This document shows positions 1 through 64,000 of a DNA stretch of 64,000 nt, piece after piece. Below the pieces are notes generated by a model. That model was not told where the DNA came from and searched no databases. It saw only the letters and a list, made by a program, of their open reading frames with translations. The stretch comes from Phycisphaerales bacterium. GTDB taxonomy: Bacteria; Planctomycetota; Phycisphaerae; Phycisphaerales; SM1A02. Each line of letters opens with the position of its first letter. The first letter of the stretch is position 1. The stretch lies in contig JASMLR010000004.1 in assembly GCA_030748575.1 (NCBI GenBank), positions 62,001 through 126,000 on the forward strand. The letters are read 5' to 3'. Both the position numbers and the translations under genes were made by a program.

Positions 1-1
1 G

Positions 2-1450
2 GCAGGCATCTTTGTAGGTGCTGCCGCATTCAGCGGGATGGCTGTCGCCGGTACTGGCGATGCCTCTAACGACCTGCAGTCTCGCCTTGAGGCCGCAGAA
101 GCAAAGATCGCCGAGATGTCGGCCCAGCAGAACAGCGATTGGCTCACCGAGCAGCGCAGCGAGCAGATCCGTGGCATCGTCCAGGATGTTCTCGCCGACG
201 CCGACACGCGTGCCAGTCTTCAGGGCAATGGCGCCACATCCGGCTACAACGATGGCTTCTTCGTCCAGAGTGCTGACGGCAAGTGGTCCGTCAAGATCAA
301 CGGTCTCTTCCAAGAGCGTTGGAACCTCGGTCACCAGAGCGGTGGCGGTGCGGGCTTCAACCCGGTCGATCCCGGCGGCAACTACAACACTGCCTTCGGC
401 TTCGAGACCACTCGTGCAGCGTTGAACTTCTCCGGCGAGCTCGCCGGCATTGCGTTCTACAACGCGCGTCTTGACTGGTCGCCCTACAACGGCAACACCA
501 ACGTCTACAACTTCAACGCCAACACCGGCGCTGGTCTCTCGAACGATCCGCTCGAGTGGGCCTACGGCGGCTGGCACGTCAACGACAGCATGTCGGTCCA
601 GATTGGCCGTCAGAAGTTCGATGTCATGCGAGGCTTCATGGTCAACGCTGAAGATCAGCAGGCCATCGAGCGGTCGTCCCAGACCTACTACTGGAACACC
701 TCCGCGATCACCAACGGCATCAAGCTCGTCGGCACCGGCGATCAGATGCGTTGGAACGCGATGTTCTCCAATGGTTCCGGTTCGGCGCTCGGTGGCAACG
801 CCGGCAACAACGCCTGGAACGCCAACGCGCATGGTTGGGCCGTCACGGGCCGCCTCGGCATCCTCCTGCAGGGCGACTGGAGCCAGTTCGATCGCATCGG
901 TTCGTCCAAGGGCGAGACCGACGGCATGCTCCTGGGCATTGGTGCCGGATACCTCCGGAACCAGAACCAGTCCGAGGACAACTGGATTGTCTCGGCAGAC
1001 CTCTCCTATGAGGCCGACGGCTGGAACGCCTACGGTGCTGTGACCGCCGGCAACAACAACAACACCCCTGGTGTTGCGTGGTCCCCGGAAGCCCAGGACG
1101 GCAACGATGGCACCTCCATGGGTTGGGAAGTTGGCGCTGGTTGCTACCTCGCCGAGGACACCGAGCTGTATTGCCGGTGGCAGTGGCTCTCCCCCGGCGT
1201 CGCAGCCGGCTGGGGTGGCAGCGATGGCCCGAGCTCCAAGCTCAACATCGCCACGATTGGTGTCAACCACTACATCGCGGGTCCCAACACCAAGCTCAGT
1301 GCTGACTGGAGCTGGTGCTTCACGGATCCCTCGCTCGCCAACACCATTGGTGGTGGTGCGTGGGGCTACACCGGTTGGTGGGACAGCGCTGCTGGCCAGA
1401 CCACTGGCAGCCTCTGGCTCCTTCGGACCCAGCTGCAGATCAGCTTCTGA
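2..1450 (+). CDS. Outer-membrane porin, 5' end missing
   Basis: The reading frame is open from the first bases of the window, so the true start lies upstream. The visible beginning (AGIFVGAAAFSG.AVA) reads as the end of a signal peptide cleaved near AVA. About 50 residues of coiled coil follow (LQSRLEAAEAKIAEM), then a Gly/Asn/Trp-rich stretch of alternating residues typical of a beta barrel. The last residues, LQLQISF-like, end in Phe, the usual C-terminal recognition signal for outer-membrane assembly. This coiled-coil-plus-barrel layout matches porins of the OprP/OprO or SLH-porin type seen in planctomycetes (family knowledge). Substrate cannot be told. A strong terminator follows 33 bp downstream. 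Confidence 0.8.
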   Translation, partial: AGIFVGAAAFSGMAVAGTGDASNDLQSRLEAAEAKIAEMSAQQNSDWLTEQRSEQIRGIVQDVLADADTRASLQGNGATSGYNDGFFVQSADGKWSVKINGLFQERWNLGHQSGGGAGFNPVDPGGNYNTAFGFETTRAALNFSGELAGIAFYNARLDWSPYNGNTNVYNFNANTGAGLSNDPLEWAYGGWHVNDSMSVQIGRQKFDVMRGFMVNAEDQQAIERSSQTYYWNTSAITNGIKLVGTGDQMRWNAMFSNGSGSALGGNAGNNAWNANAHGWAVTGRLGILLQGDWSQFDRIGSSKGETDGMLLGIGAGYLRNQNQSEDNWIVSADLSYEADGWNAYGAVTAGNNNNTPGVAWSPEAQDGNDGTSMGWEVGAGCYLAEDTELYCRWQWLSPGVAAGWGGSDGPSSKLNIATIGVNHYIAGPNTKLSADWSWCFTDPSLANTIGGGAWGYTGWWDSAAGQTTGSLWLLRTQLQISF

Positions 1451-1483
1451 TCTGACCTGCTGAGTTCACTGATCTGATCTTCA

Positions 1484-1515
1484 CAGCCCCCTCGGCCGCA
1501 TGGCCGAGGGGGCTG
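1484..1515 (+). terminator. Rho-independent terminator of the porin gene
   Basis: A perfect 14-bp GC-rich stem (CAGCCCCCTCGGCC / GGCCGAGGGGGCTG) closes a 4-nt loop GCAT and is followed by TTCTT. It sits just after the porin stop codon. Confidence 0.85.
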
Positions 1516-1517
1516 TT

Positions 1518-1549
1518 CTTGTGAGGCCCATGTCTTGTGAGGCCCATGC
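1518..1549 (+). repeat. 16-bp tandem duplication
   Basis: The unit CTTGTGAGGCCCATGT at 1518-1533 is repeated at 1534-1549 with one change (final T to C). It lies between the porin terminator and the next gene. It is one of several 12-16 bp tandem duplications in this window. Confidence 0.8.
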
Positions 1550-1588
1550 TGCTGCGGCCGGCCGCCTGTGGCCGAGGTACCATCCGGC

Positions 1589-2794
1589 ATGGCACTTCCA
1601 AGTCAATCAATGTCCGGTGGAGGTCGAGGCCGCTCGATGATGTCGAGCCGCCGCAAGCGCCGCCGAGGGGGTCCCTTCCTGATGGTGCTGGTGCTCGCGG
1701 CGATCGCAGCGGCCACGTGGTGGCTGTGGCCCGAGGACCGAAGCCCGAGCGAGCCTCCCGAGGCCGGCGTCTCCGATCCGATGGCGGAGGTGTCGGCTCC
1801 GGACCGCGGCGATGCGGCGACGCGTTCAGCGCGGCTGCATCCCCAGAGTTCGCCGCCCGTGGCCACCACGTCGCCGCCGGCCGCTGAGCCTGCCCCGCCG
1901 CCTGCGCTGCCGCCCGCGCCGCAGGCAGCGGCCACCCGGACGCCGCCCGTGGCAACTGACCCTCCGGCCGCCACGCCGCCGGCGGATACGCCTGCCCCGC
2001 AGGCCCCGCCCGCTGCCGCAGCCACGCCCGAGCCCACCGTCTACGACGAGGCGGCCGAACGCATCCGCGATGGCGATCCGGTGGGGGCCCGGCTGCTGCT
2101 CAGCCAGGCTCTCAGAGGGGCGGCGTCAGGGCCCGAGGCCGCAGACCTTCGCGCAACCCTGACCGTCATGAACGACGGGATGATCTTCGGACCACAGGTG
2201 ACGCCCGGGGATCCCTTCACCAGGCTGTACAAGATTCGCCCGGGCGACGCCCTCTCTCGGGTGGTGAGCAACGAAGGCGTCAAGACGAACTGGCGATTTG
2301 TGCAGCGGGTCAACGGCATCAAGGATCCAGGCAAGCTCCGGGTCGGCCAGCAGATCAAACTCGTGCAAGGCCCGTTCCATGCCGAGGTCGACCGCGGCGG
2401 CCACCGCATCGACCTGTGGCTCGGGGAGGGTGATGACGCGGTCTACATTCGAAGCCTCCCGGTCGGACTCGGTGAGTTCGACTCGACCCCTCGCGGGTCG
2501 TTTCGCGTTCGCCGTGGCGGCAAAATGGTGAACCCATCGTGGACAAACCCGCGAACCGGCGAGCGGTATGCAGCCGATGACCCGGAGAATCCCATCGGTG
2601 AGTATTGGATTGGCCTAGACGGCATCGATGCGCACAACCTGCAGGAGCAGGGCTTCGGGATCCACGGCACGATCGAACCGGACTCCATCGGTCAGGATCG
2701 GTCCATGGGGTGCGTGCGACTGGCTGACGACGATATTGCGCTGGTGTATGAGATGCTGACGGAAGGCAACAGCATCGTGCTTGTCAGCGAGTAG
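1589..2794 (+). CDS. LysM-containing L,D-transpeptidase (YkuD family)
   Basis: Predicted to cross-link peptidoglycan or attach proteins to it in the periplasm. A basic N-terminus (SRRKRRRGG) is followed by one membrane segment (about residues 30-48), a long Pro/Ala-rich linker, a LysM domain (LYKIRPGDALSRVV...LRVGQQIKL) and a C-terminal YkuD domain. The catalytic motif is intact: H359 in FGIHGT and C375 in SMGCVRL. The start at 1589 is chosen because a TACCAT hexamer at 1578-1583 lies just upstream; ATGs at 1610 and 1637 are also possible. Length 401 aa. The family call is firm, the exact start is not. Confidence 0.88.
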   Translation: MALPSQSMSGGGRGRSMMSSRRKRRRGGPFLMVLVLAAIAAATWWLWPEDRSPSEPPEAGVSDPMAEVSAPDRGDAATRSARLHPQSSPPVATTSPPAAEPAPPPALPPAPQAAATRTPPVATDPPAATPPADTPAPQAPPAAAATPEPTVYDEAAERIRDGDPVGARLLLSQALRGAASGPEAADLRATLTVMNDGMIFGPQVTPGDPFTRLYKIRPGDALSRVVSNEGVKTNWRFVQRVNGIKDPGKLRVGQQIKLVQGPFHAEVDRGGHRIDLWLGEGDDAVYIRSLPVGLGEFDSTPRGSFRVRRGGKMVNPSWTNPRTGERYAADDPENPIGEYWIGLDGIDAHNLQEQGFGIHGTIEPDSIGQDRSMGCVRLADDDIALVYEMLTEGNSIVLVSE

Positions 2795-2802
2795 GGGGTG
2801 GG

Positions 2803-3366
2803 TCAGCCTCCGATGACCACGGCCACCTCGACGTCGTGGGGCTCACGTACGACGCGTTCCACGAGCTGCTGTACGAAGCACACGCCGATGGTGGGGCAGG
2901 CGACCGTGTCCAGATAGCGGTCATAGAAGCCGGCGCCGCGGCCCAGCCGCCCGCCGGAGGCGTCGAAGGCGACGCCTGGGACGAGCACGGCCGCCAGATC
3001 CTCAGCAGCGGCGGCTCGGCCGTTCCGCGGCTCAAGGACGCCGTGGTCCCGCCGCTCGAAGGCATCATCGTCAAGCGACCCGACCACGGCTGCCTGCATC
3101 TGACGGGCTGCCCAGTTGGTGACCGGCACGGCCACCCGCCCGCCTGCTTCCTGCCATGCCCGCATGGCTGGCCGTGGGTCGATTTCGTCTGCGAGCGCCA
3201 TGTAGCCCAGCAGCACGCCGCCGGCGTCCGCGAGGCCCGCCAGCGGCCCCTCACCCTGCCAGAGCGCGCCCGTGAGCCGTGACGCCGCGGCGCGGCGCTC
3301 CTGCGGCGTGAGGGCGGCGACCGCGGCTCGCACCCGAGCCCGCATGGCAGCCTTCGCGTCGCTCAC
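2803..3366 (-). CDS. fau: 5-formyltetrahydrofolate cyclo-ligase
   Basis: Converts 5-formyl-THF to 5,10-methenyl-THF using ATP, in the cytoplasm. The family signature is clear: LVPGVAFDASGGRLGRGAGF followed by YDRYL near residues 133-157, with a basic N-terminal helix (MSDAKAAMRARVRAAV). Length 187 aa is normal. It starts with GTG, overlapping the stop of rarA by 4 bp (GTGA), so it is translationally coupled and in the same operon. Pairing of a folate salvage enzyme with rarA is probably positional rather than functional. Confidence 0.9.
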   Translation of the reverse strand: MSDAKAAMRARVRAAVAALTPQERRAAASRLTGALWQGEGPLAGLADAGGVLLGYMALADEIDPRPAMRAWQEAGGRVAVPVTNWAARQMQAAVVGSLDDDAFERRDHGVLEPRNGRAAAAEDLAAVLVPGVAFDASGGRLGRGAGFYDRYLDTVACPTIGVCFVQQLVERVVREPHDVEVAVVIGG

Positions 3367-4661
3367 GGATCCTCCCGGGCAAGCCGCTGCTTGAGCGTCG
3401 CCTCAAACCCGTGGTCGCTCGGCGTGTAGTACGACGGTTCGCGGCTGTCCGAGCCCGGGTTGATGTTGTTCATGGCTGCTGCCGCGGCGGGATTGTCGTG
3501 GGCGTAGATGTAGCCCTCGCCATAGCCGAGTTCAGCGGCGCCACGCGTCTGCCCGCTTCGCAGGTGCGCCGGCACCTCGATGCCGGGAAGGTCTCGAACG
3601 GCCGCCCGGGCCGCCCAGATGGCCGCGGCGGCACTGTTGGACTTCGGGCATGTGGCCAGGTACAGCACCAGATTGGAAAGCGTGAGTTCAGCCTCGGGCA
3701 TGCCGATCCGCTCAACAATGTCCCAGGCCGCCGCCGCGAGTTGCATGGCCTGCGGAGAGGCCAGGCCCACGTCCTCACTGGCGAGAATCGCCAGCCGCCG
3801 GCAGATGAATCGGGGGTCCTCGCCCGCCTCCAGAAGGACGGCAAGCCAGTGGATGGACGCGTCTGCGTCGCTGGCTCGAATGCACTTGATCAACGCGCTG
3901 GCGAGGTCGTAGTGCTGGTCTCCGCTTCGGTCGAACCGGCGGCCTCGCGCGCCGATGGCCTGCGAGGCCGCCTCACTGGAGATGCGTCCGTCCGCCTCCA
4001 GATGGGCTGCCAGTTCAAGCGCCGCGAGCGCTCGGCGGGCATCGCCCTCGCACCGATCCGCGAGCAGATCACGCGCCTCGCCGCTCAGGGCGCGGCCCTG
4101 AAGGAGTTCGTCGGTGGCCATCGCCCGGTTGAGTACCTCCGCAATGTCCTCGGGCCGGAGTTGATGCAACTGCATGAGCGTGGCGCGGCTGATGAGGGCG
4201 TCGTTGACGGTGTAGTAGGGGTTCTCGGTCGTCGCCCCGATCAGGGACACGATGCCCCGCTCAACGTCGCCCAGCAGCACGTCCTGCTGGCTCCTGGAGA
4301 ACCGGTGAATCTCGTCGAGAAAGAGCACGGTCGCCACGCCACCGTCCTCGATCCGCCGCCGCGATGCCTCGAGGATCTCTCGAATCTGTTTCACCCCGAT
4401 GGTTGCGGCATTGGCCGATGTCAGCGGTCGTTCACTTTCTCTCGCCACGACCTCGGCCAGGGTCGTCTTGCCCGTGCCCGGCGGCCCCCACAAGATGAGC
4501 GAGCCCACCCGCCGGCTCTGGACGATCTTCCGAAGGAGTCCCCCCTCGCCCACCAGATGAGGTTGCCCGACAACCTCGTCCAGTGTCCGTGGTCGGAGCC
4601 TCGCGGCCAGGGGCCGAGCACCGTCAACCCGCTCCTGAATATCGCCTGACCACAGGTGCAT
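3363..4661 (-). CDS. rarA: Replication-associated recombination protein A (AAA+ ATPase)
   Basis: RarA/MgsA acts at stalled replication forks. The Walker A motif (LWGPPGTGKTTLAE), Walker B (LFLDEIHRF), sensor-1 region (LIGATTENPYY) and the C-terminal tetramerisation region (GEGYIYAHDNP) are all present; 432 aa is the family length. ATG at 4661 is preferred: a TAGGCT hexamer ends 6 nt upstream, whereas it would end only 3 nt before the in-frame GTG at 4664. The gene is divergent from glmS with only 42 bp between starts. Confidence 0.93.
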   Translation of the reverse strand: MHLWSGDIQERVDGARPLAARLRPRTLDEVVGQPHLVGEGGLLRKIVQSRRVGSLILWGPPGTGKTTLAEVVARESERPLTSANAATIGVKQIREILEASRRRIEDGGVATVLFLDEIHRFSRSQQDVLLGDVERGIVSLIGATTENPYYTVNDALISRATLMQLHQLRPEDIAEVLNRAMATDELLQGRALSGEARDLLADRCEGDARRALAALELAAHLEADGRISSEAASQAIGARGRRFDRSGDQHYDLASALIKCIRASDADASIHWLAVLLEAGEDPRFICRRLAILASEDVGLASPQAMQLAAAAWDIVERIGMPEAELTLSNLVLYLATCPKSNSAAAAIWAARAAVRDLPGIEVPAHLRSGQTRGAAELGYGEGYIYAHDNPAAAAAMNNINPGSDSREPSYYTPSDHGFEATLKQRLAREDP

Positions 4662-4667
4662 CACGGG

Positions 4668-4696
4668 AGCCTACCAGCACCGGCGTGACCTACAAT
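4668..4696. promoter_or_regulatory. Back-to-back -10 boxes of rarA and glmS (leaderless type)
   Basis: TAGGCT on the minus strand (4673-4668) is 6 nt from the rarA ATG; TACAAT on the plus strand (4691-4696) is 7 nt from the glmS ATG. Neither start has a Shine-Dalgarno and no good -35 is visible. Transcription starting about 6-7 nt after each box would begin at or next to the start codon. Confidence 0.5.
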
Positions 4697-4703
4697 GCCG
4701 CCC

Positions 4704-6539
4704 ATGTGCGGAATCGTCGCCTACATCGGCTCCGAGCAGGCCCGCCCGGTCCTGCTGGAGGGATTGAAACGGCTCGAGTACCGGGGGTATGACTCGGCTG
4801 GTGTGGCCATACTCAATGGGGGTCTGCACGTGGCCCGCACCGTGGGCCGCGTCCGCGCGCTTGAGCAGCAGATTGACGGGGACGATCACTTCGATGGGAC
4901 GATTGGCATCGCCCATACGCGGTGGGCGACCCATGGCGGGGTGACGGAGCAGAATGCGCATCCGCATCGTGACGACGCCTCGAACGGGCACGGCATCGTG
5001 CTGGTCCACAACGGCATCATTGAGAATCATGCGGCCCTCCGGACCTACTTGCTGGGCAAGGGGCATACGTTCGCGTCCGAGACGGACACGGAGGTGCTTA
5101 CGCATCTGATCGGTGAACTGTACGAGGGTGATCTGGCCGCAGCGGTGCGGGCGGCAGTCCGTGAAGTTGAAGGCGCCTATGCCATTGCGGTGATCTGTGA
5201 GCAGGAGCCCGATGTACTCATCGCGGCGCGGCGCGGCTCGCCACTCCTGATCGGTGTGAGTGAACATGGATACATCGTCGCGTCCGACGCGCAGGCCATC
5301 GTCGGGCACACCAGCCGCGTGGCCGATCTGGATGAGGAAATCGTAGCTCGCATCACGCGAGATTCATTCCACACAGCCGACCTTGACAACGTGCAGGTCA
5401 CACCCCGACTTCGGGAACTTGAGGTCAGTCTCGACGAGATCGAACTGGGTGGCTATCCGCACTACATGCTCAAGGAGATCATGGAGCAGCCCCAGGCGGT
5501 GCGGCGATGTCTGCGTGGTCGGCTCAACAGCAAGGAAGGCGAAATCATTCTGGGCGGTCTGAGCGACCACGCGCGGGAGCTTGTCCGGTGCCGCCGGGTG
5601 GTCTTCCTTGGCCAAGGCACCGCACTGCACGCCGGCATGCTCGGGGAGTATCTGGTTGAAGATCTTGCAAAGGTGCCCTCTGAGACGGACTTTGCCAGCG
5701 AGTTCAGATACCGCAATCCGATCATGGAGGAGGGCACCGTTGTCGTAGCCGTCAGCCAGTCCGGCGAAACGGCCGACACGCTTGCCGGCGTGCGTGAAGC
5801 GGGGGAGCGGGGGGCGCTCACGCTCGGGCTCATCAATGTCGTCGGGTCGTCCATTTCAGGCACGACCGACGCCGGCGTGTATCTGCGGGTCGGGCCCGAA
5901 GTTGGCGTCGCGTCTACGAAGGCGTTTCTCGGGCAGGTGACGGCGGCGACGATGTTCGCGTTGTTCCTGGGTCGAAGGCGATTCCTGTCAAACTCGCAGT
6001 CCATCAGCCTGATCGCGGCGCTCGAGAGTATGCCCGACAAGATCGAGCGTGCCTGCAGCCTTGGCGATGAGGCCCTGCGAGTGGCCGAGCGGCATGTCCA
6101 CCGCGACAACTGGCTCTTCCTTGGCCGCGGCTTCAATTATCCGGTGGCCCTTGAAGGCGCACTCAAGCTCAAGGAGATCTCCTACATCCACGCAGAAGGC
6201 ATGCCAGCTGCGGAGATGAAGCACGGGCCGATTGCGCTCATCGACGAGGGGATGCCGGCCGTGTTCATTGCGACGCGGAACAGCCAGTACCGCAAGGTTC
6301 TCTCGAACATTGAAGAGGTCAAGAGCCGCGGAGCGAATGTGATTGCGGTCGCAACCGAGGGCGACGATGAGATCACAGCGATCGCAGATGACGTGTTCTT
6401 CGTGCCCGACGCGCCCGATCCACTGCAGCCGCTCCTGACGATTGTGCCGCTGCAATTGCTGGCCTATCACGCAGCGCTCCTGCGTGGCCATGATGTCGAT
6501 AAGCCCCGAAATCTCGCCAAGAGTGTGACGGTGGAGTGA
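4704..6539 (+). CDS. glmS: Glutamine--fructose-6-phosphate aminotransferase (isomerizing)
   Basis: Makes glucosamine-6-phosphate from fructose-6-phosphate and glutamine, the entry step to UDP-GlcNAc and peptidoglycan. ATG at 4704 is chosen over 4695 because it puts the glutaminase nucleophile at Cys2 (MCGIVAYIG), as the family requires. The Ntn glutaminase domain (RGYDSAG, HTRWATHG, HNGIIEN) is followed by two SIS domains (VSQSGETADT; GRGFNYPVALEGALKLKEIS) and the conserved end LAKSVTVE. Length 611 aa. The 3' end overlaps folP by 4 bp. No glmS ribozyme is present: only 42 bp separate it from rarA. Confidence 0.97.
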   Translation: MCGIVAYIGSEQARPVLLEGLKRLEYRGYDSAGVAILNGGLHVARTVGRVRALEQQIDGDDHFDGTIGIAHTRWATHGGVTEQNAHPHRDDASNGHGIVLVHNGIIENHAALRTYLLGKGHTFASETDTEVLTHLIGELYEGDLAAAVRAAVREVEGAYAIAVICEQEPDVLIAARRGSPLLIGVSEHGYIVASDAQAIVGHTSRVADLDEEIVARITRDSFHTADLDNVQVTPRLRELEVSLDEIELGGYPHYMLKEIMEQPQAVRRCLRGRLNSKEGEIILGGLSDHARELVRCRRVVFLGQGTALHAGMLGEYLVEDLAKVPSETDFASEFRYRNPIMEEGTVVVAVSQSGETADTLAGVREAGERGALTLGLINVVGSSISGTTDAGVYLRVGPEVGVASTKAFLGQVTAATMFALFLGRRRFLSNSQSISLIAALESMPDKIERACSLGDEALRVAERHVHRDNWLFLGRGFNYPVALEGALKLKEISYIHAEGMPAAEMKHGPIALIDEGMPAVFIATRNSQYRKVLSNIEEVKSRGANVIAVATEGDDEITAIADDVFFVPDAPDPLQPLLTIVPLQLLAYHAALLRGHDVDKPRNLAKSVTVE

Positions 6540-7405
6540 CCGCGGCGGCTCACTGGCGGATCGGACCCGACCGCACGCTTGATCTGAGCGAGCCACGGGT
6601 CATGGGCATTCTCAATGTGACGCCGGATTCCTTTAGCGACGGCGGCTCGTATGCGGACCCCCGTGCTGCCACCGACCGCGCCAGCGCGATGGTGGAGGCG
6701 GGCGCCGCGATCATCGACATTGGCGGCGAGTCGACCAGGCCTGGCGCCGACCGCGTCTCCGCCGCGGCGCAGATGGATCGGGTCATCCCCGTCGTCGAAG
6801 CGATCCGCGGCCGGTGCGATGTCGCCCTCAGTATCGACACGACGCGCGCCGCCGTTGCCGCGGCCGCGCTCGACGCCGGCGCCGACATCATCAACGATGT
6901 GTCGGCCGGTCTGGAAGACGAGGCGATGTTCCCGTTGGCAGCGGCCCGTGGCTGCGGACTGGTGCTCATGCATCGCTTGTGCCCGCCCGACCAGGACAGT
7001 TGGAGCACGGCGTACGAGGCCCCCCCGGAGTACGGGGGCCAGGTGGTCGCTGTCGTTCGAGCCTGGCTGCTGGAGCGGGCGGCCCGGGCCGAGGGACTGG
7101 GCGTCGCGGCCGACTCGATCTGCCTGGATCCCGGGCTGGGCTTCGGCAAGAGCGTGTCGCAGAACTGGCAACTGATTGCGGGGGGGAAGGCCCTGCTGGC
7201 CGCCGGGTACCCCGTCCTCACGGGCGCCAGCAGGAAGTCGTTCGTCGGGGCCGTCGCAGGCATCGATGAGCCGGCGGATCGGGATGCGGCATCGGCCGTG
7301 GCGGCAGCGGTCCAGGCGGCAGCAGGGGTGCAGGTGCTTCGCGCGCATGACGTGGCGGCGACCGTTGCCGCCGCTGCGCTGGCCTCGGGCGGCGAGCGAT
7401 CCTGA
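6536..7405 (+). CDS. folP: Dihydropteroate synthase
   Basis: Condenses p-aminobenzoate with 6-hydroxymethyl-dihydropterin pyrophosphate in folate synthesis. All family motifs are in order: GILNVTPDSFSDGG, GGESTRPG, SIDTTRAAVA, DIINDVSAG, LMH, DPGLGFGK, TGASRKSF and the C-terminal RAHDV. It starts with GTG overlapping the glmS stop (GTGA), so glmS and folP form a translationally coupled pair. Length 289 aa is normal. Confidence 0.96.
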   Translation: MTAAAHWRIGPDRTLDLSEPRVMGILNVTPDSFSDGGSYADPRAATDRASAMVEAGAAIIDIGGESTRPGADRVSAAAQMDRVIPVVEAIRGRCDVALSIDTTRAAVAAAALDAGADIINDVSAGLEDEAMFPLAAARGCGLVLMHRLCPPDQDSWSTAYEAPPEYGGQVVAVVRAWLLERAARAEGLGVAADSICLDPGLGFGKSVSQNWQLIAGGKALLAAGYPVLTGASRKSFVGAVAGIDEPADRDAASAVAAAVQAAAGVQVLRAHDVAATVAAAALASGGERS

Positions 7406-7535
7406 CACGCCCGAAGGTCGCAGATCGTCGCCCGATCCTCCCCGCGGTCACGTCCGAGCCCCTGACCGGCCCCCCTCGGCGACGGTATCATTCGGCCTTT
7501 CCCGCAAAGTTCCCTCAACCCTTCAGGAGTTTCCC

Positions 7536-7865
7536 ATGGCCAGCGATGCCGTCATGACCTTCAGCGATGCCACCTGGGACCAGGACGTCTTGCAGAGCGA
7601 CGTGCCAGTCCTCGTGGACTTCTGGGCCGAGTGGTGCCAGCCTTGCAAACTGCTCAGCCTCACCATCGACGCCCTCGCGGCCGACTATGAGGGGCAGGCC
7701 AGAATCGGCAAGATGAACATCGAAGACAACCGCGTGAAGGCGGTGGAGTTGAACGTCAACCGGATTCCCACCGTGATGATCTTCAAGGGTGGTCAGATGG
7801 TGAAGAGCATCCAAGGCCTGAACAACAAGCAGTTGTACGCCGAGGCCCTCGACGCAGTCATGTGA
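7536..7865 (+). CDS. Thioredoxin
   Basis: Small cytoplasmic thiol-disulfide oxidoreductase, 109 aa. The active site is WCQPC (C34, C37), with Gln in place of the usual Gly; the cis-Pro loop (RIPTVMIF) and the C-terminal Gly motif are kept. The usual Pro in the helix after the active site is missing (KLLSLTIDAL). The start follows an AGGAG at 7525-7529 with a 6-nt spacer, so the long in-frame extension upstream into folP is rejected. The Gln variant may shift the redox potential (inference). Confidence 0.92.
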   Translation: MASDAVMTFSDATWDQDVLQSDVPVLVDFWAEWCQPCKLLSLTIDALAADYEGQARIGKMNIEDNRVKAVELNVNRIPTVMIFKGGQMVKSIQGLNNKQLYAEALDAVM

Positions 7866-7880
7866 CCCGGCGGCCGGGCC

Positions 7881-7889
7881 TGCTATCAT
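7881..7889 (+). promoter_or_regulatory. Extended -10 promoter of tRNA-Ala
   Basis: TGCTATCAT is an extended -10 element (TGn + TATCAT) 25 bp upstream of the tRNA. The same layout, TGCTATGAT, occurs upstream of rmlB. Confidence 0.5.
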
Positions 7890-7914
7890 GCCCGGTCCAC
7901 AATCGCAGATCCAC

Positions 7915-7987
7915 GGGGCCGTAGCTCAGTTGGGAGAGCGCCTGCATGGCATGCAGGAGGTCGTCGGTTCAAGCCCGATCGGCTCCA
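7915..7987 (+). tRNA. tRNA-Ala (GGC)
   Basis: A 73-nt cloverleaf can be drawn: acceptor GGGGCCG / CGGCTCC (one G-U pair) with discriminator A, D-arm GCTC/GAGC, anticodon stem CCTGC/GCAGG with loop ATGGCAT, and T-arm GTCGG-TTCAAGC-CCGAT. Anticodon GGC reads Ala codons GCC and GCT. CCA is not encoded. It marks the left edge of the AT-richer glycan island. Confidence 0.95.
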
Positions 7988-8154
7988 TTCCGTTTCCCTC
8001 ACCGGAAGCACTCGAAAGTCCATCCGTGGCAATGTGTACGCCAAGCGTTGCAAGCACGTCGTGCACTTGGACATCGCCAGCAATTGATCTCGATCGGTTT
8101 TACTGAATTCACTTTCAACAGCGTTGAAGTCGCCTTCATGGCGAAGGGACTCAG

Positions 8155-8682
8155 ATGAATCGACGTTTCCTCATCATCTTGGCCGCGGCATACGTAGTTG
8201 CAGTTGTCGTTGGAAGTTGGATGATCTTGTCAGTTGACGGGAGGGTAATGCAAGGCCCGTGGGAGCAGACAACAACAGGTCTTTATGTCGCTGAGTCTGA
8301 TGAAGATGGGTTCTCCCTATCGGCACGCTGCACCTATTGTCTTCAGCCGCTCCACGAACTGCCCATCACGCGAATACGACTACTCGAGCAACATTCGAAC
8401 GATGTTTTGTGGCAAGCCTCGGCCCTGCCATCAGCAATGACGTTCGGTATTGAGCCGCCAGACGTTTTGAGTGGCCCCCATGTCTTCCTGCAAGGCATTG
8501 AGCCAGGTGTACGTCTTCGCTTGGAAATCGAAGTTGACAACCAGATAGTAGAGGCGTCCGCGTTGCCGGCAGTTAGTCTCTTGTGGCAAGGCAAGCAGCT
8601 TCATTCATGGATGAAGTGGAATGATCGGGAACCTGCGGCCTCATCGACGGATCATCTCGAAGCACCGCCCACAGTACGCTGA
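8155..8682 (+). CDS. Hypothetical membrane-anchored protein
   Basis: Not recognised. One N-terminal membrane segment (residues 4-25, FLIILAAAYVVAVVVGSWMI) leads into a roughly 150-aa extracytoplasmic domain with a single CxxC (CTYC) and a beta-rich look. A GAAGGGA sits 6 nt upstream of the ATG. Its last 110 bp run convergently through the 3' end of the GT87 gene. Codon use is less GC-biased than the housekeeping genes, consistent with an imported island. Confidence 0.6.
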   Translation: MNRRFLIILAAAYVVAVVVGSWMILSVDGRVMQGPWEQTTTGLYVAESDEDGFSLSARCTYCLQPLHELPITRIRLLEQHSNDVLWQASALPSAMTFGIEPPDVLSGPHVFLQGIEPGVRLRLEIEVDNQIVEASALPAVSLLWQGKQLHSWMKWNDREPAASSTDHLEAPPTVR

Positions 8683-9910
8683 GCAGAACCACGAGCATCA
8701 CCCACCCGGTGCCGCCGAATCGATCCCAAACTTCTCCTAGGCCGACCGCATCCTGCACACGCATTTGTTGCAGCATGACTAGGCTTGTAACTGCTAGCAG
8801 CAGGGCGCGACTTCTGCGCGGTCCTGGAACAATCAGCAGATTTGCCAAGATCAGAAACAGCAGGATTGCAACGCACCAATGGCGGTTATGGCTGTACGTA
8901 TGAAAGACGATACTTGCTGCGGGGATGCACGCAAATTCTGTTAGGTCCAAGGATCGGTCTTCATTGATGCGCCGATTAAAGAGCGGCCTGTCGTTGCGCC
9001 GGTACAAATACCAGGCAAAAAGTCCTACCGTACTAGCGAACGCCAGAGGAATGGCCATGCCAGGGTCCATGTTCCATGTCGCAAACATTCGCTGTAGCCC
9101 AGCTGTTGCCGAGAGGCTGGTTTCAAGGCTCGATTTGCTGGCTAACCCGAGTGGCGACGCGTTCTCATCGCTGCTCGTCATCAACACAAAATACTCAGAA
9201 GCAACTTCCCATCCCAGCCAAGGGATCATGACCATCCAAAGGAGGAGATAAGTCACGACTAGAGCGGCAGCCGCTCGCCACGCGCGGCGTACTAGTAGCC
9301 ACGGCAGAAACAGTAGTCCAATAAGTTTGAACGAGGCTACCACTGCCAATACGGCACCTGCCTGCATTGAACGATGTGGTAGCAATATGGCTGACAAAAC
9401 AAGCAGCAGTCCAAGCAGAATATCTATCTGACCGAGATTCAAATCAACGACTATTTTCGACACCAGCAACCCAATCGTCAGTGCCGCCGCCGTCGGTAGG
9501 GTGGCACTGTCGAGTCTTGACTTCAGTCTTTCGCCAACCAGTCGGGCACCAAGGGTGGCAGCAAGAAGCAGACATACGACCGAAAATATCGACCAGACCG
9601 CCGCCGCTACCAGGTATGGCAGCTGAGAAAGTGGGACGAAGAGAAGGAATGTTACCGGTAGATAGAGGGTGTTGAATGTGCCGGTCGCAGTCGGATCCAT
9701 GAATCGCCACTCGCCAGAAACGAGCAATTGGGCCGCTGGGTAGAAGAATTCGTGAAAGTCGCCCCCTTGATGATTCGTGTACTTCAGTACCGTCGTCAAG
9801 GTCAGGCCGACCGCAATGCCCCACAGGACGAGCCACATGCATACCGACAACAACTGAGTATTCCGCGGCGATACAGCAAGTGGGGCGTGACGAGTTGGGC
9901 GTCCTGTCAT
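8573..9910 (-). CDS. GT87-like membrane glycosyltransferase
   Basis: About ten hydrophobic segments over 445 aa. The first extracytoplasmic loop has GGDFHEFFYPAAQLL, the acidic loop typical of polyprenyl-phosphate-mannose-dependent GT-C enzymes (GT87, DUF2029). A later HTYSHNRHW stretch sits in another loop. It would transfer a sugar from a lipid carrier outside the membrane (family knowledge); the donor may come from the GT2 enzyme encoded just upstream. Its 3' end overlaps the convergent hypothetical gene. Confidence 0.75.
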   Translation of the reverse strand: MTGRPTRHAPLAVSPRNTQLLSVCMWLVLWGIAVGLTLTTVLKYTNHQGGDFHEFFYPAAQLLVSGEWRFMDPTATGTFNTLYLPVTFLLFVPLSQLPYLVAAAVWSIFSVVCLLLAATLGARLVGERLKSRLDSATLPTAAALTIGLLVSKIVVDLNLGQIDILLGLLLVLSAILLPHRSMQAGAVLAVVASFKLIGLLFLPWLLVRRAWRAAAALVVTYLLLWMVMIPWLGWEVASEYFVLMTSSDENASPLGLASKSSLETSLSATAGLQRMFATWNMDPGMAIPLAFASTVGLFAWYLYRRNDRPLFNRRINEDRSLDLTEFACIPAASIVFHTYSHNRHWCVAILLFLILANLLIVPGPRRSRALLLAVTSLVMLQQMRVQDAVGLGEVWDRFGGTGWVMLVVLLSVLWAVLRDDPSMRPQVPDHSTSSMNEAACLATRD

Positions 9911-9954
9911 TGTGGAGCAGACCTCTTCGAATCAACACTCATTGGCGCGCTACT

Positions 9955-10125
9955 TCAGTGTGCGAAAGGGTAGCGGTAGACGTGCAGGTCTGCCCCATTC
10001 ATGCGAAGCACCAGCAGGTATACCTCGGGTTCAACTGCAGCGACGGGCTTCGCGGGATCGACTCAGAGCACAAGAAGTGTCCACTGGCCTTGGCCTGTGT
10101 CTAGTGATCTGGCGAAACGAGATTC
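9955..10125 (-). pseudogene. Decayed coding remnant with in-frame TGA
   Basis: One frame reads ESRFARSLDTGQGQWTLLVL, a TGA at 10065-10063, then VDPAKPVAAVEPEVYLLV and LRMNGADLHVYRYPFAH before a stop at 9957-9955. The text on both sides of the TGA looks like ordinary protein in the same frame, and a TAA at 10128-10126 closes it upstream. It fills most of the gap between the GT87 and GT2 genes. The parent family is not recognised. Confidence 0.4.
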
Positions 10126-10166
10126 TTAGCGGATGTTGCTTTGTGGCAACATGTTCTATCGAACAA

Positions 10167-11129
10167 TCACTCGGACGATCGATCCCCAAGTCTGGCGCGA
10201 ACAATGTACATGGGGCGACCACGGGTTTGGTTGAAGATCTTGCCCACATAGACGCCCATGACACCGATTGCAATCAATATGATCCCGCCTAGCATTAAGT
10301 TGACCACAATGGTGCTTGCCCAGCCCTCAGGTGGATCGCCTCGCAGGGTATTTACAATGTAGTAAAGGCCCATCAAGAAGGCGCAACCGCTGGTAAAGGC
10401 GCCGAAGACAATCGATGCGTAGAGAAGTCGGGTAGATTGAAACACAACACCACTCAGGGCAAACTTCATCAACCGCCATACTGAGTAGGTGGAGGCTCCT
10501 GATGTACGACCCATGCGTTCAAAGTTGATGCGTTCCACTTTGAAGCCAAGCCAGTCAAGGACCAGACGATAGGGCCGGTCAAGATCGCTCATACCAAGAT
10601 ACGAGTCAGCGACGACTCGTCGGATTGCACTGAACGTTCCCTGCTGAGGGTCAATCTGATAGCCCGATAGTCTTGAAAGGCACCAGTAATAGGCATGATT
10701 GATGATATTGCGCACTGGGCCGGCTGATTCCACGACGCGATTACCGATGGCAATGTCAGCCCCCTCCCGCAACGCATCAAGCAGCCGGCCCACGCATTCA
10801 GGTGGATCCTGTAGGTCACAGTCCATGACCACAATGGTGTCGCCCGATGATTCTGCAATTCCGGCGGCGATGGCTTCCTGTTGTCCGAAATTGCGGCTCA
10901 ACCGCACACCGATGACCGACTCAACTGTGGTAGCCAATCTGGCGGTTTCAATCCAGTTTTCATCCGGGCCACCATCCTCAACGAGGATGATCTCCCATCG
11001 GTCACACTGGTCGATTAAAGCATCTTCAAGACGCGACACCAGTTCCTGTAGCACAGTTACCGAACCAAATATCGGAATGACAATGGTCACAAATGACGGT
11101 GGCAGGTGTTGAGTGGTAGAGGCAGTCAT
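10167..11129 (-). CDS. GT2 glycosyltransferase, DPM1/GtrB/ArnC type
   Basis: Membrane-associated enzyme expected to load a sugar onto undecaprenyl phosphate. GT-A motifs are clear: VTIVIPIFG, LVEDGGPDENW (the D-D-G nucleotide site), SRNFGQQEAIAAG and MDCDLQDPPE (the DxD-like metal site). Two C-terminal membrane helices (about 235-260 and 270-300) follow, as in GtrB and ArnC. Length 320 aa. Its ATG overlaps the GNAT stop by 4 bp (ATGA). The GtrA-type protein at 16090 and the GT87 enzyme are natural partners: load, flip, transfer (inference). Confidence 0.88.
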   Translation of the reverse strand: MTASTTQHLPPSFVTIVIPIFGSVTVLQELVSRLEDALIDQCDRWEIILVEDGGPDENWIETARLATTVESVIGVRLSRNFGQQEAIAAGIAESSGDTIVVMDCDLQDPPECVGRLLDALREGADIAIGNRVVESAGPVRNIINHAYYWCLSRLSGYQIDPQQGTFSAIRRVVADSYLGMSDLDRPYRLVLDWLGFKVERINFERMGRTSGASTYSVWRLMKFALSGVVFQSTRLLYASIVFGAFTSGCAFLMGLYYIVNTLRGDPPEGWASTIVVNLMLGGIILIAIGVMGVYVGKIFNQTRGRPMYIVRARLGDRSSE

Positions 11130-11683
11130 CTCACGGCTTTGGACGTCATGGTACTCGGGCCGGACTCGGGCAGAAGGCGGTACACAAGCAGATCATTGTC
11201 GATGCCGACCTGCTGAAAGCCGCATGCTTCGAAGAGCGTCCTGCTCGGCACATTGTCCTGCTTGACTCTCGCCTGGCACTCTGGGAAGCGGTCGATAAGC
11301 TCATAGATCAGCGCCTTGGCAACGCCCTTGCGTTGAAAGTCAGGATGTGTGCAGACACGAATGTCCCCGTCGATTGATCCCGCGTAGCCTGCAGGTTTAC
11401 CGTCGAGGAGAGCCACGATGTAGCGGTCGCCAAACCGCGACATATACGCACGCTGTTGATCGCACGAGATGTGCACCTGCTCCAGAAATCCATCCTGAAC
11501 GCGCTGGTCATTGCGCAACTGCCGGATAAATTCGTGGAATTCGGGTGCGTTGGCTGTGATGAACGGTGTCAATATCTCGCGCCTTCGCTGTGAACGGGCG
11601 TTTAAGCGCCAGCTAGAGGTATACGGAACACAAATGGTGGCATGTTGCACACCAACTGAGCACGACAAGCGACAACAGCCCAA
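11126..11683 (-). CDS. GNAT acetyltransferase, candidate dTDP-Fuc4N N-acetyltransferase
   Basis: The acetyl-CoA loop is visible as VCTHPDFQRKGVAKALIYEL and the C-terminal GNAT pattern as NVPSRTLFEACGFQQVG. With rmlA, rmlB and wecE next to it, the likely job is to acetylate the 4-amino sugar, the step done by WecD in enterobacteria; this is inference from context. No in-frame ATG exists. TTG at 11683 is given, with a TATACT hexamer at 11700-11695; GTG at 11650 and TTG at 11572 are alternatives, and the latter would give a more usual 148-aa protein. Coupled to the GT2 gene by a 4-bp overlap. Confidence 0.7.
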   Translation of the reverse strand: MGCCRLSCSVGVQHATICVPYTSSWRLNARSQRRREILTPFITANAPEFHEFIRQLRNDQRVQDGFLEQVHISCDQQRAYMSRFGDRYIVALLDGKPAGYAGSIDGDIRVCTHPDFQRKGVAKALIYELIDRFPECQARVKQDNVPSRTLFEACGFQQVGIDNDLLVYRLLPESGPSTMTSKAVR

Positions 11684-11726
11684 CGGCGCGGGGCAGTATA
11701 CCGCAGGGGCTGCATCAAATTCCGAG

Positions 11727-11760
11727 TGCTATGATTGCGGTTTACGACCATGCAAGGGAG
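11727..11760 (+). promoter_or_regulatory. rmlB promoter and ribosome binding site
   Basis: TGCTATGAT (extended -10, hexamer 11730-11735) lies upstream of AAGGGAG at 11754-11760, which is 7 nt from the GTG at 11768. The site decides the start: the ATG at 11750 has no such spacing. Confidence 0.55.
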
Positions 11761-11767
11761 TTTCTAC

Positions 11768-12793
11768 GTGCAATCAGATGCCACAGTACTTGTGACCGGC
11801 GGAGCTGGCTTCATAGGATCTAACTACGTCCGGATGATTGCCGATCAACACCCCGACTGGTCTATCCGCGTACTGGACCTGCTGACCTACTGCGGCAATC
11901 CTGCCAACTTAACTGGGCTCGAAGATCGAATCACCTTTGTGCATGGCGATATTGCCGATGCATCCATCGTTGACAGTGTGGTATCCGGCTGCAATGCGGT
12001 TGTGAACTTCGCTGCAGAGAGCCACGTTGATCGGAGTCTGATAGACAGTCGCCCCTTCATTCGGACCAATGTGGAAGGAACACAGGTGTTGCTGGATGCG
12101 TCTCGCCGCAATGGTGTCGATCGCTTTTTGCATGTGTCGACTGATGAGGTCTACGGTGATTTGGCAGGAAGCACGCACCATTCACTGGAGTCAGATGTGT
12201 TTCGTCCGCGCAGTCCCTATGCGGCGTCCAAGGCAGCAGCAGAACATTTGGTTCATGCAGCTCATTGCTCTTTTGGGCTGCACACATTGATCACGCGTGG
12301 TTCAAACACCTACGGGCCTCGTCAGTACCCAGAGAAGATCATTCCACTGTTTATCACAACCGCCATGGAAGACGGCGAGCTGCCCCTCTATGGAAGAGGC
12401 CAGGCAGTTCGCGACTACATGCATGTCGATGACCACTGTGCTGGAATTGATCTGGTGTTGCGCGAAGGCGACTCGGGTAAGGCCTACAACCTAGGAGCAC
12501 GGCTGGAGATTAACGGTGTCGAGGTTGCGACGGCGATTGTGGATGCGTTGGACAAGCCGAAGTCTCTCATGACCTATGTCGATGATCGGCCTGGCCATGA
12601 CTATCGATACGCCGTCGATCCATCAGCAGCCGAGCAGTTGGGCTGGACCCGACGGTGGTCCTTTTCCGAGGGATTGCGCCACACTATTGACTGGTACTGC
12701 AGTAATGAGGATTGGTGGCGTCCAATTCGATCTGGAGACCACTATCAGTCGTACCAATCGAACTGGTATGGCGGAAGCAAGGCCACTCCCTGA
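11768..12793 (+). CDS. rmlB: dTDP-glucose 4,6-dehydratase
   Basis: Converts dTDP-glucose to dTDP-4-keto-6-deoxyglucose. The extended SDR features are intact: NAD-binding TGGAGFIGSNY at residues 9-19, the STDEVYG motif that carries the dehydratase Asp-Glu pair, and the catalytic YAASK. Length 341 aa. The start is GTG at 11768, chosen from the AAGGGAG site and because the protein then begins shortly before the Rossmann strand. It ends 3 bp from the convergent rmlA. Its product is the substrate for WecE. Confidence 0.96.
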   Translation: MQSDATVLVTGGAGFIGSNYVRMIADQHPDWSIRVLDLLTYCGNPANLTGLEDRITFVHGDIADASIVDSVVSGCNAVVNFAAESHVDRSLIDSRPFIRTNVEGTQVLLDASRRNGVDRFLHVSTDEVYGDLAGSTHHSLESDVFRPRSPYAASKAAAEHLVHAAHCSFGLHTLITRGSNTYGPRQYPEKIIPLFITTAMEDGELPLYGRGQAVRDYMHVDDHCAGIDLVLREGDSGKAYNLGARLEINGVEVATAIVDALDKPKSLMTYVDDRPGHDYRYAVDPSAAEQLGWTRRWSFSEGLRHTIDWYCSNEDWWRPIRSGDHYQSYQSNWYGGSKATP

Positions 12794-12796
12794 TTT

Positions 12797-13690
<894 letters not shown>

Positions 13691-13777
13691 GCAGCTCATT
13701 CTACTCATCAGTCTCGGTGTGTATACGCAGAATGGGCTCCCTTGTCGCTCGCATCCTCATCGGGGATACTGTTCGTT

Positions 13778-14938
13778 ATGGATAGGGAGCAGCAGCACGT
13801 TCCATTCAATCGACCCTATGTGGTCGGTCCTGAGTTTAAGTATCTCGCAGACGCTATCGTGCGTGGCCATTCGGCTGGCGACGGGCATTACACGCGGTTG
13901 TGTAGCGATCTGTTGCAGCAGCGATCAGGTGCATCGAGTGTGCTGCTTACCACCTCATGTACATCGGCATTAGAACTGGCAGCGCTGCTGTTGGATATTC
14001 AGCCCGGCGACGAAGTCATCATGCCGTCTTATACTTTCGTTTCGACAGCGAACGCCTTTGTACTTCGGGGCGCAAAGCCAGTCTTCGTAGACATTCGCGA
14101 GGACACTTTGAACATGGATGAGCGTCTCATCGAGGCGGCGATCACAGGTCGAACACGTGCGATTGTTCCGGTCCACTATGGGGGCGTCGCATGCGATATG
14201 GATGTCATCATGGATATAAGTCGTCGACATTGTATTCCAGTTGTTGAGGATGCTGCTCAAGGAGTTAATGCGACATGGAAGGGGAAGTGGCTGGGGACAA
14301 TTGGCGACATCGGTACATGGTCATTCCATGAAACGAAGAATGTCATCTGTGGTGAAGGAGGCGCCATCGTCCTCAATGACAAGGCCCTGATTGAGCGCGC
14401 AGAGATTCTTCGGGAGAAGGGTACAAATCGAAGTCAGTTTCTTCGTGGGCAAGTGGACAAGTACACATGGGTCGATGTTGGCGGGTCCTTTCTGCTTTCA
14501 GACTTATTGTCAGCTTTCTTGTTTGCTCAACTGGAACACATGGACGACATCACACGGCGCCGAAAGTCGCTATGGCAACGCTATGACGATGCGCTTCGTC
14601 CGGTGAGTGAGAGGTTGGGCCTCGATTTGCCAGTCGTGCCTGATGGGTGTGTTTCAAACTGTCACATGTACCATGTCCGTGTGCGTTCTATGGAAGAACG
14701 TGATGCGATGATCGCTGATCTTCGCAAGCGTGACATGCAGTCTGTGTTTCACTATGTCCCACTACACACATCGCCCTTTGCCAGGGGCAAGGGGTGGTCG
14801 GATTATGGCCTCCCTATAACAGAACGCGAGTGGTCGCGACTATTGCGGCTGCCGCTGTACCCCGAACTGCAAGACGAAGATGTTGACCAAGTCATCGATT
14901 CTGTGATTCAGACCGTCTCTACGCAAGTGTGTAGTTGA
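13778..14938 (+). CDS. wecE: dTDP-4-amino-4,6-dideoxygalactose transaminase
   Basis: PLP-dependent DegT/DnrJ/EryC1/StrS aminotransferase that converts dTDP-4-keto-6-deoxyglucose to dTDP-Fuc4N. Long blocks match the enterobacterial WecE/RffA as I remember it: ALLLDIQPGDEVIMPSYTFV, STANAFVLRGAK, IVPVHYGGVAC, SFHETKN with PLP-lysine K187, EKGTNRSQFLRGQVDKYTW. This is well beyond general family similarity, so the substrate call is fairly safe. Length 386 aa. The 3' end overlaps an antisense gene fragment by 31 bp. Confidence 0.93.
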   Translation: MDREQQHVPFNRPYVVGPEFKYLADAIVRGHSAGDGHYTRLCSDLLQQRSGASSVLLTTSCTSALELAALLLDIQPGDEVIMPSYTFVSTANAFVLRGAKPVFVDIREDTLNMDERLIEAAITGRTRAIVPVHYGGVACDMDVIMDISRRHCIPVVEDAAQGVNATWKGKWLGTIGDIGTWSFHETKNVICGEGGAIVLNDKALIERAEILREKGTNRSQFLRGQVDKYTWVDVGGSFLLSDLLSAFLFAQLEHMDDITRRRKSLWQRYDDALRPVSERLGLDLPVVPDGCVSNCHMYHVRVRSMEERDAMIADLRKRDMQSVFHYVPLHTSPFARGKGWSDYGLPITEREWSRLLRLPLYPELQDEDVDQVIDSVIQTVSTQVCS

Positions 14939-15141
14939 TCCACGGCGGTCCGGTAGGAGTTCTCATAGTCAGACAGCAGAGCTGAAATGATCCCTTGTCG
15001 CTCGATGTCCTGAATATTGAGATGCTCAAGAACAAGAGGCAAATCACGAGTTGCGAAGTCTGGGGGAGGAATTGCCAATGCGCACCAATTGATGACAAGC
15101 ACGGGAATCCACCATGAGAATAGACTTCGTTGGTACTTCAT
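14908..15141 (-). pseudogene. Truncated LTXXQ-like secreted protein, N-terminal part only
   Basis: A 77-aa frame has a signal anchor (LFSWWIPVLVINWCALAI) and then LVLEHLNIQDIERQGIISAL-LSDYENSYRTAV. That stretch closely parallels LVDILTLDDDQAAVVEMLL-EDYDANFRLAV in the 598-aa secreted protein at 58085, residue for residue in spacing. It therefore looks like the N-terminal stub of the same family, cut short where wecE begins. No good ribosome binding site is seen. It could still be expressed as a small protein. Confidence 0.5.
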
Positions 15142-15227
15142 GTCACCGAACTCAATCGAGTAGGAGGCGCCGCTTGCGTTTCGCAGGGTTCACCTGATTA
15201 ACAGGGATCAGTGTACTCTGTCTCCAC

Positions 15228-16097
15228 ATGAGCAACAGGATGCTGGCTAGTCCGTCGGAACTACGACATGTCACCAAGGCAGCTACCGATGGTCCATCCC
15301 TTGTGGTAGGGGCAGAGGCCGTTTCATTGTCTTATCCAGATCATGGGAATGATGCGTGTCATGCGATTGAAGAGGCTTCATTTTGGTTTCAACACAGAAA
15401 CGAATGCAGCTCGCACATCATTGCAAAACGACTTCAAGATGGCGTGTTCCTCGATGTGGGTGGGGGCAACGGATCGACAGCCCAGTCGCTTGTCGCTGCT
15501 GGCATTGACTGCTGGTTGATTGAGCCAAATCCGGCCGGATGCAGCAATGCGCGAGATCGAGGCATTCAAACAATTATCCAAGCCAACTTGGATGCGTTGT
15601 GCTTTCCGACTGACCCAGTCGCTGGAGTTGGACTCTTTGATGTCATCGAGCATATCGAAGATACATCGGAGTTGCTGTCGGAGGCTTATCGAATAACTTC
15701 CCCTAACGGCACGCTCGCTGTAACAGTACCCGCAATTCCATGGCTTTGGCCAACGGAGGATGAATACGCCGGGCACTTTAGGCGGTACACCCGGCAAACG
15801 CTCTGGCAGGATCTCACTTCAGTCGGCTTTGAAGTAGAACTTACACAGTATCTGTTTGGGCCATTAGCCTTGCCTCTCTTGGTATGCCGCTCAATACCAT
15901 CGCGAATAGGTATTCGTCGAGGCGGCAACTGGAAAACAGCAGCTCGCGAACACGGTGTTGACGACGGGTGGAGTGCTTCGACCGTTCGCCGGCTGCTCCA
16001 GCGAGAACGAAAGCGTCTCAAACGCAATAGATGGCCTCTCCTTGGCACGACCTGCATTGCGATTGCTCGAAAACCGGCTCGGTACAAAGATGATTGA
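15228..16097 (+). CDS. Class I SAM-dependent methyltransferase
   Basis: A Rossmann methyltransferase with motif I FLDVGGGNGSTAQSL and the post-I/IV region VGLFDVIEHIED, followed by GHFRRYT, common in methyltransferases of polysaccharide clusters (UbiG/Methyltransf_11-like). Length 289 aa. Substrate unknown; a glycan or lipid-linked sugar is likely from context. TACTCT at 15214-15219 lies 8 nt before the ATG and there is no Shine-Dalgarno. Its stop overlaps the GtrA-like start by 8 bp. Confidence 0.8.
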   Translation: MSNRMLASPSELRHVTKAATDGPSLVVGAEAVSLSYPDHGNDACHAIEEASFWFQHRNECSSHIIAKRLQDGVFLDVGGGNGSTAQSLVAAGIDCWLIEPNPAGCSNARDRGIQTIIQANLDALCFPTDPVAGVGLFDVIEHIEDTSELLSEAYRITSPNGTLAVTVPAIPWLWPTEDEYAGHFRRYTRQTLWQDLTSVGFEVELTQYLFGPLALPLLVCRSIPSRIGIRRGGNWKTAAREHGVDDGWSASTVRRLLQRERKRLKRNRWPLLGTTCIAIARKPARYKDD

Positions 16098-16488
16098 TGC
16101 AACCGCGCGTCGTCAACTTGTTCGGTACGGCGTTGTTGGCGTCGCGGTGAACATCATTGGTTACCTTGCATTTCTGGGAATGGTGGCCGCCGGACTTCAC
16201 CATCAAATCGCCGCGACACTCATATTTGGCCTCGCTGTAGTGGCTTCCTACCTTGTCAATCGGAACTGGAGCTTTCAACACAAGGGACGGGTGGGAAGGA
16301 GCTTTGCCAACTATGCGGTGCTGTACTTCGCAGCATGGCTCCTAGATGTTTTGGTGCTATGGATTTTCATAGACCTGATGCACTATCACTTTGCCATTGT
16401 TCAAGGCATGGCGATTGTCGGAATTGCTCTTCTTCTTTTTCTTGGACAGCGATACTGGGTCTTTCGAACTCCGCCTTCGGCTTTCTGA
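16090..16488 (+). CDS. GtrA-family membrane protein
   Basis: A 132-aa protein with four membrane helices (about 10-30, 38-58, 76-96, 104-122). The basic N-terminus ARRQLVRYGVVGVAVNIIGY and the conserved ASYLVNRNWSF between helices two and three mark the GtrA family. GtrA-type proteins are thought to flip undecaprenyl-phosphate-linked sugars. It is translationally coupled to the methyltransferase and closes the glycan island. Confidence 0.88.
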   Translation: MIDATARRQLVRYGVVGVAVNIIGYLAFLGMVAAGLHHQIAATLIFGLAVVASYLVNRNWSFQHKGRVGRSFANYAVLYFAAWLLDVLVLWIFIDLMHYHFAIVQGMAIVGIALLLFLGQRYWVFRTPPSAF

Positions 16489-16509
16489 GACTTCCGCCTC
16501 AGGAGCCAA

Positions 16510-18033
16510 CTATATCGCCCCCAGCATTCCATCCACGCTCTTCTTCGCATCGCCGAAGAGCATCCGCGTGTTCTCGTGAAAGAAGAGCGGGTTGCCGACG
16601 CCCGCATAGCCCGTGGCCATGCCACGTTTCATGACGACGACGGTCCCGCTGTTCCAGACTTGCAGGACGGGCATGCCGGCAATCGGGCTGTTGGGGTCGT
16701 TCTCGGCACCCGGGTTGACGATGTCGTTGGCGCCAATGACCAGCACCACGTCCGTATCCGGAAGGTCATCGTTGATCTCGTCCATCTCCTGCACGATGTC
16801 GTAGGGGATGCCTGCTTCGGCCAGCAGTACGTTCATGTGGCCGGGAAGCCTCCCCGCGACCGGGTGGATGGCGAACCGAACGGTCACGCCCGCGGCTCGC
16901 AACTTAGCCGTCAGGTCCGCCAGCGCGTGCTGCGCCTGCGCGACCGCCATCCCATATCCGGGCACGATGACGACCGACCTGGCGGTCTGCATGTGGCCGA
17001 CCGTGTCTTCCGCGGAGATCTCGATCACCTCTCCCTGCTCACCGTCGCCGCTGGCGACCGTGCCCTCGGCGGCGCCAAAGCCGCCCAGAATGACGCTCAC
17101 GAACGAGCGGTTCATGCCTCGGCACATGATGTACGAGAGGATGGCACCACTGCTGCCAACCAGAGCGCCCGTGATGATGAGCAGGTCGTTGCCCAGCATG
17201 AATCCGGCGGCAGCGGCGGCCCAGCCGGAGTAGGAGTTCAGCATGGAGACGACGACGGGCATGTCTGCGCCGCCGATGGCCATGACCATGTGGATGCCCA
17301 GGATCCCGGTGAGCACGGTCGCTGCGATGAGCAGGATGATGCCGGTGGCGTCGATGACCGAGGTTGCGGCCTGCACGTCGACGGCCGCGTCCACGAACCA
17401 CACGCCCAGCAGCACCGTCACGATGAGGGCCACAAGGTTCAGCAGATGCCTCGCCGGGAGCATGAGCGGCTTGCCGGACATGGTGCCGTGCAGTTTCAGG
17501 CACGCGATGATGGACCCGGTGAATGTGATGGCGCCGACACAGATACCGATGTAGACCTCAATGTCATGCACGATCAATTCGGCCGCGGTCTTACCGGCGC
17601 CGTGTGGGTCGAGATAACTGGCAAAGCCCACCAGGACCGCCGCGGCGCCGACGAACGAGTGCAGCAGGGCCACAAGTTGTGGCATTTCGGTCATCTGCAC
17701 ACGGGCGGCAAGCACGCCGCCGATGATTGCAGCCGGCACCATCGCAGCGGCGAGGATGCCGTATCGGGCCACGTCGGGGGAGAGGATCGCTGCGGCAAGC
17801 GCCAGCAGCATGCCAATGATGCCGTACCAGGTGCCGCGTGAAGCGGTTTCCTGCTTGGAGAGCCCCGCGAGGCTCAAGATGAACAGGACGCCCGCCACCA
17901 GGTAGGCCATGATGACCAGCGACGATCCACCCGACTCCGCGGCGTGGGACGCGTCTGTGGCGGGAGCCGTCGCAGCGGCAGCCTGAGGCGCGGCCGCGAG
18001 AACCAACTGAAGCGTGGTCAGCACTGGGCTCAT
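16510..18033 (-). CDS. pntB: NAD(P) transhydrogenase subunit beta
   Basis: Membrane subunit of the proton-translocating transhydrogenase that reduces NADP+ with NADH. About nine membrane helices are followed by the NADP(H)-binding domain [55 protein letters not shown]. Length 507 aa. The frame runs on upstream to 18312, but the ATG at 18033 overlaps the pntA stop by 4 bp (ATGA) and gives the normal length plus an extended Ala-rich N-terminus, so that start is chosen. Confidence 0.95.
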
Positions 18034-19595
18034 CTCCTGAACATGGCCAGCATGCGGCGGGTGACGAGAAAGCCGCCCGCAATGTTGATCGTTGCGAAGA
18101 ACACGGCGAGCAGTCCGAGCACGATGGCGGCGGTTGCCGAGGCGACCGACAGGTGCAGCAGCCCGCCGAGAATGATGATGCCGCTGATGGCATTGGTGAC
18201 ACTCATGAGTGGTGTGTGCAGCGCTGGGGTCACACTCCAGACCACCTGCCAGCCCACGAAGCACGCGAGCACGAACACGGTGAAGTGCTGGGAGAAGGAC
18301 TCGGGCGCCCACAGGCCGATGATGACCAGCAGCGCGAGGCCGGCCACCGCGCCAACCAACGTCGTCAACCCCCGCATGGCCCCACTGGCCGCCGGGGCAT
18401 CCGCATCTGCAGGGGGCGTCTCTGTTTCGGGCCGCTTGCCGAAGTCCTTGGAGTAGTCAGGCGCGATGCTTGGGGCGTCGGGCTTCGGCGGCGGCCACGT
18501 GACACGGCCCTCGTGCGTGACCAGTGCGCCGCGAACGATTTCGTTCTCCACATCGATCGTCAATGCTTCGCCGCCACCCATCTCGTCGAGCATGGCCGCC
18601 AGCGCGTTGCCGTACAGGCGGCTTGAAAGGGCAGGCATTCGCCCTGGGAGATCTGTGTATCCGACGATCGACACGCCGTGGTGTTCGACGACCTCGCCAG
18701 GAACCGTCAAGGCACAGTTGCCGCCACGTTCCGCTGCAAGATCGACGATGACCGAGCCTTCCTTCATCGACTCGACCATTCCAGCGGTAATGAGCCGTGG
18801 GGCATCGCGTCCCGGGATCATGGCGGTCGTGATGATCACGTCCACTTCGATGGCCTGCTCCGCGAAGAGCTTCATCTCGGCCTCCAGGAAGGCTTCGCTC
18901 ATGACTTTGGCGTAGCCACCCTCGCCTTCGCCTTGCTCCTCAAAGTCGAGCACGAGGAACTCTGCGCCCAGGCTCTCCACCTGCTCTTTGACGGCGAGCC
19001 GGGTATCGAAGCCCCGGACGATGGCGCCCAGCCCTCTGGCCGCCGTGATGGCGGCAAGCCCGGCCACCCCGCCTCCGATGACCAGCACCTTGGCGGGCTC
19101 GACCCGGCCGGCGGCCGTCATCTGCCCGGCAAAGAAGCGGCCGAACAGATGTGCTGCTTCGATGATGGCCCGATAGCCGGCGATGTTTGCCAGCGCGCTC
19201 AGGACATCGAGTTTCTGCGCGCGGCTGATGCGTGGCACGCAATCCATGGCGATGGTTGTCACGCCTTGCTCGGCCAGCGCGGAGACGAGCGGCTCGTTGG
19301 TCATGGGCCACACCATGCCGATCAGAAGTTGTCCGGCCCGCATGCGGGCCACTTCGGCCTCGGTCGGCGGGTTCACCTTCAGCACGACATCTGCGTCGCT
19401 CCAAAGGCCATCGGCGGAATCCGCGATGGTGGCCCCGGCTTCCATGTACTTGGCGTCACTGCAGTCGGCGGCCGCACCAGCGGTCGACTCGACCAGCACT
19501 TCAAAGCCCATCTTGCGGAGTTTCTCGACCGTACGAGGCACGCACGCAACACGGCGCTCCTCGCTGGTGACCTCGCGGGGAATGCCGAGTTTCAT
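18030..19595 (-). CDS. pntA: NAD(P) transhydrogenase subunit alpha
   Basis: Holds the NAD(H)-binding domain I ([29 protein letters not shown]; the mobile-loop region [11 protein letters not shown]) and, after an acidic/Pro-rich linker at about 385-405, four C-terminal membrane helices. This is the fused E. coli-type PntA rather than the split alpha1/alpha2 form. Length 521 aa. It is the first gene of a two-gene operon with pntB. Confidence 0.96.
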
Positions 19596-19639
19596 GGCTG
19601 TGATCGACTCCGTCCTGTGACGTCACTGAGGCCCGCTGG

Positions 19640-19664
19640 GGCCCCTCTGAAGGGGCCGATCATA
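19640..19664 (-). promoter_or_regulatory. pntAB promoter and 5' leader hairpin
   Basis: TATGAT on the minus strand (19664-19659) is a good -10 with TCGACA about 19 bp further upstream. Directly after it a 7-bp GC stem (GGCCCCT / AGGGGCC, loop of 4) would form the very 5' end of the pntAB transcript, with about 55 nt of leader remaining before the ATG. The hairpin may protect the mRNA; no riboswitch consensus is seen. Confidence 0.4.
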
Positions 19665-19822
19665 CAGGTCTCTGCGGAGGATGTGTCGATTCAGAGCCGA
19701 CGCATTCCGACCGGTTTCGCGGCCTCTCGGCCCGCCGGCGGCACGATGTCAATCATGGTCGACGCAGGGTGTTCTGATTTCGGATGCGCGGCGGTATGGT
19801 GTGCTTTCGGAGGGCATCCTGC

Positions 19823-21679
19823 ATGCATCATTGGACACATTGTGGGCGGCTTCTGGTGGTGGGTGTGCTCTGGGCCGCGGCCCCTGCGTGGGCCCACTCG
19901 CACGAGCCGGACTGGTTGGACACCGACGCGAGTGTGTTCGTGAGCCTGCACGGGCCGACCGAGGTCCGTGGCGACGGCTCGGCGTGGGTCACGGTCCGGG
20001 TGATCAATCTCACTGAACACCAGGGCATGCTGCATGCGGTTCGGCTGGTCCGCGACGGGGTCACGGTGGATGAGCGGGCTGCGGACGCGGAGATTCCACC
20101 GGTCGGCGCGGCTGCAGAGGCGTACAGAGCAGCGGCGAAGCATGACTTTCACGGCCGCGCCGAGGCGTTGCGGACCGTGTCGAGCGCCTCGGTCATGCGG
20201 CGGGTTGAGCCGGGATATGCGTTGCGTGGGTCGTGGATGGTTGAGGTGGATGCGGTCATCAATGAGGCCCCGGTGCACCTGACGTACCCGCTCGATATGG
20301 CTCGGTATCCACCGCTGCCGACGGGCGGGGCGGCGGCAGCGCGGTGGGCGCTCGACGCCTCCAATCAGTGGCGACCGCTGCCAGATTCGACCCACCGGGG
20401 CGGGGCGTGGTTGGCGGGTGATCAGCATCTGCACACCACCTGGTCGCTGGACGCCCACGTGCTGGATGGGACCGAGGAGGGGCCCGCCGGATACGCGGAC
20501 GCGGCGCGGTCCAAAGGCCTCGACTGGATCATGATCACGGATCACTCGAACATTCACGCGTGGTGGTTTGGTGAGTGGTTCTTCACACCCGAACAGCACG
20601 AGATTGCACGACAGGAGGCAGCCACCTACCGGGCCGAAGAGGGCTGGCCGGTGCTGTACAGCCAGGAGATGGGACTCGGCCGCACGGGTTTCTGGGATCT
20701 GCCATCGCACATGCTCGTGTATCCCCTGGACACCTTCGACGCGCCGTATCTGGAGAACCCGTCAGACGGACTGGTGTTCGGCCATGCCGAGTGTGAGGAC
20801 GAGCAGACGATTATCGATCGCATCAACTCAAACGGGTGTTACGGATTCATCGCGCACCCGTTTGAAGAGGGGTCCATGTCGTTCGCCCAGTGGAACTGGG
20901 ACAACGGCGCGACGGGATGGGCTGGGTTTGAACTGTGGTCCAATGCGGAGGGGGAGTTCCACGAGGCCGACCTGTCGGCCTTGGTGAAGTGGCACGAACT
21001 TCTGGGTGATATCGCGTCTCCCACGGCGGGCGCACTGGCTGATCGACCGGGATTTCCCACCAGGTATCCGGTGGGGCTCGGCAACAGCGATGCGCATACA
21101 GTTGGCCTGATCGGCGCCGTCTTCACCTATGCACGACTCGATGATGTCGGTCCTGCATCCCTGCGGGCCGCGTTTCTGAATGGCCGCTGCGTGGCATCGG
21201 ACGGCCCACTGGTCACGTTGGAGGTCAACACGGCCGGAATCGGAGACGTGGCCATTCTTCCTGGTGGCGTCGGCCGGGCAGTGGTCCGCCTCGAAACAAC
21301 TCCGGAGTTCGGGACGGTCGATGCGTACACCTTCGTGCTGGAGGCGGACGGGCAGACCATTCTGGAACTCCCGACTGAGCACGCGAGCGGGTATGCCGTC
21401 GAGTACGTCATCGATTCACCATCCATGTTTGCAGACGCCACGTATGTCACAGCATGGGCGCAGCGGACCGACCTGACGCGGCTCGCCATGACCAACCCGG
21501 TCTGGGTGCAGTCAGCGGTGCCCGGAGATGTGGACGGGAGCGGCGACGTGGGCGTGGATGATCTGCTGGCCCTGCTTGGCGTGTGGGGACCCTGCGAAGG
21601 CTGCCCGGCCGATGGTGACGGCGATGGCGTGGTGGATGTCAACGACTTGCTTGGCCTTCTGGCCGCCTGGGGCCCGTGA
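19823..21679 (+). CDS. Secreted PHP-type metal-dependent hydrolase with dockerin-like C-terminus
   Basis: A signal peptide (MHHWTHCGRLLVVGVLWAAA, then PAWA) leads into a beta-rich N-terminal region and a PHP-like domain with QHLHTTWS (H202, H204), WIMITDHSN, FIAHPFEEG and GLGNSDAHT, the usual His/Asp metal ligands. The C-terminus has two dockerin-like calcium loops (GDVDGSGDVGVDDLLALLG and DGDGDGVVDVNDLLGLLA). The start at 19823 follows GGAGGG (19809-19814) by 8 nt and gives a clean signal peptide; the ATG at 19784 does not. The substrate is unknown; phosphoester or nucleotide hydrolysis would fit the fold. Length 618 aa. Confidence 0.8.
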   Translation: MHHWTHCGRLLVVGVLWAAAPAWAHSHEPDWLDTDASVFVSLHGPTEVRGDGSAWVTVRVINLTEHQGMLHAVRLVRDGVTVDERAADAEIPPVGAAAEAYRAAAKHDFHGRAEALRTVSSASVMRRVEPGYALRGSWMVEVDAVINEAPVHLTYPLDMARYPPLPTGGAAAARWALDASNQWRPLPDSTHRGGAWLAGDQHLHTTWSLDAHVLDGTEEGPAGYADAARSKGLDWIMITDHSNIHAWWFGEWFFTPEQHEIARQEAATYRAEEGWPVLYSQEMGLGRTGFWDLPSHMLVYPLDTFDAPYLENPSDGLVFGHAECEDEQTIIDRINSNGCYGFIAHPFEEGSMSFAQWNWDNGATGWAGFELWSNAEGEFHEADLSALVKWHELLGDIASPTAGALADRPGFPTRYPVGLGNSDAHTVGLIGAVFTYARLDDVGPASLRAAFLNGRCVASDGPLVTLEVNTAGIGDVAILPGGVGRAVVRLETTPEFGTVDAYTFVLEADGQTILELPTEHASGYAVEYVIDSPSMFADATYVTAWAQRTDLTRLAMTNPVWVQSAVPGDVDGSGDVGVDDLLALLGVWGPCEGCPADGDGDGVVDVNDLLGLLAAWGP

Positions 21680-21685
21680 CGGGCG

Positions 21686-22813
21686 TCACTCAAAGATCAA
21701 CATGATCCAGGCGGCGAAGAGCACGAGGTGCACCACGCCCTGGAGGATGTTCGTGCGGCCACCCGCGAAGGTGACGACGCTGACGAGCAGGGTGAGGAAG
21801 AGGAAGTACTCACTGACGCGTGAGAGGCCAAGTTGCACATTGAGTCCCGTTGCGAACCCGATGATGATGACGGCAGGGATTGTGAGCCCGATGGTCGCCA
21901 GCGCTGAACCCAGGCAGATGTTGACGCCACGCTGAAGTTGGTTGTCTGCTGCGGAGCGAACGGCTGCAACCCCTTCGGGTGTCAGCACAAGCACCGCAAC
22001 GACTAGGCCGGCGAGTTCCGGCGGGGCGCCCAACTGCTCGACACCCACGTCGAGCAGCACGGCCAGCTTCTTGGCGAGCAGTACCACCGGGATCATCGTC
22101 AGGATGAGCAGGATTGCGTGTGTGGGGACGGTGCGGAGGGACGCCGGTGGGTGGTGCGTATCGACGACATCCAGGTCGTCGGTGGGTTGGGTGAAGAAGT
22201 GTCGGTGCCGAAGCGTCTGGACGCCGAGAAACACGCTGTAGAGCGCCCCGCACATGATGATCAGGAAGATGGAGAACGACAGGGAAGCCGATGCATCGGC
22301 TGTTGATGTGGTGTACCGAGGCAGCACCAGACCCAGCCCTGCCAGCGGAATGAGGACCGACAAGTAGGCGTTGGCGCCTCGAAGGTTGAAGATCGGTTCA
22401 CGGTGTTTGAGGCCACCCACCAGCAGCGTGAGGCCCACCAGCCCGTTGAGGACGAGCATGAGCACCGAAAACATGGTGTCGCGTCCGAGTTCGGGGTTGG
22501 CGTCACCAATGAGCATGATGGTCGAGATCATCGTGACCTCAATGCCGATGACGGCAAGGGTCAGGATGATGGTGCCGAGGGGTTCTCCCAGCAGAATGGC
22601 CAGGCAGTCGGCATGGCGGACCACGCTGAATGCCGACCAGAGAATGACCCCGAACAGGGCGGCAAAGAGCAGGACGGAGCGCACCGGCGTGGCGGCCGGG
22701 TCGGCGAACCAGCCAGGAATCAGGAAGTACGCCATCGCGGCGGCCATAAGCCCAGCCATGAGCGCCCCCTCGGACTTCAGCAGGGACGGCGGCGTCGAGC
22801 GTGGGTCAGCCAT
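21686..22813 (-). CDS. chaA: Calcium/cation:proton antiporter, ChaA type
   Basis: Eleven hydrophobic segments with the two alpha-repeat motifs of the CaCA superfamily: GEPLGTIILTLAVIGIEVTM in the first half and LTPEGVAAVRSAADNQLQRG then NICLGSALATIGLTIP in the second. These blocks and the ending (GRTNILQGVVHLVLFAAW) match E. coli ChaA closely. The central cytoplasmic loop has an acidic/His patch. Length 375 aa. TAGGGT lies 9 nt before the ATG, so it is probably leaderless. Its 3' end is convergent with the PHP gene, 6 bp apart. Confidence 0.9.
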   Translation of the reverse strand: MADPRSTPPSLLKSEGALMAGLMAAAMAYFLIPGWFADPAATPVRSVLLFAALFGVILWSAFSVVRHADCLAILLGEPLGTIILTLAVIGIEVTMISTIMLIGDANPELGRDTMFSVLMLVLNGLVGLTLLVGGLKHREPIFNLRGANAYLSVLIPLAGLGLVLPRYTTSTADASASLSFSIFLIIMCGALYSVFLGVQTLRHRHFFTQPTDDLDVVDTHHPPASLRTVPTHAILLILTMIPVVLLAKKLAVLLDVGVEQLGAPPELAGLVVAVLVLTPEGVAAVRSAADNQLQRGVNICLGSALATIGLTIPAVIIIGFATGLNVQLGLSRVSEYFLFLTLLVSVVTFAGGRTNILQGVVHLVLFAAWIMLIFE

Positions 22814-23011
22814 GGTCGGCGGACCCTACCAGCCCGGCGGTGTTGGCTCTATTCCGACTCAAACGTCTGTTTACGAATTCGAGGGATCCCCCCTTGCGGT
22901 CGGGCCGTATCCGAAGCAGGATGGAGGGCTGCGTGGCACGTGCGCTGCCCGCTTTGCAGTTTGATGGCTCCGTTGTCGCAGGCAGTGGGGCCCCGTCGAG
23001 AGGAGCAATCA

Positions 23012-25861
23012 ATGTTGAGACTGTGCGGAGCAGTGGCCCTGGTGGCCTCGGGCGTGGCCCTTGCAGGCCCGTTTGATGGCGAGGACAGCAATACGCAGGA
23101 CGCGGAGGGCCAGCGGCCCCGCCTGACGCTGCTGCAGCAGGAGGTCCCCGGACTGCGGGTGCACCGGGCAGCCGACGGTCGCATTGACCGGCTGTACGGC
23201 AAGGTGTTTGCCACGGGCGACTCGGCACGGGACACAGCGGCTCGGTTCATTGAGGCCAATGCAAGCATCTGGGGCGTCGACGCTGCCGACCTGCGGGAGG
23301 GTGGCGTGCTGCCCGGTGGCGTGGTTGTCCAGCCGATGATGTACGACTCGGCGAGCGACACCTACAAGTTTGAAGGTGTGTACTTCAGCCAGTGGGCGGG
23401 CGAGTATCCCGTCTTTGAGAGCCGGTTGATGGTCTTGACACGCGCCCAGGCCGATCACGGCGGCGTGTGGGCTGGCGCAGATCTTCGAGATCTCGGTTCC
23501 TTTGTTCCCAGTCGCCCCGCGGAAGCCCTGACGGGCGAAGCGCGAATGACCGCGTTGGCCCGGCAACTGCTTGGTGACGACTCGGCCTTTCTGGCCCAGC
23601 AACCGCGAACGGTTGTGTTCGCGGGTTACGACGAGCATCCCGCAGCGCCGACGATGGCCGTGGAGTTCGTCGCGGAGGCTGGGGGGAACTGGCTCCCATC
23701 CACACACCAGAAGCGTCGCTATGTGGTGCGGGCCGATGACGGCGCCGTCCTTCACGACGAAAACATGATTCTCTCGTGCGCTGCGACCGAGATGCCGATT
23801 GGCGCCATGGTTGCGGCCTCGCTCGGGGAGGTGACGGGGACGGTCAACGCGAACACGACGGCCTCCACGCGGGCGGCTGAGTGCGATCCTGAGTTTCTCT
23901 CAGGCCTTCCGTACGCTGCGGTGACGGCAGACGGTACGACGGTCTATGCAGACGCGGGAGGGGGCTTCACGCACCCCTACTCGGGCGGCGGGACCTCCTT
24001 CGGCGGCGCTATCGGCGGCCGCTGGTTCAGCGTCAACAATCAGGCCGGATCGGAAGCCACGGCCTATGCCAGCGGCGGGTCGGGCGACTCCATCTCGATC
24101 AACTACAACGCGTCGCCGACGGATCTCGTGACGGCTCAGGTCAACGCATACAAGGAAGCCAATCTGATTCGCGACATGGTGCTTGCCATGAACCCGTCGT
24201 ATCCAACGATCACCGGCCAGACGGGTTGGCCGATCAACGTGAATCTCAACGACACCTGTAACGCCTATTACGACTACAGTTCCATCAACTTCTATCAGTC
24301 TGGTGGAGGTTGCAACAACACCGCGTTCTCCGTCATCGCGCACCATGAGTACGGGCACCACCTGGTGGCCGTCGGCGGCTCCGGCCAGGGCGAGTACGGC
24401 GAAGGCATGGGTGATGTCATGGGCGTCGTCCTGACCGGCGACTCCGAACTGGCCAGAGGCTTCTACTCCAGCGATTGCAACAACGGCATTCGAACGGCTG
24501 ACAACAACTGTCAGTATTCCGCGTCGGGTTGCTCCTCTTGCGGCAGCCAGATTCACGCCTGCGGGCAGCTCATCTCCGGCTGTGTCTGGGACACATGGGT
24601 CGCGCTGGAAGCGAGCAGCCCACTGAATGCTCAGCAGATTATTCGTGATCTATCCGTCAACAGCATTCTGATGCACTCGGGGACATCGATCACAGATTCG
24701 ATCGCGATCGACTTCGTCACGCTCGACGACGACGATGGGAACGTCGACAACGGGTCGCCCCATTACTTCGAGATTGCGGAGGGCTTTGGTCTTCACGGAC
24801 TGGACGTGCCCGAACTGGCCCTGCTCTCGATCACGGCGCCGAACGGCCTTCCGGACTTCATCAGCCCGGCTGGCGGCAGTGCGATCGACGTGCGTATTGC
24901 AAACCTGCAGGGGCAGTTCGAGGATGGTTCGGGCCGGGTGTTCATTGGCCAGGACGGCTCCTACACCCAATATGCGCTGGAGGCGCTCGGCGGCGATGAC
25001 TACCAGGCCGTCTTCCCGGCCACCGACTGCGGTGATGCGGTCGACTACTTCTTTGCCGCAGACACCACTGTGGGCATGACCGTGTACTGGCCGGGCGATG
25101 CACCGTCGACGGCATTCTCAGTTCAGTCCGCCTATGGCGAGCCCATCGTGAGCTTCGAGGAGTACTTCGATGACGAGGGAGAATTCACGGCCAGTGGCTC
25201 CGCCGGCGACGGGCAGTGGACCCACGGCATCCCCGTCAATTGCGACCGCGGCGATCCGCCGTCAGACTTTGACGGCAACGGTAGGTGCTGGCTGACCGAC
25301 AACAGCAGCGCGAACGGGTGCAACAGCGACGTGGACGACGGCACGGTGTATCTCACCTCGCCCGCCATGGACGCCAGTGAGCCCGGCATGTCGCTCTGCT
25401 ACGCGCGTTGGTTCAGCAACGACTACGGCGCGTCTCCCTACACCGACACGTTTGTCGTGCAGGTGTCCGACGATGACGGCGCTTCTTGGCTGACGCTGGA
25501 AACGGTGGGACCGGCTGGCGATGAAGTGTCCGGAGGTTGGTACGACGTGTGCTTCGTGCTCGAGTCCGTCAGCGGATTCGACCCGACCAGCACGATGCGG
25601 GTGCGATTCTCCACGTCAGACGCTTCGTCGAGTGGATCGGTCGTCGAGGCTGCAGTGGACGCCATCGTGCTCTCCGTTGCAGACTGTGAAGACGACAACC
25701 CCTGCCCGAGTGACATTAACGGCGATGGCCAGACGGATGTCGATGACATTCTGGCTGTGATTGCTGCGTTCGGGTCCGGTGCCGGCGGTGACGTCGATGG
25801 CGACGGCGACACGGATGTCGATGACCTTCTGGCTGCCGTGGGCGGCTTCGGCCCGTGCTGA
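23012..25861 (+). CDS. Secreted thermolysin/fungalysin-like metalloprotease with dockerin-like C-terminus
   Basis: A signal peptide (MLRLCGAVALVASGVALA) is followed by an FTP-type propeptide (LRVHRAADGRIDRLYGKVFA), then the zinc motif HEYGH at residues 445-449 with the downstream glutamate in GEGMGDVMG, as in gluzincins of the M36/M4 type. Beyond about residue 590 come beta-sandwich modules and a C-terminal dockerin-like pair (SDINGDGQTDVDDILAVIAA; DVDGDGDTDVDDLLAAVGG). The start follows AGGAG at 23001-23005 with a 6-nt spacer; the open frame continues 203 codons upstream but as antisense to chaA, so it is rejected. Length 949 aa. It would be active outside the cell. Confidence 0.85.
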   Translation: MLRLCGAVALVASGVALAGPFDGEDSNTQDAEGQRPRLTLLQQEVPGLRVHRAADGRIDRLYGKVFATGDSARDTAARFIEANASIWGVDAADLREGGVLPGGVVVQPMMYDSASDTYKFEGVYFSQWAGEYPVFESRLMVLTRAQADHGGVWAGADLRDLGSFVPSRPAEALTGEARMTALARQLLGDDSAFLAQQPRTVVFAGYDEHPAAPTMAVEFVAEAGGNWLPSTHQKRRYVVRADDGAVLHDENMILSCAATEMPIGAMVAASLGEVTGTVNANTTASTRAAECDPEFLSGLPYAAVTADGTTVYADAGGGFTHPYSGGGTSFGGAIGGRWFSVNNQAGSEATAYASGGSGDSISINYNASPTDLVTAQVNAYKEANLIRDMVLAMNPSYPTITGQTGWPINVNLNDTCNAYYDYSSINFYQSGGGCNNTAFSVIAHHEYGHHLVAVGGSGQGEYGEGMGDVMGVVLTGDSELARGFYSSDCNNGIRTADNNCQYSASGCSSCGSQIHACGQLISGCVWDTWVALEASSPLNAQQIIRDLSVNSILMHSGTSITDSIAIDFVTLDDDDGNVDNGSPHYFEIAEGFGLHGLDVPELALLSITAPNGLPDFISPAGGSAIDVRIANLQGQFEDGSGRVFIGQDGSYTQYALEALGGDDYQAVFPATDCGDAVDYFFAADTTVGMTVYWPGDAPSTAFSVQSAYGEPIVSFEEYFDDEGEFTASGSAGDGQWTHGIPVNCDRGDPPSDFDGNGRCWLTDNSSANGCNSDVDDGTVYLTSPAMDASEPGMSLCYARWFSNDYGASPYTDTFVVQVSDDDGASWLTLETVGPAGDEVSGGWYDVCFVLESVSGFDPTSTMRVRFSTSDASSSGSVVEAAVDAIVLSVADCEDDNPCPSDINGDGQTDVDDILAVIAAFGSGAGGDVDGDGDTDVDDLLAAVGGFGPC

Positions 25862-25881
25862 TCTCTCAGTGTGTCGATACG

Positions 25882-25911
25882 CAGACGCCCCGGCTTGAGC
25901 CGGGGCGTCTG
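25882..25911 (+). terminator. Terminator of the thermolysin-like protease gene
   Basis: A perfect 13-bp stem (CAGACGCCCCGGC / GCCGGGGCGTCTG) with loop TTGA lies 20 bp after the stop codon. The T-tract is poor (TCATTGTGT). Confidence 0.7.
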
Positions 25912-25916
25912 TCATT

Positions 25917-26141
25917 GTGTCCAGAGCGGCACGTTCGGGGAGGCGATCCGCTGATCTGATCGGGTCGCCCTTGTCTGGGCGTCCCGTGTTCGGAGGTCCC
26001 TTGTCCAGGGGGCCGCTTGGGTCCAGGGCCGCCGGCGGGCCTGCGGATATCGATGGCGATGGCACCCTCGGAGTCGATGACCTGTTGGCGGTCATCGCCG
26101 TCCCGGGGCCCTGCGAGCCCCGCTGGGCGGCGATCACATGA
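25917..26141 (+). pseudogene. Orphan dockerin-like remnant
   Basis: Within a 74-codon open frame lies ADIDGDGTLGVDDLLAVI followed by AVPGPCEPRW, which is half of the dockerin-like module found on the neighbouring exoproteins (usual form A-WGPC). The upstream part is low-complexity (GSPLSGRPVFGGPLSRGPLG) and has no signal peptide or enzyme domain. It is best read as the 3' scar of a lost exoprotein gene or a stray duplication, and explains most of the 375-bp gap between 25861 and 26237. Confidence 0.55.
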
Positions 26142-26236
26142 TCTGCATGCCCTCCATCGCCTGGCGTTCAACACGTGGGAACTGGTTGCGTCGCAGCGGG
26201 ATACCGTCACCGTTGCCCATTCGGGGTCAGGCGGTG

Positions 26237-27289
26237 TCAGATCGTCCAGTGATCGATGACGATCAGGATGTCGGTCACCCCCACGATGCCATCGCCATCA
26301 AGGTCCGCGGGGCAGCCTCCGCACGGCCCATACGCGGCAATGACGGCGAGCAGGTCATCCGTGTTGACCGTGCCGTCACCATTCACGTCGCCGGGGATCC
26401 CCTGCATGTGCGTCGCGGTCATGTCTCCGTCGACCGATACAGACGTTGCGGCTGCAGTGGGCGTGAGGTCGAGCAGCAGGCTTGCGGTCTGCCCCGGCGG
26501 GATGACGGTCGGGAGATCGACGGGCATGGTCGGGAGCGGCTCGCCTGGAAGATCGCCGGATTCGTCAAAGGACGCGGAGGCCGTCATCGTAAGCATGTTG
26601 GTTGCGTCACCGATCTGGTGGCGGCCTTCAACATTCAGCACGATGGGCATTTGAAGCGGCAGAACGCCCAGGGCCTCGGTCGTCACCGTAACGTCGAGCA
26701 GCGTGGGTACGGCCACGATGAGATCGTGCGCTCCAGGAATATCGTCCACCGCGGTGGCCGTTCCGATGCCCGGCGCAGTCTGGGTGATGGTGCACGCTGT
26801 AACGCTTGCCTCGCCTATCGGAATGTCCACTGGTGTTCCGCCCGGATACAGCGACTCCGGTGACACCGTATGAAACGTCTCATAGAGAATGGTGGCTGTG
26901 AGTTCCGCAGGCAGCACTGTCTCCGGAAGGACATTCCACGCCAATCCGTTGATGTGGGCCACGCCAAGTTCGTCATCAATCTCAAGGTGCAGCAGGCCGT
27001 CCGGGTTGGACGCGTCATCGAATCCCATCGAGAGAGTCAGGGACATCGGGATCGGCGTGTTTCCGCTGCCGCCCCATACGCCCGGAATCGTCTGGGTGCC
27101 ATCGGGGTTTGACTCGGCGTCGTAGTTTCCGATGAGCGTGCCTTCCAGGTCGGTGCTCGTGGTGCCGGCAAGCGTGAGGGTGCTCTCCGGAGTCAGGTCA
27201 TACGGCGCGGCTGATGCCACTGGTCCGAGGAGGCTGATCGCCACCGAGCCCGCAATCCACCCAAAAACGAGGTTTCCTCTCACACGCAT
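26237..27289 (-). CDS. Secreted protein of unknown function with dockerin-like C-terminus
   Basis: A signal peptide (MRVRGNLVFGWIAGSVAISL, cleaved near VASA) is followed by about 260 residues of beta-rich, Thr/Pro-rich sequence without Cys clusters or catalytic motifs that I recognise, then a complete dockerin-like pair (GDVNGDGTVNTDDLLAVIAA; ADLDGDGIVGVTDILIVID). The start at 27289 is chosen for the signal peptide; a run of six G lies immediately upstream. Length 350 aa. Probably a structural or binding protein of the cell surface. Confidence 0.75.
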   Translation of the reverse strand: MRVRGNLVFGWIAGSVAISLLGPVASAAPYDLTPESTLTLAGTTSTDLEGTLIGNYDAESNPDGTQTIPGVWGGSGNTPIPMSLTLSMGFDDASNPDGLLHLEIDDELGVAHINGLAWNVLPETVLPAELTATILYETFHTVSPESLYPGGTPVDIPIGEASVTACTITQTAPGIGTATAVDDIPGAHDLIVAVPTLLDVTVTTEALGVLPLQMPIVLNVEGRHQIGDATNMLTMTASASFDESGDLPGEPLPTMPVDLPTVIPPGQTASLLLDLTPTAAATSVSVDGDMTATHMQGIPGDVNGDGTVNTDDLLAVIAAYGPCGGCPADLDGDGIVGVTDILIVIDHWTI

Positions 27290-27412
27290 CCCCCCAGTCT
27301 GGCACAAATGGGGTGGAAAGCCAAGCACCAAAGTTGGGAGGGGTTGACCACGGTCCCCCTTTCTGCCAATACTGCCCTGTCACGAGGCGATGCCTCAATA
27401 GGAGACCTCACC

Positions 27413-27772
27413 ATGAGAATGCTCACCATGTTCGCTTTGGCCACTTCGCTCGGCGCTGTCACAGGCTGCGACAACTCGGCCAAGTCGGGCACGCTGATCG
27501 GGGCCGGCACGGGAGCGCTGGCGGGGCAGGCCATCGGCCACAACACAGAGGGCACGCTCATCGGGGCAGGGGTCGGGGCGCTCGGCGGGTACATCATCGG
27601 CAACGAGATGGACAAGAAGCGAGCGGAGGAGCAGGCAGCAGCCCAGGCCGCCAGCCCGACCCACCAGCAGAATCGTCGCGCAAGCGAAGTGGAGGCCGAG
27701 AACGCCCGGCTTCGCGCTGAAATCGAGAACGAGCGACTGCGACGCGAACTTGAAGCAGAGCGGGACGACTAG
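27413..27772 (+). CDS. Glycine-zipper lipoprotein
   Basis: A lipoprotein signal with lipobox VTGC (C19) is followed by glycine-zipper repeats (GTLIGAGTGALAGQAIG; GTLIGAGVGALGGYIIG) and a charged coiled-coil tail (EVEAENARLRAEIENERLRR). Such proteins (Gly-zipper OmpA-like/YMGG families) sit in the outer membrane or periplasm and are often envelope-stress related. AGGAG at 27400-27404 precedes the ATG by 8 nt. Length 119 aa. It is convergent with the ALDH gene, 6 bp apart. Confidence 0.85.
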   Translation: MRMLTMFALATSLGAVTGCDNSAKSGTLIGAGTGALAGQAIGHNTEGTLIGAGVGALGGYIIGNEMDKKRAEEQAAAQAASPTHQQNRRASEVEAENARLRAEIENERLRRELEAERDD

Positions 27773-27778
27773 GCCCGC

Positions 27779-29164
27779 TCAGGCGTCGGTCCGGGCGGCG
27801 GTGACAACACTCTTGAGGTTGACGAATTCGTGGATCCCGGCGCAGCCGAGCTCCCGGCCAAAGCCACTGGACCTCGCTCCTCCGAACGGAACCCGGGGGT
27901 CACTCCGAACAAAGTCGTTGACGGCAACGCATCCTGCGTCGATGTCGTTGCATGCAATCCGCGTCCCACGAGCGGCGTCATTGGTGAACACGGCGCCGGC
28001 GAGGCCAAAGGACGTGCCATCAGCAAGGCGGATGGCATCGTCCGCGTCGGTGGCTTGAACAAGGCACGCCACCGGCCCGAACATCTCCTCGTCAAACGCC
28101 GGCATGCCCGGCGCGACGCCCGCGAGCACGGTCGGCGGGTACCACCAGCCCGCCTGGTTCGGAACTTCGCCGCCCAGCAGGCACGATGCGCCCGCGGCCA
28201 GACTCCGCTGCACCTGACTGTGAAGGTGGTCGCGAAGATCTTCTCGCGCCATCGGGCCGAGCGTGGACGCCTCGTCCATGGGGTCACGCATCTCGATGGC
28301 TGACATGCGGCGTAGCACCGCCGCCTCAAACTGGTCGTACACCGCGTCGACCACGATCAGTCGCTTGGCGGCGATACATACCTGGCCGCAATTGAGCATG
28401 CGGCTGGATACGCAACGGTCCGCGGCCAATTCAATGTCTGCGTCGGCCAACACGACGTAGGGATCGCTTCCGCCGAGTTCCATGACGCACTTCTTGAGCT
28501 GCGCGCCTGCTTCTGAAGCAACGGCCCGGCCCGCGGCATCACTGCCTGTCAGCGTCACGCCTCGGACGCTGGGGTGCCGGATGACGGAGGGAGAGTCAGC
28601 AACGTCGATCGGCAGGTCAGCGAACAGCCCGTCCGGACCCCCCGCGTCCGACAGGATCGAGGTGATGTCGGCGCCGCACCCCATCGTGTTCGGCGCGTGC
28701 TTGAGCACCATGGCGTTGCCCGCCATCAGGTTGGGTGCCGCGGCGCGAAAGACCTGCCAGAAGGGAAAGTTCCACGGCATGACGGCGTAGAGCACGCCGA
28801 TTGGACGTCGCACGACGCGGACCTCCGCGTGCTCGATCGGGAACACTTCGTCGGCGAGCATGGACTCGGCGTGTTCGGCGTAGTACTCACACACCCAGGC
28901 GCACTTTTCAATCTCCGCGCGGGACTCCGTAATCGGCTTGCCCATTTCGCGTGTGCATCGGTCCGCGAGCGTATCGACGTTGGATCGAAGCGCCGCGGCG
29001 GCGGCGATCAGGACCTTTGATCGTTCGGCGAACGTCGTGTGTCGCCACGTCTGCCAGGCCTCGTGGGCAGCCGAGACTCGGCGGGCGGCCTCGTCAGCGT
29101 CGATGCCTGCGTGGTCTCGAACGTGCCTGCCGTTGGATGGATCTATGATCGGGAAGTTGCTCAC
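27779..29164 (-). CDS. NAD(P)-dependent aldehyde dehydrogenase, succinate-semialdehyde type
   Basis: Cytoplasmic ALDH superfamily enzyme oxidising an aldehyde to an acid. Visible motifs: PWNFPFWQVFRAAAP, TGSDAAGRAVA, the general-base glutamate in VMELGGSDP, the catalytic cysteine in LNCGQVCIAAKR, and EEMFGPVACL. The sequence flavour is that of the succinate-semialdehyde dehydrogenase subgroup, but the substrate is not proven. GTG at 29164 is chosen because it overlaps the stop of the VOC gene (GTGA); the frame could begin at 29194. Length 461 aa. Confidence 0.88.
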   Translation of the reverse strand: MSNFPIIDPSNGRHVRDHAGIDADEAARRVSAAHEAWQTWRHTTFAERSKVLIAAAAALRSNVDTLADRCTREMGKPITESRAEIEKCAWVCEYYAEHAESMLADEVFPIEHAEVRVVRRPIGVLYAVMPWNFPFWQVFRAAAPNLMAGNAMVLKHAPNTMGCGADITSILSDAGGPDGLFADLPIDVADSPSVIRHPSVRGVTLTGSDAAGRAVASEAGAQLKKCVMELGGSDPYVVLADADIELAADRCVSSRMLNCGQVCIAAKRLIVVDAVYDQFEAAVLRRMSAIEMRDPMDEASTLGPMAREDLRDHLHSQVQRSLAAGASCLLGGEVPNQAGWWYPPTVLAGVAPGMPAFDEEMFGPVACLVQATDADDAIRLADGTSFGLAGAVFTNDAARGTRIACNDIDAGCVAVNDFVRSDPRVPFGGARSSGFGRELGCAGIHEFVNLKSVVTAARTDA

Positions 29165-29979
29165 TTTGGCTGGCACCCACACCCACTGCCGCACGTGGTG
29201 GCGAGCAATTTGTACATGGAAATGACAGCACCGGTCGGATCCTGAATGGTCGAGTATCGAACAACCCCCGGAACGTCCGTGGGCTGCTGATACACCTGCC
29301 CGCCCAATGCAGCCGCCTTGGCCGTCAACTCGTCGATGTCCTCAGTTTGCACGCTCGGTGTCCAGCAGGACGGGTGGCCTTCACCCCATGTCTCCGGCAC
29401 TTTGAGCAGCCCGCCCACCAGCGTCTCCCCATCCATGAAGCAACAGTAAGGCGGGTCCGTTGCTGCCGGGTGATCGACCGCCGTCCAACCGAGCAGGTCG
29501 TTGTAGAACGTTCTGGCTCGCTCAACATCGGTGGTCGCCAACTCCCACCAGCCGAAGGCCCGGTCGCCGGTCGCATTGACGCCGTCTCCACCCTCGAAGA
29601 GCGAAAAGACGGCGCCTGTTGGATCGGTTACGACACAGAACTTCCCAGGTGGGATGGCCGTGACCGGAACGCACAGCGATCCACCGCACTCGGTGACTCT
29701 GGCGGCGACGGCCTCAATCTCCGTGACAGCGACGTAGCTCATCCAGTGGGCAGGGATCTCTGCCGGCCACTCCGCATCCATCGCCATCATGCCGGCAATC
29801 GGAGCCTCACCGGATTGGAAGATCGTGTAGTTGAACTCCGGGTAGGCCTGAACTTCTTGCGTCCAGCCAAAGAGCTCGCTGTAGAAGGCGCCGGCGGCCA
29901 CTGTGTCGCGGGTGGTGCACTCCTGCCAGCAGAATTGACGAGCGGTGATCGGTTCCATGGTCAGTGTGTCGGTTGTCAT
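29161..29979 (-). CDS. VOC-superfamily protein with two glyoxalase-like domains
   Basis: Two tandem vicinal-oxygen-chelate modules, about residues 10-135 (FCWQECTTRDTVAAGAFYSE...VVTDPTGAVFSLFEG) and 142-265 (FGWWELATTDVERARTFYND...IQDPTGAVISMYK). The C-terminus carries a Cys-rich tail (CGSGCGCQPK). GAGGAG lies 7 nt before the ATG at 29979, so the longer frame is rejected. Length 272 aa. It is coupled to the ALDH gene, suggesting joint removal of a reactive aldehyde or related metabolite (inference). Confidence 0.85.
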   Translation of the reverse strand: MTTDTLTMEPITARQFCWQECTTRDTVAAGAFYSELFGWTQEVQAYPEFNYTIFQSGEAPIAGMMAMDAEWPAEIPAHWMSYVAVTEIEAVAARVTECGGSLCVPVTAIPPGKFCVVTDPTGAVFSLFEGGDGVNATGDRAFGWWELATTDVERARTFYNDLLGWTAVDHPAATDPPYCCFMDGETLVGGLLKVPETWGEGHPSCWTPSVQTEDIDELTAKAAALGGQVYQQPTDVPGVVRYSTIQDPTGAVISMYKLLATTCGSGCGCQPK

Positions 29980-30059
29980 GGACGGCTCCTCTGCTGTAAT
30001 GAAACGACCGGCCACTGTCGCAGGGTGGCTAGTCGGTGTCAAACATGTCTCTCGTGGCG

Positions 30060-30605
30060 TCAGCGGCGGCGCTGACGTCCCATTGAACAGCCCAGGAGCA
30101 ATGCCACGAGGGCCGAAGGGGCCGGAACAAGCACGGACGTGAGATCAGGTGGGATGGCCGAAAAGTCCTCATTGAATCCGTTGTACCACCCGGAGATCAT
30201 GCCGTTCGTGATGGGGGTGAGGTCGGTGCCTGCGACAGCGTCGGACCAGTCCGGCCCATTGCCTTGAACGGTCCCGAGCGCGTGCGACCAGTACAGGTCC
30301 GGGTCGCCAGCCGGGCTTCCGTACGCAAAGTTGTTGACAAAGATGCCGCTGCCCCAGTCCGTCCAGTCATACATCAGGCCGGCGTCTGCTTCGATGGCAA
30401 GCAGCATGTCGTGCACGCTGGCGTCGCCGTCCCACGAGTACGACCAGGCGTAGACGGGATAGTTGGTCGCCGTGAAATCAATGACGACGTACGCGGTGTG
30501 CTCGCCCGAACCGACCTGAGACCAGTCGGGAATGTCGAAGATGAGATCGGCGGATGCAGCCGACGCAGAGGCTGCGACGCCTGCGATGACCCAACGTGCC
30601 CACAT
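30060..30605 (-). CDS. Secreted protein with PEP-CTERM-like sorting tail
   Basis: A signal peptide (MWARWVIAGVAASASAASA) precedes an aromatic-rich, beta-type domain (FTATNYPVYAWSYSWDGD). The C-terminus VPAPSALVALLLGCSMGRQRRR has the tripartite PEP-CTERM layout in its planctomycete form: a P-A-P motif, a short membrane helix and a basic end. Such tails are recognised by exosortase; no exosortase gene is in this window. GGGAGG lies 7 nt before the ATG. Length 181 aa, function unknown. The 274 bp upstream show no gene I can support. Confidence 0.75.
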   Translation of the reverse strand: MWARWVIAGVAASASAASADLIFDIPDWSQVGSGEHTAYVVIDFTATNYPVYAWSYSWDGDASVHDMLLAIEADAGLMYDWTDWGSGIFVNNFAYGSPAGDPDLYWSHALGTVQGNGPDWSDAVAGTDLTPITNGMISGWYNGFNEDFSAIPPDLTSVLVPAPSALVALLLGCSMGRQRRR

Positions 30606-30879
30606 GACGCGCCTCCCGGGCCCGTGATCGGCGGGCCCTGCTCAGGAAACGGGGCAGATCTTCCGGCGGTGACTCATGCTTCGATTGCCTTTCCACCCGC
30701 AGTTGCGGGCAGTCGCGGTGATCGACGCTTCGGCCTCACTGGGGCCGGGGAGCCATGCGGTGCCGGTACCCCGGTGGACCGGCCCACCGGTTGGGCGTTT
30801 CACCCATTCCTCTTCGCCCTCGCCGCCGGCACGCGCCGTCGCCCGAGGGAACCTCGTTCCGACCTGCGAGGGTAGGGGA

Positions 30880-32175
30880 TCAACTGCCAGAGGCGTCATA
30901 CTTTCGGCGGTACTTGTCTCGGAGCTGTGTATGGCGGCTTTCCAGATCGATCCTCCGCCCATCGATCCACGCCTGCTCCACCTGCGTTTGAATCTGCAGG
31001 GGATCCCCGGTCGTGATGATGACGGTCGCGGCCTTGCCCGGCTCCAGACTCCCCAGACGGTCGCCGACGCCCAGGATCTCGGCAGCGTCGATGGTGATCG
31101 ACCGAAGCCCTTCTTCGGGTGTGAGCCCGTTGGCGACCGCGGTCGCGGCATGATGGGGGAGGTTCCGCAGGTGCGCGGGACGGTCCCTCGGGCCGATGCA
31201 GAATCGAACGCCGGCATCACGCAGGCGTGCCGGGAGCGTGTGCGGCTCATCCGGGTCGCGATTGCGGCTGCGTGGATAGCGGTGCACACCACGGACGATG
31301 ACCGGCACGTCCTCTTCGACGAGCAACGAAGCGACCTCGTCCGCCTCTTCACCGCCGAGAATGATCGGCGAGAGCTCACGCCCCTTTGCCCAGGCGACCG
31401 CGGTTGCAATCTGACCGGCCGTTGACGCCTTGATGAGCACCGGCTGCTCGCCTTCGATGGCGGCGCGGAGTGCCTCAGATCGACTGTCTGGCGGAAGCGT
31501 GGGGTCGGCCGCAGCTGCGTCGAGCCAGGACGCTGCATGGTCGAAGTAGGCGTCGATCGCCTCGATGTGCTTTGATGATCCGCTGCTCCTTCGACCGAGC
31601 GACGGCCACTCGATGACCAGGGCCGCAGACGGAACGATGGCGAGATCCTCCCAGTCCCACCCGTCCAGGCGAATGAGCGCCGCCTGGCCGGGGATCCGTC
31701 CACCGTCAGGCACGGACAACGCCGTGAGCACGCCGGCAGCGCGAGAGACGGGGATGAGATCGCTGTCCGGGTTGAGGGCCACGACGGCTTTCGCTTCAGG
31801 GGTGAACGAACCCAACTCGTCGTGATCGTGCGTGACTTCCGCCATGCCTGTTTCCACGAGCCCGAGAATCGAGTCCGCCGCGATGAGTCCCGGGTACACG
31901 TGCCGGCCCTCAAGGTCAATGACGGTGGCGCCGTCCAGGTGCGGGCGGTCGCCCCGGCCGACGAGGGTGATACGACCATCCTCGAATGCAATCCATCCGC
32001 CTTCAAGCGGGGGCGCCGTGACCGGATGAATGGTGCCGCCGACCATCAGCGTGATTCCCGACGCCGGCACGGCCGGAATCTGCCGCGACTGGGCGAGCGC
32101 CGGCCCAGCGAGCATGATGGCCGCCAGCGGGGCGAGGGCCTGCGTGGGGCGGATCAAGTGCCTCATGCCGATCAT
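30880..32175 (-). CDS. Amidohydrolase-like protein lacking the metal-binding HxH
   Basis: Signal peptide (LAPLAAIMLAGPALA), then an amidohydrolase frame: GRITLVGRGD, IDLEGRHVYPGLIAADSI, and the usual ending LTPEEGLRSITIDAAEILGV-LGSLEPGKAATVIITTGDP. Where active enzymes have PG.ID.H.H, this one has PGLIAADSIL, so the first two metal ligands are absent. It is probably catalytically dead or repurposed. ATG at 32175 overlaps the stop of the larger amidohydrolase gene (ATGA), so the two are coupled. Length 431 aa. Confidence 0.8.
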   Translation of the reverse strand: MIGMRHLIRPTQALAPLAAIMLAGPALAQSRQIPAVPASGITLMVGGTIHPVTAPPLEGGWIAFEDGRITLVGRGDRPHLDGATVIDLEGRHVYPGLIAADSILGLVETGMAEVTHDHDELGSFTPEAKAVVALNPDSDLIPVSRAAGVLTALSVPDGGRIPGQAALIRLDGWDWEDLAIVPSAALVIEWPSLGRRSSGSSKHIEAIDAYFDHAASWLDAAAADPTLPPDSRSEALRAAIEGEQPVLIKASTAGQIATAVAWAKGRELSPIILGGEEADEVASLLVEEDVPVIVRGVHRYPRSRNRDPDEPHTLPARLRDAGVRFCIGPRDRPAHLRNLPHHAATAVANGLTPEEGLRSITIDAAEILGVGDRLGSLEPGKAATVIITTGDPLQIQTQVEQAWIDGRRIDLESRHTQLRDKYRRKYDASGS

Positions 32176-35100
32176 CGCGCGTCCTCCGTGTGGCCTGTGT
32201 GGCCCGTATGGCCCGTGTGGACATGGTCCGCCGGAATGCCGCAGCATCCACGGTGGTCGTCCGCAGGGTCGAGATAGGGATTGGCCGCCCAGGCCGGTGT
32301 GGGTTCGTCGTCATCGACAGGTGACGGCGGCTCGCCGAGGCTCTCCAGCAGGACAAGCTGGACCAGCCGCGTTCGGTCGGCGGCGTCCCTGGCGGCGAGC
32401 GTGGCGTCCTCCTCCCTGTCGAAGTACCGGCATCCATCGATCCAGGTCTGCATGCACAGGCTGTAGGAGTCAAGCGGATGCAGATTCCACACCACGAAGT
32501 CTGCGTCCTTCCCGACGGCCAGTGATCCGGTGCGGTCGTCGATCCCAAGTTGCCTGGCGGGATTGAGCGTCACGAACTTGAGCGCTTCCTCCGGGGGTAG
32601 CCCGCCATACCGAACCGCCTTCGCCGCCTCGTCGTTCATACGTGTGGCGAGTTCGCTGTCATCGCTGTTGAAGGACACGACAACGCCCTGGTCATGCATG
32701 ATGGCGCCGTTCCATGGAATGGCGTCCATGACCTCAATCTTGTACGCCCACCAGTCACTGAAGGAACTGGCGCCGGCGCCATGCCGCGCAATGTCGTCCG
32801 CGACCTTGTACCCCTCCAGGATGTGCTGCAGGGTGCCGATCGTGATCCCGAACTCCTCGCAGGTGCGAAGCAAGGCCAGAATCTCATCCTGGCGATACGA
32901 ATGGCAGTGAATGAGGCGATCGCCGTCGAGGACCTCAGAGAGCGTTTCAAACTCATAGTCCCGTCGCGGAGGCACTTCGCCGGCCCGCTCATCATCGCTC
33001 ATCGCATTCCAGCGGTCCCACGCAGCCTGGTAGTGCCGCGCTGTGGCCAGGCGGTCGCGGATAAACGCCTCAACACCCATGCGAGAGTCCGGGTACCGGC
33101 CACTCGAGCGTTTGACATTCTCTCCGAGCGCGAACTTGATGCCTGCTGGTGCCGATGCCACGGGGAATGCTCGGGCGGGCTGCCCCCAGCGAAGTTTGAC
33201 CACGCTGTTCCGACCGCCGATCGGATTGGCCGATCCGTGTAACTGGTTGGCGATCGTCAAGCCGCCAGCGAGTTGTCGGTACCAGTTCATGTCATCCCCG
33301 GCCACGACGTCGCCAATACCAACCCGGGCTGTGCTCGCTTCGTTGAATTCGTTGACGCCTCCGTCGATGCCTGTGTGGCTGTGGCAGTCGATCATGCCAG
33401 GCGTGATGTGCAGACCCGTTGCGTCAACAACCAGATCTTCGGTGCCATCTGGATCCGGTGCGGCGTCCATGGGGCCAACCCATGCAATGCGTCCGTCCCG
33501 AACGATCAGGCATCCGTCGGAGATGGTTCCAGCCTGCTCAAGCGTCCAGATCGTGGCGTGTTCAAACCGGGCGTTGACGGGCGTGACCGGTGCGTGCCTG
33601 CCTCGCGCGCCGAGCGGGTAGGGGATCGACTCCGGGATTCCGGTCCAGCGGGCTTCGGGTTCTTCGGAATCCTCACTTTCCTCGCCGGTCGCACCATCGT
33701 CGCTTCGGCTCACTGAAAGATCGGCTTCGCCCATGGGGCCGGTTGCTGTGCCGCTTGCGTTCTCACCGTCCACGTTGACGACGATGCGGAAGGCCCCGCC
33801 GCCGGGACCGTCCCCGGTGAACTCAAGCGTGCCCGTTGCGGGGTCGTAGGAGCCATTGGACATCGGCATGTCCTGCTCCATGAGCCGAATCGCACCTTCC
33901 ACCGTTTCGCCGTCACGGGTAATCGTCAGTTCGATCGGCGGCTCAAAGTCCGTCCCGAAGGCAATGTTGCCGACCCACGTGCCAGCAACGGGATCGCGGT
34001 CTGCGTCATCTGCTTCGACGCCGCTTTCGGCGGTCTCGTCCTCATCGGTCGTCTCGCCTTCGCCCGTAATGTCCAGACGCATGGGCAGGACCGTGCCGTC
34101 CGGAAGGACCGCGCGGCCGATGACCGCGCTGCCGCGAATCACGCCCGCGAGTCGAATCCAGTCCGGGCGATCGAGCAGCCGCCCGTCGAGCGATGCCGTC
34201 ACGCGGTGCCCCGTGACGCCGACCTTTTTGACCTTGGCCTTGGTGCCATCGGCCAGGGTCACCGAGAGTTTCTTGCTGCCGGAGTCCAGCGTTGCATCTG
34301 CGGTGGCGTCGCCGACCTGGATGGTGCCGATGCCGTCGAGGGCCGCGACGGGGTCCTGCGTGTGGTCTTCGCGGTGGCCGGAGACCCACGTCTCCTCGAT
34401 GGAGGTGTCGTCATCGAACAGGTCGCCGTCGCACACCACCAGGTGGGCCGCCATGCCGGGCGCGATGCGGCCGACGCGGCCGTCGACCTGCAGCAGCGCT
34501 GCCGGCGAGGTCGTGATCTGGGCAAGCGCCGCATCCTCGGAGAGTCCGCCCTTGATGGCCTGGCCGAGCGCCTCGCGGACGGCTTGCGGTTTGTCCAGGC
34601 CGGTCGTTGTCACACAGGTCGAGACGCCTGCATCCGAGAGGCGGCGGAGATTGGTCGGCGCCTGCTCCCAGACCTGCAGCGTTCGCAGTGGAACCCGGAT
34701 GGCGGCGTCGATCGATTCCAGTTTCGGTCGCTCGGGGTAGTCCAGCGGAATGATGAACGGCCGATTCATGTCGGTCACCCCGGGCAGATCCCGGTACTCG
34801 TCGCCGCTGCCAAGCACGATCAGGTCCAGGTCGAGCTCACGGGCCAGCGCGTCGGCCCGGAGGGTCTCCTTGACGTCACGCGCGTCGAGCATGAGCGTGC
34901 GGTCGCCAGCGGTCACAGCCCGGAGCGCAGCGAGGTCGTCCCGCCGCGCTGGCCTGCGCAGTCCGTTTCGGTCGGCTGCGGCGATGGCCTCGTCGTACCA
35001 ACGCGCGTCGGACACCGCCTGCCGCAGCATGGCCATAGATCCCATGAGGGACCCGGGCCCGCCCCCCGCGCCCCAGCCACCTCGCTCAAAGGCGGCGGCC

Positions 35101-35630
35101 ATGGCAGGGGCGCCGCCACAGTCGACGGCGCCGTCGTCGGCAGTGGTCATGACGACGCCGGTGCCGCGGAGAATCCCGTCCTTCGGGTAGGTGGCGGCCA
35201 CGCAGTATCCGCCGCGGCGAAACTTCGCTCGCTCGCCGGCGTCGAGTGCGGCCCCGCCGGTGCGAAGATCGAGTTCTGGACTGATGCGTTCATTCCAGTG
35301 GGTCGATGGTCCCCGATCAACCTCGGGCCCTTCGACGTAGGCGGCGGGCTCAACGAAGCCCGGGTAGATCACCATGCCTTCCATGGGCCAGAGGCGGGCG
35401 TCGGCCGGGACCTTGATGTCGGTACCGACGGCTTCCACCATGCCGTTACGAATGACGATGGTCGCTGCATCCAGCCGCGTTCCGGGGGCTGTGACGACGT
35501 CGGCGCCGACCAGCGCGTGGCACGGCTGACGGTGCTCGAAGGGCCCGTTCGGGCGGGGTCCCGGATCATCGGTGGGGGCGCTGAACGAGGAGGCCGCCAC
35601 GGCAGCCACCGGCAAAACGACGCGAATCAT
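32172..35630 (-). CDS. Two-module secreted amidohydrolase, N-terminal module degenerate
   Basis: Signal peptide, then an amidohydrolase module (about 35-440) in which the HxH site reads YPGFVEPAAYV, so it lacks metal ligands. A middle region (about 450-660) of beta-rich, acidic sequence follows, then a second module (about 680-1090) that is intact: PGMIDCHSHTG, LIHCHSYRQ, LQHILEGYK and FNSDDSE, ending LNPARQLGIDDRTGSLAVGK. It resembles imidazolonepropionase-like amidohydrolases. The last residues are His-rich (HVHTGHTGHTGHTEDAR). GGAGG touches the first ATG (35639), so ATG at 35630, 9 nt downstream of it, is preferred. Length 1152 aa. Substrate unknown, possibly a peptide. Confidence 0.8.
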   Translation of the reverse strand: MIRVVLPVAAVAASSFSAPTDDPGPRPNGPFEHRQPCHALVGADVVTAPGTRLDAATIVIRNGMVEAVGTDIKVPADARLWPMEGMVIYPGFVEPAAYVEGPEVDRGPSTHWNERISPELDLRTGGAALDAGERAKFRRGGYCVAATYPKDGILRGTGVVMTTADDGAVDCGGAPAMAAAFERGGWGAGGGPGSLMGSMAMLRQAVSDARWYDEAIAAADRNGLRRPARRDDLAALRAVTAGDRTLMLDARDVKETLRADALARELDLDLIVLGSGDEYRDLPGVTDMNRPFIIPLDYPERPKLESIDAAIRVPLRTLQVWEQAPTNLRRLSDAGVSTCVTTTGLDKPQAVREALGQAIKGGLSEDAALAQITTSPAALLQVDGRVGRIAPGMAAHLVVCDGDLFDDDTSIEETWVSGHREDHTQDPVAALDGIGTIQVGDATADATLDSGSKKLSVTLADGTKAKVKKVGVTGHRVTASLDGRLLDRPDWIRLAGVIRGSAVIGRAVLPDGTVLPMRLDITGEGETTDEDETAESGVEADDADRDPVAGTWVGNIAFGTDFEPPIELTITRDGETVEGAIRLMEQDMPMSNGSYDPATGTLEFTGDGPGGGAFRIVVNVDGENASGTATGPMGEADLSVSRSDDGATGEESEDSEEPEARWTGIPESIPYPLGARGRHAPVTPVNARFEHATIWTLEQAGTISDGCLIVRDGRIAWVGPMDAAPDPDGTEDLVVDATGLHITPGMIDCHSHTGIDGGVNEFNEASTARVGIGDVVAGDDMNWYRQLAGGLTIANQLHGSANPIGGRNSVVKLRWGQPARAFPVASAPAGIKFALGENVKRSSGRYPDSRMGVEAFIRDRLATARHYQAAWDRWNAMSDDERAGEVPPRRDYEFETLSEVLDGDRLIHCHSYRQDEILALLRTCEEFGITIGTLQHILEGYKVADDIARHGAGASSFSDWWAYKIEVMDAIPWNGAIMHDQGVVVSFNSDDSELATRMNDEAAKAVRYGGLPPEEALKFVTLNPARQLGIDDRTGSLAVGKDADFVVWNLHPLDSYSLCMQTWIDGCRYFDREEDATLAARDAADRTRLVQLVLLESLGEPPSPVDDDEPTPAWAANPYLDPADDHRGCCGIPADHVHTGHTGHTGHTEDAR
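32187..32222 (-). repeat. 9-bp microsatellite coding the His-rich tail
   Basis: Four copies of CGTGTGGCC-like 9-mers (plus-strand reading) with one or two differences each. In frame on the minus strand they code GHT/VHT triplets at the C-terminus of the large amidohydrolase. The tail may bind metal. Confidence 0.75.
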
Positions 35631-35724
35631 GGGGATCATCCTCCACGGTCGGTTCCCTCCCTCGGGGCAACCGGCTCGTGGGGCAAGTCTACTGCCAAAC
35701 GATTGTTGACGGGGTCGCTCGGGC

Positions 35725-35895
35725 CTACGCGGCGCCGCGGCCGCTCAGGTCCGGCATCTCAATGGCCCGGGCCACCATGTCGGCCGGAATCCACCACCAA
35801 TATCGCTCGCCCTGCAGTTTGACGAAGAAGCACCCCTCCGCGGTGCGTCCGGCGTAGACCGCTCGTCTTCCGTCATGCAGGGTCAGCAGATACAT
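35725..35895 (-). CDS. Small hypothetical protein
   Basis: A 56-aa protein starting MYLLTLHDGRRAVYAGRTAE and rich in aromatics (RYWWWIPADM). It has no signal peptide or membrane segment. AGGAG lies 6 nt before the ATG. The frame stays open upstream to 36060, but that part is unlike protein and lacks a site. It may be a small beta-barrel binding protein; no family is recognised. Confidence 0.6.
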   Translation of the reverse strand: MYLLTLHDGRRAVYAGRTAEGCFFVKLQGERYWWWIPADMVARAIEMPDLSGRGAA

Positions 35896-36028
35896 CGTGG
35901 CTCCTGAGGCAAGCAGCGAGGTGTCCTGCTTCGAGATTCGGCTCGAGGCAGCCTCCGGTTGAGTACTTCTACGGAGAAGGGATGCCATTGTTTGATGAAA
36001 ACGCGAGTCCGGACGCAGGATTCTGCGA

Positions 36029-37351
36029 TCAGCCCTGTTGGAAGGGGTACACGCTTCCAAGATTGAGCAGCCCGGTGAGGTCGTCCAGCGCGTCTTGTGT
36101 CAGCCGCCGCAACTGCGGGTCGGCCAGGTCCGCTGGCGTGAGCGACGCTGGATACCACCGCTCGACCCACGAACGCAGCGTGGCGGCCAGGCGGTCAGAC
36201 CATCGGACGGCGGGATGCACGGCGTTCAACTCTTCGGGCGTCAGCGGCACCCGAAGTCGGAGGCAGGCCGGCCCACCGCCGTTCTGCATGGACTCGCGGA
36301 GGTTCAGGTAGTGGACTTCGCTGATGGGAGCATCGCCGGTGATCCACCCGTCCACGACCGCCCGCGCCGCGGCGTGATGCTCAACGTCCTGCGGCGCAAT
36401 CAGTGTCATGCCCTTGCTCGTCTCAAGCAGTTGCGAGTTGAAGAGGTACGTTTGGATAGCCTCCGAGATGGAGAGCGAGGAAGAGGGGACCACGAGCGGT
36501 GTGAACTGTGGTCCGAGCGTGGCGGCGAGTTGCTGAAGGACTTCCGGCTGATCCCTGAAAGCCTCCTCATGAACCAGAAGCACGTGCGCCGAGCCGACTG
36601 AAATGACGTCGTTGTGAAACACGCCTGCGTCGATCGCTTCCGGTGTCTGCTGGACAAACACGGCGTTTCGCAGGGTGTGGAGTCTCGCAACGGCCTGAGA
36701 AGCCTCCAGCGTCTGTCTGGCCGGGAAGACCTGTGGCCCGGGCGACTCCGGGTTGCGAGCCTCGACGCCGTACACGAAGACGTTCACAACCCCGTCGTCG
36801 GTGGCGAGCCGGGTGTGATTGGCGGCTCCCTCGTCTCCGAACTGGTCGCACGCGAGCAAAGGGCGATGGTGCGCAAACAAGTCGCGGTCGGGGAAGATCG
36901 CCTCCAGAAGCCGCCCGGTCTGCACGGGCTCAATCGCCCGGTGAAACTTCGACTTGAGATTGGCGGGCGTGAAGTGGACGCGGCCGTCTGCACTGTCGCT
37001 CGACGGTGTGACCGTCGCGGCATTGGCCGTCCACATGGCCGACGCGCTCGAAGTCTGGGCGAGCAGGAGCGGGTCTTCGGCCTGAGCGGCGGCCAGCAGG
37101 TTCTCGCTTGAGCCTTCAAAGCCCAGAGATCGCAATGCGTCAACGTCGGGCCGCATATGCGGCGGCATGACCGCCTGCTCGACCCCCAATGACGCAACGA
37201 AAGCCATCTTGTCCAGGCCCTGCATCGCGGCCGCCTTCGGGTGGCTCGTTGCACCACCGTGGCTCGTCGAAGCGATGTTGCCGGAGGACAGCCCCGCGTA
37301 GTTGTGGGTCGGACCGACGAGGCCGTCGAGTTGGAGCTCTCGAAGCGTCAT
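36029..37351 (-). CDS. astB: N-succinylarginine dihydrolase
   Basis: In arginine catabolism AstB hydrolyses N2-succinylarginine to succinylornithine, CO2 and ammonia. The N-terminus LDGLVGPTHNYAGLSSGNIA, the FTPANL and FHNDVISVGS blocks, and the C-terminal ESMQNGGGPACLRLRVPL with the catalytic Cys are AstB hallmarks. Length 440 aa is normal. No other ast gene is in the window. ATG at 37351 overlaps the stop of the deaminase gene (ATGA). Confidence 0.93.
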   Translation of the reverse strand: MTLRELQLDGLVGPTHNYAGLSSGNIASTSHGGATSHPKAAAMQGLDKMAFVASLGVEQAVMPPHMRPDVDALRSLGFEGSSENLLAAAQAEDPLLLAQTSSASAMWTANAATVTPSSDSADGRVHFTPANLKSKFHRAIEPVQTGRLLEAIFPDRDLFAHHRPLLACDQFGDEGAANHTRLATDDGVVNVFVYGVEARNPESPGPQVFPARQTLEASQAVARLHTLRNAVFVQQTPEAIDAGVFHNDVISVGSAHVLLVHEEAFRDQPEVLQQLAATLGPQFTPLVVPSSSLSISEAIQTYLFNSQLLETSKGMTLIAPQDVEHHAAARAVVDGWITGDAPISEVHYLNLRESMQNGGGPACLRLRVPLTPEELNAVHPAVRWSDRLAATLRSWVERWYPASLTPADLADPQLRRLTQDALDDLTGLLNLGSVYPFQQG

Positions 37352-37806
37352 GCGCCCTCCCGCGGCCATACGGCCCAGGTGATGCCCGTCTCATCAAGCA
37401 GTTCACGGGAGGTCGCAATGCTGTGCTCCCAGTGTTCGTCCCCCTCCTTCACTTCCCACGACACGACGCGGCGGATGCCTGCCTGAATGATGGCAAGCGT
37501 GCAGGCGTTACAGGGAAAGAACGTTGCGTAGATGGTCGAGCCTACACACGAGATGCCATGGCTGGCACACTGCGCGATGGCGTTGACTTCCGCGTGGCAC
37601 ACGAGGTCGTACTTGACAGGCCGCTGAAGCCGGTCGGGCCGGTCTTCAAAGCCCGCCGGAAGCCCATTGAAGCCCGTGGCGCAGATGCGACGGTCGGGAG
37701 AAACGATCACGGCTCCCACACCGCGAGACGGGTCCTTGCTCCATGTGGCAATGTGGTCGGCCAGGTGGAGGAATCGCAGATCCCACTTTGTTGAGGCGTC
37801 GGACAT
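37348..37806 (-). CDS. dCMP deaminase-like zinc deaminase
   Basis: A 152-aa cytidine/deoxycytidylate deaminase fold with zinc motifs CHAEVNAIAQ and FFPCNACTLAI, and the RICATGFNGLPAG loop typical of dCMP deaminase (ComEB-like). It would supply dUMP for dTMP synthesis. A TACCAT hexamer on the minus strand (37819-37814) lies 7 nt before the ATG. It is the first gene of an operon with astB, an unexplained pairing. Confidence 0.88.
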   Translation of the reverse strand: MSDASTKWDLRFLHLADHIATWSKDPSRGVGAVIVSPDRRICATGFNGLPAGFEDRPDRLQRPVKYDLVCHAEVNAIAQCASHGISCVGSTIYATFFPCNACTLAIIQAGIRRVVSWEVKEGDEHWEHSIATSRELLDETGITWAVWPREGA

Positions 37807-37813
37807 CGCCGCG

Positions 37814-37836
37814 ATGGTATCGGCCCACACTACCAT
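37814..37836. promoter_or_regulatory. Mirror-image TACCAT promoters in a 37-bp divergent spacer
   Basis: TACCAT on the minus strand (37819-37814) and TACCAT on the plus strand (37831-37836) are each exactly 7 nt from the ATG they serve (37806 and 37844). Only 11 bp separate the two hexamers. There is no Shine-Dalgarno on either side and no room for conventional leaders. Confidence 0.55.
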
Positions 37837-37843
37837 CGGCTGC

Positions 37844-39334
37844 ATGGTTGTCTTTCTGGTTTCGTTCTCGCTGTACACGGTGCTGGTCATTGGCGTGGGG
37901 CTCTGGTCGGCCCGGCGGGCGGGCTCCAGCGATGAGGAGTACTTTCTCGCGGGCAGGTCACTCGGGCCGTGGGTGGCTTCACTCTCGGCATCGGCCTCCA
38001 GCGAGTCCGGGTGGGTCACCCTTGGTCTGGTTGGCTGGGCGTTTTCAAACGGAGTGCAGGCCTTCTGGATTCTCCCCGGGTCGCTGCTCGGATTTGCATT
38101 CAACTGGTTCGTGATCGCCGGGCGTATGCGAGACGTTGCCGCATCCAACGGAGCGGTGACGCTCCCGGACTTCCTGGCAAAGCGATTCGGGGAACGGCTG
38201 CCCGTCATTCGAATCATGAGTGTTGTCGTTCTCCTCGTGGCGATGCTGCTGTACTGCGCCGCGCAGTTCGCCGCCGCGGGCAAGGCGTTCGAGATCTCGT
38301 TTGAAGCGGTGAACTATCAGGGCGGCGTGCTCATCGGCGCGGTGATCGTCCTGGTGTATGTCACACTTGGTGGATTTCGAGCGGCGTGTTGGACGGACCT
38401 GCTGCAGGGCCTGCTCATGGTGGGCATTCTCGTCCTGTTTCCGCTCTGGCTCCTGTCCGGTGAGGGCGTGCCCGGCGTGCGAGAAGGGCTCTCCGGCACA
38501 CCCGAACTCCTGAACTTCTGGCCGACGGCAACGGGGGGAGCGCTTCTGGGGTTCCTGCTCGGATCGGGCGCGTTGGGCATCAACTTCGGCTACATGGGGC
38601 AGCCGCATGTGCTGGTTCGATTCATGGCGATGCGCTCGCGGCGGGACGCCGCCATCAGCGGGATCATCTCCATGACGTGGGCGGCGCTCGTGCTCTCGGG
38701 CGCCGTGGCGACGGGTCTGATCGTCCGCGCCATGGCCGAGCAGGGCGCGCCTTGGGCCGGCGGCATGCTTGCGTCGGGGGACGGCGAGTACGCGCTGATT
38801 GCCGCCGCGGTCAACCTGGCACCTCCGGTGCTCGGTGGACTCGTGCTTGCGGCCATTCTTTCGGCCATCTGTTCCACCGCCGACAGTCAACTCGTGGTGG
38901 CTTCCTCGGCAGCGGCGAGCGACCTCTGGGCGCACGTCTTCAAGCGGGATGGGGCGGTGAATCATGTGCTCGCCAACCGAGGAACGGTTCTGATCATGGG
39001 CGCCGCTGCGGTCCTTCTGGTGATCGACGCCCGCGTGACGGTGTACGAGTACGTCCTGACCTACGGATGGGCGATTCTCGGCGCCGCATTCGGCCCGCAG
39101 GTGATCCTGGCCGTCCTGTGGCGGCGAGCGACGGGCCTGGGCTGTATATGCGGGATGGCGACGGGATTCGCCGTGGCGGTGCTCTGGAAGTTGATCATGG
39201 ACAACCAGGTGACCATCGGTGGGGCGGAGATTGAGATCTACAACCTGCCTCTCGCCTTTGTGGCCGCGTTGGTCGTCAACATTGTGGTGTCGCTTGCCGT
39301 GGCCCGCCCGCAGTCTGCCGGAGACCTCGTATGA
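37844..39334 (+). CDS. Sodium:solute symporter, PutP (proline) type
   Basis: About thirteen membrane helices over 496 aa. The N-terminal block SSDEEYFLAGRSLGPWVASL-SASASSESGW and the GYMGQPHVLVRFMAMRS stretch are typical of sodium/proline symporters. STADSQLVVASSAAASDL in helix 8-9 holds the conserved Na+-site Ser/Thr pattern. ATG at 37844 is chosen because it follows TACCAT by 7 nt and begins at the first helix. Proline is the likely substrate, not proven. Confidence 0.9.
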   Translation: MVVFLVSFSLYTVLVIGVGLWSARRAGSSDEEYFLAGRSLGPWVASLSASASSESGWVTLGLVGWAFSNGVQAFWILPGSLLGFAFNWFVIAGRMRDVAASNGAVTLPDFLAKRFGERLPVIRIMSVVVLLVAMLLYCAAQFAAAGKAFEISFEAVNYQGGVLIGAVIVLVYVTLGGFRAACWTDLLQGLLMVGILVLFPLWLLSGEGVPGVREGLSGTPELLNFWPTATGGALLGFLLGSGALGINFGYMGQPHVLVRFMAMRSRRDAAISGIISMTWAALVLSGAVATGLIVRAMAEQGAPWAGGMLASGDGEYALIAAAVNLAPPVLGGLVLAAILSAICSTADSQLVVASSAAASDLWAHVFKRDGAVNHVLANRGTVLIMGAAAVLLVIDARVTVYEYVLTYGWAILGAAFGPQVILAVLWRRATGLGCICGMATGFAVAVLWKLIMDNQVTIGGAEIEIYNLPLAFVAALVVNIVVSLAVARPQSAGDLV

Positions 39335-39335
39335 T
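39330..39335 (+). promoter_or_regulatory. TATGAT -10 box overlapping the symporter stop codon
   Basis: The hexamer contains the TGA stop of the symporter gene and lies 8 nt before the ATG of the FHA-sigma gene. No -35 or Shine-Dalgarno is seen. Confidence 0.5.
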
Positions 39336-39343
39336 CCACTTCC

Positions 39344-40336
39344 ATGTGTGACGGGCGGGAAGTCAGATTCGTTCGGGTCAGCGGCCCTCCAACCTTCGAC
39401 GGTTTCTCCGGCGAGTTGGGTGGGACGCCCCTGATCATCGGGCGGGGGTCGGAGTCGACCATCCGGCTTGATGATGCCAGTGTCTCTCGAACGCACGCGA
39501 CAATCACTCTGGAAGAAGATGGCGTTCACGTCCGGGATGCCGGCAGCCGCGCGGGAACCTCGGTCAACATGATGCGGCTCGAAGAGGATGAGTCGGTTCG
39601 GCTGTGCGACAGCGACCTGCTGCTGCTCGGCCCGTGGAAGATTCTGGTTCGCCTCCCCGGAGATGTGCCACCACCCTCGACATGCGCAGAACCCGAGACC
39701 GCCGCAGCAACAGGCGAGACGCCGCCGAAGCCCGTGGTCGGGGGCCGCGGCGATCCGCTCTACGCGACGCGGGCGAGCATCTTTCTCAAGTTGAAGGCGG
39801 ATGGCACGCATGACCGTGAACTTGGCTGGTCTGAGTTTGCGGACAAGTACTCGCGTGTGATTGCGGGATTCGCGAGGAATGCGGGGCTGCCTGCTCAGGA
39901 GGCGGACGATGTGCTGCAGGACGTCCTGCTGGGCTTCTTCAGGGTGTCGGATCGGTTTGAGTATGACCCGCAAAAGGGACGGTTCCGTGGGTATCTCAAG
40001 CGGGTGACGCTCAATGCGATTCGCGCTCGTCACCGCAGGAAGCGACCAACGACGGGGTTTGATGACTCGGTGGATCCGCCTGTTGAAAACGATCTCGACG
40101 CCGCGTGGGACCGGCAATGGACTGAGCAGTTGCTGCAGCGCGCCATGGGCGAAGCCAGGAACGAAGTTGAGGACCGCACGTGGCAGGCGTTCGAGCTCTA
40201 CGGTGTGCGAGGCGTACCCGTCGACGCGGTCGCCGAGGAGACCGGGATGACGCCGGCCGCCATTCGCCACGCGAAGATGCGGCTGACGAAGCGTGTTCGA
40301 GAGATCGTCGGCAGACTCCGCGAGTCTGAAGGCTGA
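39344..40336 (+). CDS. FHA domain fused to an ECF-type RNA polymerase sigma factor
   Basis: Residues about 8-100 form an FHA domain with its phosphothreonine-binding signature GRGSESTIRLDDASVSRTHA and the later GSRAGTSVN. After a Pro/Ala linker (105-135), residues 150-330 match ECF sigma: region 2 AQEADDVLQDVLLGFFRVSD-RFEYDPQKGRFRGYLKRVT and region 4 AVAEETGMTPAAIRHAKMRL, a helix-turn-helix. So a phosphothreonine reader is built into a sigma factor. It closely resembles the gene at 43616. It is probably transcribed from its own leaderless promoter. Partners are unknown; no kinase is adjacent here. Confidence 0.88.
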   Translation: MCDGREVRFVRVSGPPTFDGFSGELGGTPLIIGRGSESTIRLDDASVSRTHATITLEEDGVHVRDAGSRAGTSVNMMRLEEDESVRLCDSDLLLLGPWKILVRLPGDVPPPSTCAEPETAAATGETPPKPVVGGRGDPLYATRASIFLKLKADGTHDRELGWSEFADKYSRVIAGFARNAGLPAQEADDVLQDVLLGFFRVSDRFEYDPQKGRFRGYLKRVTLNAIRARHRRKRPTTGFDDSVDPPVENDLDAAWDRQWTEQLLQRAMGEARNEVEDRTWQAFELYGVRGVPVDAVAEETGMTPAAIRHAKMRLTKRVREIVGRLRESEG

Positions 40337-40351
40337 GCCGCCGACTCTGCG

Positions 40352-41248
40352 CTAGGACGCTGCCGATGCTTCCAGTGGTTTCGGCGGGCGGAGTTGGGCG
40401 AACACGATGCCGATGAACATGAGCAGGCAGCCCGACAACTGAAGCGGCGAGAGCGCCTCAGCGAGGAACGCCCAGCCAGCGAGCGCGCCAAACACGGCTT
40501 CCATGGCAAGCAACACCGCGGCATGTGCGGGCGGCGCGTCCTGCTGGGCAATGATCTGAATGAGGAAGGCGGCGCCCACTGCAAGCACGCCGCTGTAGAG
40601 AAACTCTGGCCAGAGGGAGACGATCGCAAGCCAGGATGGCTGCTCCCAGACGAGGGCGGCGCACATCGTCAGGCCGCCGGCGAGGGCCGTCTGGAAGATG
40701 GCGATGCGTACCGGGTCCACTCTCACGGCGAGCCATCCGAGAATGAGAAACTGGCCGGCCCAGGCTGCGGCTCCGGCCAGCACCAGCGCATCGCCCGGGT
40801 TGATTGTCGGTCGCCCCTGCACGCTGAGCAGATACAGACCGCCAGTCGCAACGAGGACCGCGGCCCAGGTTGTCCAGCGAACGAAGTATCCGATGAACAG
40901 ACCAATGAGCGGCACAAAGACCACATAGAGACCCGTGATGAAGCCGGCGATGCCAGCCGTGGTGTAGACCAGCCCCGCCTGCTGAAGGACCGCGCCTGCG
41001 GTCATCGCCAGGCCAGCGCCGACGAGGCCGAGAAGCAGGTGCGCCCTCCGTACTGGCCTGGGGTTTCGAGGCGCGAGCCGCCGGGCCAGCGGAAGCAGTG
41101 GCAGCATTGAGATCATGCCGATGAGCAGGCGAACGCCAGTGAATGTGATCGGCCCCACGGCCTCCATCGCCGTTCGTTGAATGACGAAGCCGGCGCCCCA
41201 GATGATCGCGACCAGCATGAGCAGGGCATCGGCGCGGAGCACTCGCAT
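40352..41248 (-). CDS. EamA/DMT-superfamily transporter
   Basis: Ten membrane helices in two five-helix EamA repeats (ADALLMLVAIIWGAGFVIQR in repeat one; FLIQIIAQQDAPPAHAAVLL then FGALAGWAFLAEALSP in repeat two), as in RhaT/YdcZ-like metabolite exporters. Length 298 aa. The ATG at 41248 follows a minus-strand TACGCT by 8 nt; the frame runs further upstream but only as antisense to the TauE gene. Substrate unknown. Confidence 0.88.
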   Translation of the reverse strand: MRVLRADALLMLVAIIWGAGFVIQRTAMEAVGPITFTGVRLLIGMISMLPLLPLARRLAPRNPRPVRRAHLLLGLVGAGLAMTAGAVLQQAGLVYTTAGIAGFITGLYVVFVPLIGLFIGYFVRWTTWAAVLVATGGLYLLSVQGRPTINPGDALVLAGAAAWAGQFLILGWLAVRVDPVRIAIFQTALAGGLTMCAALVWEQPSWLAIVSLWPEFLYSGVLAVGAAFLIQIIAQQDAPPAHAAVLLAMEAVFGALAGWAFLAEALSPLQLSGCLLMFIGIVFAQLRPPKPLEASAAS

Positions 41249-41256
41249 GGGGCGGC

Positions 41257-41310
41257 AGCGTACTGCACGGGGTCCGCTTCGGCGCGTGCCATGTCGAGAC
41301 CACGTACCCT
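41257..41310. promoter_or_regulatory. Divergent -10 boxes of the EamA and TauE genes
   Basis: Minus-strand TACGCT (41262-41257) is 8 nt from the EamA ATG; plus-strand TACCCT (41305-41310) is 9 nt from the TauE ATG. Neither gene has a Shine-Dalgarno. Confidence 0.4.
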
Positions 41311-41319
41311 TTCGGCCCG

Positions 41320-42144
41320 ATGCCCGTACTCGAACTCGCCTCCATCTCACTCCCCGCGTGGGAGATTGCCGTCCTGATCGGGATCGGTCTCGTGGCTGGC
41401 TCGCTCGGCGGGCTCCTGGGCATCGGAGGCGGGATTGTGATGATCCCGGCGATCTCGTTTCTGCTGCACCGAGACATTCACCTGGCGCAGGCCGCCTCGA
41501 TGAACGTGATTTTCTTTGTGGCGGCTCCGGCGGCGATCCGGCACTGGAGAGAGGGCGGCGTCCGACGTGAGGTCGTGGTGCGACTGCTCCCCTTCGCGAT
41601 GGTCGCCGTGGTGATTGGTGTGACGGCAAGCATCTGGATCCCCAAAGAAGAGTTGTCACTCATCTTCGGGCTGTTCCTCATCTATGTGTTCTATGAGAAT
41701 CTCAGAAGGCTGATCGGCTTCGGGGCGGCTGTGGGCGAGTCCGCGGCCAGACCAAAAGTGACCTGGCCGCGTGGTGGCTTTGTTGGGTCGGTGGCGGGTT
41801 TCGGCGCGGGACTCCTGGGTATCGGTGGGGGCCTCATCACGGTTCCGGTGACACAACTTGTCTGCCGGTGTCCGCTGCGGGAGTGCATCGCGTGTTCATC
41901 GGCGGTGATGTGCCTGACTTCGGTCGTTGGGGCGATCTACAAGGATGTCACGCTGGCGGATGTGCCGGGGATTGGGGACGACGTGTACTGGTACACGCCG
42001 CTGGGCATTTCCGTCTGGCTTATTCCAACATGTCTGGTCGGAAGCTGGTTCGGCGCCAAGGCCACCCACGTCCTTCCGATCGGGGTCGTCCGCGGCGTCT
42101 TTCTGGTGATCGTCGCGTTGTCCGCGCTCAAGATGTTGATGTGA
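41320..42144 (+). CDS. TauE/SafE-family membrane exporter
   Basis: Eight hydrophobic segments with the two family signatures GSLGGLLGIGGGIVMIPAI and GFGAGLLGIGGGLITVPVTQ, one per half. Members export sulfite, sulfoacetate or related small anions (family knowledge). Length 274 aa. Convergent with the EEP gene, 4 bp apart. Confidence 0.9.
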   Translation: MPVLELASISLPAWEIAVLIGIGLVAGSLGGLLGIGGGIVMIPAISFLLHRDIHLAQAASMNVIFFVAAPAAIRHWREGGVRREVVVRLLPFAMVAVVIGVTASIWIPKEELSLIFGLFLIYVFYENLRRLIGFGAAVGESAARPKVTWPRGGFVGSVAGFGAGLLGIGGGLITVPVTQLVCRCPLRECIACSSAVMCLTSVVGAIYKDVTLADVPGIGDDVYWYTPLGISVWLIPTCLVGSWFGAKATHVLPIGVVRGVFLVIVALSALKMLM

Positions 42145-42148
42145 ACCC

Positions 42149-43576
42149 TCAGGGCGCCCCGGCAGTTGCGGAACCAGGGTCGACGGGAACAAGGTTGACC
42201 GGAACAAGGTCGACCACGACAGGAAGGTGGTCAGAGGCGCGGCCGGCATCGGTGCGAACCAGGTTCATCTCGCGGAGCGACGGTTCCGGGAGGTCGAGCG
42301 TATCGAACACAGCGGCGAACACCGGGGCGAGCGTCTGCGGTGACACCACGATGTAGTCCAGTCGGCCAGGCGAGTAGGACTGGCCGGGCTTCTGCCAGGT
42401 CTGCAGGCCGGAGCCATCCGGTTGCCACGCCTCGATGATTCGCAGATCTCGCTCGGAGTCGTCCAGGATCAGGGCCTCGCCGCCGGCGACCAGAAGGTCC
42501 AGCGGGAGGGAACCGCCAACGAGATTCAGGTCCCCGCCGATGATGAGGCCCACCACGTCGTTGGATTGTTCAGCGTGCTGGACCGCCCGGCGAATGGCGA
42601 GCACTTCACCGATTCGCTTCATGTCCTCTGGCCCATCGACGACCCCGCAGCACTTCAGGTGAGCCGATACCGCCAGCACACGCCCCACGTCAGGGAAGTC
42701 GATGGTCAGCGCGGCTGCTCGAACGTGGCCGCGGGACTCACCTCGCCGCTTGAGATTGTCGAACGCCTCCACCCGCTGTGCGGGCAGCCGGCTCGCGATG
42801 CCACTGCGGATGCTGCCCCCGAGGGGGCCCAGTTCGAGGGTCCAGTCACCGCCGGCAGCCTCGATGACAGCCATCAACGCCGACTCGGTCTGACCTCGCT
42901 CGATTTCCTGCAGGAGCAGGACGTCAGGTTGCAGGGCGGCGAGCAGGCGGCGGGTGACGGCCGACTGCTTCACGAGATTTCCGAACTCAAGATTCCAAGT
43001 GACCACCCGCACGGCATTCGGTGGCTTGACGGGCAGAGCCGTCATGTGTTGGGGGGGGCCCGGCCGCTGCGGGCCGATTGGAGCGTCGCCGCTTACGGCG
43101 AGATCGCCCTCACGACGGAGCGTCCACGGAATCGTTGATGCGGCATCGATGCCAGCCACCGTCCGGTCGAGTCGAAGTTCAAATGCACTGGCAGCGGCGG
43201 TCGGTGAGAACACGAGGCCTGCTGCGTCCCAGGTTTCGCTGCTGCGGTCGGGAACCTTGACGGCAATGCCTCCGGTGCGGCGACCGCTGCGAGGGCTGAA
43301 CACGATCTCAACGTCGGTTCCCGCCGGGTCGGCCGCAGGAAGACTCGTACTGGTGTCGTTGTCCCAATTCAGGCTGAGCGTCAGTGGCGCATCCAGCCCC
43401 TGCAGATTGACGGGAGGCCCGTCGAGCGTCAGGTGGAGAAAGACGTGGTCCCTGGTGCACGCCGCGGTGAGCGCCGGTGCGTCACCTTGAGGGGCCCAAT
43501 CGTAAAAGTCCCCGTCGAGTTGGATCGGGCTCGCTGCGAGGGTGGCTGCCGCGATGAAAAGAGAAGGGTCGATCAT
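42149..43576 (-). CDS. Secreted endonuclease/exonuclease/phosphatase-family protein
   Basis: A short signal sequence (MIDPSLFIAAATLAAS), then about 150 residues of beta-rich sequence resembling a CBM9-like module (IQLDGDFYDWAPQGDAP), then an EEP hydrolase domain: VVTWNLEFGN, LLLQEIERG, VSAHLKCCG, IIGGDLNLVGG, RLDYIVVS and ASDHLPVVVDL, all the metal and catalytic positions. It could be a nuclease or a phosphodiesterase acting outside the cell. The C-terminus repeats VPVNLVPVDPG, coded by 15-bp duplications. Length 475 aa. TAGCCT lies 6 nt before the ATG. Confidence 0.83.
   Translation of the reverse strand: MIDPSLFIAAATLAASPIQLDGDFYDWAPQGDAPALTAACTRDHVFLHLTLDGPPVNLQGLDAPLTLSLNWDNDTSTSLPAADPAGTDVEIVFSPRSGRRTGGIAVKVPDRSSETWDAAGLVFSPTAAASAFELRLDRTVAGIDAASTIPWTLRREGDLAVSGDAPIGPQRPGPPQHMTALPVKPPNAVRVVTWNLEFGNLVKQSAVTRRLLAALQPDVLLLQEIERGQTESALMAVIEAAGGDWTLELGPLGGSIRSGIASRLPAQRVEAFDNLKRRGESRGHVRAAALTIDFPDVGRVLAVSAHLKCCGVVDGPEDMKRIGEVLAIRRAVQHAEQSNDVVGLIIGGDLNLVGGSLPLDLLVAGGEALILDDSERDLRIIEAWQPDGSGLQTWQKPGQSYSPGRLDYIVVSPQTLAPVFAAVFDTLDLPEPSLREMNLVRTDAGRASDHLPVVVDLVPVNLVPVDPGSATAGAP
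42171..42216. repeat. 15-16 bp tandem repeat in the 3' end of the EEP gene
   Basis: Three degenerate copies begin with GAAC at 42171, 42187 and 42202 (for example GAACAAGGTTGACCG and GAACAAGGTCGACCA). In frame they give a V-D/N-L-V-P pentapeptide repeat at the protein end. Confidence 0.7.
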
Positions 43577-43582
43577 GGCGGC

Positions 43583-43608
43583 AGGCTACACATCTTCCGT
43601 GGTATGGT
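43583..43608. promoter_or_regulatory. Divergent -10 boxes of the EEP and FHA-sigma genes
   Basis: Minus-strand TAGCCT (43588-43583) is 6 nt from the EEP ATG at 43576; plus-strand TATGGT (43603-43608) is 7 nt from the FHA-sigma ATG at 43616. The spacer between starts is 39 bp. Confidence 0.45.
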
Positions 43609-43615
43609 GCTGACC

Positions 43616-44566
43616 ATGACGGGGAATCAGAGCGGCGACATTGGCGGTCCGGTGCGGCTGCAAGTCGGGCGGGGGCCTGAGCATGACGGAGCGGTGGCTC
43701 AGAACTTCGTGCTCCCGGACGTCGGAGGGGTGATCGGCCGCGGGGACGACGTTGACGTGACGCTTTCAGACCCACGCGTGTCTCGGCGGCACTGTCGGAT
43801 CGGTGAGCACGGCGAGGGTTGGTGGGTTGAAGATCTGGGAAGCCGAAGCGGAACCTGGGTCGACAGCGTGGTCCTCAGCGAGGGCGAGCGGGCGCCGCTC
43901 CAACTCGGCTCGCTGCTGGAAGTGGGCCCCTGGACCTTCGTTGTGCGGGGGATCGCCGCTGCGGCGGTGGATGCGGACAGCGACGTGCTGGTGTCACCGG
44001 AGACCGGCGAAATGCTCCTGCGGGACATTCACGACAGCAGTACTAGCGTTCGCAACGTTGCGTGGGTCGCGTTCGACACGCGGTACGGTGGAGTCATCCG
44101 CGGCTATGCGCGGCGGTTCGGCGTCCGCGGACAGGAAGAGGACGACATCGTGCAGGAGGTGTACCTCGGCCTGCACAACCTCCGGGACGGCGTGCAATAC
44201 AACCGGGCCACCGGGCGCTTTCGAAACTACCTCATGGTGGCAACCCGAAACGCGGTTCGAACGCGGCTGCGCAAGTCGGCCGTGGCCGTCGTTGAGGACA
44301 TTGATGCCCTGGCGAATCCCGCTCAGGATGCCCTGTGGGACCACCAGTGGGCTGAGTCGATGTTGCAGCGGGCGCTGGCAGACCTTCAGCGTTCGATGAC
44401 GCCTGCCCACTACGATGCGTTTGAGCGTTATGGCCGCCGCGGAGAACCTGCAGCGGCCGTGGCGGAGTGCCTGGGAATGACCCCGGAGAATGTCCGCATG
44501 ATCAAGCATCGCAGCATTCGCATGCTTCAGAAGATCGTCGCGTCCTACGACATTCCCGGGCACTGA
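43616..44566 (+). CDS. FHA domain fused to an ECF-type sigma factor, next to a Ser/Thr kinase
   Basis: An FHA domain spans about residues 20-110 (VIGRGDDVDVTLSDPRVSRR-HCRIGEHGEGWWVEDLGSRS), with the arginine and SRRH positions that bind phosphothreonine. An ECF sigma part follows at about 135-316: region 2 GQEEDDIVQEVYLGLHNLRD and TGRFRNYLMVATRNAVRTRL, region 4 AVAECLGMTPENVRMIKHRS. The layout is the same as the protein at 39344. ATG at 43616 is preferred over 43604 because the upstream TATGGT covers the latter. The kinase gene begins 30 bp after its stop, which suggests the kinase and this sigma factor work as a pair (inference). Length 316 aa. Confidence 0.88.
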   Translation: MTGNQSGDIGGPVRLQVGRGPEHDGAVAQNFVLPDVGGVIGRGDDVDVTLSDPRVSRRHCRIGEHGEGWWVEDLGSRSGTWVDSVVLSEGERAPLQLGSLLEVGPWTFVVRGIAAAAVDADSDVLVSPETGEMLLRDIHDSSTSVRNVAWVAFDTRYGGVIRGYARRFGVRGQEEDDIVQEVYLGLHNLRDGVQYNRATGRFRNYLMVATRNAVRTRLRKSAVAVVEDIDALANPAQDALWDHQWAESMLQRALADLQRSMTPAHYDAFERYGRRGEPAAAVAECLGMTPENVRMIKHRSIRMLQKIVASYDIPGH

Positions 44567-44582
44567 CGCAGTGCCGCACGGA

Positions 44583-44588
44583 TATGAT
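44583..44588 (+). promoter_or_regulatory. TATGAT -10 box of the kinase gene
   Basis: The hexamer lies in the 30-bp spacer after the FHA-sigma gene, exactly 8 nt before the GTG start of the kinase. The same TATGAT-N8-start spacing is used by the FHA-sigma gene at 39344. Confidence 0.5.
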
Positions 44589-44596
44589 CGATCGCC

Positions 44597-47500
44597 GTGA
44601 CGGATCCTCCCGGGAAATCTGGCGCAGAAGAGACGCAGGACATGCCGCCGCGCAAGCCGGACGGGCCATCAACCTTTGGTGAGCGTTTGTCAACACTGCC
44701 GCCGTCCATCGGGCGGTACCGGCTGGTCGACACGATTGGCTGGGGCGGAATGGGCGTGGTGTATCGGGCGGAGCAGGATCGACCCCAGCGTACCGTCGCC
44801 ATCAAGGTTCTTCGCCACGAGTGCGCCGATCCCAAACGCGTGCAGCGGCTCGAGCAGGAGGCCGAGTTGCTGGGGAGACTCCACCATCCCTCCATTGCGC
44901 AGGTGTATGACGCGGGATCGTGGGACGCCGGGCTCGGAGCGCAGCCCTATCTGGTGATGGAGTACATCGATGGCGTGCCGCTCATGGAGTATGTGCGGTC
45001 CGCACGACTCTCCCGAGCGGACCGGATCGACCTCATGATCGGCATCTGTGACGCGGTGCAGCATGCGCATGATCGCGGTGTCATCCACCGTGATCTCAAG
45101 CCCAGCAACATCCTCGTGGACGCAGATGGGCACCCGCGCATCGTTGACTTCGGGGTTGCTGCGTTGCTCGACCCCGCAGAAGGCGTCCGGCAGACCATGA
45201 CGGAGTCAGGGGCCATCATCGGGACCACTGCCTACATGAGCCCCGAGCAGGCTGCGGGAGATGCGTCACTCGGCGGCCCGGCCGTCGATGTCTATGCGCT
45301 GGGCGTGGTGACGTACGAAGCACTGGCGGGCAGGCTCCCGATTGAACTGGGCGGCCTCTCGGTTGCCGAGGCCATCCATGCGATCACGGAGACCCAGCCG
45401 CGTCCGATCGGGGGCATCGACCCGTCGCTCGCGGGTGACATCGAGGTGGTCCTTGGGAAAGCCCTGGAGAAGGACCCGGGCAGACGCTACCGGCGGCCCA
45501 AGGATCTGGCCGATGATCTCCGACGCATTCTGTCGCACGAACCGATTCATGCCCGCCCTCCCACGCTTGCGTATCGCACGGCCCGATTCGTTCGGCGACA
45601 CCGCGCGGCGGTGGCATTCACCGCTGCCATCGTGTGCATTCTGATTGCGGCAACGGTGGTGTCGACGTGGCAGGCGTATGCCGCCCTTCGAGCTGAGGCG
45701 GATTCCAATCGCCGGCTCGGCCAGCTGCGTTCGTTGGCGACCTCCTTGATTGTGGACATGGACGATCGGTTGGGTGACGTGGAGGGGGCGACGGCGGTGC
45801 ACGCCTTCACGGTCAAGTCAGGCCTCGCGTGCCTCGAGGAAATCGCAGCCCGCCGCCGCGATGACCCGATGCTGCGAACCGAGGTTGCGCACGCCTACGG
45901 CCGCATCGCTGAGCTCCAGGGGGATCCGCGGCGAAGCAATCTGGGGCAGGTTGATGACGCGATTGCATCGTGTGACCGTGGAATCAACCTGCTTGATGTC
46001 GGATTGGAATCCCAGCGAACAGAGTTGGCTTCGCTGCTTGCGCTGCGTGGCACGCTGCATGTAGCACGCGGTGACCTCATCGCGGCGGAGCGAGATCTGG
46101 ACCTCGCCCAGATGGCGGTACTGGAGGGCGATGCGACAGGTCGGCTCCGCATCCTGGCGCTTCAGGCGGAGGTGCAGACGGCAGCAGGCTCGCTGGAGCA
46201 GGCCGTTCAGACGTGGCAGGCGGCCTCACAGGCTGCGGCAGCGTCTGCGGGCGAGGCAACGCCTGACCTGGCGAGGATGCGTGTTGAGCTGGCCTCGCAT
46301 CTCATTCGCACCGGCATGATCAGTGAGGGGCTGCGGCAGGCTGAACGCGCCGCGGCCGAGTGGACGCAGTTGGGGACGGACGAACGATGGCGGCAGCAGG
46401 CCCGCGGGTATGGTCGCCGGCTGGATGGCATGCGTGGGCGAGCGCTGCAAACGCTCGGTCGTTCGGCGGAAGCCCTTCCGCTGTTCGAGCGGCGCGTTCA
46501 CAGCGCTCGAGGGCGGGTGTGGAACGATCCCTCGGACGTTCGGGCGCATGTTGATCTTGGGGACGCGCTCATGAATCAGGCAGAGGCCATGTCTGCCATT
46601 GATGGCCGTCTGGATGCGGCGGTTCCGGTGCTTGAAGAAGCCATCGCGCATCTCGAACCGCACGCCGATGCGACCGACCTGGTCCACCTGCATTCGGCGC
46701 TGGCCCGGGCGAGAGGCCGGCTGGCGGAAGTGCACAGGATGAACGGTGAGTACGAGCAGGCCCTGCCGCTGCTGGAACGCACCGAAGAGGCGCTGCGGGT
46801 GGCGATCCAGGACACCGCGGATCCATCGCTCGAGTACGACCTGGCTGACATTCAGTTGGTGCGGGCCGAGTTGATGCGGCACCAGCGAGCTGACCGGCCC
46901 GCAGCACTGACGATGGCCGAAGCGGCGACTCGAGTTCTTGACGACGCATGGCGAGCCAGCCCATTGAATGCCCACCTTGGCCGCCGGTCGGTTGCAGGGT
47001 GGCTTGCAGTCCTGAGGCTTCGGGCGGCGGTCGGAGCGCCGGACGCCGCTGCTGCCGGAGAAGCGGCGGTGGGGATCGCCGCGGCGCTGGTCGACCGAGA
47101 TCCGGCGAACCTCATGTCGAGACGTTCGGCGGCCATGGCACATCGGTTTCTCGGCACGGCGTACGCCTTCGACAATCAGGTTGAGCGGGGTCTTGAGGAA
47201 CTCGATCGCGCGACGGACATGTTCATCGCCATTCTCGAAGTGGATCCGATGAGCGACCAATTGCAGCGAAGCCTCTCCGCGACGCACTACCGACGGGGGC
47301 TGGTGCTTCGCGGGGCCGAGCGATGGGCAGAGGCCCGGGACGCCTTTCAGGCGGCAGTTGATATTGACCTTGTCCGCCTCGCGGAGGATCCCGGCAGCCA
47401 CTCGGCGGTCGCGGATGTGGTCTCTGTACTCGACAAGGTGGTGGCTTGCTCGGTGGAACTGGGCGGCGCTGCGGAAGCTGTGCCGACGGCGGAGCGATCG

Positions 47501-47914
47501 GTGGAACTGGCCAAAGCGTCGCTGGCCCGCTCACCTCTGGCCACGGAACGGCAGCGGCTGGTGGCGCAGACGACCATGCGATTGCTGAACTCGTGCCGCC
47601 TTGCCGGCGACATGGAGCGAGCCAACACGCTGTACCTTGAACTCGATGCGGTCATGCCAGGCTGGATCGCGGCGGCGCCGGACAACCTGCCGCTGCGGCA
47701 ACTGCGGGCGGCGATGTGCATCCAGTTGGGGCACTTGCTGATCGCTGACCCGACGCCTGGCGACCAGGCGCGGGTCGCTGAGGCTCTGGACGAGGCTGAG
47801 GGCCTGCTGCGTCATCTCCTTGAGGTGGGGGCGGGCGGGCCCCGCGAGGAGGCCGGCCTGAAGGCCATTCAGGACATGCGGGTTCAGGCCGCGGAGGCCT
47901 TTTCCGGGCTGTAG
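44597..47914 (+). CDS. Membrane Ser/Thr protein kinase with long C-terminal TPR-like region
   Basis: The kinase domain spans about residues 40-310: glycine loop TIGWGGMGVVYRA, lysine in VAIKVL, catalytic VIHRDLKPSNILV, metal-binding VDFGVA and GTTAYMSPEQ, so it should be active. One membrane helix (about 335-355, AVAFTAAIVCILIAATVVST) separates it from some 740 residues of Ala/Leu-rich alpha-helical repeats with TPR character (ALPLFERRVHSARGRVW; RGLEELDRATDMFIAILEVD). The repeats would lie outside the cytoplasm and could sense or scaffold. The start is GTG. Length 1105 aa, large but typical of planctomycete kinases. Its position after the FHA-sigma gene suggests a phosphothreonine relay (inference). 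Confidence 0.9.
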   Translation: MTDPPGKSGAEETQDMPPRKPDGPSTFGERLSTLPPSIGRYRLVDTIGWGGMGVVYRAEQDRPQRTVAIKVLRHECADPKRVQRLEQEAELLGRLHHPSIAQVYDAGSWDAGLGAQPYLVMEYIDGVPLMEYVRSARLSRADRIDLMIGICDAVQHAHDRGVIHRDLKPSNILVDADGHPRIVDFGVAALLDPAEGVRQTMTESGAIIGTTAYMSPEQAAGDASLGGPAVDVYALGVVTYEALAGRLPIELGGLSVAEAIHAITETQPRPIGGIDPSLAGDIEVVLGKALEKDPGRRYRRPKDLADDLRRILSHEPIHARPPTLAYRTARFVRRHRAAVAFTAAIVCILIAATVVSTWQAYAALRAEADSNRRLGQLRSLATSLIVDMDDRLGDVEGATAVHAFTVKSGLACLEEIAARRRDDPMLRTEVAHAYGRIAELQGDPRRSNLGQVDDAIASCDRGINLLDVGLESQRTELASLLALRGTLHVARGDLIAAERDLDLAQMAVLEGDATGRLRILALQAEVQTAAGSLEQAVQTWQAASQAAAASAGEATPDLARMRVELASHLIRTGMISEGLRQAERAAAEWTQLGTDERWRQQARGYGRRLDGMRGRALQTLGRSAEALPLFERRVHSARGRVWNDPSDVRAHVDLGDALMNQAEAMSAIDGRLDAAVPVLEEAIAHLEPHADATDLVHLHSALARARGRLAEVHRMNGEYEQALPLLERTEEALRVAIQDTADPSLEYDLADIQLVRAELMRHQRADRPAALTMAEAATRVLDDAWRASPLNAHLGRRSVAGWLAVLRLRAAVGAPDAAAAGEAAVGIAAALVDRDPANLMSRRSAAMAHRFLGTAYAFDNQVERGLEELDRATDMFIAILEVDPMSDQLQRSLSATHYRRGLVLRGAERWAEARDAFQAAVDIDLVRLAEDPGSHSAVADVVSVLDKVVACSVELGGAAEAVPTAERSVELAKASLARSPLATERQRLVAQTTMRLLNSCRLAGDMERANTLYLELDAVMPGWIAAAPDNLPLRQLRAAMCIQLGHLLIADPTPGDQARVAEALDEAEGLLRHLLEVGAGGPREEAGLKAIQDMRVQAAEAFSGL

Positions 47915-47980
47915 GGGAGCCCCCCGGCCGCGCCGCCCACGCGTCCAGAGGTACTCCGGTTGCAGCCGGCCGGCCCGGCG

Positions 47981-48010
47981 ACCCAACTGCGGACAACCCA
48001 ACTGCGGACA
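47981..48010. repeat. Perfect 15-bp tandem duplication
   Basis: ACCCAACTGCGGACA occurs twice without a mismatch (47981-47995 and 47996-48010), 67 bp after the kinase gene. Confidence 0.9.
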
Positions 48011-48219
48011 AAAGAATCTGGATTTCTGCTGTCACGAATGGGCCCCGGGCGCGTACTCCTCACGGACTCAGGTGCTCCTGAGTCCAGACCGAGCCCTCGG
48101 TGGGTGTGGATGGAGTGGGAATCGGCAGGCGTCTCCGCGGCGCCGATACCGATTCCAGGTCCTGCAACGTGACGCGAGTCATGCGGGGCCAGTTGGGTGG
48201 CCTCCGCCATGTTCCGGTG

Positions 48220-48276
48220 TTCGGGGGGAACCAGTTCGGGGGGAACCAGTTCCGGGGACCATTCCGGGGGGAACTG
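48220..48276. repeat. 15-bp minisatellite, G-rich
   Basis: TTCGGGGGGAACCAG is repeated perfectly at 48220-48234 and 48235-48249 and then decays into TTCCGGGGACCA and TTCCGGGGGGAACTG. The G6 runs could form unusual DNA structure. Confidence 0.85.
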
Positions 48277-48364
48277 CCCTCGGGTGGGCACCCAACAGGT
48301 GGTCTCCCGAGGGCAGGCTCCGGGGCCAGGCTTCCCGGGGGGCGTTCCCTGTGGTCAGGTTCGG

Positions 48365-48405
48365 GGCGATCGAGTTCTTGGCGATCAGGTTCTGGCGATC
48401 AGGTC
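48365..48405. repeat. 14-15 bp degenerate tandem repeat
   Basis: GGCGATCGAGTTCTT (48365), GGCGATCAGGTTCT (48380) and GGCGATCAGGTCTC (48394) stand in a row. Confidence 0.75.
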
Positions 48406-48487
48406 TCCCGGTGGAGCAGTTGCAGGTGGGCAGACGCCCCGTGGTGGGGTGAAATCGTGGGGCTGGCCTTCGCTGGAACGCATCCCC

Positions 48488-48511
48488 GGGGCATCCGCAG
48501 GGGCATCCGCA
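48488..48511. repeat. 12-bp tandem duplication
   Basis: GGGGCATCCGCA is present twice (48488-48499, 48500-48511), followed by a partial third copy GGGGCA. Confidence 0.8.
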
Positions 48512-48591
48512 GGGGCAGCGGCGGGACGAGCCCAGATTCCTTCTTCGTACATACGGGTTGAGGTCCTTCTCCTCCAACCCTCTCTGAGCGG

Positions 48592-48629
48592 CCCGCAGCA
48601 GCCTTCCGGGTGCTGCGGGTCGTCTTCTT
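48592..48629 (+). terminator. Terminator-like hairpin
   Basis: CCCGCAGCA (48592-48600) pairs with TGCTGCGGG (48611-48619) around a 10-nt loop and is followed by TCGTCTTCTT. It is 680 bp from the kinase stop, so either the kinase mRNA has a very long 3' UTR or a separate short RNA ends here. Confidence 0.55.
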
Positions 48630-48778
48630 GGGGGCCCTGGCGGGTTCGTGGGGGGTTCGTGGCGGGGGCCCTGTCGCGGGTGGTGCTGCTGTGGGCGGTG
48701 TTGTATCGGTGGGAGAGGCTTGGGAATTGACGCCGCTGGCGATAGGGTGGACCACAACCCGACCGGAGAACACTATCG

Positions 48779-50518
48779 ATGATCCCCCCCAAGAGAACCC
48801 CATCCATGATGAGCCCAATGACCCCATGCCTGGTGGCATCCTGCATGCTCGGAGCTGCCACCGCCTGGGCTTCGGCGCCCCTTCCCGCCGAGACGTCCGC
48901 CTTCAACGCCCTGCCCTCACCGTGGGCCACTCCCTACTTCGATCAGGCCCTGCCGCTTGCGGTCGATCCGAGTTGGGTCGCCGTCCGCGGCCTGTCCGGC
49001 GGAGGCAGCCACCTGGCGTCTGAACTTGACGCGCAGTTGGTGATGAGTCGTCTGGAACCAAGCAACGTGTCCGGGTGGTCCTACGTTCCGGTCAGAGGCG
49101 GCGGATCGGTCGAAGGGCTGGAGTCGCTTGTCCGCGCCATCGGCGCGACGCCGGGCCTCTTCGCTTCGCCGGTCTTCCTGGGGGGCGTGGAGCAACTTCC
49201 GTGGGTGCCGACGGACGAGTTGATCGTTCAGATCAAACCAGGGCATGAGCTGCCCGATCTGGACGTACTTGAATACGACCTGGGGGGTCTGCCGGGCGTC
49301 GTGCGGGTGGGGCTGAACGCGTCTACAGCGTTTGAGGTTCTGGATCAGGTCTCACGCGTCGCGGCTCAGGACGGTGTGGCATGGGCGCAGCCCAACGCGA
49401 TCTGGTGGGCGCGGCACTTCTACACGCCGAACGACCCCGACTACTCGAGCCAGTGGGCGCTGCATCAGGCCAATGACATGGACATGGACGCGCCGGAGTG
49501 CTGGGATACGACCTTCGGCAACGCCTCGATCATCGTGTCGATTCTTGACGACGGGATTGACCAGGATCATCCGGACATCAGCCAGGTACCGGGAAACGAC
49601 TTCACCGACGAGGGCACGGGCGGCGACCACACGACGATGTGTGACGGCCATGGGTCTTGCGTGGGCGGCTGTGTGTCCGCAACGATCGACAACAATCTGG
49701 GCGTCACGGGCGTGGCTCCGGGGTGCCGGGTGATGGCAACGCGCATCTTCAATGCCATCGACTTCTTCGGCTTCTGCTTCGGGTTCATCGAGACGACCGA
49801 CGCGTGGATCGCCAACGGCATCGGCTGGGCCACGCAGAACGGCGCCCGGGTGACGAACTCAAGTTGGGGAGGTGGATCGCCGTCCTCGGTGGTCACCACC
49901 GCGTTCGAGAATGCCCGCGCCGCCGGCGTCATCCACTTTGGGGCTGCCGGCAATGACGGTTCGTCCAGCATCAGCTACCCGGCGAGCCTAAGCGCCTTGA
50001 ACGCTGTGGCAGCGATCAACAGCAGTGGTTCGCTGGCGTCCTTCAGCACGTACGGCAGCGGGCTCTTCTGCAGCGCACCCGGAGAGGGCATCCTGACGAC
50101 GGACTGGGTCGGCTCGGACGGATTCGCAGCCGGGAACTACGCCACAGTGGACGGAACGAGCTTTGCGTCGCCGTATGCGGCGGGTGTCGCGGCGCTGGTG
50201 TTGTCCATGGATTCGTCCCTGTCGCCCGACGAGGTCGAGGACATCATGGCTGCCACCTGCAAGGACAGAGGCGCGGCCGGCTACGACACCAGTTACGGCT
50301 GGGGCATCGTGTCGGCGGCGGCCGCCGTGGAGGCGGTCGATACCGAGGACTGCGTTGGTGATGTCAACGGAGACGGGCAGGTTGGCACGGACGACCTTCT
50401 CGATGCCATCGCCCACTGGGGCCCGTGCTCGGGCTGCGCTTCCGACCTCGATGGCGACGGCCAGGTCGGAACAAACGATATCCTCGGGCTCATCGCTCAC
50501 TGGGGCCCGTGCGTCTGA
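48779..50518 (+). CDS. Secreted subtilisin-like serine protease with dockerin-like C-terminus
   Basis: An N-terminal signal region (TPCLVASCMLGAATAWASA) is followed by a propeptide, then an S8 protease domain with the complete triad: D257 in SILDDGIDQDHPD, H291 in CDGHGSCVGG and S461 in DGTSFASPYAAGVA. The oxyanion Asn lies in AAGNDGS. The C-terminus has two dockerin-like calcium loops (GDVNGDGQVGTDDLLDAIAH; SDLDGDGQVGTNDILGLIAH), each ending WGPC. The start is given at 48779 with GGAG 10 nt upstream; ATGs at 48806 and 48809 are alternatives. Length 579 aa. Confidence 0.9.
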   Translation: MIPPKRTPSMMSPMTPCLVASCMLGAATAWASAPLPAETSAFNALPSPWATPYFDQALPLAVDPSWVAVRGLSGGGSHLASELDAQLVMSRLEPSNVSGWSYVPVRGGGSVEGLESLVRAIGATPGLFASPVFLGGVEQLPWVPTDELIVQIKPGHELPDLDVLEYDLGGLPGVVRVGLNASTAFEVLDQVSRVAAQDGVAWAQPNAIWWARHFYTPNDPDYSSQWALHQANDMDMDAPECWDTTFGNASIIVSILDDGIDQDHPDISQVPGNDFTDEGTGGDHTTMCDGHGSCVGGCVSATIDNNLGVTGVAPGCRVMATRIFNAIDFFGFCFGFIETTDAWIANGIGWATQNGARVTNSSWGGGSPSSVVTTAFENARAAGVIHFGAAGNDGSSSISYPASLSALNAVAAINSSGSLASFSTYGSGLFCSAPGEGILTTDWVGSDGFAAGNYATVDGTSFASPYAAGVAALVLSMDSSLSPDEVEDIMAATCKDRGAAGYDTSYGWGIVSAAAAVEAVDTEDCVGDVNGDGQVGTDDLLDAIAHWGPCSGCASDLDGDGQVGTNDILGLIAHWGPCV

Positions 50519-50571
50519 TCGGAGGAAGCCGACGCGCCGGAGCCCTCCGAGCCTGAAGCGAGGCGCGGCGC

Positions 50572-51918
50572 ATGGACGCGTTCACCATCCTGACTCTGGT
50601 CGTCGTGTTTACGGCCGTGGCCGCGTGGGCCAACGACCGTTTTCTGCACTTGCCCAGCGCCATCGGCGTGATGATCGCCGGTCTACTGATTGCAGGGGGC
50701 ACGATCTGGGCGCACACGCTGGGCTGGGTGGACGACGCCCGCGCGGTCGAACTGGTCAATGCACTTCACTTCGATACGCTGCTCGTCGCCGGATATGGGT
50801 CGGGCGCGGCCGGTCAGGGCATTCTGCTGGGACTGCTGCTCTTTGCTGCGGCGCTTCAACTGGAGCCCGCGTCCATGACGCGGCGTATCGGGTTCATCAT
50901 CTGGTTGGCAACGATCGGCGTCGTACTGACCGCGGTGGGAACGGCCCTGGGCTTTCAGTTTCTGCTGGAACTCGGCGGCCATCCCACGACGTTTCTGAAT
51001 CTGCTGATCTTTGGCGCCATTCTGGCCCCGACGGACCCTGTGGCAGCCTTGTCCCTGCTCAGGCGAACGTCTGCACCTGTGCGAGTTCGTGAAGTCATCA
51101 CGGGTGAGTCGTTGTTCAACGACGGTGTCTCGATCATCTTGTTTCTGCTCCTGCTGGCGATCAGTTCCGGGTCGGCCGAATCGCCGTGGGAGGGGCGGTG
51201 GGGGCTCGGGTTTCTTGTGGAGACCGGTGGGGCCCTGGTGGTCGGGTTCGTCATTGGGCTGATCGGCAAGGCGCTCGTTTCAACCGCCAGGCAGGTGTCT
51301 GTCATCGTGCTGGTCACTATGGCGATTGTCCTCTCCATAGGCGTTGTGTCGCCGCTGTTCCATGTGTCCTGCCCGGTCACCTGCGTGGTGGCCGGGCTGG
51401 TCATCGGTCGGTCTCCGGCGCTGCGTCAGCGGGAGGGAGAGCAGGCGAGCAGTTTCTGGGGCATCATTGAGCAGTCGTTGACGGCCATCCTGTTCCTGAT
51501 GATCGGATTGGAACTTCTGGCGGTCAATCTCTCGTGGAGCGCCGTCTTCTGGAGCATGGCCGTTATCCCGATACTCCTTGCCGCGAGATTCGTGTCGCTG
51601 GCCATTCCCTGGGCCGCCGCCCGGATGATCGGCCGGACCACGGTTTCACTCGAGGAGATTGTCCTCATGACGTGGTGTGGTCTTCGTGGTGGTGTGTCAA
51701 TCGCCATGTGCATTGCCCTACCCGGGACGATCATCGTGTCGGAAGACGGCGACTCACTACGCTCGCACGCGCTCGTTGCGACGATTGTCGTCGTCATCGG
51801 ATCGATTCTCATTCAGGGCCTGACCGTTGAGCGGCTCGCGCGATTCGTTCAACGCAGAACAGACCGTCGCGCGGCACGTTTGGCCGAGCAGGCCAAGCCG
51901 GACGAGGCGGCTGCATGA
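50572..51918 (+). CDS. CPA1-family cation:proton antiporter (NhaP-like)
   Basis: Twelve or so membrane helices with the CPA1 ion-site block IFGAILAPTDPVAALSLLRR and GESLFNDGVSIILFLLLLA, and GLRGGVSIAMCIALP near the end. These are the hallmarks of Na+(K+)/H+ exchangers. Length 448 aa with a short basic C-terminus. Its stop overlaps the next ATG by 4 bp (51915-51918). Confidence 0.92.
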   Translation: MDAFTILTLVVVFTAVAAWANDRFLHLPSAIGVMIAGLLIAGGTIWAHTLGWVDDARAVELVNALHFDTLLVAGYGSGAAGQGILLGLLLFAAALQLEPASMTRRIGFIIWLATIGVVLTAVGTALGFQFLLELGGHPTTFLNLLIFGAILAPTDPVAALSLLRRTSAPVRVREVITGESLFNDGVSIILFLLLLAISSGSAESPWEGRWGLGFLVETGGALVVGFVIGLIGKALVSTARQVSVIVLVTMAIVLSIGVVSPLFHVSCPVTCVVAGLVIGRSPALRQREGEQASSFWGIIEQSLTAILFLMIGLELLAVNLSWSAVFWSMAVIPILLAARFVSLAIPWAAARMIGRTTVSLEEIVLMTWCGLRGGVSIAMCIALPGTIIVSEDGDSLRSHALVATIVVVIGSILIQGLTVERLARFVQRRTDRRAARLAEQAKPDEAAA

Positions 51919-54800
51919 ACCTGCCCGTCGTTGGCCAGGCCGCGCCCGTGCCGCAGGCTGCGCTGGCAGCACTCGCTGACTCCATCGAGGGGTCGGTCCG
52001 ATTCAGTCGTCACGACCGTTTGTTGTACTCGACCGATGCAAGCATGTATCAGGTGCAGCCACTGGGCGTGGTGATTCCGCGGACCGTCGCAGACGTGTCC
52101 ATCACGCTGGCATGGTGCCGCAAGCACGGCCTGCCGGTGCTTCCGCGTGGAGGCGGCACGTCGCTGTCGGGCCAGACCGTCAATGAAGCTGTCGTCATCG
52201 ATCTCAGCGCGGATCTTCGCGGCATTGGCGAGGTGGACGTCCAGCGGCGGTGCGTGCATGTGGAGCCTGGGGCTGTGCTGGATGCCGTGCAGGAGGCTGC
52301 AGGAAGGCACGGGCTCCTGTTCGGGCCCGAGGTCTCGACCTCCACCCACGCGACGCTGGGGGGGATGATTTCAAACAGATCCGCAGGCCTGCATTCACTG
52401 CATTGGGGGATGACCGATGCGCATGTGATCGGCGTCGATGTGGTTCTTGCCGACGGAGGCCAGGTGTATCTGGGGCGGGGGGGATCCGAAGATCCTCGCG
52501 TGCAGGAGATGTCGGCGCGGGTGGCCGAGGTTGTCGAGAGCGTCGCAGACGAGATTGACGATCGCTACGAGCCGCTTCGCCGAAATGTCGGCGGCTATGC
52601 CCTGGACCGCGTGCTCGCTGACCTGCGCAGCCATGGTGATCGCCGGCGACTTGATCTCTCTGCCCTCATGGCCGGCTCGGAGGGCACACTGGGCCTGATC
52701 GTCGGCGCCGATCTGAATCTGGAAGCCGTGCCGGGAGCAACGGCCATGGCGGTCGCGGCGTTCCCGAGTGTGGCCCGGGCGCTGGAGGCGCTGCCGGCCA
52801 TCCTTGGTACGGATCCCGCGTCGGTCGAATTGCTGGATCACACGGTGCTCGACGCAGCGGAGGCGCACGAGCACTACCGCAAGTTGGTCGCGCTGCTGCC
52901 GCGGCTGGACGGGGAGCGACCCGGCGCGGTGCTCTATGTGGACTGGTTTGCAGACACTCCTGTGGACGCCGAAAGTCGGCGGGCAGCGATGGAGACGGCA
53001 CTCGCGCCAGGAACGGTCCGCTGCTGCGATGATCTGACGGTCCGCCAGAATCTCTGGAAGCTTCGGAAGGTTGGATTGGGGCTGATACTCACGGGCGACG
53101 AAGTCGGCCAACCGGTGGGCGGCCTCGAAGACTGCGCTGTTCCGCCGGACCGTCTCGCCGCGTTTCAAAGCGAGTTCGACGCCATGTTGGCCTCGCACGG
53201 TCTGAAGGCGACGTACTACGCCCATGCCAGCGTCGGGCTGTTGCATATTCGGCCGAGAATCGATCTCTCTCAGGCGGATGGAAGACAGTTGCTCGAAGTG
53301 CTCGGCCGTGAGGCGACAGCGTTGGCACGCAAACATGGCGGGACGGTGAGCGGCGAACACGGCGACGGCCGTGTTCGGGCCGCCATGATGCACGAGTACT
53401 ACGGACCGGTGCTGGTCGATGCGTTCCGCCGAATCAAGGCCATCTTCGACCCGGACGGCGTGTTCAATCCGGGGATCATCACGACCGACCCCGGCATGAC
53501 GAGCCATCTCCGAAGGAAGCCCGGCGCGGAGGTCGACACCTGGTTTCGGTGGGAGCCTTCACTGGCGGGTGCTGCTGCCGCGTGCAATGGCAACGCCTAT
53601 TGCCGCCGAACGACCGGCGGCGCGATGTGCCCGTCATACCGGGCCACGCTGGACGAGCGGCACTCGACACGAGGCCGGGCCAACACGCTGAGGGCGATGC
53701 TGGACGGCGCGGCTGTGGACTGGAGCAATGCAGACACGCTCGCGACGCTCGATTTGTGTCTTGGGTGCAAGGCGTGTCGGTCAGAGTGCCCGGCCGAAGT
53801 CGACATGGCAACGTTGAAGTCTGAGTACCTCGCGCATGCATACGCGGCCGCCGGCGGCCCGCCGGCTGGTACTCGCATCAAGAGCAGCGTCCGCGGCATG
53901 TACCGCGTCGGCGCCGCGCTACACCCCGTGTCGACGCTGCTCATTCGCCATGGCCCGGTTGCGTGGCTGACCAAGCGGCTCCTCGGTATCGCACCATCTC
54001 GCGTGCTGCCGGGGTTTGGCCGATCGCTTCGGCGCTGGCATGAGCGGCGGGCGCAGGTCGATGAAGATCGCCCCGTGGTGTTGCTGTATCCGGACTGCTT
54101 CACCACATGGTCCGAGCCCGAGGTCGGCAAGGACGCGATCGGGCTGCTGGAGGCGTTCGGCTATCGGGTCGTCATGCCCCGCACGGGCTGCTGCGGCCGC
54201 ACGCTTCTCAGCGCCGGCAGGCTTGATCGAGCTGCCGAGGTCATTTCTGCCTCGGCCCGGGCGCTCCTTGAGGCGATCCGGGACACCGATGCGGTGGCTG
54301 TTCTGGCCGTCGAGCCCAGTTGCGCGACGGCCCTGCAGCAGGAGTGGGCCGACCTTCGCACGAGCGTTCCGATTGGTGACATGAAGGGCATCGCAGCGAT
54401 GTCAGACACCGTGGTTGGCTTTCTCGCGGCCCATCTGGAGGAGCACCCGCAGCAGCCGGTGTTCACGCCGCAGGAGCGTTCGGTTCCGATTCACGAACAC
54501 TGCCACCAGAAGCATCGGGCTGAGTTGACCCTCACGTTTCTTCAGGCGTGTGGCTGGCCGAACACGCATCTGGTCGATACGGGGTGTTGTGGGATGGCAG
54601 GCGCGTGGGGATATGAAGCCTCGCATGACACGCTATCTCGGAAGATCGCGAGGCAGTCGCTCAAGGGCCTGGAGGGGCACAGCGGTGCGGTGGCTGCCTG
54701 CGGGACCTCCTGCAGGCACCAAATGGAGGACGTGCTGGATCTCAAGGGCAGGCACCCAGTTACGCTTGCCCGCGAGGCGCTCGTGGATACTGGAGGCTGA
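51915..54800 (+). CDS. FAD-linked 2-hydroxyacid dehydrogenase with Fe-S and CCG modules
   Basis: A GlcD-GlcF-like fusion, as in YdiJ-type D-2-hydroxyglutarate or D-lactate dehydrogenases. The FAD-binding half (about 40-280) shows LPRGGGTSLSGQTV and STSTHATLGGMISNRSAG. The FAD oxidase C-terminal half shows SGEHGDGRVRAAMMHEYYG. Iron-sulfur ligands follow (YCRRTTGGAMCPSY; LCLGCKACRSECPAEVD), then two CCG motifs (TGCCGRTLLSAG; DTGCCGMAGAWG). Length 961 aa. The electron acceptor is probably the quinone pool or another carrier at the membrane. Exact substrate not determinable. Confidence 0.88.
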   Translation: MNLPVVGQAAPVPQAALAALADSIEGSVRFSRHDRLLYSTDASMYQVQPLGVVIPRTVADVSITLAWCRKHGLPVLPRGGGTSLSGQTVNEAVVIDLSADLRGIGEVDVQRRCVHVEPGAVLDAVQEAAGRHGLLFGPEVSTSTHATLGGMISNRSAGLHSLHWGMTDAHVIGVDVVLADGGQVYLGRGGSEDPRVQEMSARVAEVVESVADEIDDRYEPLRRNVGGYALDRVLADLRSHGDRRRLDLSALMAGSEGTLGLIVGADLNLEAVPGATAMAVAAFPSVARALEALPAILGTDPASVELLDHTVLDAAEAHEHYRKLVALLPRLDGERPGAVLYVDWFADTPVDAESRRAAMETALAPGTVRCCDDLTVRQNLWKLRKVGLGLILTGDEVGQPVGGLEDCAVPPDRLAAFQSEFDAMLASHGLKATYYAHASVGLLHIRPRIDLSQADGRQLLEVLGREATALARKHGGTVSGEHGDGRVRAAMMHEYYGPVLVDAFRRIKAIFDPDGVFNPGIITTDPGMTSHLRRKPGAEVDTWFRWEPSLAGAAAACNGNAYCRRTTGGAMCPSYRATLDERHSTRGRANTLRAMLDGAAVDWSNADTLATLDLCLGCKACRSECPAEVDMATLKSEYLAHAYAAAGGPPAGTRIKSSVRGMYRVGAALHPVSTLLIRHGPVAWLTKRLLGIAPSRVLPGFGRSLRRWHERRAQVDEDRPVVLLYPDCFTTWSEPEVGKDAIGLLEAFGYRVVMPRTGCCGRTLLSAGRLDRAAEVISASARALLEAIRDTDAVAVLAVEPSCATALQQEWADLRTSVPIGDMKGIAAMSDTVVGFLAAHLEEHPQQPVFTPQERSVPIHEHCHQKHRAELTLTFLQACGWPNTHLVDTGCCGMAGAWGYEASHDTLSRKIARQSLKGLEGHSGAVAACGTSCRHQMEDVLDLKGRHPVTLAREALVDTGG

Positions 54801-54804
54801 GGCC

Positions 54805-55626
54805 ATGCCGATGCGACGGTTCGGGGTTCGAGTGGTCAGAAACGCGTGCCGAGCGGGGTTCGCAGCGGTGTTGGTGGCCTCAAGTGCGGGGTGCACCCTG
54901 GTGCCGGGTACCAACCGCGAGCGGCTCAACTTTGTTTCATCGGCGCGGATGGAGCAGATGGGGCAGCAGACCTTTGCCTCACTGACACGGGACGGGACCG
55001 TCGACCGCGGGCCGATGGCGGACCGCGTCCGAGCAATCGGCCGCCGGGTCGTTGCGTCAGCGCAAGCGATGTATCCAGAGGCGGGGCTGCCGGATCGGTG
55101 GGAGATTGTTGTCCTCGACGACTCAACGCCAAACGCCTTTGCGGTGCCGGGCGGCCGCATCGGAGTGCATTCGGGAATGATCGACCTTGCGCGGAGCGAC
55201 GACGCCATTGCCATCGTGATCGGGCACGAAGTGGGGCACGTACTCGCCGAGCACGCTGCAGAGCGCATGAGCCAGGCGGTGCTGATCGCCGGGGGGCTTG
55301 TGCTTGGGGACGCGGCCATGTCGGACCTTGATGACGGCACGCGTCAGGTGGTGATGGCCGCGCTTGGGGCCGGCGCCTCGGTTGGCGTGCTGCTGCCCTA
55401 CAGTCGACTGCACGAGTCAGAGGCGGATGAACTCGGCCTGTACATCGCTGCGAATGCGGGCTTTGACCCACGAGAGGCGATCCCGCTCTGGACCCGCATG
55501 GGACGGTCGGGTGGAGGCGGGCTCGAGTTCCTGTCGACGCACCCGATGGCGTCGAGCCGAATTGAGCGCTTCAGGGCGATCATGCCCCGCGCGATGTCGC
55601 TGTACCGGCGCGCCCGCGACCACTGA
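54805..55626 (+). CDS. M48-family metalloprotease lipoprotein
   Basis: A lipoprotein signal (lipobox SAGC, C30) precedes an M48 domain with the zinc site HEVGH at residues 141-145 and the downstream glutamate in LHESEADELGL. This is the periplasmic LoiP/YggG/BepA-like type, involved in outer-membrane quality control. GGAGG (54792-54796) lies 8 nt before the ATG, so the longer frame inside the dehydrogenase gene is rejected. Length 273 aa. It is the last gene of the antiporter-dehydrogenase-protease run. Confidence 0.9.
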   Translation: MPMRRFGVRVVRNACRAGFAAVLVASSAGCTLVPGTNRERLNFVSSARMEQMGQQTFASLTRDGTVDRGPMADRVRAIGRRVVASAQAMYPEAGLPDRWEIVVLDDSTPNAFAVPGGRIGVHSGMIDLARSDDAIAIVIGHEVGHVLAEHAAERMSQAVLIAGGLVLGDAAMSDLDDGTRQVVMAALGAGASVGVLLPYSRLHESEADELGLYIAANAGFDPREAIPLWTRMGRSGGGGLEFLSTHPMASSRIERFRAIMPRAMSLYRRARDH

Positions 55627-55635
55627 TGGTGCTCG

Positions 55636-56004
55636 TTACTGAAGTTCCTGCTCGTGCTGCATTCGTTCCAGATCTTCAGGCGTGTGGGTGCCGCCGAGAT
55701 TGACCAGCGCCACGCCGGCAATGATGAACATGATGCCCATGATCTTGACCCAGGGCATGGTGTCTTCAAAGAGCATGACACCGATCACCGCGACCGCCGC
55801 AGTGCCGGCCCCTGCCCAGATCGCGTACACCACGCCAATCTGCAGGTGCTCAAGCGACCTGACCATGGCGAGAAAGCACAGAATGTAGAAGACGGCCATG
55901 AGCACCGCCGGCCAGACTCGGGTCAGGCCGTCAGAGAGCTTCATGCACGTCGCGGCGGCGACTTCAAATGCAATCGCCAGCGTCAAGAACACCCAACCAA
56001 TCAT
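55636..56004 (-). CDS. SMR-family small multidrug/guanidinium exporter
   Basis: Four membrane helices with the SMR signature: essential glutamate in FEVAAATCMKLSDGL, then GVVYAIWAGAGTAAVAVIG in helix three. EmrE and Gdx subtypes cannot be separated safely by eye; A-T-C-M-K-L is more EmrE-like. A soluble tail of about 20 residues (THTPEDLERMQHEQELQ) is unusual for the family. ATG at 56004 follows AGGAG by 9 nt. Length 122 aa. Confidence 0.9.
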   Translation of the reverse strand: MIGWVFLTLAIAFEVAAATCMKLSDGLTRVWPAVLMAVFYILCFLAMVRSLEHLQIGVVYAIWAGAGTAAVAVIGVMLFEDTMPWVKIMGIMFIIAGVALVNLGGTHTPEDLERMQHEQELQ

Positions 56005-56064
56005 CAACAATCGCTCCTGCTTGGTGCGAGTGTAGTTGGGGAACCGTCAGTTCGCCGTGTACCG

Positions 56065-56901
56065 CTACTCGGGCGTAGGTGTCCCTCCCGCCGACGGTTG
56101 GTCGGGCGGAGCATTCGGATGTGGGTGGCCGGACGTTGGTGGGCCGCCGGGCCGTCGCCGTGGGGGCTGCCCGTCGCGGGGCGGTCCCATGTGGGGTCGA
56201 CGGGGGCCCGCTGATGGGCTCCCTTGGCGGTCGCGAGGACGTGGCTCGAATCCCTGCTCAAGCAGCCACGCACGCATGGCCTCGCGTTCAGCCGACTCCA
56301 GATGACCGTTGCCGTTGGCATCGAACTTGGCTCGCAGTTCAACTCTCCAGTGTCTCAGCCGTTCGTGCTGGTGTCTGACAGAGCGATGGGCCTCTGCTCG
56401 CTCGGCATCGTTGAGCCGTCCGTCTCCGTCGTGGTCATACGATTCAATGAGGTGGGGGGGGTCGGCTGGAGGTGGTTCCATGCCTGGGTGGGTGCCCATA
56501 CGCCGGCCGAGTTCCCGCCGCTGGTCCGGTGTCAGGAGATCGAGGAACTGACCGAATCTGCTTCCGGCGGTCTCGCGACGCGAGGCGACCAGGTCGGACT
56601 CCCGCTGCATCAGGTCACGGATGGCGTCCGCGTCCACCTCGGCCGCATCCAACTGCGTGGCGATCGCCCGCTTGACTTCATGAAGTTGCTGGCGAATCAA
56701 GGCGTCTTCTGTTCGAAGTCCCGTCCGCAACTCATCCAGCCGCTGTTGCTGCTGCGGATCGAGGTTCATTTCGGAGACCAAGCGGGCGATGTCGGCCCTT
56801 GGCGATCGCTTTGCCCGCTTCCTCACCGCGCCGATGATGAAGAAGATGTTGAAGATCAGCGAGAGCGCCAGCAACACACCGACTATTGTCTTACGCCTCA
56901 C
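56065..56901 (-). CDS. Membrane-anchored LTXXQ (Spy/CnrX-like) protein with EF-hands
   Basis: A signal anchor (MRRKTIVGVLLALSLIFNIF) is followed by a helical periplasmic domain with an LTXXQ-type motif (DLLTPDQRRELGRRM) and a first helix NLDPQQQQRLDELRTGLRTE, as in Spy/CpxP/CnrX. Two EF-hand loops follow (DHDGDGRLNDAERAE and DANGNGHLESAERE), then a Pro/Gly-rich tail. GTG at 56901 overlaps the anti-sigma stop (GTGA). Third gene of the sigma/anti-sigma operon, hence a candidate sensor (inference). Length 278 aa. Confidence 0.78.
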   Translation of the reverse strand: MRRKTIVGVLLALSLIFNIFFIIGAVRKRAKRSPRADIARLVSEMNLDPQQQQRLDELRTGLRTEDALIRQQLHEVKRAIATQLDAAEVDADAIRDLMQRESDLVASRRETAGSRFGQFLDLLTPDQRRELGRRMGTHPGMEPPPADPPHLIESYDHDGDGRLNDAERAEAHRSVRHQHERLRHWRVELRAKFDANGNGHLESAEREAMRAWLLEQGFEPRPRDRQGSPSAGPRRPHMGPPRDGQPPRRRPGGPPTSGHPHPNAPPDQPSAGGTPTPE

Positions 56902-57377
56902 TGGACCGTCCCCTGAGCTCCCAGCAGCAAGGCGCTGTACTCGTCCGAGCCGTCCTGCACCCCGAAGGCCGCCGCTGCCACCGTGTCGGTACCCAGCGAT
57001 CGCACATCTGCGTCGCCGCTGCCCAGGTGCCAGCCCCCGATCGCCAGGAGGATCGCTGCTGCAGCCGCTGCTGCCCACGCACCGATGCGCGCCAGGACGG
57101 GCGGCGGTGCTGGCATCAGCGCGTGGACGCGGCCGCGGAGGTCCGGGCCGACAGTAGGTCCATCAGTGAACCCGTGAAGCCGAAGGTCCACGGCCACGCT
57201 GCGGAGATCGGCGTCACGCGCCAGCAAGGCTTCCACGTGCGTCGCGCTTTCATCGGGGGCCTCGATCCAAGCGGCCAGATCTCCCGTGGTGGGCGTCTCG
57301 GCGGGCGATGCCTCGCTGTAGTGCCCCGCCCGCAAGGCGGCTTCAATCGGGTCGTGTTTGTGGCGTTCCTGTGTCAT
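56898..57377 (-). CDS. Putative transmembrane anti-sigma factor
   Basis: A cytoplasmic N-terminal half of about 95 residues with acidic helices (DLAAWIEAPDESATHVEALLARDADLR, split here only for reading) leads into one membrane helix (IGAWAAAAAAAILLAIGGW) and a short periplasmic tail. There is no zinc-finger HxxxCxxC. The call rests on topology and on its place directly after, and overlapping, an ECF sigma gene (ATGA, 57374-57377). Length 159 aa. Confidence 0.7.
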   Translation of the reverse strand: MTQERHKHDPIEAALRAGHYSEASPAETPTTGDLAAWIEAPDESATHVEALLARDADLRSVAVDLRLHGFTDGPTVGPDLRGRVHALMPAPPPVLARIGAWAAAAAAAILLAIGGWHLGSGDADVRSLGTDTVAAAAFGVQDGSDEYSALLLGAQGTVQ

Positions 57378-57955
57378 GTGCGGTCCTCAGGTTCTACGTC
57401 TGGGCGGGTGGGGTCATCCCCCGCATCGCTCGCTTGAAAGTGGGCTCTCAGGCGTTCCATGGCCTTGTGTTTGGTGCTTCGGATGGTCTGGGGGCTGACA
57501 CCCAGGGCCGCCGCGACATCGGCGACGTCCATCTCGTCCTCAAACAGCATCGACAGCACCAGTTGCTGGCGGGCCGTCAGCAGGTGTGTCGGGATGGCCG
57601 GGCCGGTCGGTGCGGTCCGCGGCGGGCCGGCGACGGCGCCAGCGGCGTCATCGATCGGCCGGGCATCCAGACTGCGGCGGCGAAGGGCATCGATCGCCAC
57701 GCTCCGGGCGATCAGGGTGATCCAGGTCGACACGGCGGACCGAGCCGGATCGTAGTTTCGGAGGAGCCTGCGGTCGTTTTTGAGCAGTTTGATATAGACG
57801 GCCTGCACTAGGTCGTCCATGTCTTCGCCGTGCGGCGTTCGCCCTGACGGGCACACCCGACGGATCGAGGCCACCACCAACCGAATGGTCTCGTCGCAGA
57901 AGGCCGTCCAGGCCTCCGCGTCGCCACGGATACAGGCTTCTTGGTCGAATTCCAT
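57374..57955 (-). CDS. ECF-family RNA polymerase sigma factor
   Basis: Region 2 is seen as MDDLVQAVYIKLLKNDRRLL-RNYDPARSAVSTWITLIARS and region 4 as LTARQQLVLSMLFEDEMDVA-DVAAALGVSPQTIRSTKHKAMERL, a helix-turn-helix. Length 193 aa is standard. It starts at ATG 57955; the open frame continues upstream without support. It heads an operon with the anti-sigma and the LTXXQ/EF-hand protein, and is divergent from the EF-hand protein at 58085, a likely target. Confidence 0.9.
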   Translation of the reverse strand: MEFDQEACIRGDAEAWTAFCDETIRLVVASIRRVCPSGRTPHGEDMDDLVQAVYIKLLKNDRRLLRNYDPARSAVSTWITLIARSVAIDALRRRSLDARPIDDAAGAVAGPPRTAPTGPAIPTHLLTARQQLVLSMLFEDEMDVADVAAALGVSPQTIRSTKHKAMERLRAHFQASDAGDDPTRPDVEPEDRT

Positions 57956-58084
57956 CAGTGGGGATTGTGGGACGATACGCTGCTCAGAGACCCAACATAC
58001 CCGTGTGGTGGGGATATCCACCGCATCGGTTCTCGTAGGAGGGGCAGGGCGGCGGAGGTGCCGCTTCAGGAGGGATTGAACATC

Positions 58085-59881
58085 ATGGCGTGTGGACACA
58101 TGGCGGCGGCAGTGGTACTGGGGGCGATCCTGGGCGTATCCGGGGCGGCAACCGGGCAGGATCAACCTGGTGGTCCCTCCGGAGGCGATCGGACCGGAGA
58201 TGCCAACCGGGGCGACCGCGGGAAGCGGGGAGGCGACGGTCAGGCAGACCGGGGGCCGAGGGGAGAGCGTGGGGGGGGAGCGCGTGGGGCCCGCGGACGC
58301 CGGGGATGGGGCAGCCCGTCGCAAGGTCTGCTCGGTGGGCCGATGGGGCGTGTGACACGGACGATGTTCCGCCCCGACTATCTCACCCGGGATCTCCAGA
58401 TCTTGGTGGACATCCTGACGCTCGATGATGATCAGGCTGCCGTGGTCGAGATGCTGCTGGAAGACTACGACGCCAACTTCCGCCTCGCCGTCGAAGAGAC
58501 CGAGGCGGCCATGGCCGACCTCGGGGCCGCCTCAGGCGCCGATGAACTGGAGCGGGATCGCGTCGACGAACTTCGGGGGCAGATGGAAGCGATGCGGGAC
58601 GAGATGCGGCAAGCACGCGAGGCGCGTGAAGCCGCGGCCGATCGCGCCGATGGTGAGGCCGATGGTGAGGAAGACTCGCCCGAGAGCGACGAGGCTCGTG
58701 CTGCGGCCCGCGCGGAGCGGGAGGCCCTTCGCGCCGAGTACCGCGAGCGTATGGGCGCTATTCGCGAGGCGTTCCGGGCGGTCCGCGAGGCTCAACTGAA
58801 CACCGAGGTTATGCAGGACCTGTTGGCCAGCCAGATGCAGTTGCTCAAGCAGTTTGCACGCGCTCGAGAGAGCATGGGGGACGAGACGGCCAACTCAATC
58901 GCCGGCATTCTCAACGAGCAACAATTGGAGTCGTGGGCGGAGTTGGAGCGTCGCCTCCGACGCATGCGGATGCTACCGGAGGGTCGCCTTCAGGGCAGCC
59001 GCACGGACCTGACCCTGATCGTCGAGCCATTCGCCGCCAACCTCGAGCCGGAAGCAGTGGCCACGCTGGCCGACATCATGTTGGCGTGGGAACTCGACCT
59101 CGACCGCGGACTGCAGCGGCGGGCTGACTTTGATGCCCAAGGCATGTTTGACCTGCTCGTAGCGATGCAGGACTCGGATGCCGATCGCATGCTCGAGATT
59201 CTGGGGAAGCGTCAGAAGCGTGAGGAGGGCGTTCGGGACGTGACGGACACGACGATCGATCTGATCTCGGCGACGATCCCGGCGCCGGATGGCACGGCCT
59301 TCAGGAAGAATGCCCTGCAAGCCGGGTATGACCGGATCTACGAGACGACCCGGAGCCAGCGTGCGATTGGCGCTGCGGTGAAGCTTCCGGATCTCGATCC
59401 GGAACTGGTTGTGCAGATCGAACAATTGGGGGCTGACTGCGACATCGACATTGATGACGCCAATGAGGCGATCCTTGTCGTGGTCCGTCGCCATGAGCAG
59501 CCACTGGAAGTTCGATTTGTCGAGCGGATGCAGCAGCGGGCGTCCGGAGCGGACTCATCGCAGCGAGACGATGACACGAACCCGATTCGTGAGGCGTACG
59601 ACGCCAGAGACGCCGTGGACGAGATCTATATCGAGCGGCTTGGCGACCTGCTCGGCGAAGAACGTGTGGCGGAACTTCCGGGTGGTCGCGAGCGAGGCCG
59701 CCGCGGCGGGGAAGGACGCTGGGGGGGTGACGACCGCGAGGCTCGTCGCGCTGCGTTCATGGAGGCGTTCGACACCAACAAGGATGGCGAGATTGACGAC
59801 GCGGAGCGGGAGAAGATCCGCGAGCACTTTCAGGGGCGTGGCGGTCGCGGCGGGCCACCTCCCTTCGGGCCCGGCGGCTGA
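58085..59881 (+). CDS. Large secreted LTXXQ-like protein with C-terminal EF-hand
   Basis: A signal peptide (AAAVVLGAILGVSGAATG) is followed by a Gly/Arg/Asp-rich low-complexity stretch (about 30-80), then long amphipathic helices; LVDILTLDDDQAAVVEMLLE resembles the LTXXQ helix of Spy-like proteins. The helical region recurs (VATLADIMLAWELDLDRGL). A single EF-hand (DTNKDGEIDDAERE) and a Gly-rich tail end the protein. AGGAGGG at 58068-58074 is 10 nt before the ATG. Length 598 aa. Function unknown; periplasmic scaffold or chaperone is plausible. Confidence 0.78.
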   Translation: MACGHMAAAVVLGAILGVSGAATGQDQPGGPSGGDRTGDANRGDRGKRGGDGQADRGPRGERGGGARGARGRRGWGSPSQGLLGGPMGRVTRTMFRPDYLTRDLQILVDILTLDDDQAAVVEMLLEDYDANFRLAVEETEAAMADLGAASGADELERDRVDELRGQMEAMRDEMRQAREAREAAADRADGEADGEEDSPESDEARAAARAEREALRAEYRERMGAIREAFRAVREAQLNTEVMQDLLASQMQLLKQFARARESMGDETANSIAGILNEQQLESWAELERRLRRMRMLPEGRLQGSRTDLTLIVEPFAANLEPEAVATLADIMLAWELDLDRGLQRRADFDAQGMFDLLVAMQDSDADRMLEILGKRQKREEGVRDVTDTTIDLISATIPAPDGTAFRKNALQAGYDRIYETTRSQRAIGAAVKLPDLDPELVVQIEQLGADCDIDIDDANEAILVVVRRHEQPLEVRFVERMQQRASGADSSQRDDDTNPIREAYDARDAVDEIYIERLGDLLGEERVAELPGGRERGRRGGEGRWGGDDREARRAAFMEAFDTNKDGEIDDAEREKIREHFQGRGGRGGPPPFGPGG

Positions 59882-60259
59882 TCTTCGTCATCGCTTTCGG
59901 AGGGCAGACGTTGTGTCGCACCGGCTGCCGTCCAGCGGCACGGTGCGATCGAAGTCGCCTCCACAGACGGCCGCAATCTGGACCGGGGCTCAGAGGCGGT
60001 GAGCCTGACAGCTTGTCGGGGGCCGTACGTGCGAAGCAGACTCGGCGTCGTAGAGTTCCGGGTGCTGGTATCAGTCGATGGATTCAAATCGGGGCACAGG
60101 GAGGCGTCCCTCGGTTGAGGTAGCGGGAGCGACCTATTCTGGGGCGCGGCGGGACGGTTCTGTCAACAGTGACTCAGGATTGAGCCCGCGTCCATCACTC
60201 AATGCAGACTCGGTGACGATTGCCTCGAGCCGGGTTCGGTCGTAGAGTGGAAACCGGCA
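59882..60259. other. 378-bp spacer without a supported gene
   Basis: No convincing frame on either strand. CGTAGAGT occurs twice (about 60048 and 60241); the second includes a TAGAGT hexamer 11 nt before the metzincin ATG and may be its -10. Nothing else is recognised. Confidence 0.5.
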
Positions 60260-61558
60260 ATGGTGATTCCGTTCATGGTGTTTGCTTGCGTGGCGATGGG
60301 CGATGCTGCCTGGGCGCCCGCAGTGTCCGGCGGGCAGCCTGGCGTCATGGCGTTGCAGGTGCAGGGCCGACCTTCAGGCGGTCCGGTGCATCTGGAACCC
60401 TGGTCGCCGGCTGCTGTCGATGTTCGGGTTGAGGTGCACGGCCGCGAGGGATCGCGGCCGGCCCGATTGCCTGAGGTTCAGCGTTGGCGTGGGCGGGCCG
60501 ACGATCGGGAGGTCCTCGTGTCGGTCGACGCGACGGGCGTCCGGGGATTCACGCTCCAGAATGGCACGCTGCGGCGAATAACGATGGAAGGGGACACGCT
60601 GGTGGAGCACCCGACGGTGGTCTGGGCCAAGTCCAGCCTGCCGTGCGGCGGTTCGCCTGCGCCCGCGCCTTTCGAGTCAGAAGCATCGAAGGACGCAGAT
60701 CGAGCCGCCGGCGCCTGCCGGGTGCTTCGCGTGGCCTTCGACTCCGACTGGCCGTTCACCGATGCGCTCTTTGCGGGCGATGCCGATCTCTCCGCAGCCT
60801 ACGTGCTCGAACTTGCGGCAGCAGTGTCCGTGATCTACGCGGAGTCGCTCGACATGACGCTCGAAGTCGCCTACGTACGCACGTGGTCGGACGAGGCGAG
60901 CTGTCCGTACGATCCGAGCGAGCAGAGCGACACCATGTTGCACCAACTCCAGGCGGAGTGGGAGGCCGCCGCGCCGGAGCCGGACCGGCACGTGGCGCAC
61001 CTGCTGTCGGGTTCGAACGAACCTGAAAGCGCCGGACAGGCCTGGGTGAGCGCCGTCTGCGGCAGCAGCGGCTATGGGTTCTCATCCCAACTCGATGGGG
61101 GCTTTGCGGATCCGGTGGTCGATCACGTCTGGAATGTGTGGGACCTGTTCGTCGTCGCTCATGAGATCGGTCACAACCTCGGCGCGGACCACACGCACGA
61201 GATGGTGCCACCTATCGATGAGTGCGGCAGTGGAGACTGCACCAATGCGTGGGGGGGAACCATCATGTCGTACTGCCACACCTGCCTGCCGGACGGCATG
61301 AGCAACATCGTGCTTGTGTTTCACGAGCGGGTGAGGGCGGACATTGATGCGTTTCTGAATGCCGTGGACACCGCGAGTTGTCCACTCGGAACCGCGCTTC
61401 CCGATATGGACGGAGACGGCGACGTCGATCTGGTGGACCTGACGCGGCTGCTTGCAGAGTTCGGAGCATGCGGGGGATGCGCGTGCGACGGCGACCTGGA
61501 TCAGTCCGGTGAGGTTGACGTCCGCGACCTGCTCAGAATGCTCGAGCAGTGGGGGTGA
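60260..61558 (+). CDS. Secreted metzincin (M12-like) zinc protease with dockerin-like C-terminus
   Basis: A short signal sequence (MVIPFMVFACVAMGDAAWA) precedes a propeptide and a reprolysin-like domain. The zinc motif HEIGHNLGADH is at residues 301-311 and the Met-turn follows as GTIMSYCH. The C-terminus has two dockerin-like loops (DMDGDGDVDLVDLTRLLAEF; GDLDQSGEVDVRDLLRMLEQ). The catalytic domain is closely similar to that of the next gene, so the two are tandem paralogues. Length 432 aa. GTG at 60263 is an alternative start. Confidence 0.87.
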   Translation: MVIPFMVFACVAMGDAAWAPAVSGGQPGVMALQVQGRPSGGPVHLEPWSPAAVDVRVEVHGREGSRPARLPEVQRWRGRADDREVLVSVDATGVRGFTLQNGTLRRITMEGDTLVEHPTVVWAKSSLPCGGSPAPAPFESEASKDADRAAGACRVLRVAFDSDWPFTDALFAGDADLSAAYVLELAAAVSVIYAESLDMTLEVAYVRTWSDEASCPYDPSEQSDTMLHQLQAEWEAAAPEPDRHVAHLLSGSNEPESAGQAWVSAVCGSSGYGFSSQLDGGFADPVVDHVWNVWDLFVVAHEIGHNLGADHTHEMVPPIDECGSGDCTNAWGGTIMSYCHTCLPDGMSNIVLVFHERVRADIDAFLNAVDTASCPLGTALPDMDGDGDVDLVDLTRLLAEFGACGGCACDGDLDQSGEVDVRDLLRMLEQWG

Positions 61559-61694
61559 GGCCTGGCCCGGTGGGGCTCGCCGAGGACTTTTCGTCCTGGT
61601 TGTGAGATCGGGACTTGCGTTGCCTGCTGGCACAGGCTTCAATGGGGGATCGGTTTGAGAGTTGGGGTGGGCTGGCCCGGGAGGAGTTCTGAGC

Positions 61695-63791
61695 ATGCTT
61701 GCACTATGCGCAGCGATGTGTCTGGCCGGAGGTGCCCAGAGTGGGCCCGCGTCGTTGGCAGAGACCCTTCTTGACGCCGCCTCGGACCGGGTGTCCATTC
61801 AACTCGATGCTGGCCGGTGGGCTGAGCTTGAGGCGTTTGACGTGCGGTCTTCCAGCGGCGCGTTTGTCATGAGCAGCGCCGATGGCGACGAACCGATCGA
61901 TTTTGGCGGCTTGAGGTTGTGGCGGGGGCACCTTCGGGGTGATCCCGACAGTCAGGTGTTCATCGGCGTCTCCAGTCACGCCATGAACGGGTGGTTTCGG
62001 CAGGGCGACGATCTCCGGATTCTGAGTAGTGGTGGAGGGCCCGCGGAGACGGCGGCATGGACGGCGGCCCTGGACCTGCCGGCCGCTACCTTGCAGGCAC
62101 CGGCGTGCGAAGTTCGAGTCGTCGAGGGCCAGACGCCGGTGCGCCGCGACCACCGCGGCGAAGGTGAGCCGCCATGCCGTGCGGCGATGCTCGCGATCGA
62201 CTCAGACTGGGAGTTTACGGATCGCATCTTCGGAGGGAGCGCCGGGGCAGCCGCCGCGTATGCGGTGACGCTTGCTGCAGGGGTCAGCGAGATCTACCGT
62301 GAGAACATCAATGTTCGCTTTGAAGTGACGTTTCTCAGGGTGTGGAGTGACGACTCCGATCCATACGACCCCACATCTCCGGTGGACATGCTTGATCAGT
62401 TTCGGGGCGCCTGGGACAACGAGATGTCAGACGTAGAGCGGCATGTAGCGCACATGTTGACGGGCAGAACCAATCTTCCGTATGGAGGCGTTGCCTGGCT
62501 GAGCGTCTTGTGCAACACCAGTTATGGATATGGCGTGTCCGGATATCTGAGTGGATCCTTCCCGTACCCACTTCAGGACAACCACAGTGGCAACTGGGAC
62601 CTTGTTGTGATGGCGCACGAGTTGGGGCACAACTTTGGAACCATGCATACCCATGACGGGTACTCCCCTCCCATCGACAACTGCGGAAACGGCAATTGTG
62701 ACGGGGCTGAGGACGGCACAATCATGTCCTACTGCCATACGTGCGCCGGTGGCATCGCGAACATTCGGCTCGGCTTTCACGTTCGCGTGCAGGATGTGAT
62801 CCTTGGGTACCTGGACGCGATTGAGCCGGGCTGCGAGTTCGCCGCTGGTACTGGCAGCGCGCAGGACGACTGGGCGCAGGCGATCGCCGGGGAGACGATC
62901 GAACTCGATGTGCTGGCCAATGATGCCGCTTCAGACTGCGAAGGTGGCTTTGAGCCGGTGATTGCATCGTTCGACGAGACAACGCTGGCGGGTGGCTCGG
63001 TTTCATTGGTACCGGGAAGTGGGGGCGACCTCGACAGGCTCGCCTACACACCTTCGGATGGCTACGACGGGGAAGATGCCTTTGGGTATGAACTCGTAGG
63101 CGGATCCACAGCGACGGTGTTCCTGACCGTTGAGGGGATGCGACCCGCGGATCAACCCGAGAGCGTTCAGCCCGGCGCATCGGCGGATTACTTTGCGCTT
63201 GACGCGCCGTCCTCGCTTCCGGACTTCACCGTGTTGACTCCGTATCTCGACGACGTGGTTCCCAACATCGGATTCCAGAGTACGGCTGGGGCCTTTGCGA
63301 CCAGCGGCCGCAGCGACGAGGTTGGCGCCGTGTTCACCGGCTACGTGGATGTGGCGGAGTCGGGGTTCTACACCTTGTCCGTCGAATCCGACGACGGGTC
63401 CCGGCTGTATGTCGGTGACGATCTGCTCGTGGACAACGACGGTGAGCACGCGATGACCGAAAGGGCCGGCACCATTGGCCTCATGGCTGGCCAGCACGCC
63501 GTTCGGGTCGAGTTCTTCGAGCATCTGGGTGGCGCTGGTCTGGTCGTTCGGTATGAAGGCCCGGGGCTTGCTCGGCAGATCATTCCCGAAGAAGCGTGGA
63601 CGCACGAGGTGGAGCCCTCGCCGTGCCCAGAAGATGTGAATGGTGACGGCGTGATTGGCGTGGCCGACCTGCTGCAAGTCATTGGAACATGGGGGCCGTG
63701 CCAGGGATGCGCGTCAGACGTTGACGGTTCCGGAGACGTGGATGTGGGCGATCTGCTCGCGGTCATCGCCGCCTGGGATACGCCCTGCTGA
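61695..63791 (+). CDS. Secreted metzincin protease with cadherin-like, PA14 and dockerin-like domains
   Basis: Signal peptide (MLALCAAMCLAGGAQSG), a propeptide, then an M12-like domain with HELGHNFGTMH at 308-318 and the Met-turn GTIMSYCH. Beyond about residue 395 comes an Ig/cadherin-like stretch (IELDVLANDAASDCEGGF; YTPSDGYDGEDAFGYELVG). A PA14-type module follows (GYVDVAESGFYTLSVESDDG, SRLYVGDDLLVDN). Two dockerin-like loops end it (EDVNGDGVIGVADLLQVIGT; SDVDGSGDVDVGDLLAVIAA). GAGGAG at 61681-61686 is 8 nt before the ATG; the upstream GTG at 61662 is less likely. PA14 suggests carbohydrate or glycoprotein binding. Length 698 aa. Confidence 0.88.
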   Translation: MLALCAAMCLAGGAQSGPASLAETLLDAASDRVSIQLDAGRWAELEAFDVRSSSGAFVMSSADGDEPIDFGGLRLWRGHLRGDPDSQVFIGVSSHAMNGWFRQGDDLRILSSGGGPAETAAWTAALDLPAATLQAPACEVRVVEGQTPVRRDHRGEGEPPCRAAMLAIDSDWEFTDRIFGGSAGAAAAYAVTLAAGVSEIYRENINVRFEVTFLRVWSDDSDPYDPTSPVDMLDQFRGAWDNEMSDVERHVAHMLTGRTNLPYGGVAWLSVLCNTSYGYGVSGYLSGSFPYPLQDNHSGNWDLVVMAHELGHNFGTMHTHDGYSPPIDNCGNGNCDGAEDGTIMSYCHTCAGGIANIRLGFHVRVQDVILGYLDAIEPGCEFAAGTGSAQDDWAQAIAGETIELDVLANDAASDCEGGFEPVIASFDETTLAGGSVSLVPGSGGDLDRLAYTPSDGYDGEDAFGYELVGGSTATVFLTVEGMRPADQPESVQPGASADYFALDAPSSLPDFTVLTPYLDDVVPNIGFQSTAGAFATSGRSDEVGAVFTGYVDVAESGFYTLSVESDDGSRLYVGDDLLVDNDGEHAMTERAGTIGLMAGQHAVRVEFFEHLGGAGLVVRYEGPGLARQIIPEEAWTHEVEPSPCPEDVNGDGVIGVADLLQVIGTWGPCQGCASDVDGSGDVDVGDLLAVIAAWDTPC

Positions 63792-63992
63792 TCAGCCGGA
63801 CCGGCCCGCCACCCGCGCGAGCGCACGCTGGGCGATGGAGGCGATGATGCCGAGCACGATGAGCATGGCCACAATGCCGCCGACCAGGACCCAGGCCCCG
63901 GGGCCGTCGGCGATGAATGACTGAAGGTCCTCCGCGCCGGATGCCGCTGCGGCCGCCGACATGAACACGATGACCGCCGATCGAGGCGTCAT
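63792..63992 (-). CDS. Small single-pass membrane protein
   Basis: A 66-aa protein: signal-like N-terminus (SAVIVFMSAAAAASGA), a short acidic loop (EDLQSFIADGPGAW), one membrane helix (VLVGGIVAMLIVLGIIASIA) and a basic end (RALARVAGRSG). Not recognised. It abuts the stop of the metzincin gene convergently, and its upstream region is outside the window. Confidence 0.6.
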   Translation of the reverse strand: MTPRSAVIVFMSAAAAASGAEDLQSFIADGPGAWVLVGGIVAMLIVLGIIASIAQRALARVAGRSG

Positions 63993-64000
63993 GCCAACAG

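Follow-up and report, generated by a model that had tools for sequence, protein, structure and literature searches.

An ECF sigma factor with an N-terminal FHA domain and an adjoining membrane Ser/Thr kinase: a putative signalling pair of Phycisphaerales

Introduction

Among the described systems with which the locus analysed here can be compared, the mycobacterial EmbR–PknH pair is alike in that an FHA domain is fused to a transcription factor, EmbR, which is phosphorylated by a Hanks-type kinase; the genes for the two proteins are neighbours. EmbR differs from the proteins considered below (FHA-ECFs, i.e. ECF sigma factors with an N-terminal FHA domain) in that it is not a sigma factor and carries its FHA domain at the C-terminus, and its DNA-binding part belongs to another family. 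GarA and OdhI are also FHA proteins controlled by kinases, mycobacterial and corynebacterial respectively, but they regulate metabolic enzymes rather than transcription factors.

Sigma factor genes beside Hanks kinase genes are known from ECF43 (EcfP–PknT and EcfK–PknS), whose members, according to the available text of two sources (PMC13147305, PMC8103513), typically lack the acidic residues of sigma region 2.2 and are activated by phosphorylation there. Four planctomycete groups, ECF59, ECF61, ECF62 and ECF217, are tabulated as phosphorylation-controlled (PMC8999054) and resemble the present case in that they are thought to act with Ser/Thr kinases. The N-extended planctomycete ECFs (the old ECF87–89) share with FHA-ECFs an extension ahead of sigma2; the available part of PMC8103513 does not name what kind of extension it is and records no member as studied experimentally as of 2021. 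FHA domains go unmentioned in the available text of both ECF reviews (PMC8999054 and PMC8103513; word counts of 0).

Results

The FHA-ECF gene and its neighbours

The window, by which we mean the whole stretch of 64,000 nucleotides that was analysed, was the subject of an earlier note, which read in it an FHA domain and an ECF sigma factor in one 316-aa protein and, 30 bp further on, an active-looking membrane Ser/Thr kinase with repeats. The analysis bore out each of these assignments. Sigma factor A (316 aa, 43616–44566; this and the following features are on the forward strand unless stated otherwise) has an FHA domain at residues 39–104 (43730–43927; Pfam E 2.8e-17, over cut-off) and sigma region 2 at residues 155–221 (Sigma70_r2, 44078–44278; Pfam 2.3e-9, over cut-off), which includes an intact acidic sigma2.2 motif, E174..D177. 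Its start is uncertain, further in-frame starts being present at ATG 43604 and GTG 43433. The Pfam match to sigma region 4 (Sigma70_r4, residues 272–306, 44429–44533; 0.0092) is below cut-off, and the region is backed by NCBIfam TIGR02937, which is over cut-off across residues 155–306, by predicted helices and by PDB profile matches. When the profile of the FHA-ECF family was compared with solved ECF sigma chains (SigE, SigL and RpoE) the match ran from sigma2 to sigma4, and no sigma3 match was listed for sigma factor A in Pfam, NCBIfam or the PDB profile comparison, the layout being that of an ECF factor with sigma2 and sigma4 only. The Pfam and NCBIfam scans listed no EmbR-type DNA-binding or bacterial activator domain in this protein. 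Directly ahead of sigma2 the alignment places Thr130 (44003–44005), a Thr at this position in all 75 FHA-ECFs analysed and in 42 of 44 FHA-less kin; it is a candidate phosphosite or helix cap.

The kinase gene (1105 aa, GTG start, 44597–47914) begins after a gap of 30 bp. Its Pkinase match covers residues 41–250 (Pfam, 2.5e-43), and the VAIK Lys, HRD, DFG and SPE motifs of a Hanks-type kinase are all present. The kinase domain (residues 41–312, 44717–45532) has a Thr pair, TMT, in its activation loop and is followed by a single TM segment (hydropathy; residues 337–355, 45605–45661). The remaining C-terminal part, of about 750 residues (45662–47911), gave scattered Pfam matches to TPR-type repeats, in keeping with the repeats noted earlier, and is presumed to lie outside the cytoplasm because one TM segment was counted. 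Ahead of the kinase domain, the N-terminal tail contains the sequence EETQDM (Thr13; 44627–44644), a candidate FHA ligand. An alternative start is present at ATG 44642; were this used EETQDM would be untranslated, so that the motif needs the GTG start.

The earlier note had also stated that no anti-sigma gene adjoins the pair. This holds for the five neighbours scanned (an endo/exonuclease-phosphatase family protein, a symporter, TauE, a subtilase and a Na/H exchanger), beside which the region has a transporter-like gene on the minus strand within 40352–41659, but it has to be set against the anti-sigma-like elements in the tails of sister kinases described below. The window also encodes a second FHA-ECF that had been missed, sigma factor B (330 aa, 39344–40336; Pfam), a conserved paralogue that begins about 10 bp past the sodium:solute symporter gene and has no kinase of its own; its copies in genomes G000 and G002 are 4.2 kb from the kinase of the pair formed by sigma factor A and its neighbour (pair A).

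Conservation of the FHA domain

Searches for FHA-ECFs gave 80 matches, of which the 75 with FHA and ECF parts in one frame were kept; the others were two incomplete genes (G407, G455), two ECFs without FHA (G371, G372) and G440:C8 (locus L189). The 75 come from 66 genomes and 15 genera, mainly of one Phycisphaerae family, and look to be of single origin. Residues G41, R42, S56, R57, H59, S76 and G79 (window numbering) are invariant across all of them in the alignment. Sigma factor A has both the FHA fold and the core that contacts phosphothreonine (GR, SxxH), and the usual FHA Asn of the SxNGT loop (position 78) is retained in just one of the 75 and is Ser in sigma factor A. From the conserved core, the FHA domains of this family should bind phosphothreonine.

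A comparison of the predicted model with known folds, which bears on the FHA part and barely probes the sigma part, matched the FHA domain to DgcB with phosphopeptide, GarA, OdhI and EmbR (Z 16, EmbR residues 283–380). The top match, DgcB, is a crystal structure that contains the protein's own N-terminal peptide in phosphorylated form, and the PknB–GarA complex is among the nearest structures. In L189 (G440, 5917–6843) the sigma factor belongs to the family and the FHA domain has decayed, lacking GR and SRxH, although a kinase gene lies about 1.1 kb upstream; its N-terminal part fails the FHA profile, which places it outside the 75, so the invariance given above omits it. Another protein outside the 75, L215, which was found by name, retains GR, SRRH and the Asn.

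Linkage of FHA-ECF genes to kinase genes

A lack of co-occurrence of the two genes in related genomes would, by the earlier note, have refuted its reading, and this did not prove to be the case. A kinase was found within 250 bp of 29 of the 75 FHA-ECFs, spread over 5 of the 15 genera, with the kinase gene upstream on the same strand in 16 cases, divergent in 8 and downstream in 5. The EmbR-type layout, in which a transcription factor carries an FHA domain and a kinase gene adjoins, is found in the window and at 28 other loci, with a sigma factor as the transcription factor. Another 14 have a kinase at 1.2–3.4 kb. For a single gene the chance of an adjoining kinase is about 0.8% (9 kinase matches in the genome, about 1 kb per gene assumed), and the association exceeds chance across several gene orders. 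Set against this, no kinase was seen over the available flank, out to 4 kb, for 32 of the 75, sigma factor B included; in 5 of these the flank was under 2 kb on one side. The survey that the note proposed thus upholds the linkage for part of the family.

Among the 9 genomes of the genus, several of which are incomplete, just 2 contain pair A, and we rejected it as a genus-wide trait. G002 has the same gene order at the same site with about 50% identity. Three genomes from a different genus share the downstream order, and here the sigma tree (73 of the 75 FHA-ECFs, two with a short ECF match being omitted, plus 35 FHA-less rows) agrees with the kinase tree (49 of 66 rows, no class contributing more than 4 from any one genus). 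Sister ECFs without FHA also adjoin kinases, in 14 of 16 loci (L115–L130, a non-random pick consisting of the top-scoring matches plus G017).

A tail motif in kinases linked to FHA-ECFs

The sequence [DE].?Txx[ML], a motif defined post hoc after the tails had been inspected, occurs in the N-terminal tails of all 14 window-type and divergent kinases (5/5 from downstream pairs and 9/9 divergent kinases of class g37, 8 of them adjoining and one at 1.5 kb) as against 4 of 59 controls; these 14 represent two or three lineages rather than 14 independent cases. The controls were 40 kinases from 17 genomes with an FHA-ECF, of which 3 had the motif, and 20 kinases (19 scored) from 7 genomes without, of which 1 did, where shuffled sequences would give about 4 and about 2. 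They were mostly the best matches to the window kinase among the matches listed in a search of 30 genomes, and among the 19 there are two, L302 (identical with gene L061) and L305, that adjoin an FHA-less ECF. Relaxing the pattern to Txx[MLIVD] brings the control matches to 15/40 and 5/19. Tails of fewer than 15 residues were left unscored (one g33 kinase, seven g36/g236 kinases and one control).

In the five downstream pairs the T and M stand at a constant spacing from a common xDGP and the Thr codon shows synonymous variation; the Met at +3 is encoded by ATG, a potential start codon. The motif has the form of an FHA ligand and is a plausible phosphothreonine site. It is absent from all 13 scorable g33 tails, and the short g36/g236 kinases are almost tail-less. 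The window kinase has an activation-loop Thr, as do the downstream and divergent classes. Docking on the activation loop was rejected as a general rule because the g33 kinases lack the Thr pair of the downstream and divergent classes (absent from 14/14 aligned). A different tail sequence, T[VIL][VIML][DG], also noticed post hoc, was found in 9/40 controls from genomes whose FHA-ECFs include orphans versus 0/19, and plain TxxD separates the two control sets poorly (12/40 versus 4/19).

Tails of kinases beside FHA-less sigma factors

Thirty-five distinct kinases beside FHA-less ECFs, drawn from loci already collected, divide into 13 whose tail carries a WF-LLxEL helix, 11 with a ZAS-like HxxxCxxC motif and 11 with neither, none having both; [DE].?Txx[ML] is present in 4 of the 35. 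The WF helix was not found in any of 35 scorable tails of FHA-ECF-linked kinases, nor HxxxCxxC in any of 43. The kinase of L120, with an FHA-less partner and a WF tail, is sister (100/98) to the g37 divergent kinases, which have an FHA partner and a TxxM/L tail. In two kinase classes the tail motif tracks the type of sigma partner. Against the PDB, a profile of the zinc-type tails matched the anti-sigma ChrR best (E 0.04), with TP2 and LUC7, which are not anti-sigmas, ranking between ChrR and RsiW; zf-HC2 was detected in 2 of 9 such tails (E 2.8e-4 and 3.5e-3, below the Pfam cut-off) and in none of the other 7. Kinases of the sister systems seem to bear anti-sigma-like tail elements, so that the kinase itself may act as an anti-sigma.

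Discussion

Our preferred interpretation is that the two genes would encode a kinase–sigma signalling pair. The membrane kinase, with its large C-terminal sensor, would autophosphorylate its cytosolic N-terminal tail at the Thr of [DE]xTxx[ML] (Thr13 of the window kinase), the sigma factor would grip this phosphothreonine with its FHA domain, and kinase activity would then decide whether the kinase holds the sigma factor or hands it over. The sequences show how the two proteins are built, that their genes are linked in several genera, that the FHA core is conserved and the sigma2.2 acids intact, and that the tail motif goes with the sigma partner in two kinase classes; phosphorylation of the tail Thr, its recognition by the FHA domain and inhibitory tethering are inferred. 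Because related kinases bear a WF-LLxEL helix or a ZAS-like motif at the same tail position, the FHA fusion may have swapped a constitutive dock for a phosphorylation-dependent one. Counting against this model are the g33 and g36/g236 tails, the FHA-ECFs without a nearby kinase, L189, the near-total loss of the FHA Asn, the possible ATG start, and, among the 35 kinases beside FHA-less ECFs, the 4 with the motif and the 11 with neither of the other elements. We hold the docking model as a whole tentatively, belief and doubt being close to balanced. If docking does take place, there is about an even chance that it tethers the sigma factor, with the kinase as a conditional anti-sigma; that the dock instead serves an activating phosphorylation is possible but somewhat doubtful, and tethering is slightly favoured. 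The suggestion of the earlier note that the kinase is captured by the FHA domain gains from the invariant core in the 75 and from the plausible tail ligand, and loses from L189, in which the core has gone, and from the FHA-ECFs that have no neighbouring kinase, the paralogue in the window included; its 'one-protein switch' was an overstatement.

Activation in the manner of EmbR and PknH would also begin with docking of the FHA domain on the autophosphorylated kinase, at the tail or the activation loop, after which the kinase would phosphorylate the sigma factor (for example at Thr130 or in the linker between FHA and sigma parts) and the active sigma factor would depart. EmbR is among the nearest FHA structures, the title of a reference in PMC4238996 indicates that phosphorylation of EmbR by PknH runs via the FHA domain, the window kinase and the downstream and divergent classes have the activation-loop Thr, and Thr130 is invariant in the 75. 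That Thr, however, is no less conserved where the FHA domain is missing and could be capping a helix, the partner-dependent part of the kinase is the tail and not the activation loop, and with the sigma2.2 acids retained a charge-restoring phosphate should be unnecessary, which removes the known need for one; we consider this route rather unlikely. The acids also bear on the ECF43 mechanism, in which the kinase would supply the missing charge by phosphorylating region 2.2. A Hanks kinase adjoins here as it does in ECF43 (available text of PMC13147305 and PMC8103513), but the FHA-ECFs have a fused FHA domain and intact acids (D177 in 75/75, E/D174 in 72/75) in place of the uncharged sigma2.2 with a phosphorylatable Thr that is typical of ECF43, and are not members of that group; their FHA-less relatives are mostly acidic too (D/E at 177 in 35/35 and at 174 in 31/35) and may belong to the phosphorylation-controlled planctomycete groups. 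With the acids intact a charge switch of the EcfP type is unlikely, and since EcfK retains one charge in sigma2.2 (available text of PMC13147305) the acids disfavour the mechanism without excluding it; overall we judge it very improbable.

It could also be that FHA-ECFs read phosphoproteins broadly, including other kinases or their own chain, as in DgcB, the neighbouring kinase being one input or simply inherited. Inheritance is feasible since FHA-less sister ECFs already adjoin kinases, and the FHA core is invariant even among the 32 FHA-ECFs with no kinase within 4 kb; the T[VIL][VIML][DG] tails in genomes with orphan FHA-ECFs and the self-derived phosphopeptide of DgcB, the top FHA match, are in line with broad reading. 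On the other hand, kinases remain near through rearrangements that place them downstream, upstream, divergent or one gene off, and in two classes the tail motif singles out the linked kinases; we consider broad reading, too, rather unlikely. Chance proximity of functionally unrelated genes deserves hardly any credence: the limited occurrence of pair A (2 of the 9 genomes from the genus, several incomplete) and the life of its paralogue B without a neighbouring kinase would fit, but the order and site are repeated in G002 at about 50% identity, the downstream order recurs in another genus with concordant trees, and the probability per gene is about 0.8%.

Returning to docking on the kinase tail, a wider reading is that the sigma-linked kinases of planctomycetes are kinase/anti-sigma hybrids with an exchangeable sigma-holding module ahead of the kinase domain, which could be a phosphothreonine peptide as well as a ZAS-like zinc motif or a WF-LLxEL helix, and that in the FHA-ECF lineage a phospho-switched contact took the place of a structural anti-sigma one, turning the membrane kinase into a conditional anti-sigma factor; this is conceivable, though we lean somewhat against it. 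The suggested general rule is that the N-terminal tail of the kinase would be a sigma-docking module. If the docking model is true, ECF sigma factors and Hanks kinases, two major kinds of bacterial signalling, would be joined here by a mechanism unlike the charge switch of ECF43, and the FHA-ECFs would show a way in which a phosphorylation-reading domain can be built into the initiation of transcription.

A kinase gene adjoins an FHA-ECF sigma factor gene

The earlier note had described an FHA domain and an ECF sigma factor joined in one protein of 316 residues, followed 30 bp later by a membrane kinase with repeats, and domain matches (FHA, sigma2, TIGR02937, kinase) bore out this description. 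The sigma gene (43616-44566, forward strand; FHA-ECF A) encodes an N-terminal FHA domain at residues 39-104, a sigma2 region at 155-221 and a weak sigma4 region at 272-306, with TIGR02937 backing the sigma part. The kinase gene (44597-47914, forward strand), which starts 30 bp after the sigma stop codon, encodes 1105 residues with an N-terminal kinase domain, one transmembrane segment (337-355) and a long TPR-type C-terminus. A profile of the sigma part matched solved chains of SigE, SigL and RpoE from sigma2 through sigma4; an AlphaFold2 model of the sigma protein had a mean pLDDT of 83.8 and a pTM of 0.72, and the best structural matches of its FHA part included DgcB, GarA, OdhI and EmbR. 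We conclude that the pair (pair A) is real. A paralogue, FHA-ECF B (39344-40336, forward strand), lies about 10 bp 3' of a sodium:solute symporter gene with no adjoining kinase. The genome assembly (2.38 Mb, 97% complete) gave 7 FHA, 9 kinase and 17 sigma2 matches. It also holds two ECF-kinase pairs that lack FHA and have overlapping genes (L078, contig C11, 5550-8737; L079, contig C55, 5985-8674).

Distribution and conserved residues of the fusions

Among the matches listed for a class sample of 298 genomes (down to about E 4e-34), full-length FHA-ECFs occurred in one Phycisphaerae family only, and a phylum sample of 392 genomes (E 1e-40) again confined them to that family; a further fusion, at the named locus L215 of a Phycisphaeraceae MAG, may lie outside it. 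Of the family's 181 genomes, 70 gave a match at E 1e-45; the analysis covered 75 fusions, spread over 66 genomes of 15 genera. One side of a branch in the sigma tree (support 78/95) consisted of the fusions, the other side of ECFs without FHA, many of which adjoin kinases. Record titles suggest that the named members come from marine and lake metagenomes. No FHA-ECF fusion was found described in the literature searched, the key ECF classification papers being outside that search.

The FHA residues G41, R42, S56, R57, H59, D73, S76 and G79 were kept in all 75 fusions, a set selected by an FHA profile and the only one this invariance covers; the FHA loop Asn was present in one. A further sigma of this family (L189, 5917-6843) has an FHA-like N-terminal part that lacks the core residues GR and SRxH; its genome also encodes an intact FHA-ECF. 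This decay lowered our confidence in the overall reading from an even judgement to marginally under it.

Kinase partners in cis and possibly in trans

The kinase profile placed a kinase within 250 bp of 29 of the 75 fusions, and found none within 4 kb of 32 (5 of these with a flank shorter than 2 kb on one side). The close kinases were upstream on the same strand in 16 cases (14 in genus g33), divergent in 8 (genus g37) and downstream in 5 (2 from the genus of the window, 3 from g37). For the remaining 14 fusions the nearest kinase was at 1.26-3.36 kb, including 9 in genera g36 and g236 where a short kinase of a different family lies about 1.3-1.4 kb upstream.

Paralogue B, present in 8 of the 9 genomes of the window's genus, keeps a constant site next to the symporter gene and without a kinase; in the window genome and G002, whose B copies count among the 32, the pair-A kinase is 4.2 kb away. 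Pair A itself sits in both between an endo/exonuclease-phosphatase gene and a subtilase gene. G003 and G007 have no further FHA-ECF and no kinase between B and the Na/H exchanger. The g37 downstream sigmas are the sister group of the pair-A sigma (99/96), and the corresponding kinases group together in their own tree (92/81); this agreement suggests that sigma and kinase of the downstream class were co-inherited. The existence of orphan FHA-ECFs implies partners in trans. Six kinases from genomes with orphans (L253, L256, L262, L268, L273 and L281) have [DE]xT[VI][VIM]D tails N-terminal to the kinase domain and are possible partners of this kind.

A threonine motif in the kinase tails

The tails of the downstream class contain EETQDM, DETLGM, DETQSM, DDTYSM or EQTRKM, and nine g37 divergent kinases have AET[IV]G[ML]. 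The pattern [DE].?Txx[ML] occurred in 5/5 downstream tails (shuffled tails expect about 0.4) and 9/9 divergent tails (8 adjacent, 1 at 1.5 kb; about 0.9, two figures added). It occurred in 0/15 upstream-class tails (about 1.7 expected), in 3/16 kinases adjoining FHA-less ECFs (about 1.1; 4/35 in a larger set), and among control kinases in 3/40 from genomes with an FHA-ECF (about 4.5) and 1/19 from genomes without (about 2.0). The looser Txx[MLIVD] matched 15/40 and 5/19 of these controls. FHA domains often select the residue at +3.

Anchored on a common xDGP, the five downstream tails can be aligned gap-free, and each has T at -8 and M at -5; the Thr codon varies (ACG, ACA or ACC), and every +3 Met codon is ATG. 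Two of the genes (L185, L187) have an ATG start 5' of the motif that overlaps the sigma stop, and in the window kinase the motif would be translated only from a GTG start. Most likely the FHA domain reads a phosphothreonine on its kinase, the tail being the best candidate site in the window-type and divergent classes. Kinases of the g33 class, which have neither the tail motif nor the loop Thr pair, must dock differently or not use this route.

Tethering or activation of the sigma factor

The kinase might instead activate its sigma factor. According to three papers, ECF43 sigma factors typically have the sigma2.2 acids replaced and a Thr phosphorylated (PMC13147305; PMC8103513; PMC8999054), whereas the FHA-ECFs retain these acids, with D177 in 75/75 and E/D at 174 in 72/75; those of the FHA-less kin are mostly similar. 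Directly before sigma2, Thr130 (44003-44005) is Thr in 75/75 fusions and in 42/44 FHA-less kin.

The 35 distinct kinases adjoining FHA-less ECFs carried a WF element in 13 cases, HxxxCxxC in 11, both in none and neither in 11. The WF element (W[FY]xDxxxLLxEL; L047, L093-L097, L099, L101, L103, L104, L110, L190, L191), a short stretch of the N-terminal tail, was found in 0/35 scorable FHA-ECF-linked tails and 0/59 control tails, and is possibly a sigma-binding helix. HxxxCxxC (L051, L052, L055, L056, L059, L061, L100, L105, L225, L227, L228) stands before the kinase domain, several of these tails having an additional N-terminal CP; it was absent from 43/43 FHA-ECF-linked kinases and present in 2/60 controls, both adjoining an FHA-less ECF. 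On nine such tails Pfam zf-HC2 was just under cut-off in one, weak in one and absent in seven, and the best PDB matches of a profile of the zinc tails were the anti-sigma ChrR (E 0.04), TP2 (0.051), LUC7 (0.5) and RsiW (0.56). The ZAS-like motif of these apparent anti-sigma/kinase fusions, with a Pfam match below cut-off, is suggestive, though short of proof. The L120 kinase has an FHA-less partner and a WF helix, and its sister group (100/98) is the g37 divergent kinases, whose tails are of the TxxM/L type: tail type here follows the partner and not the kinase's own ancestry.

Because the sigma factor looks competent alone, and because in sister systems an anti-sigma-like kinase tail seems to retain the sigma, we favour, with modest confidence, conditional tethering of the sigma factor by its kinase over activation.
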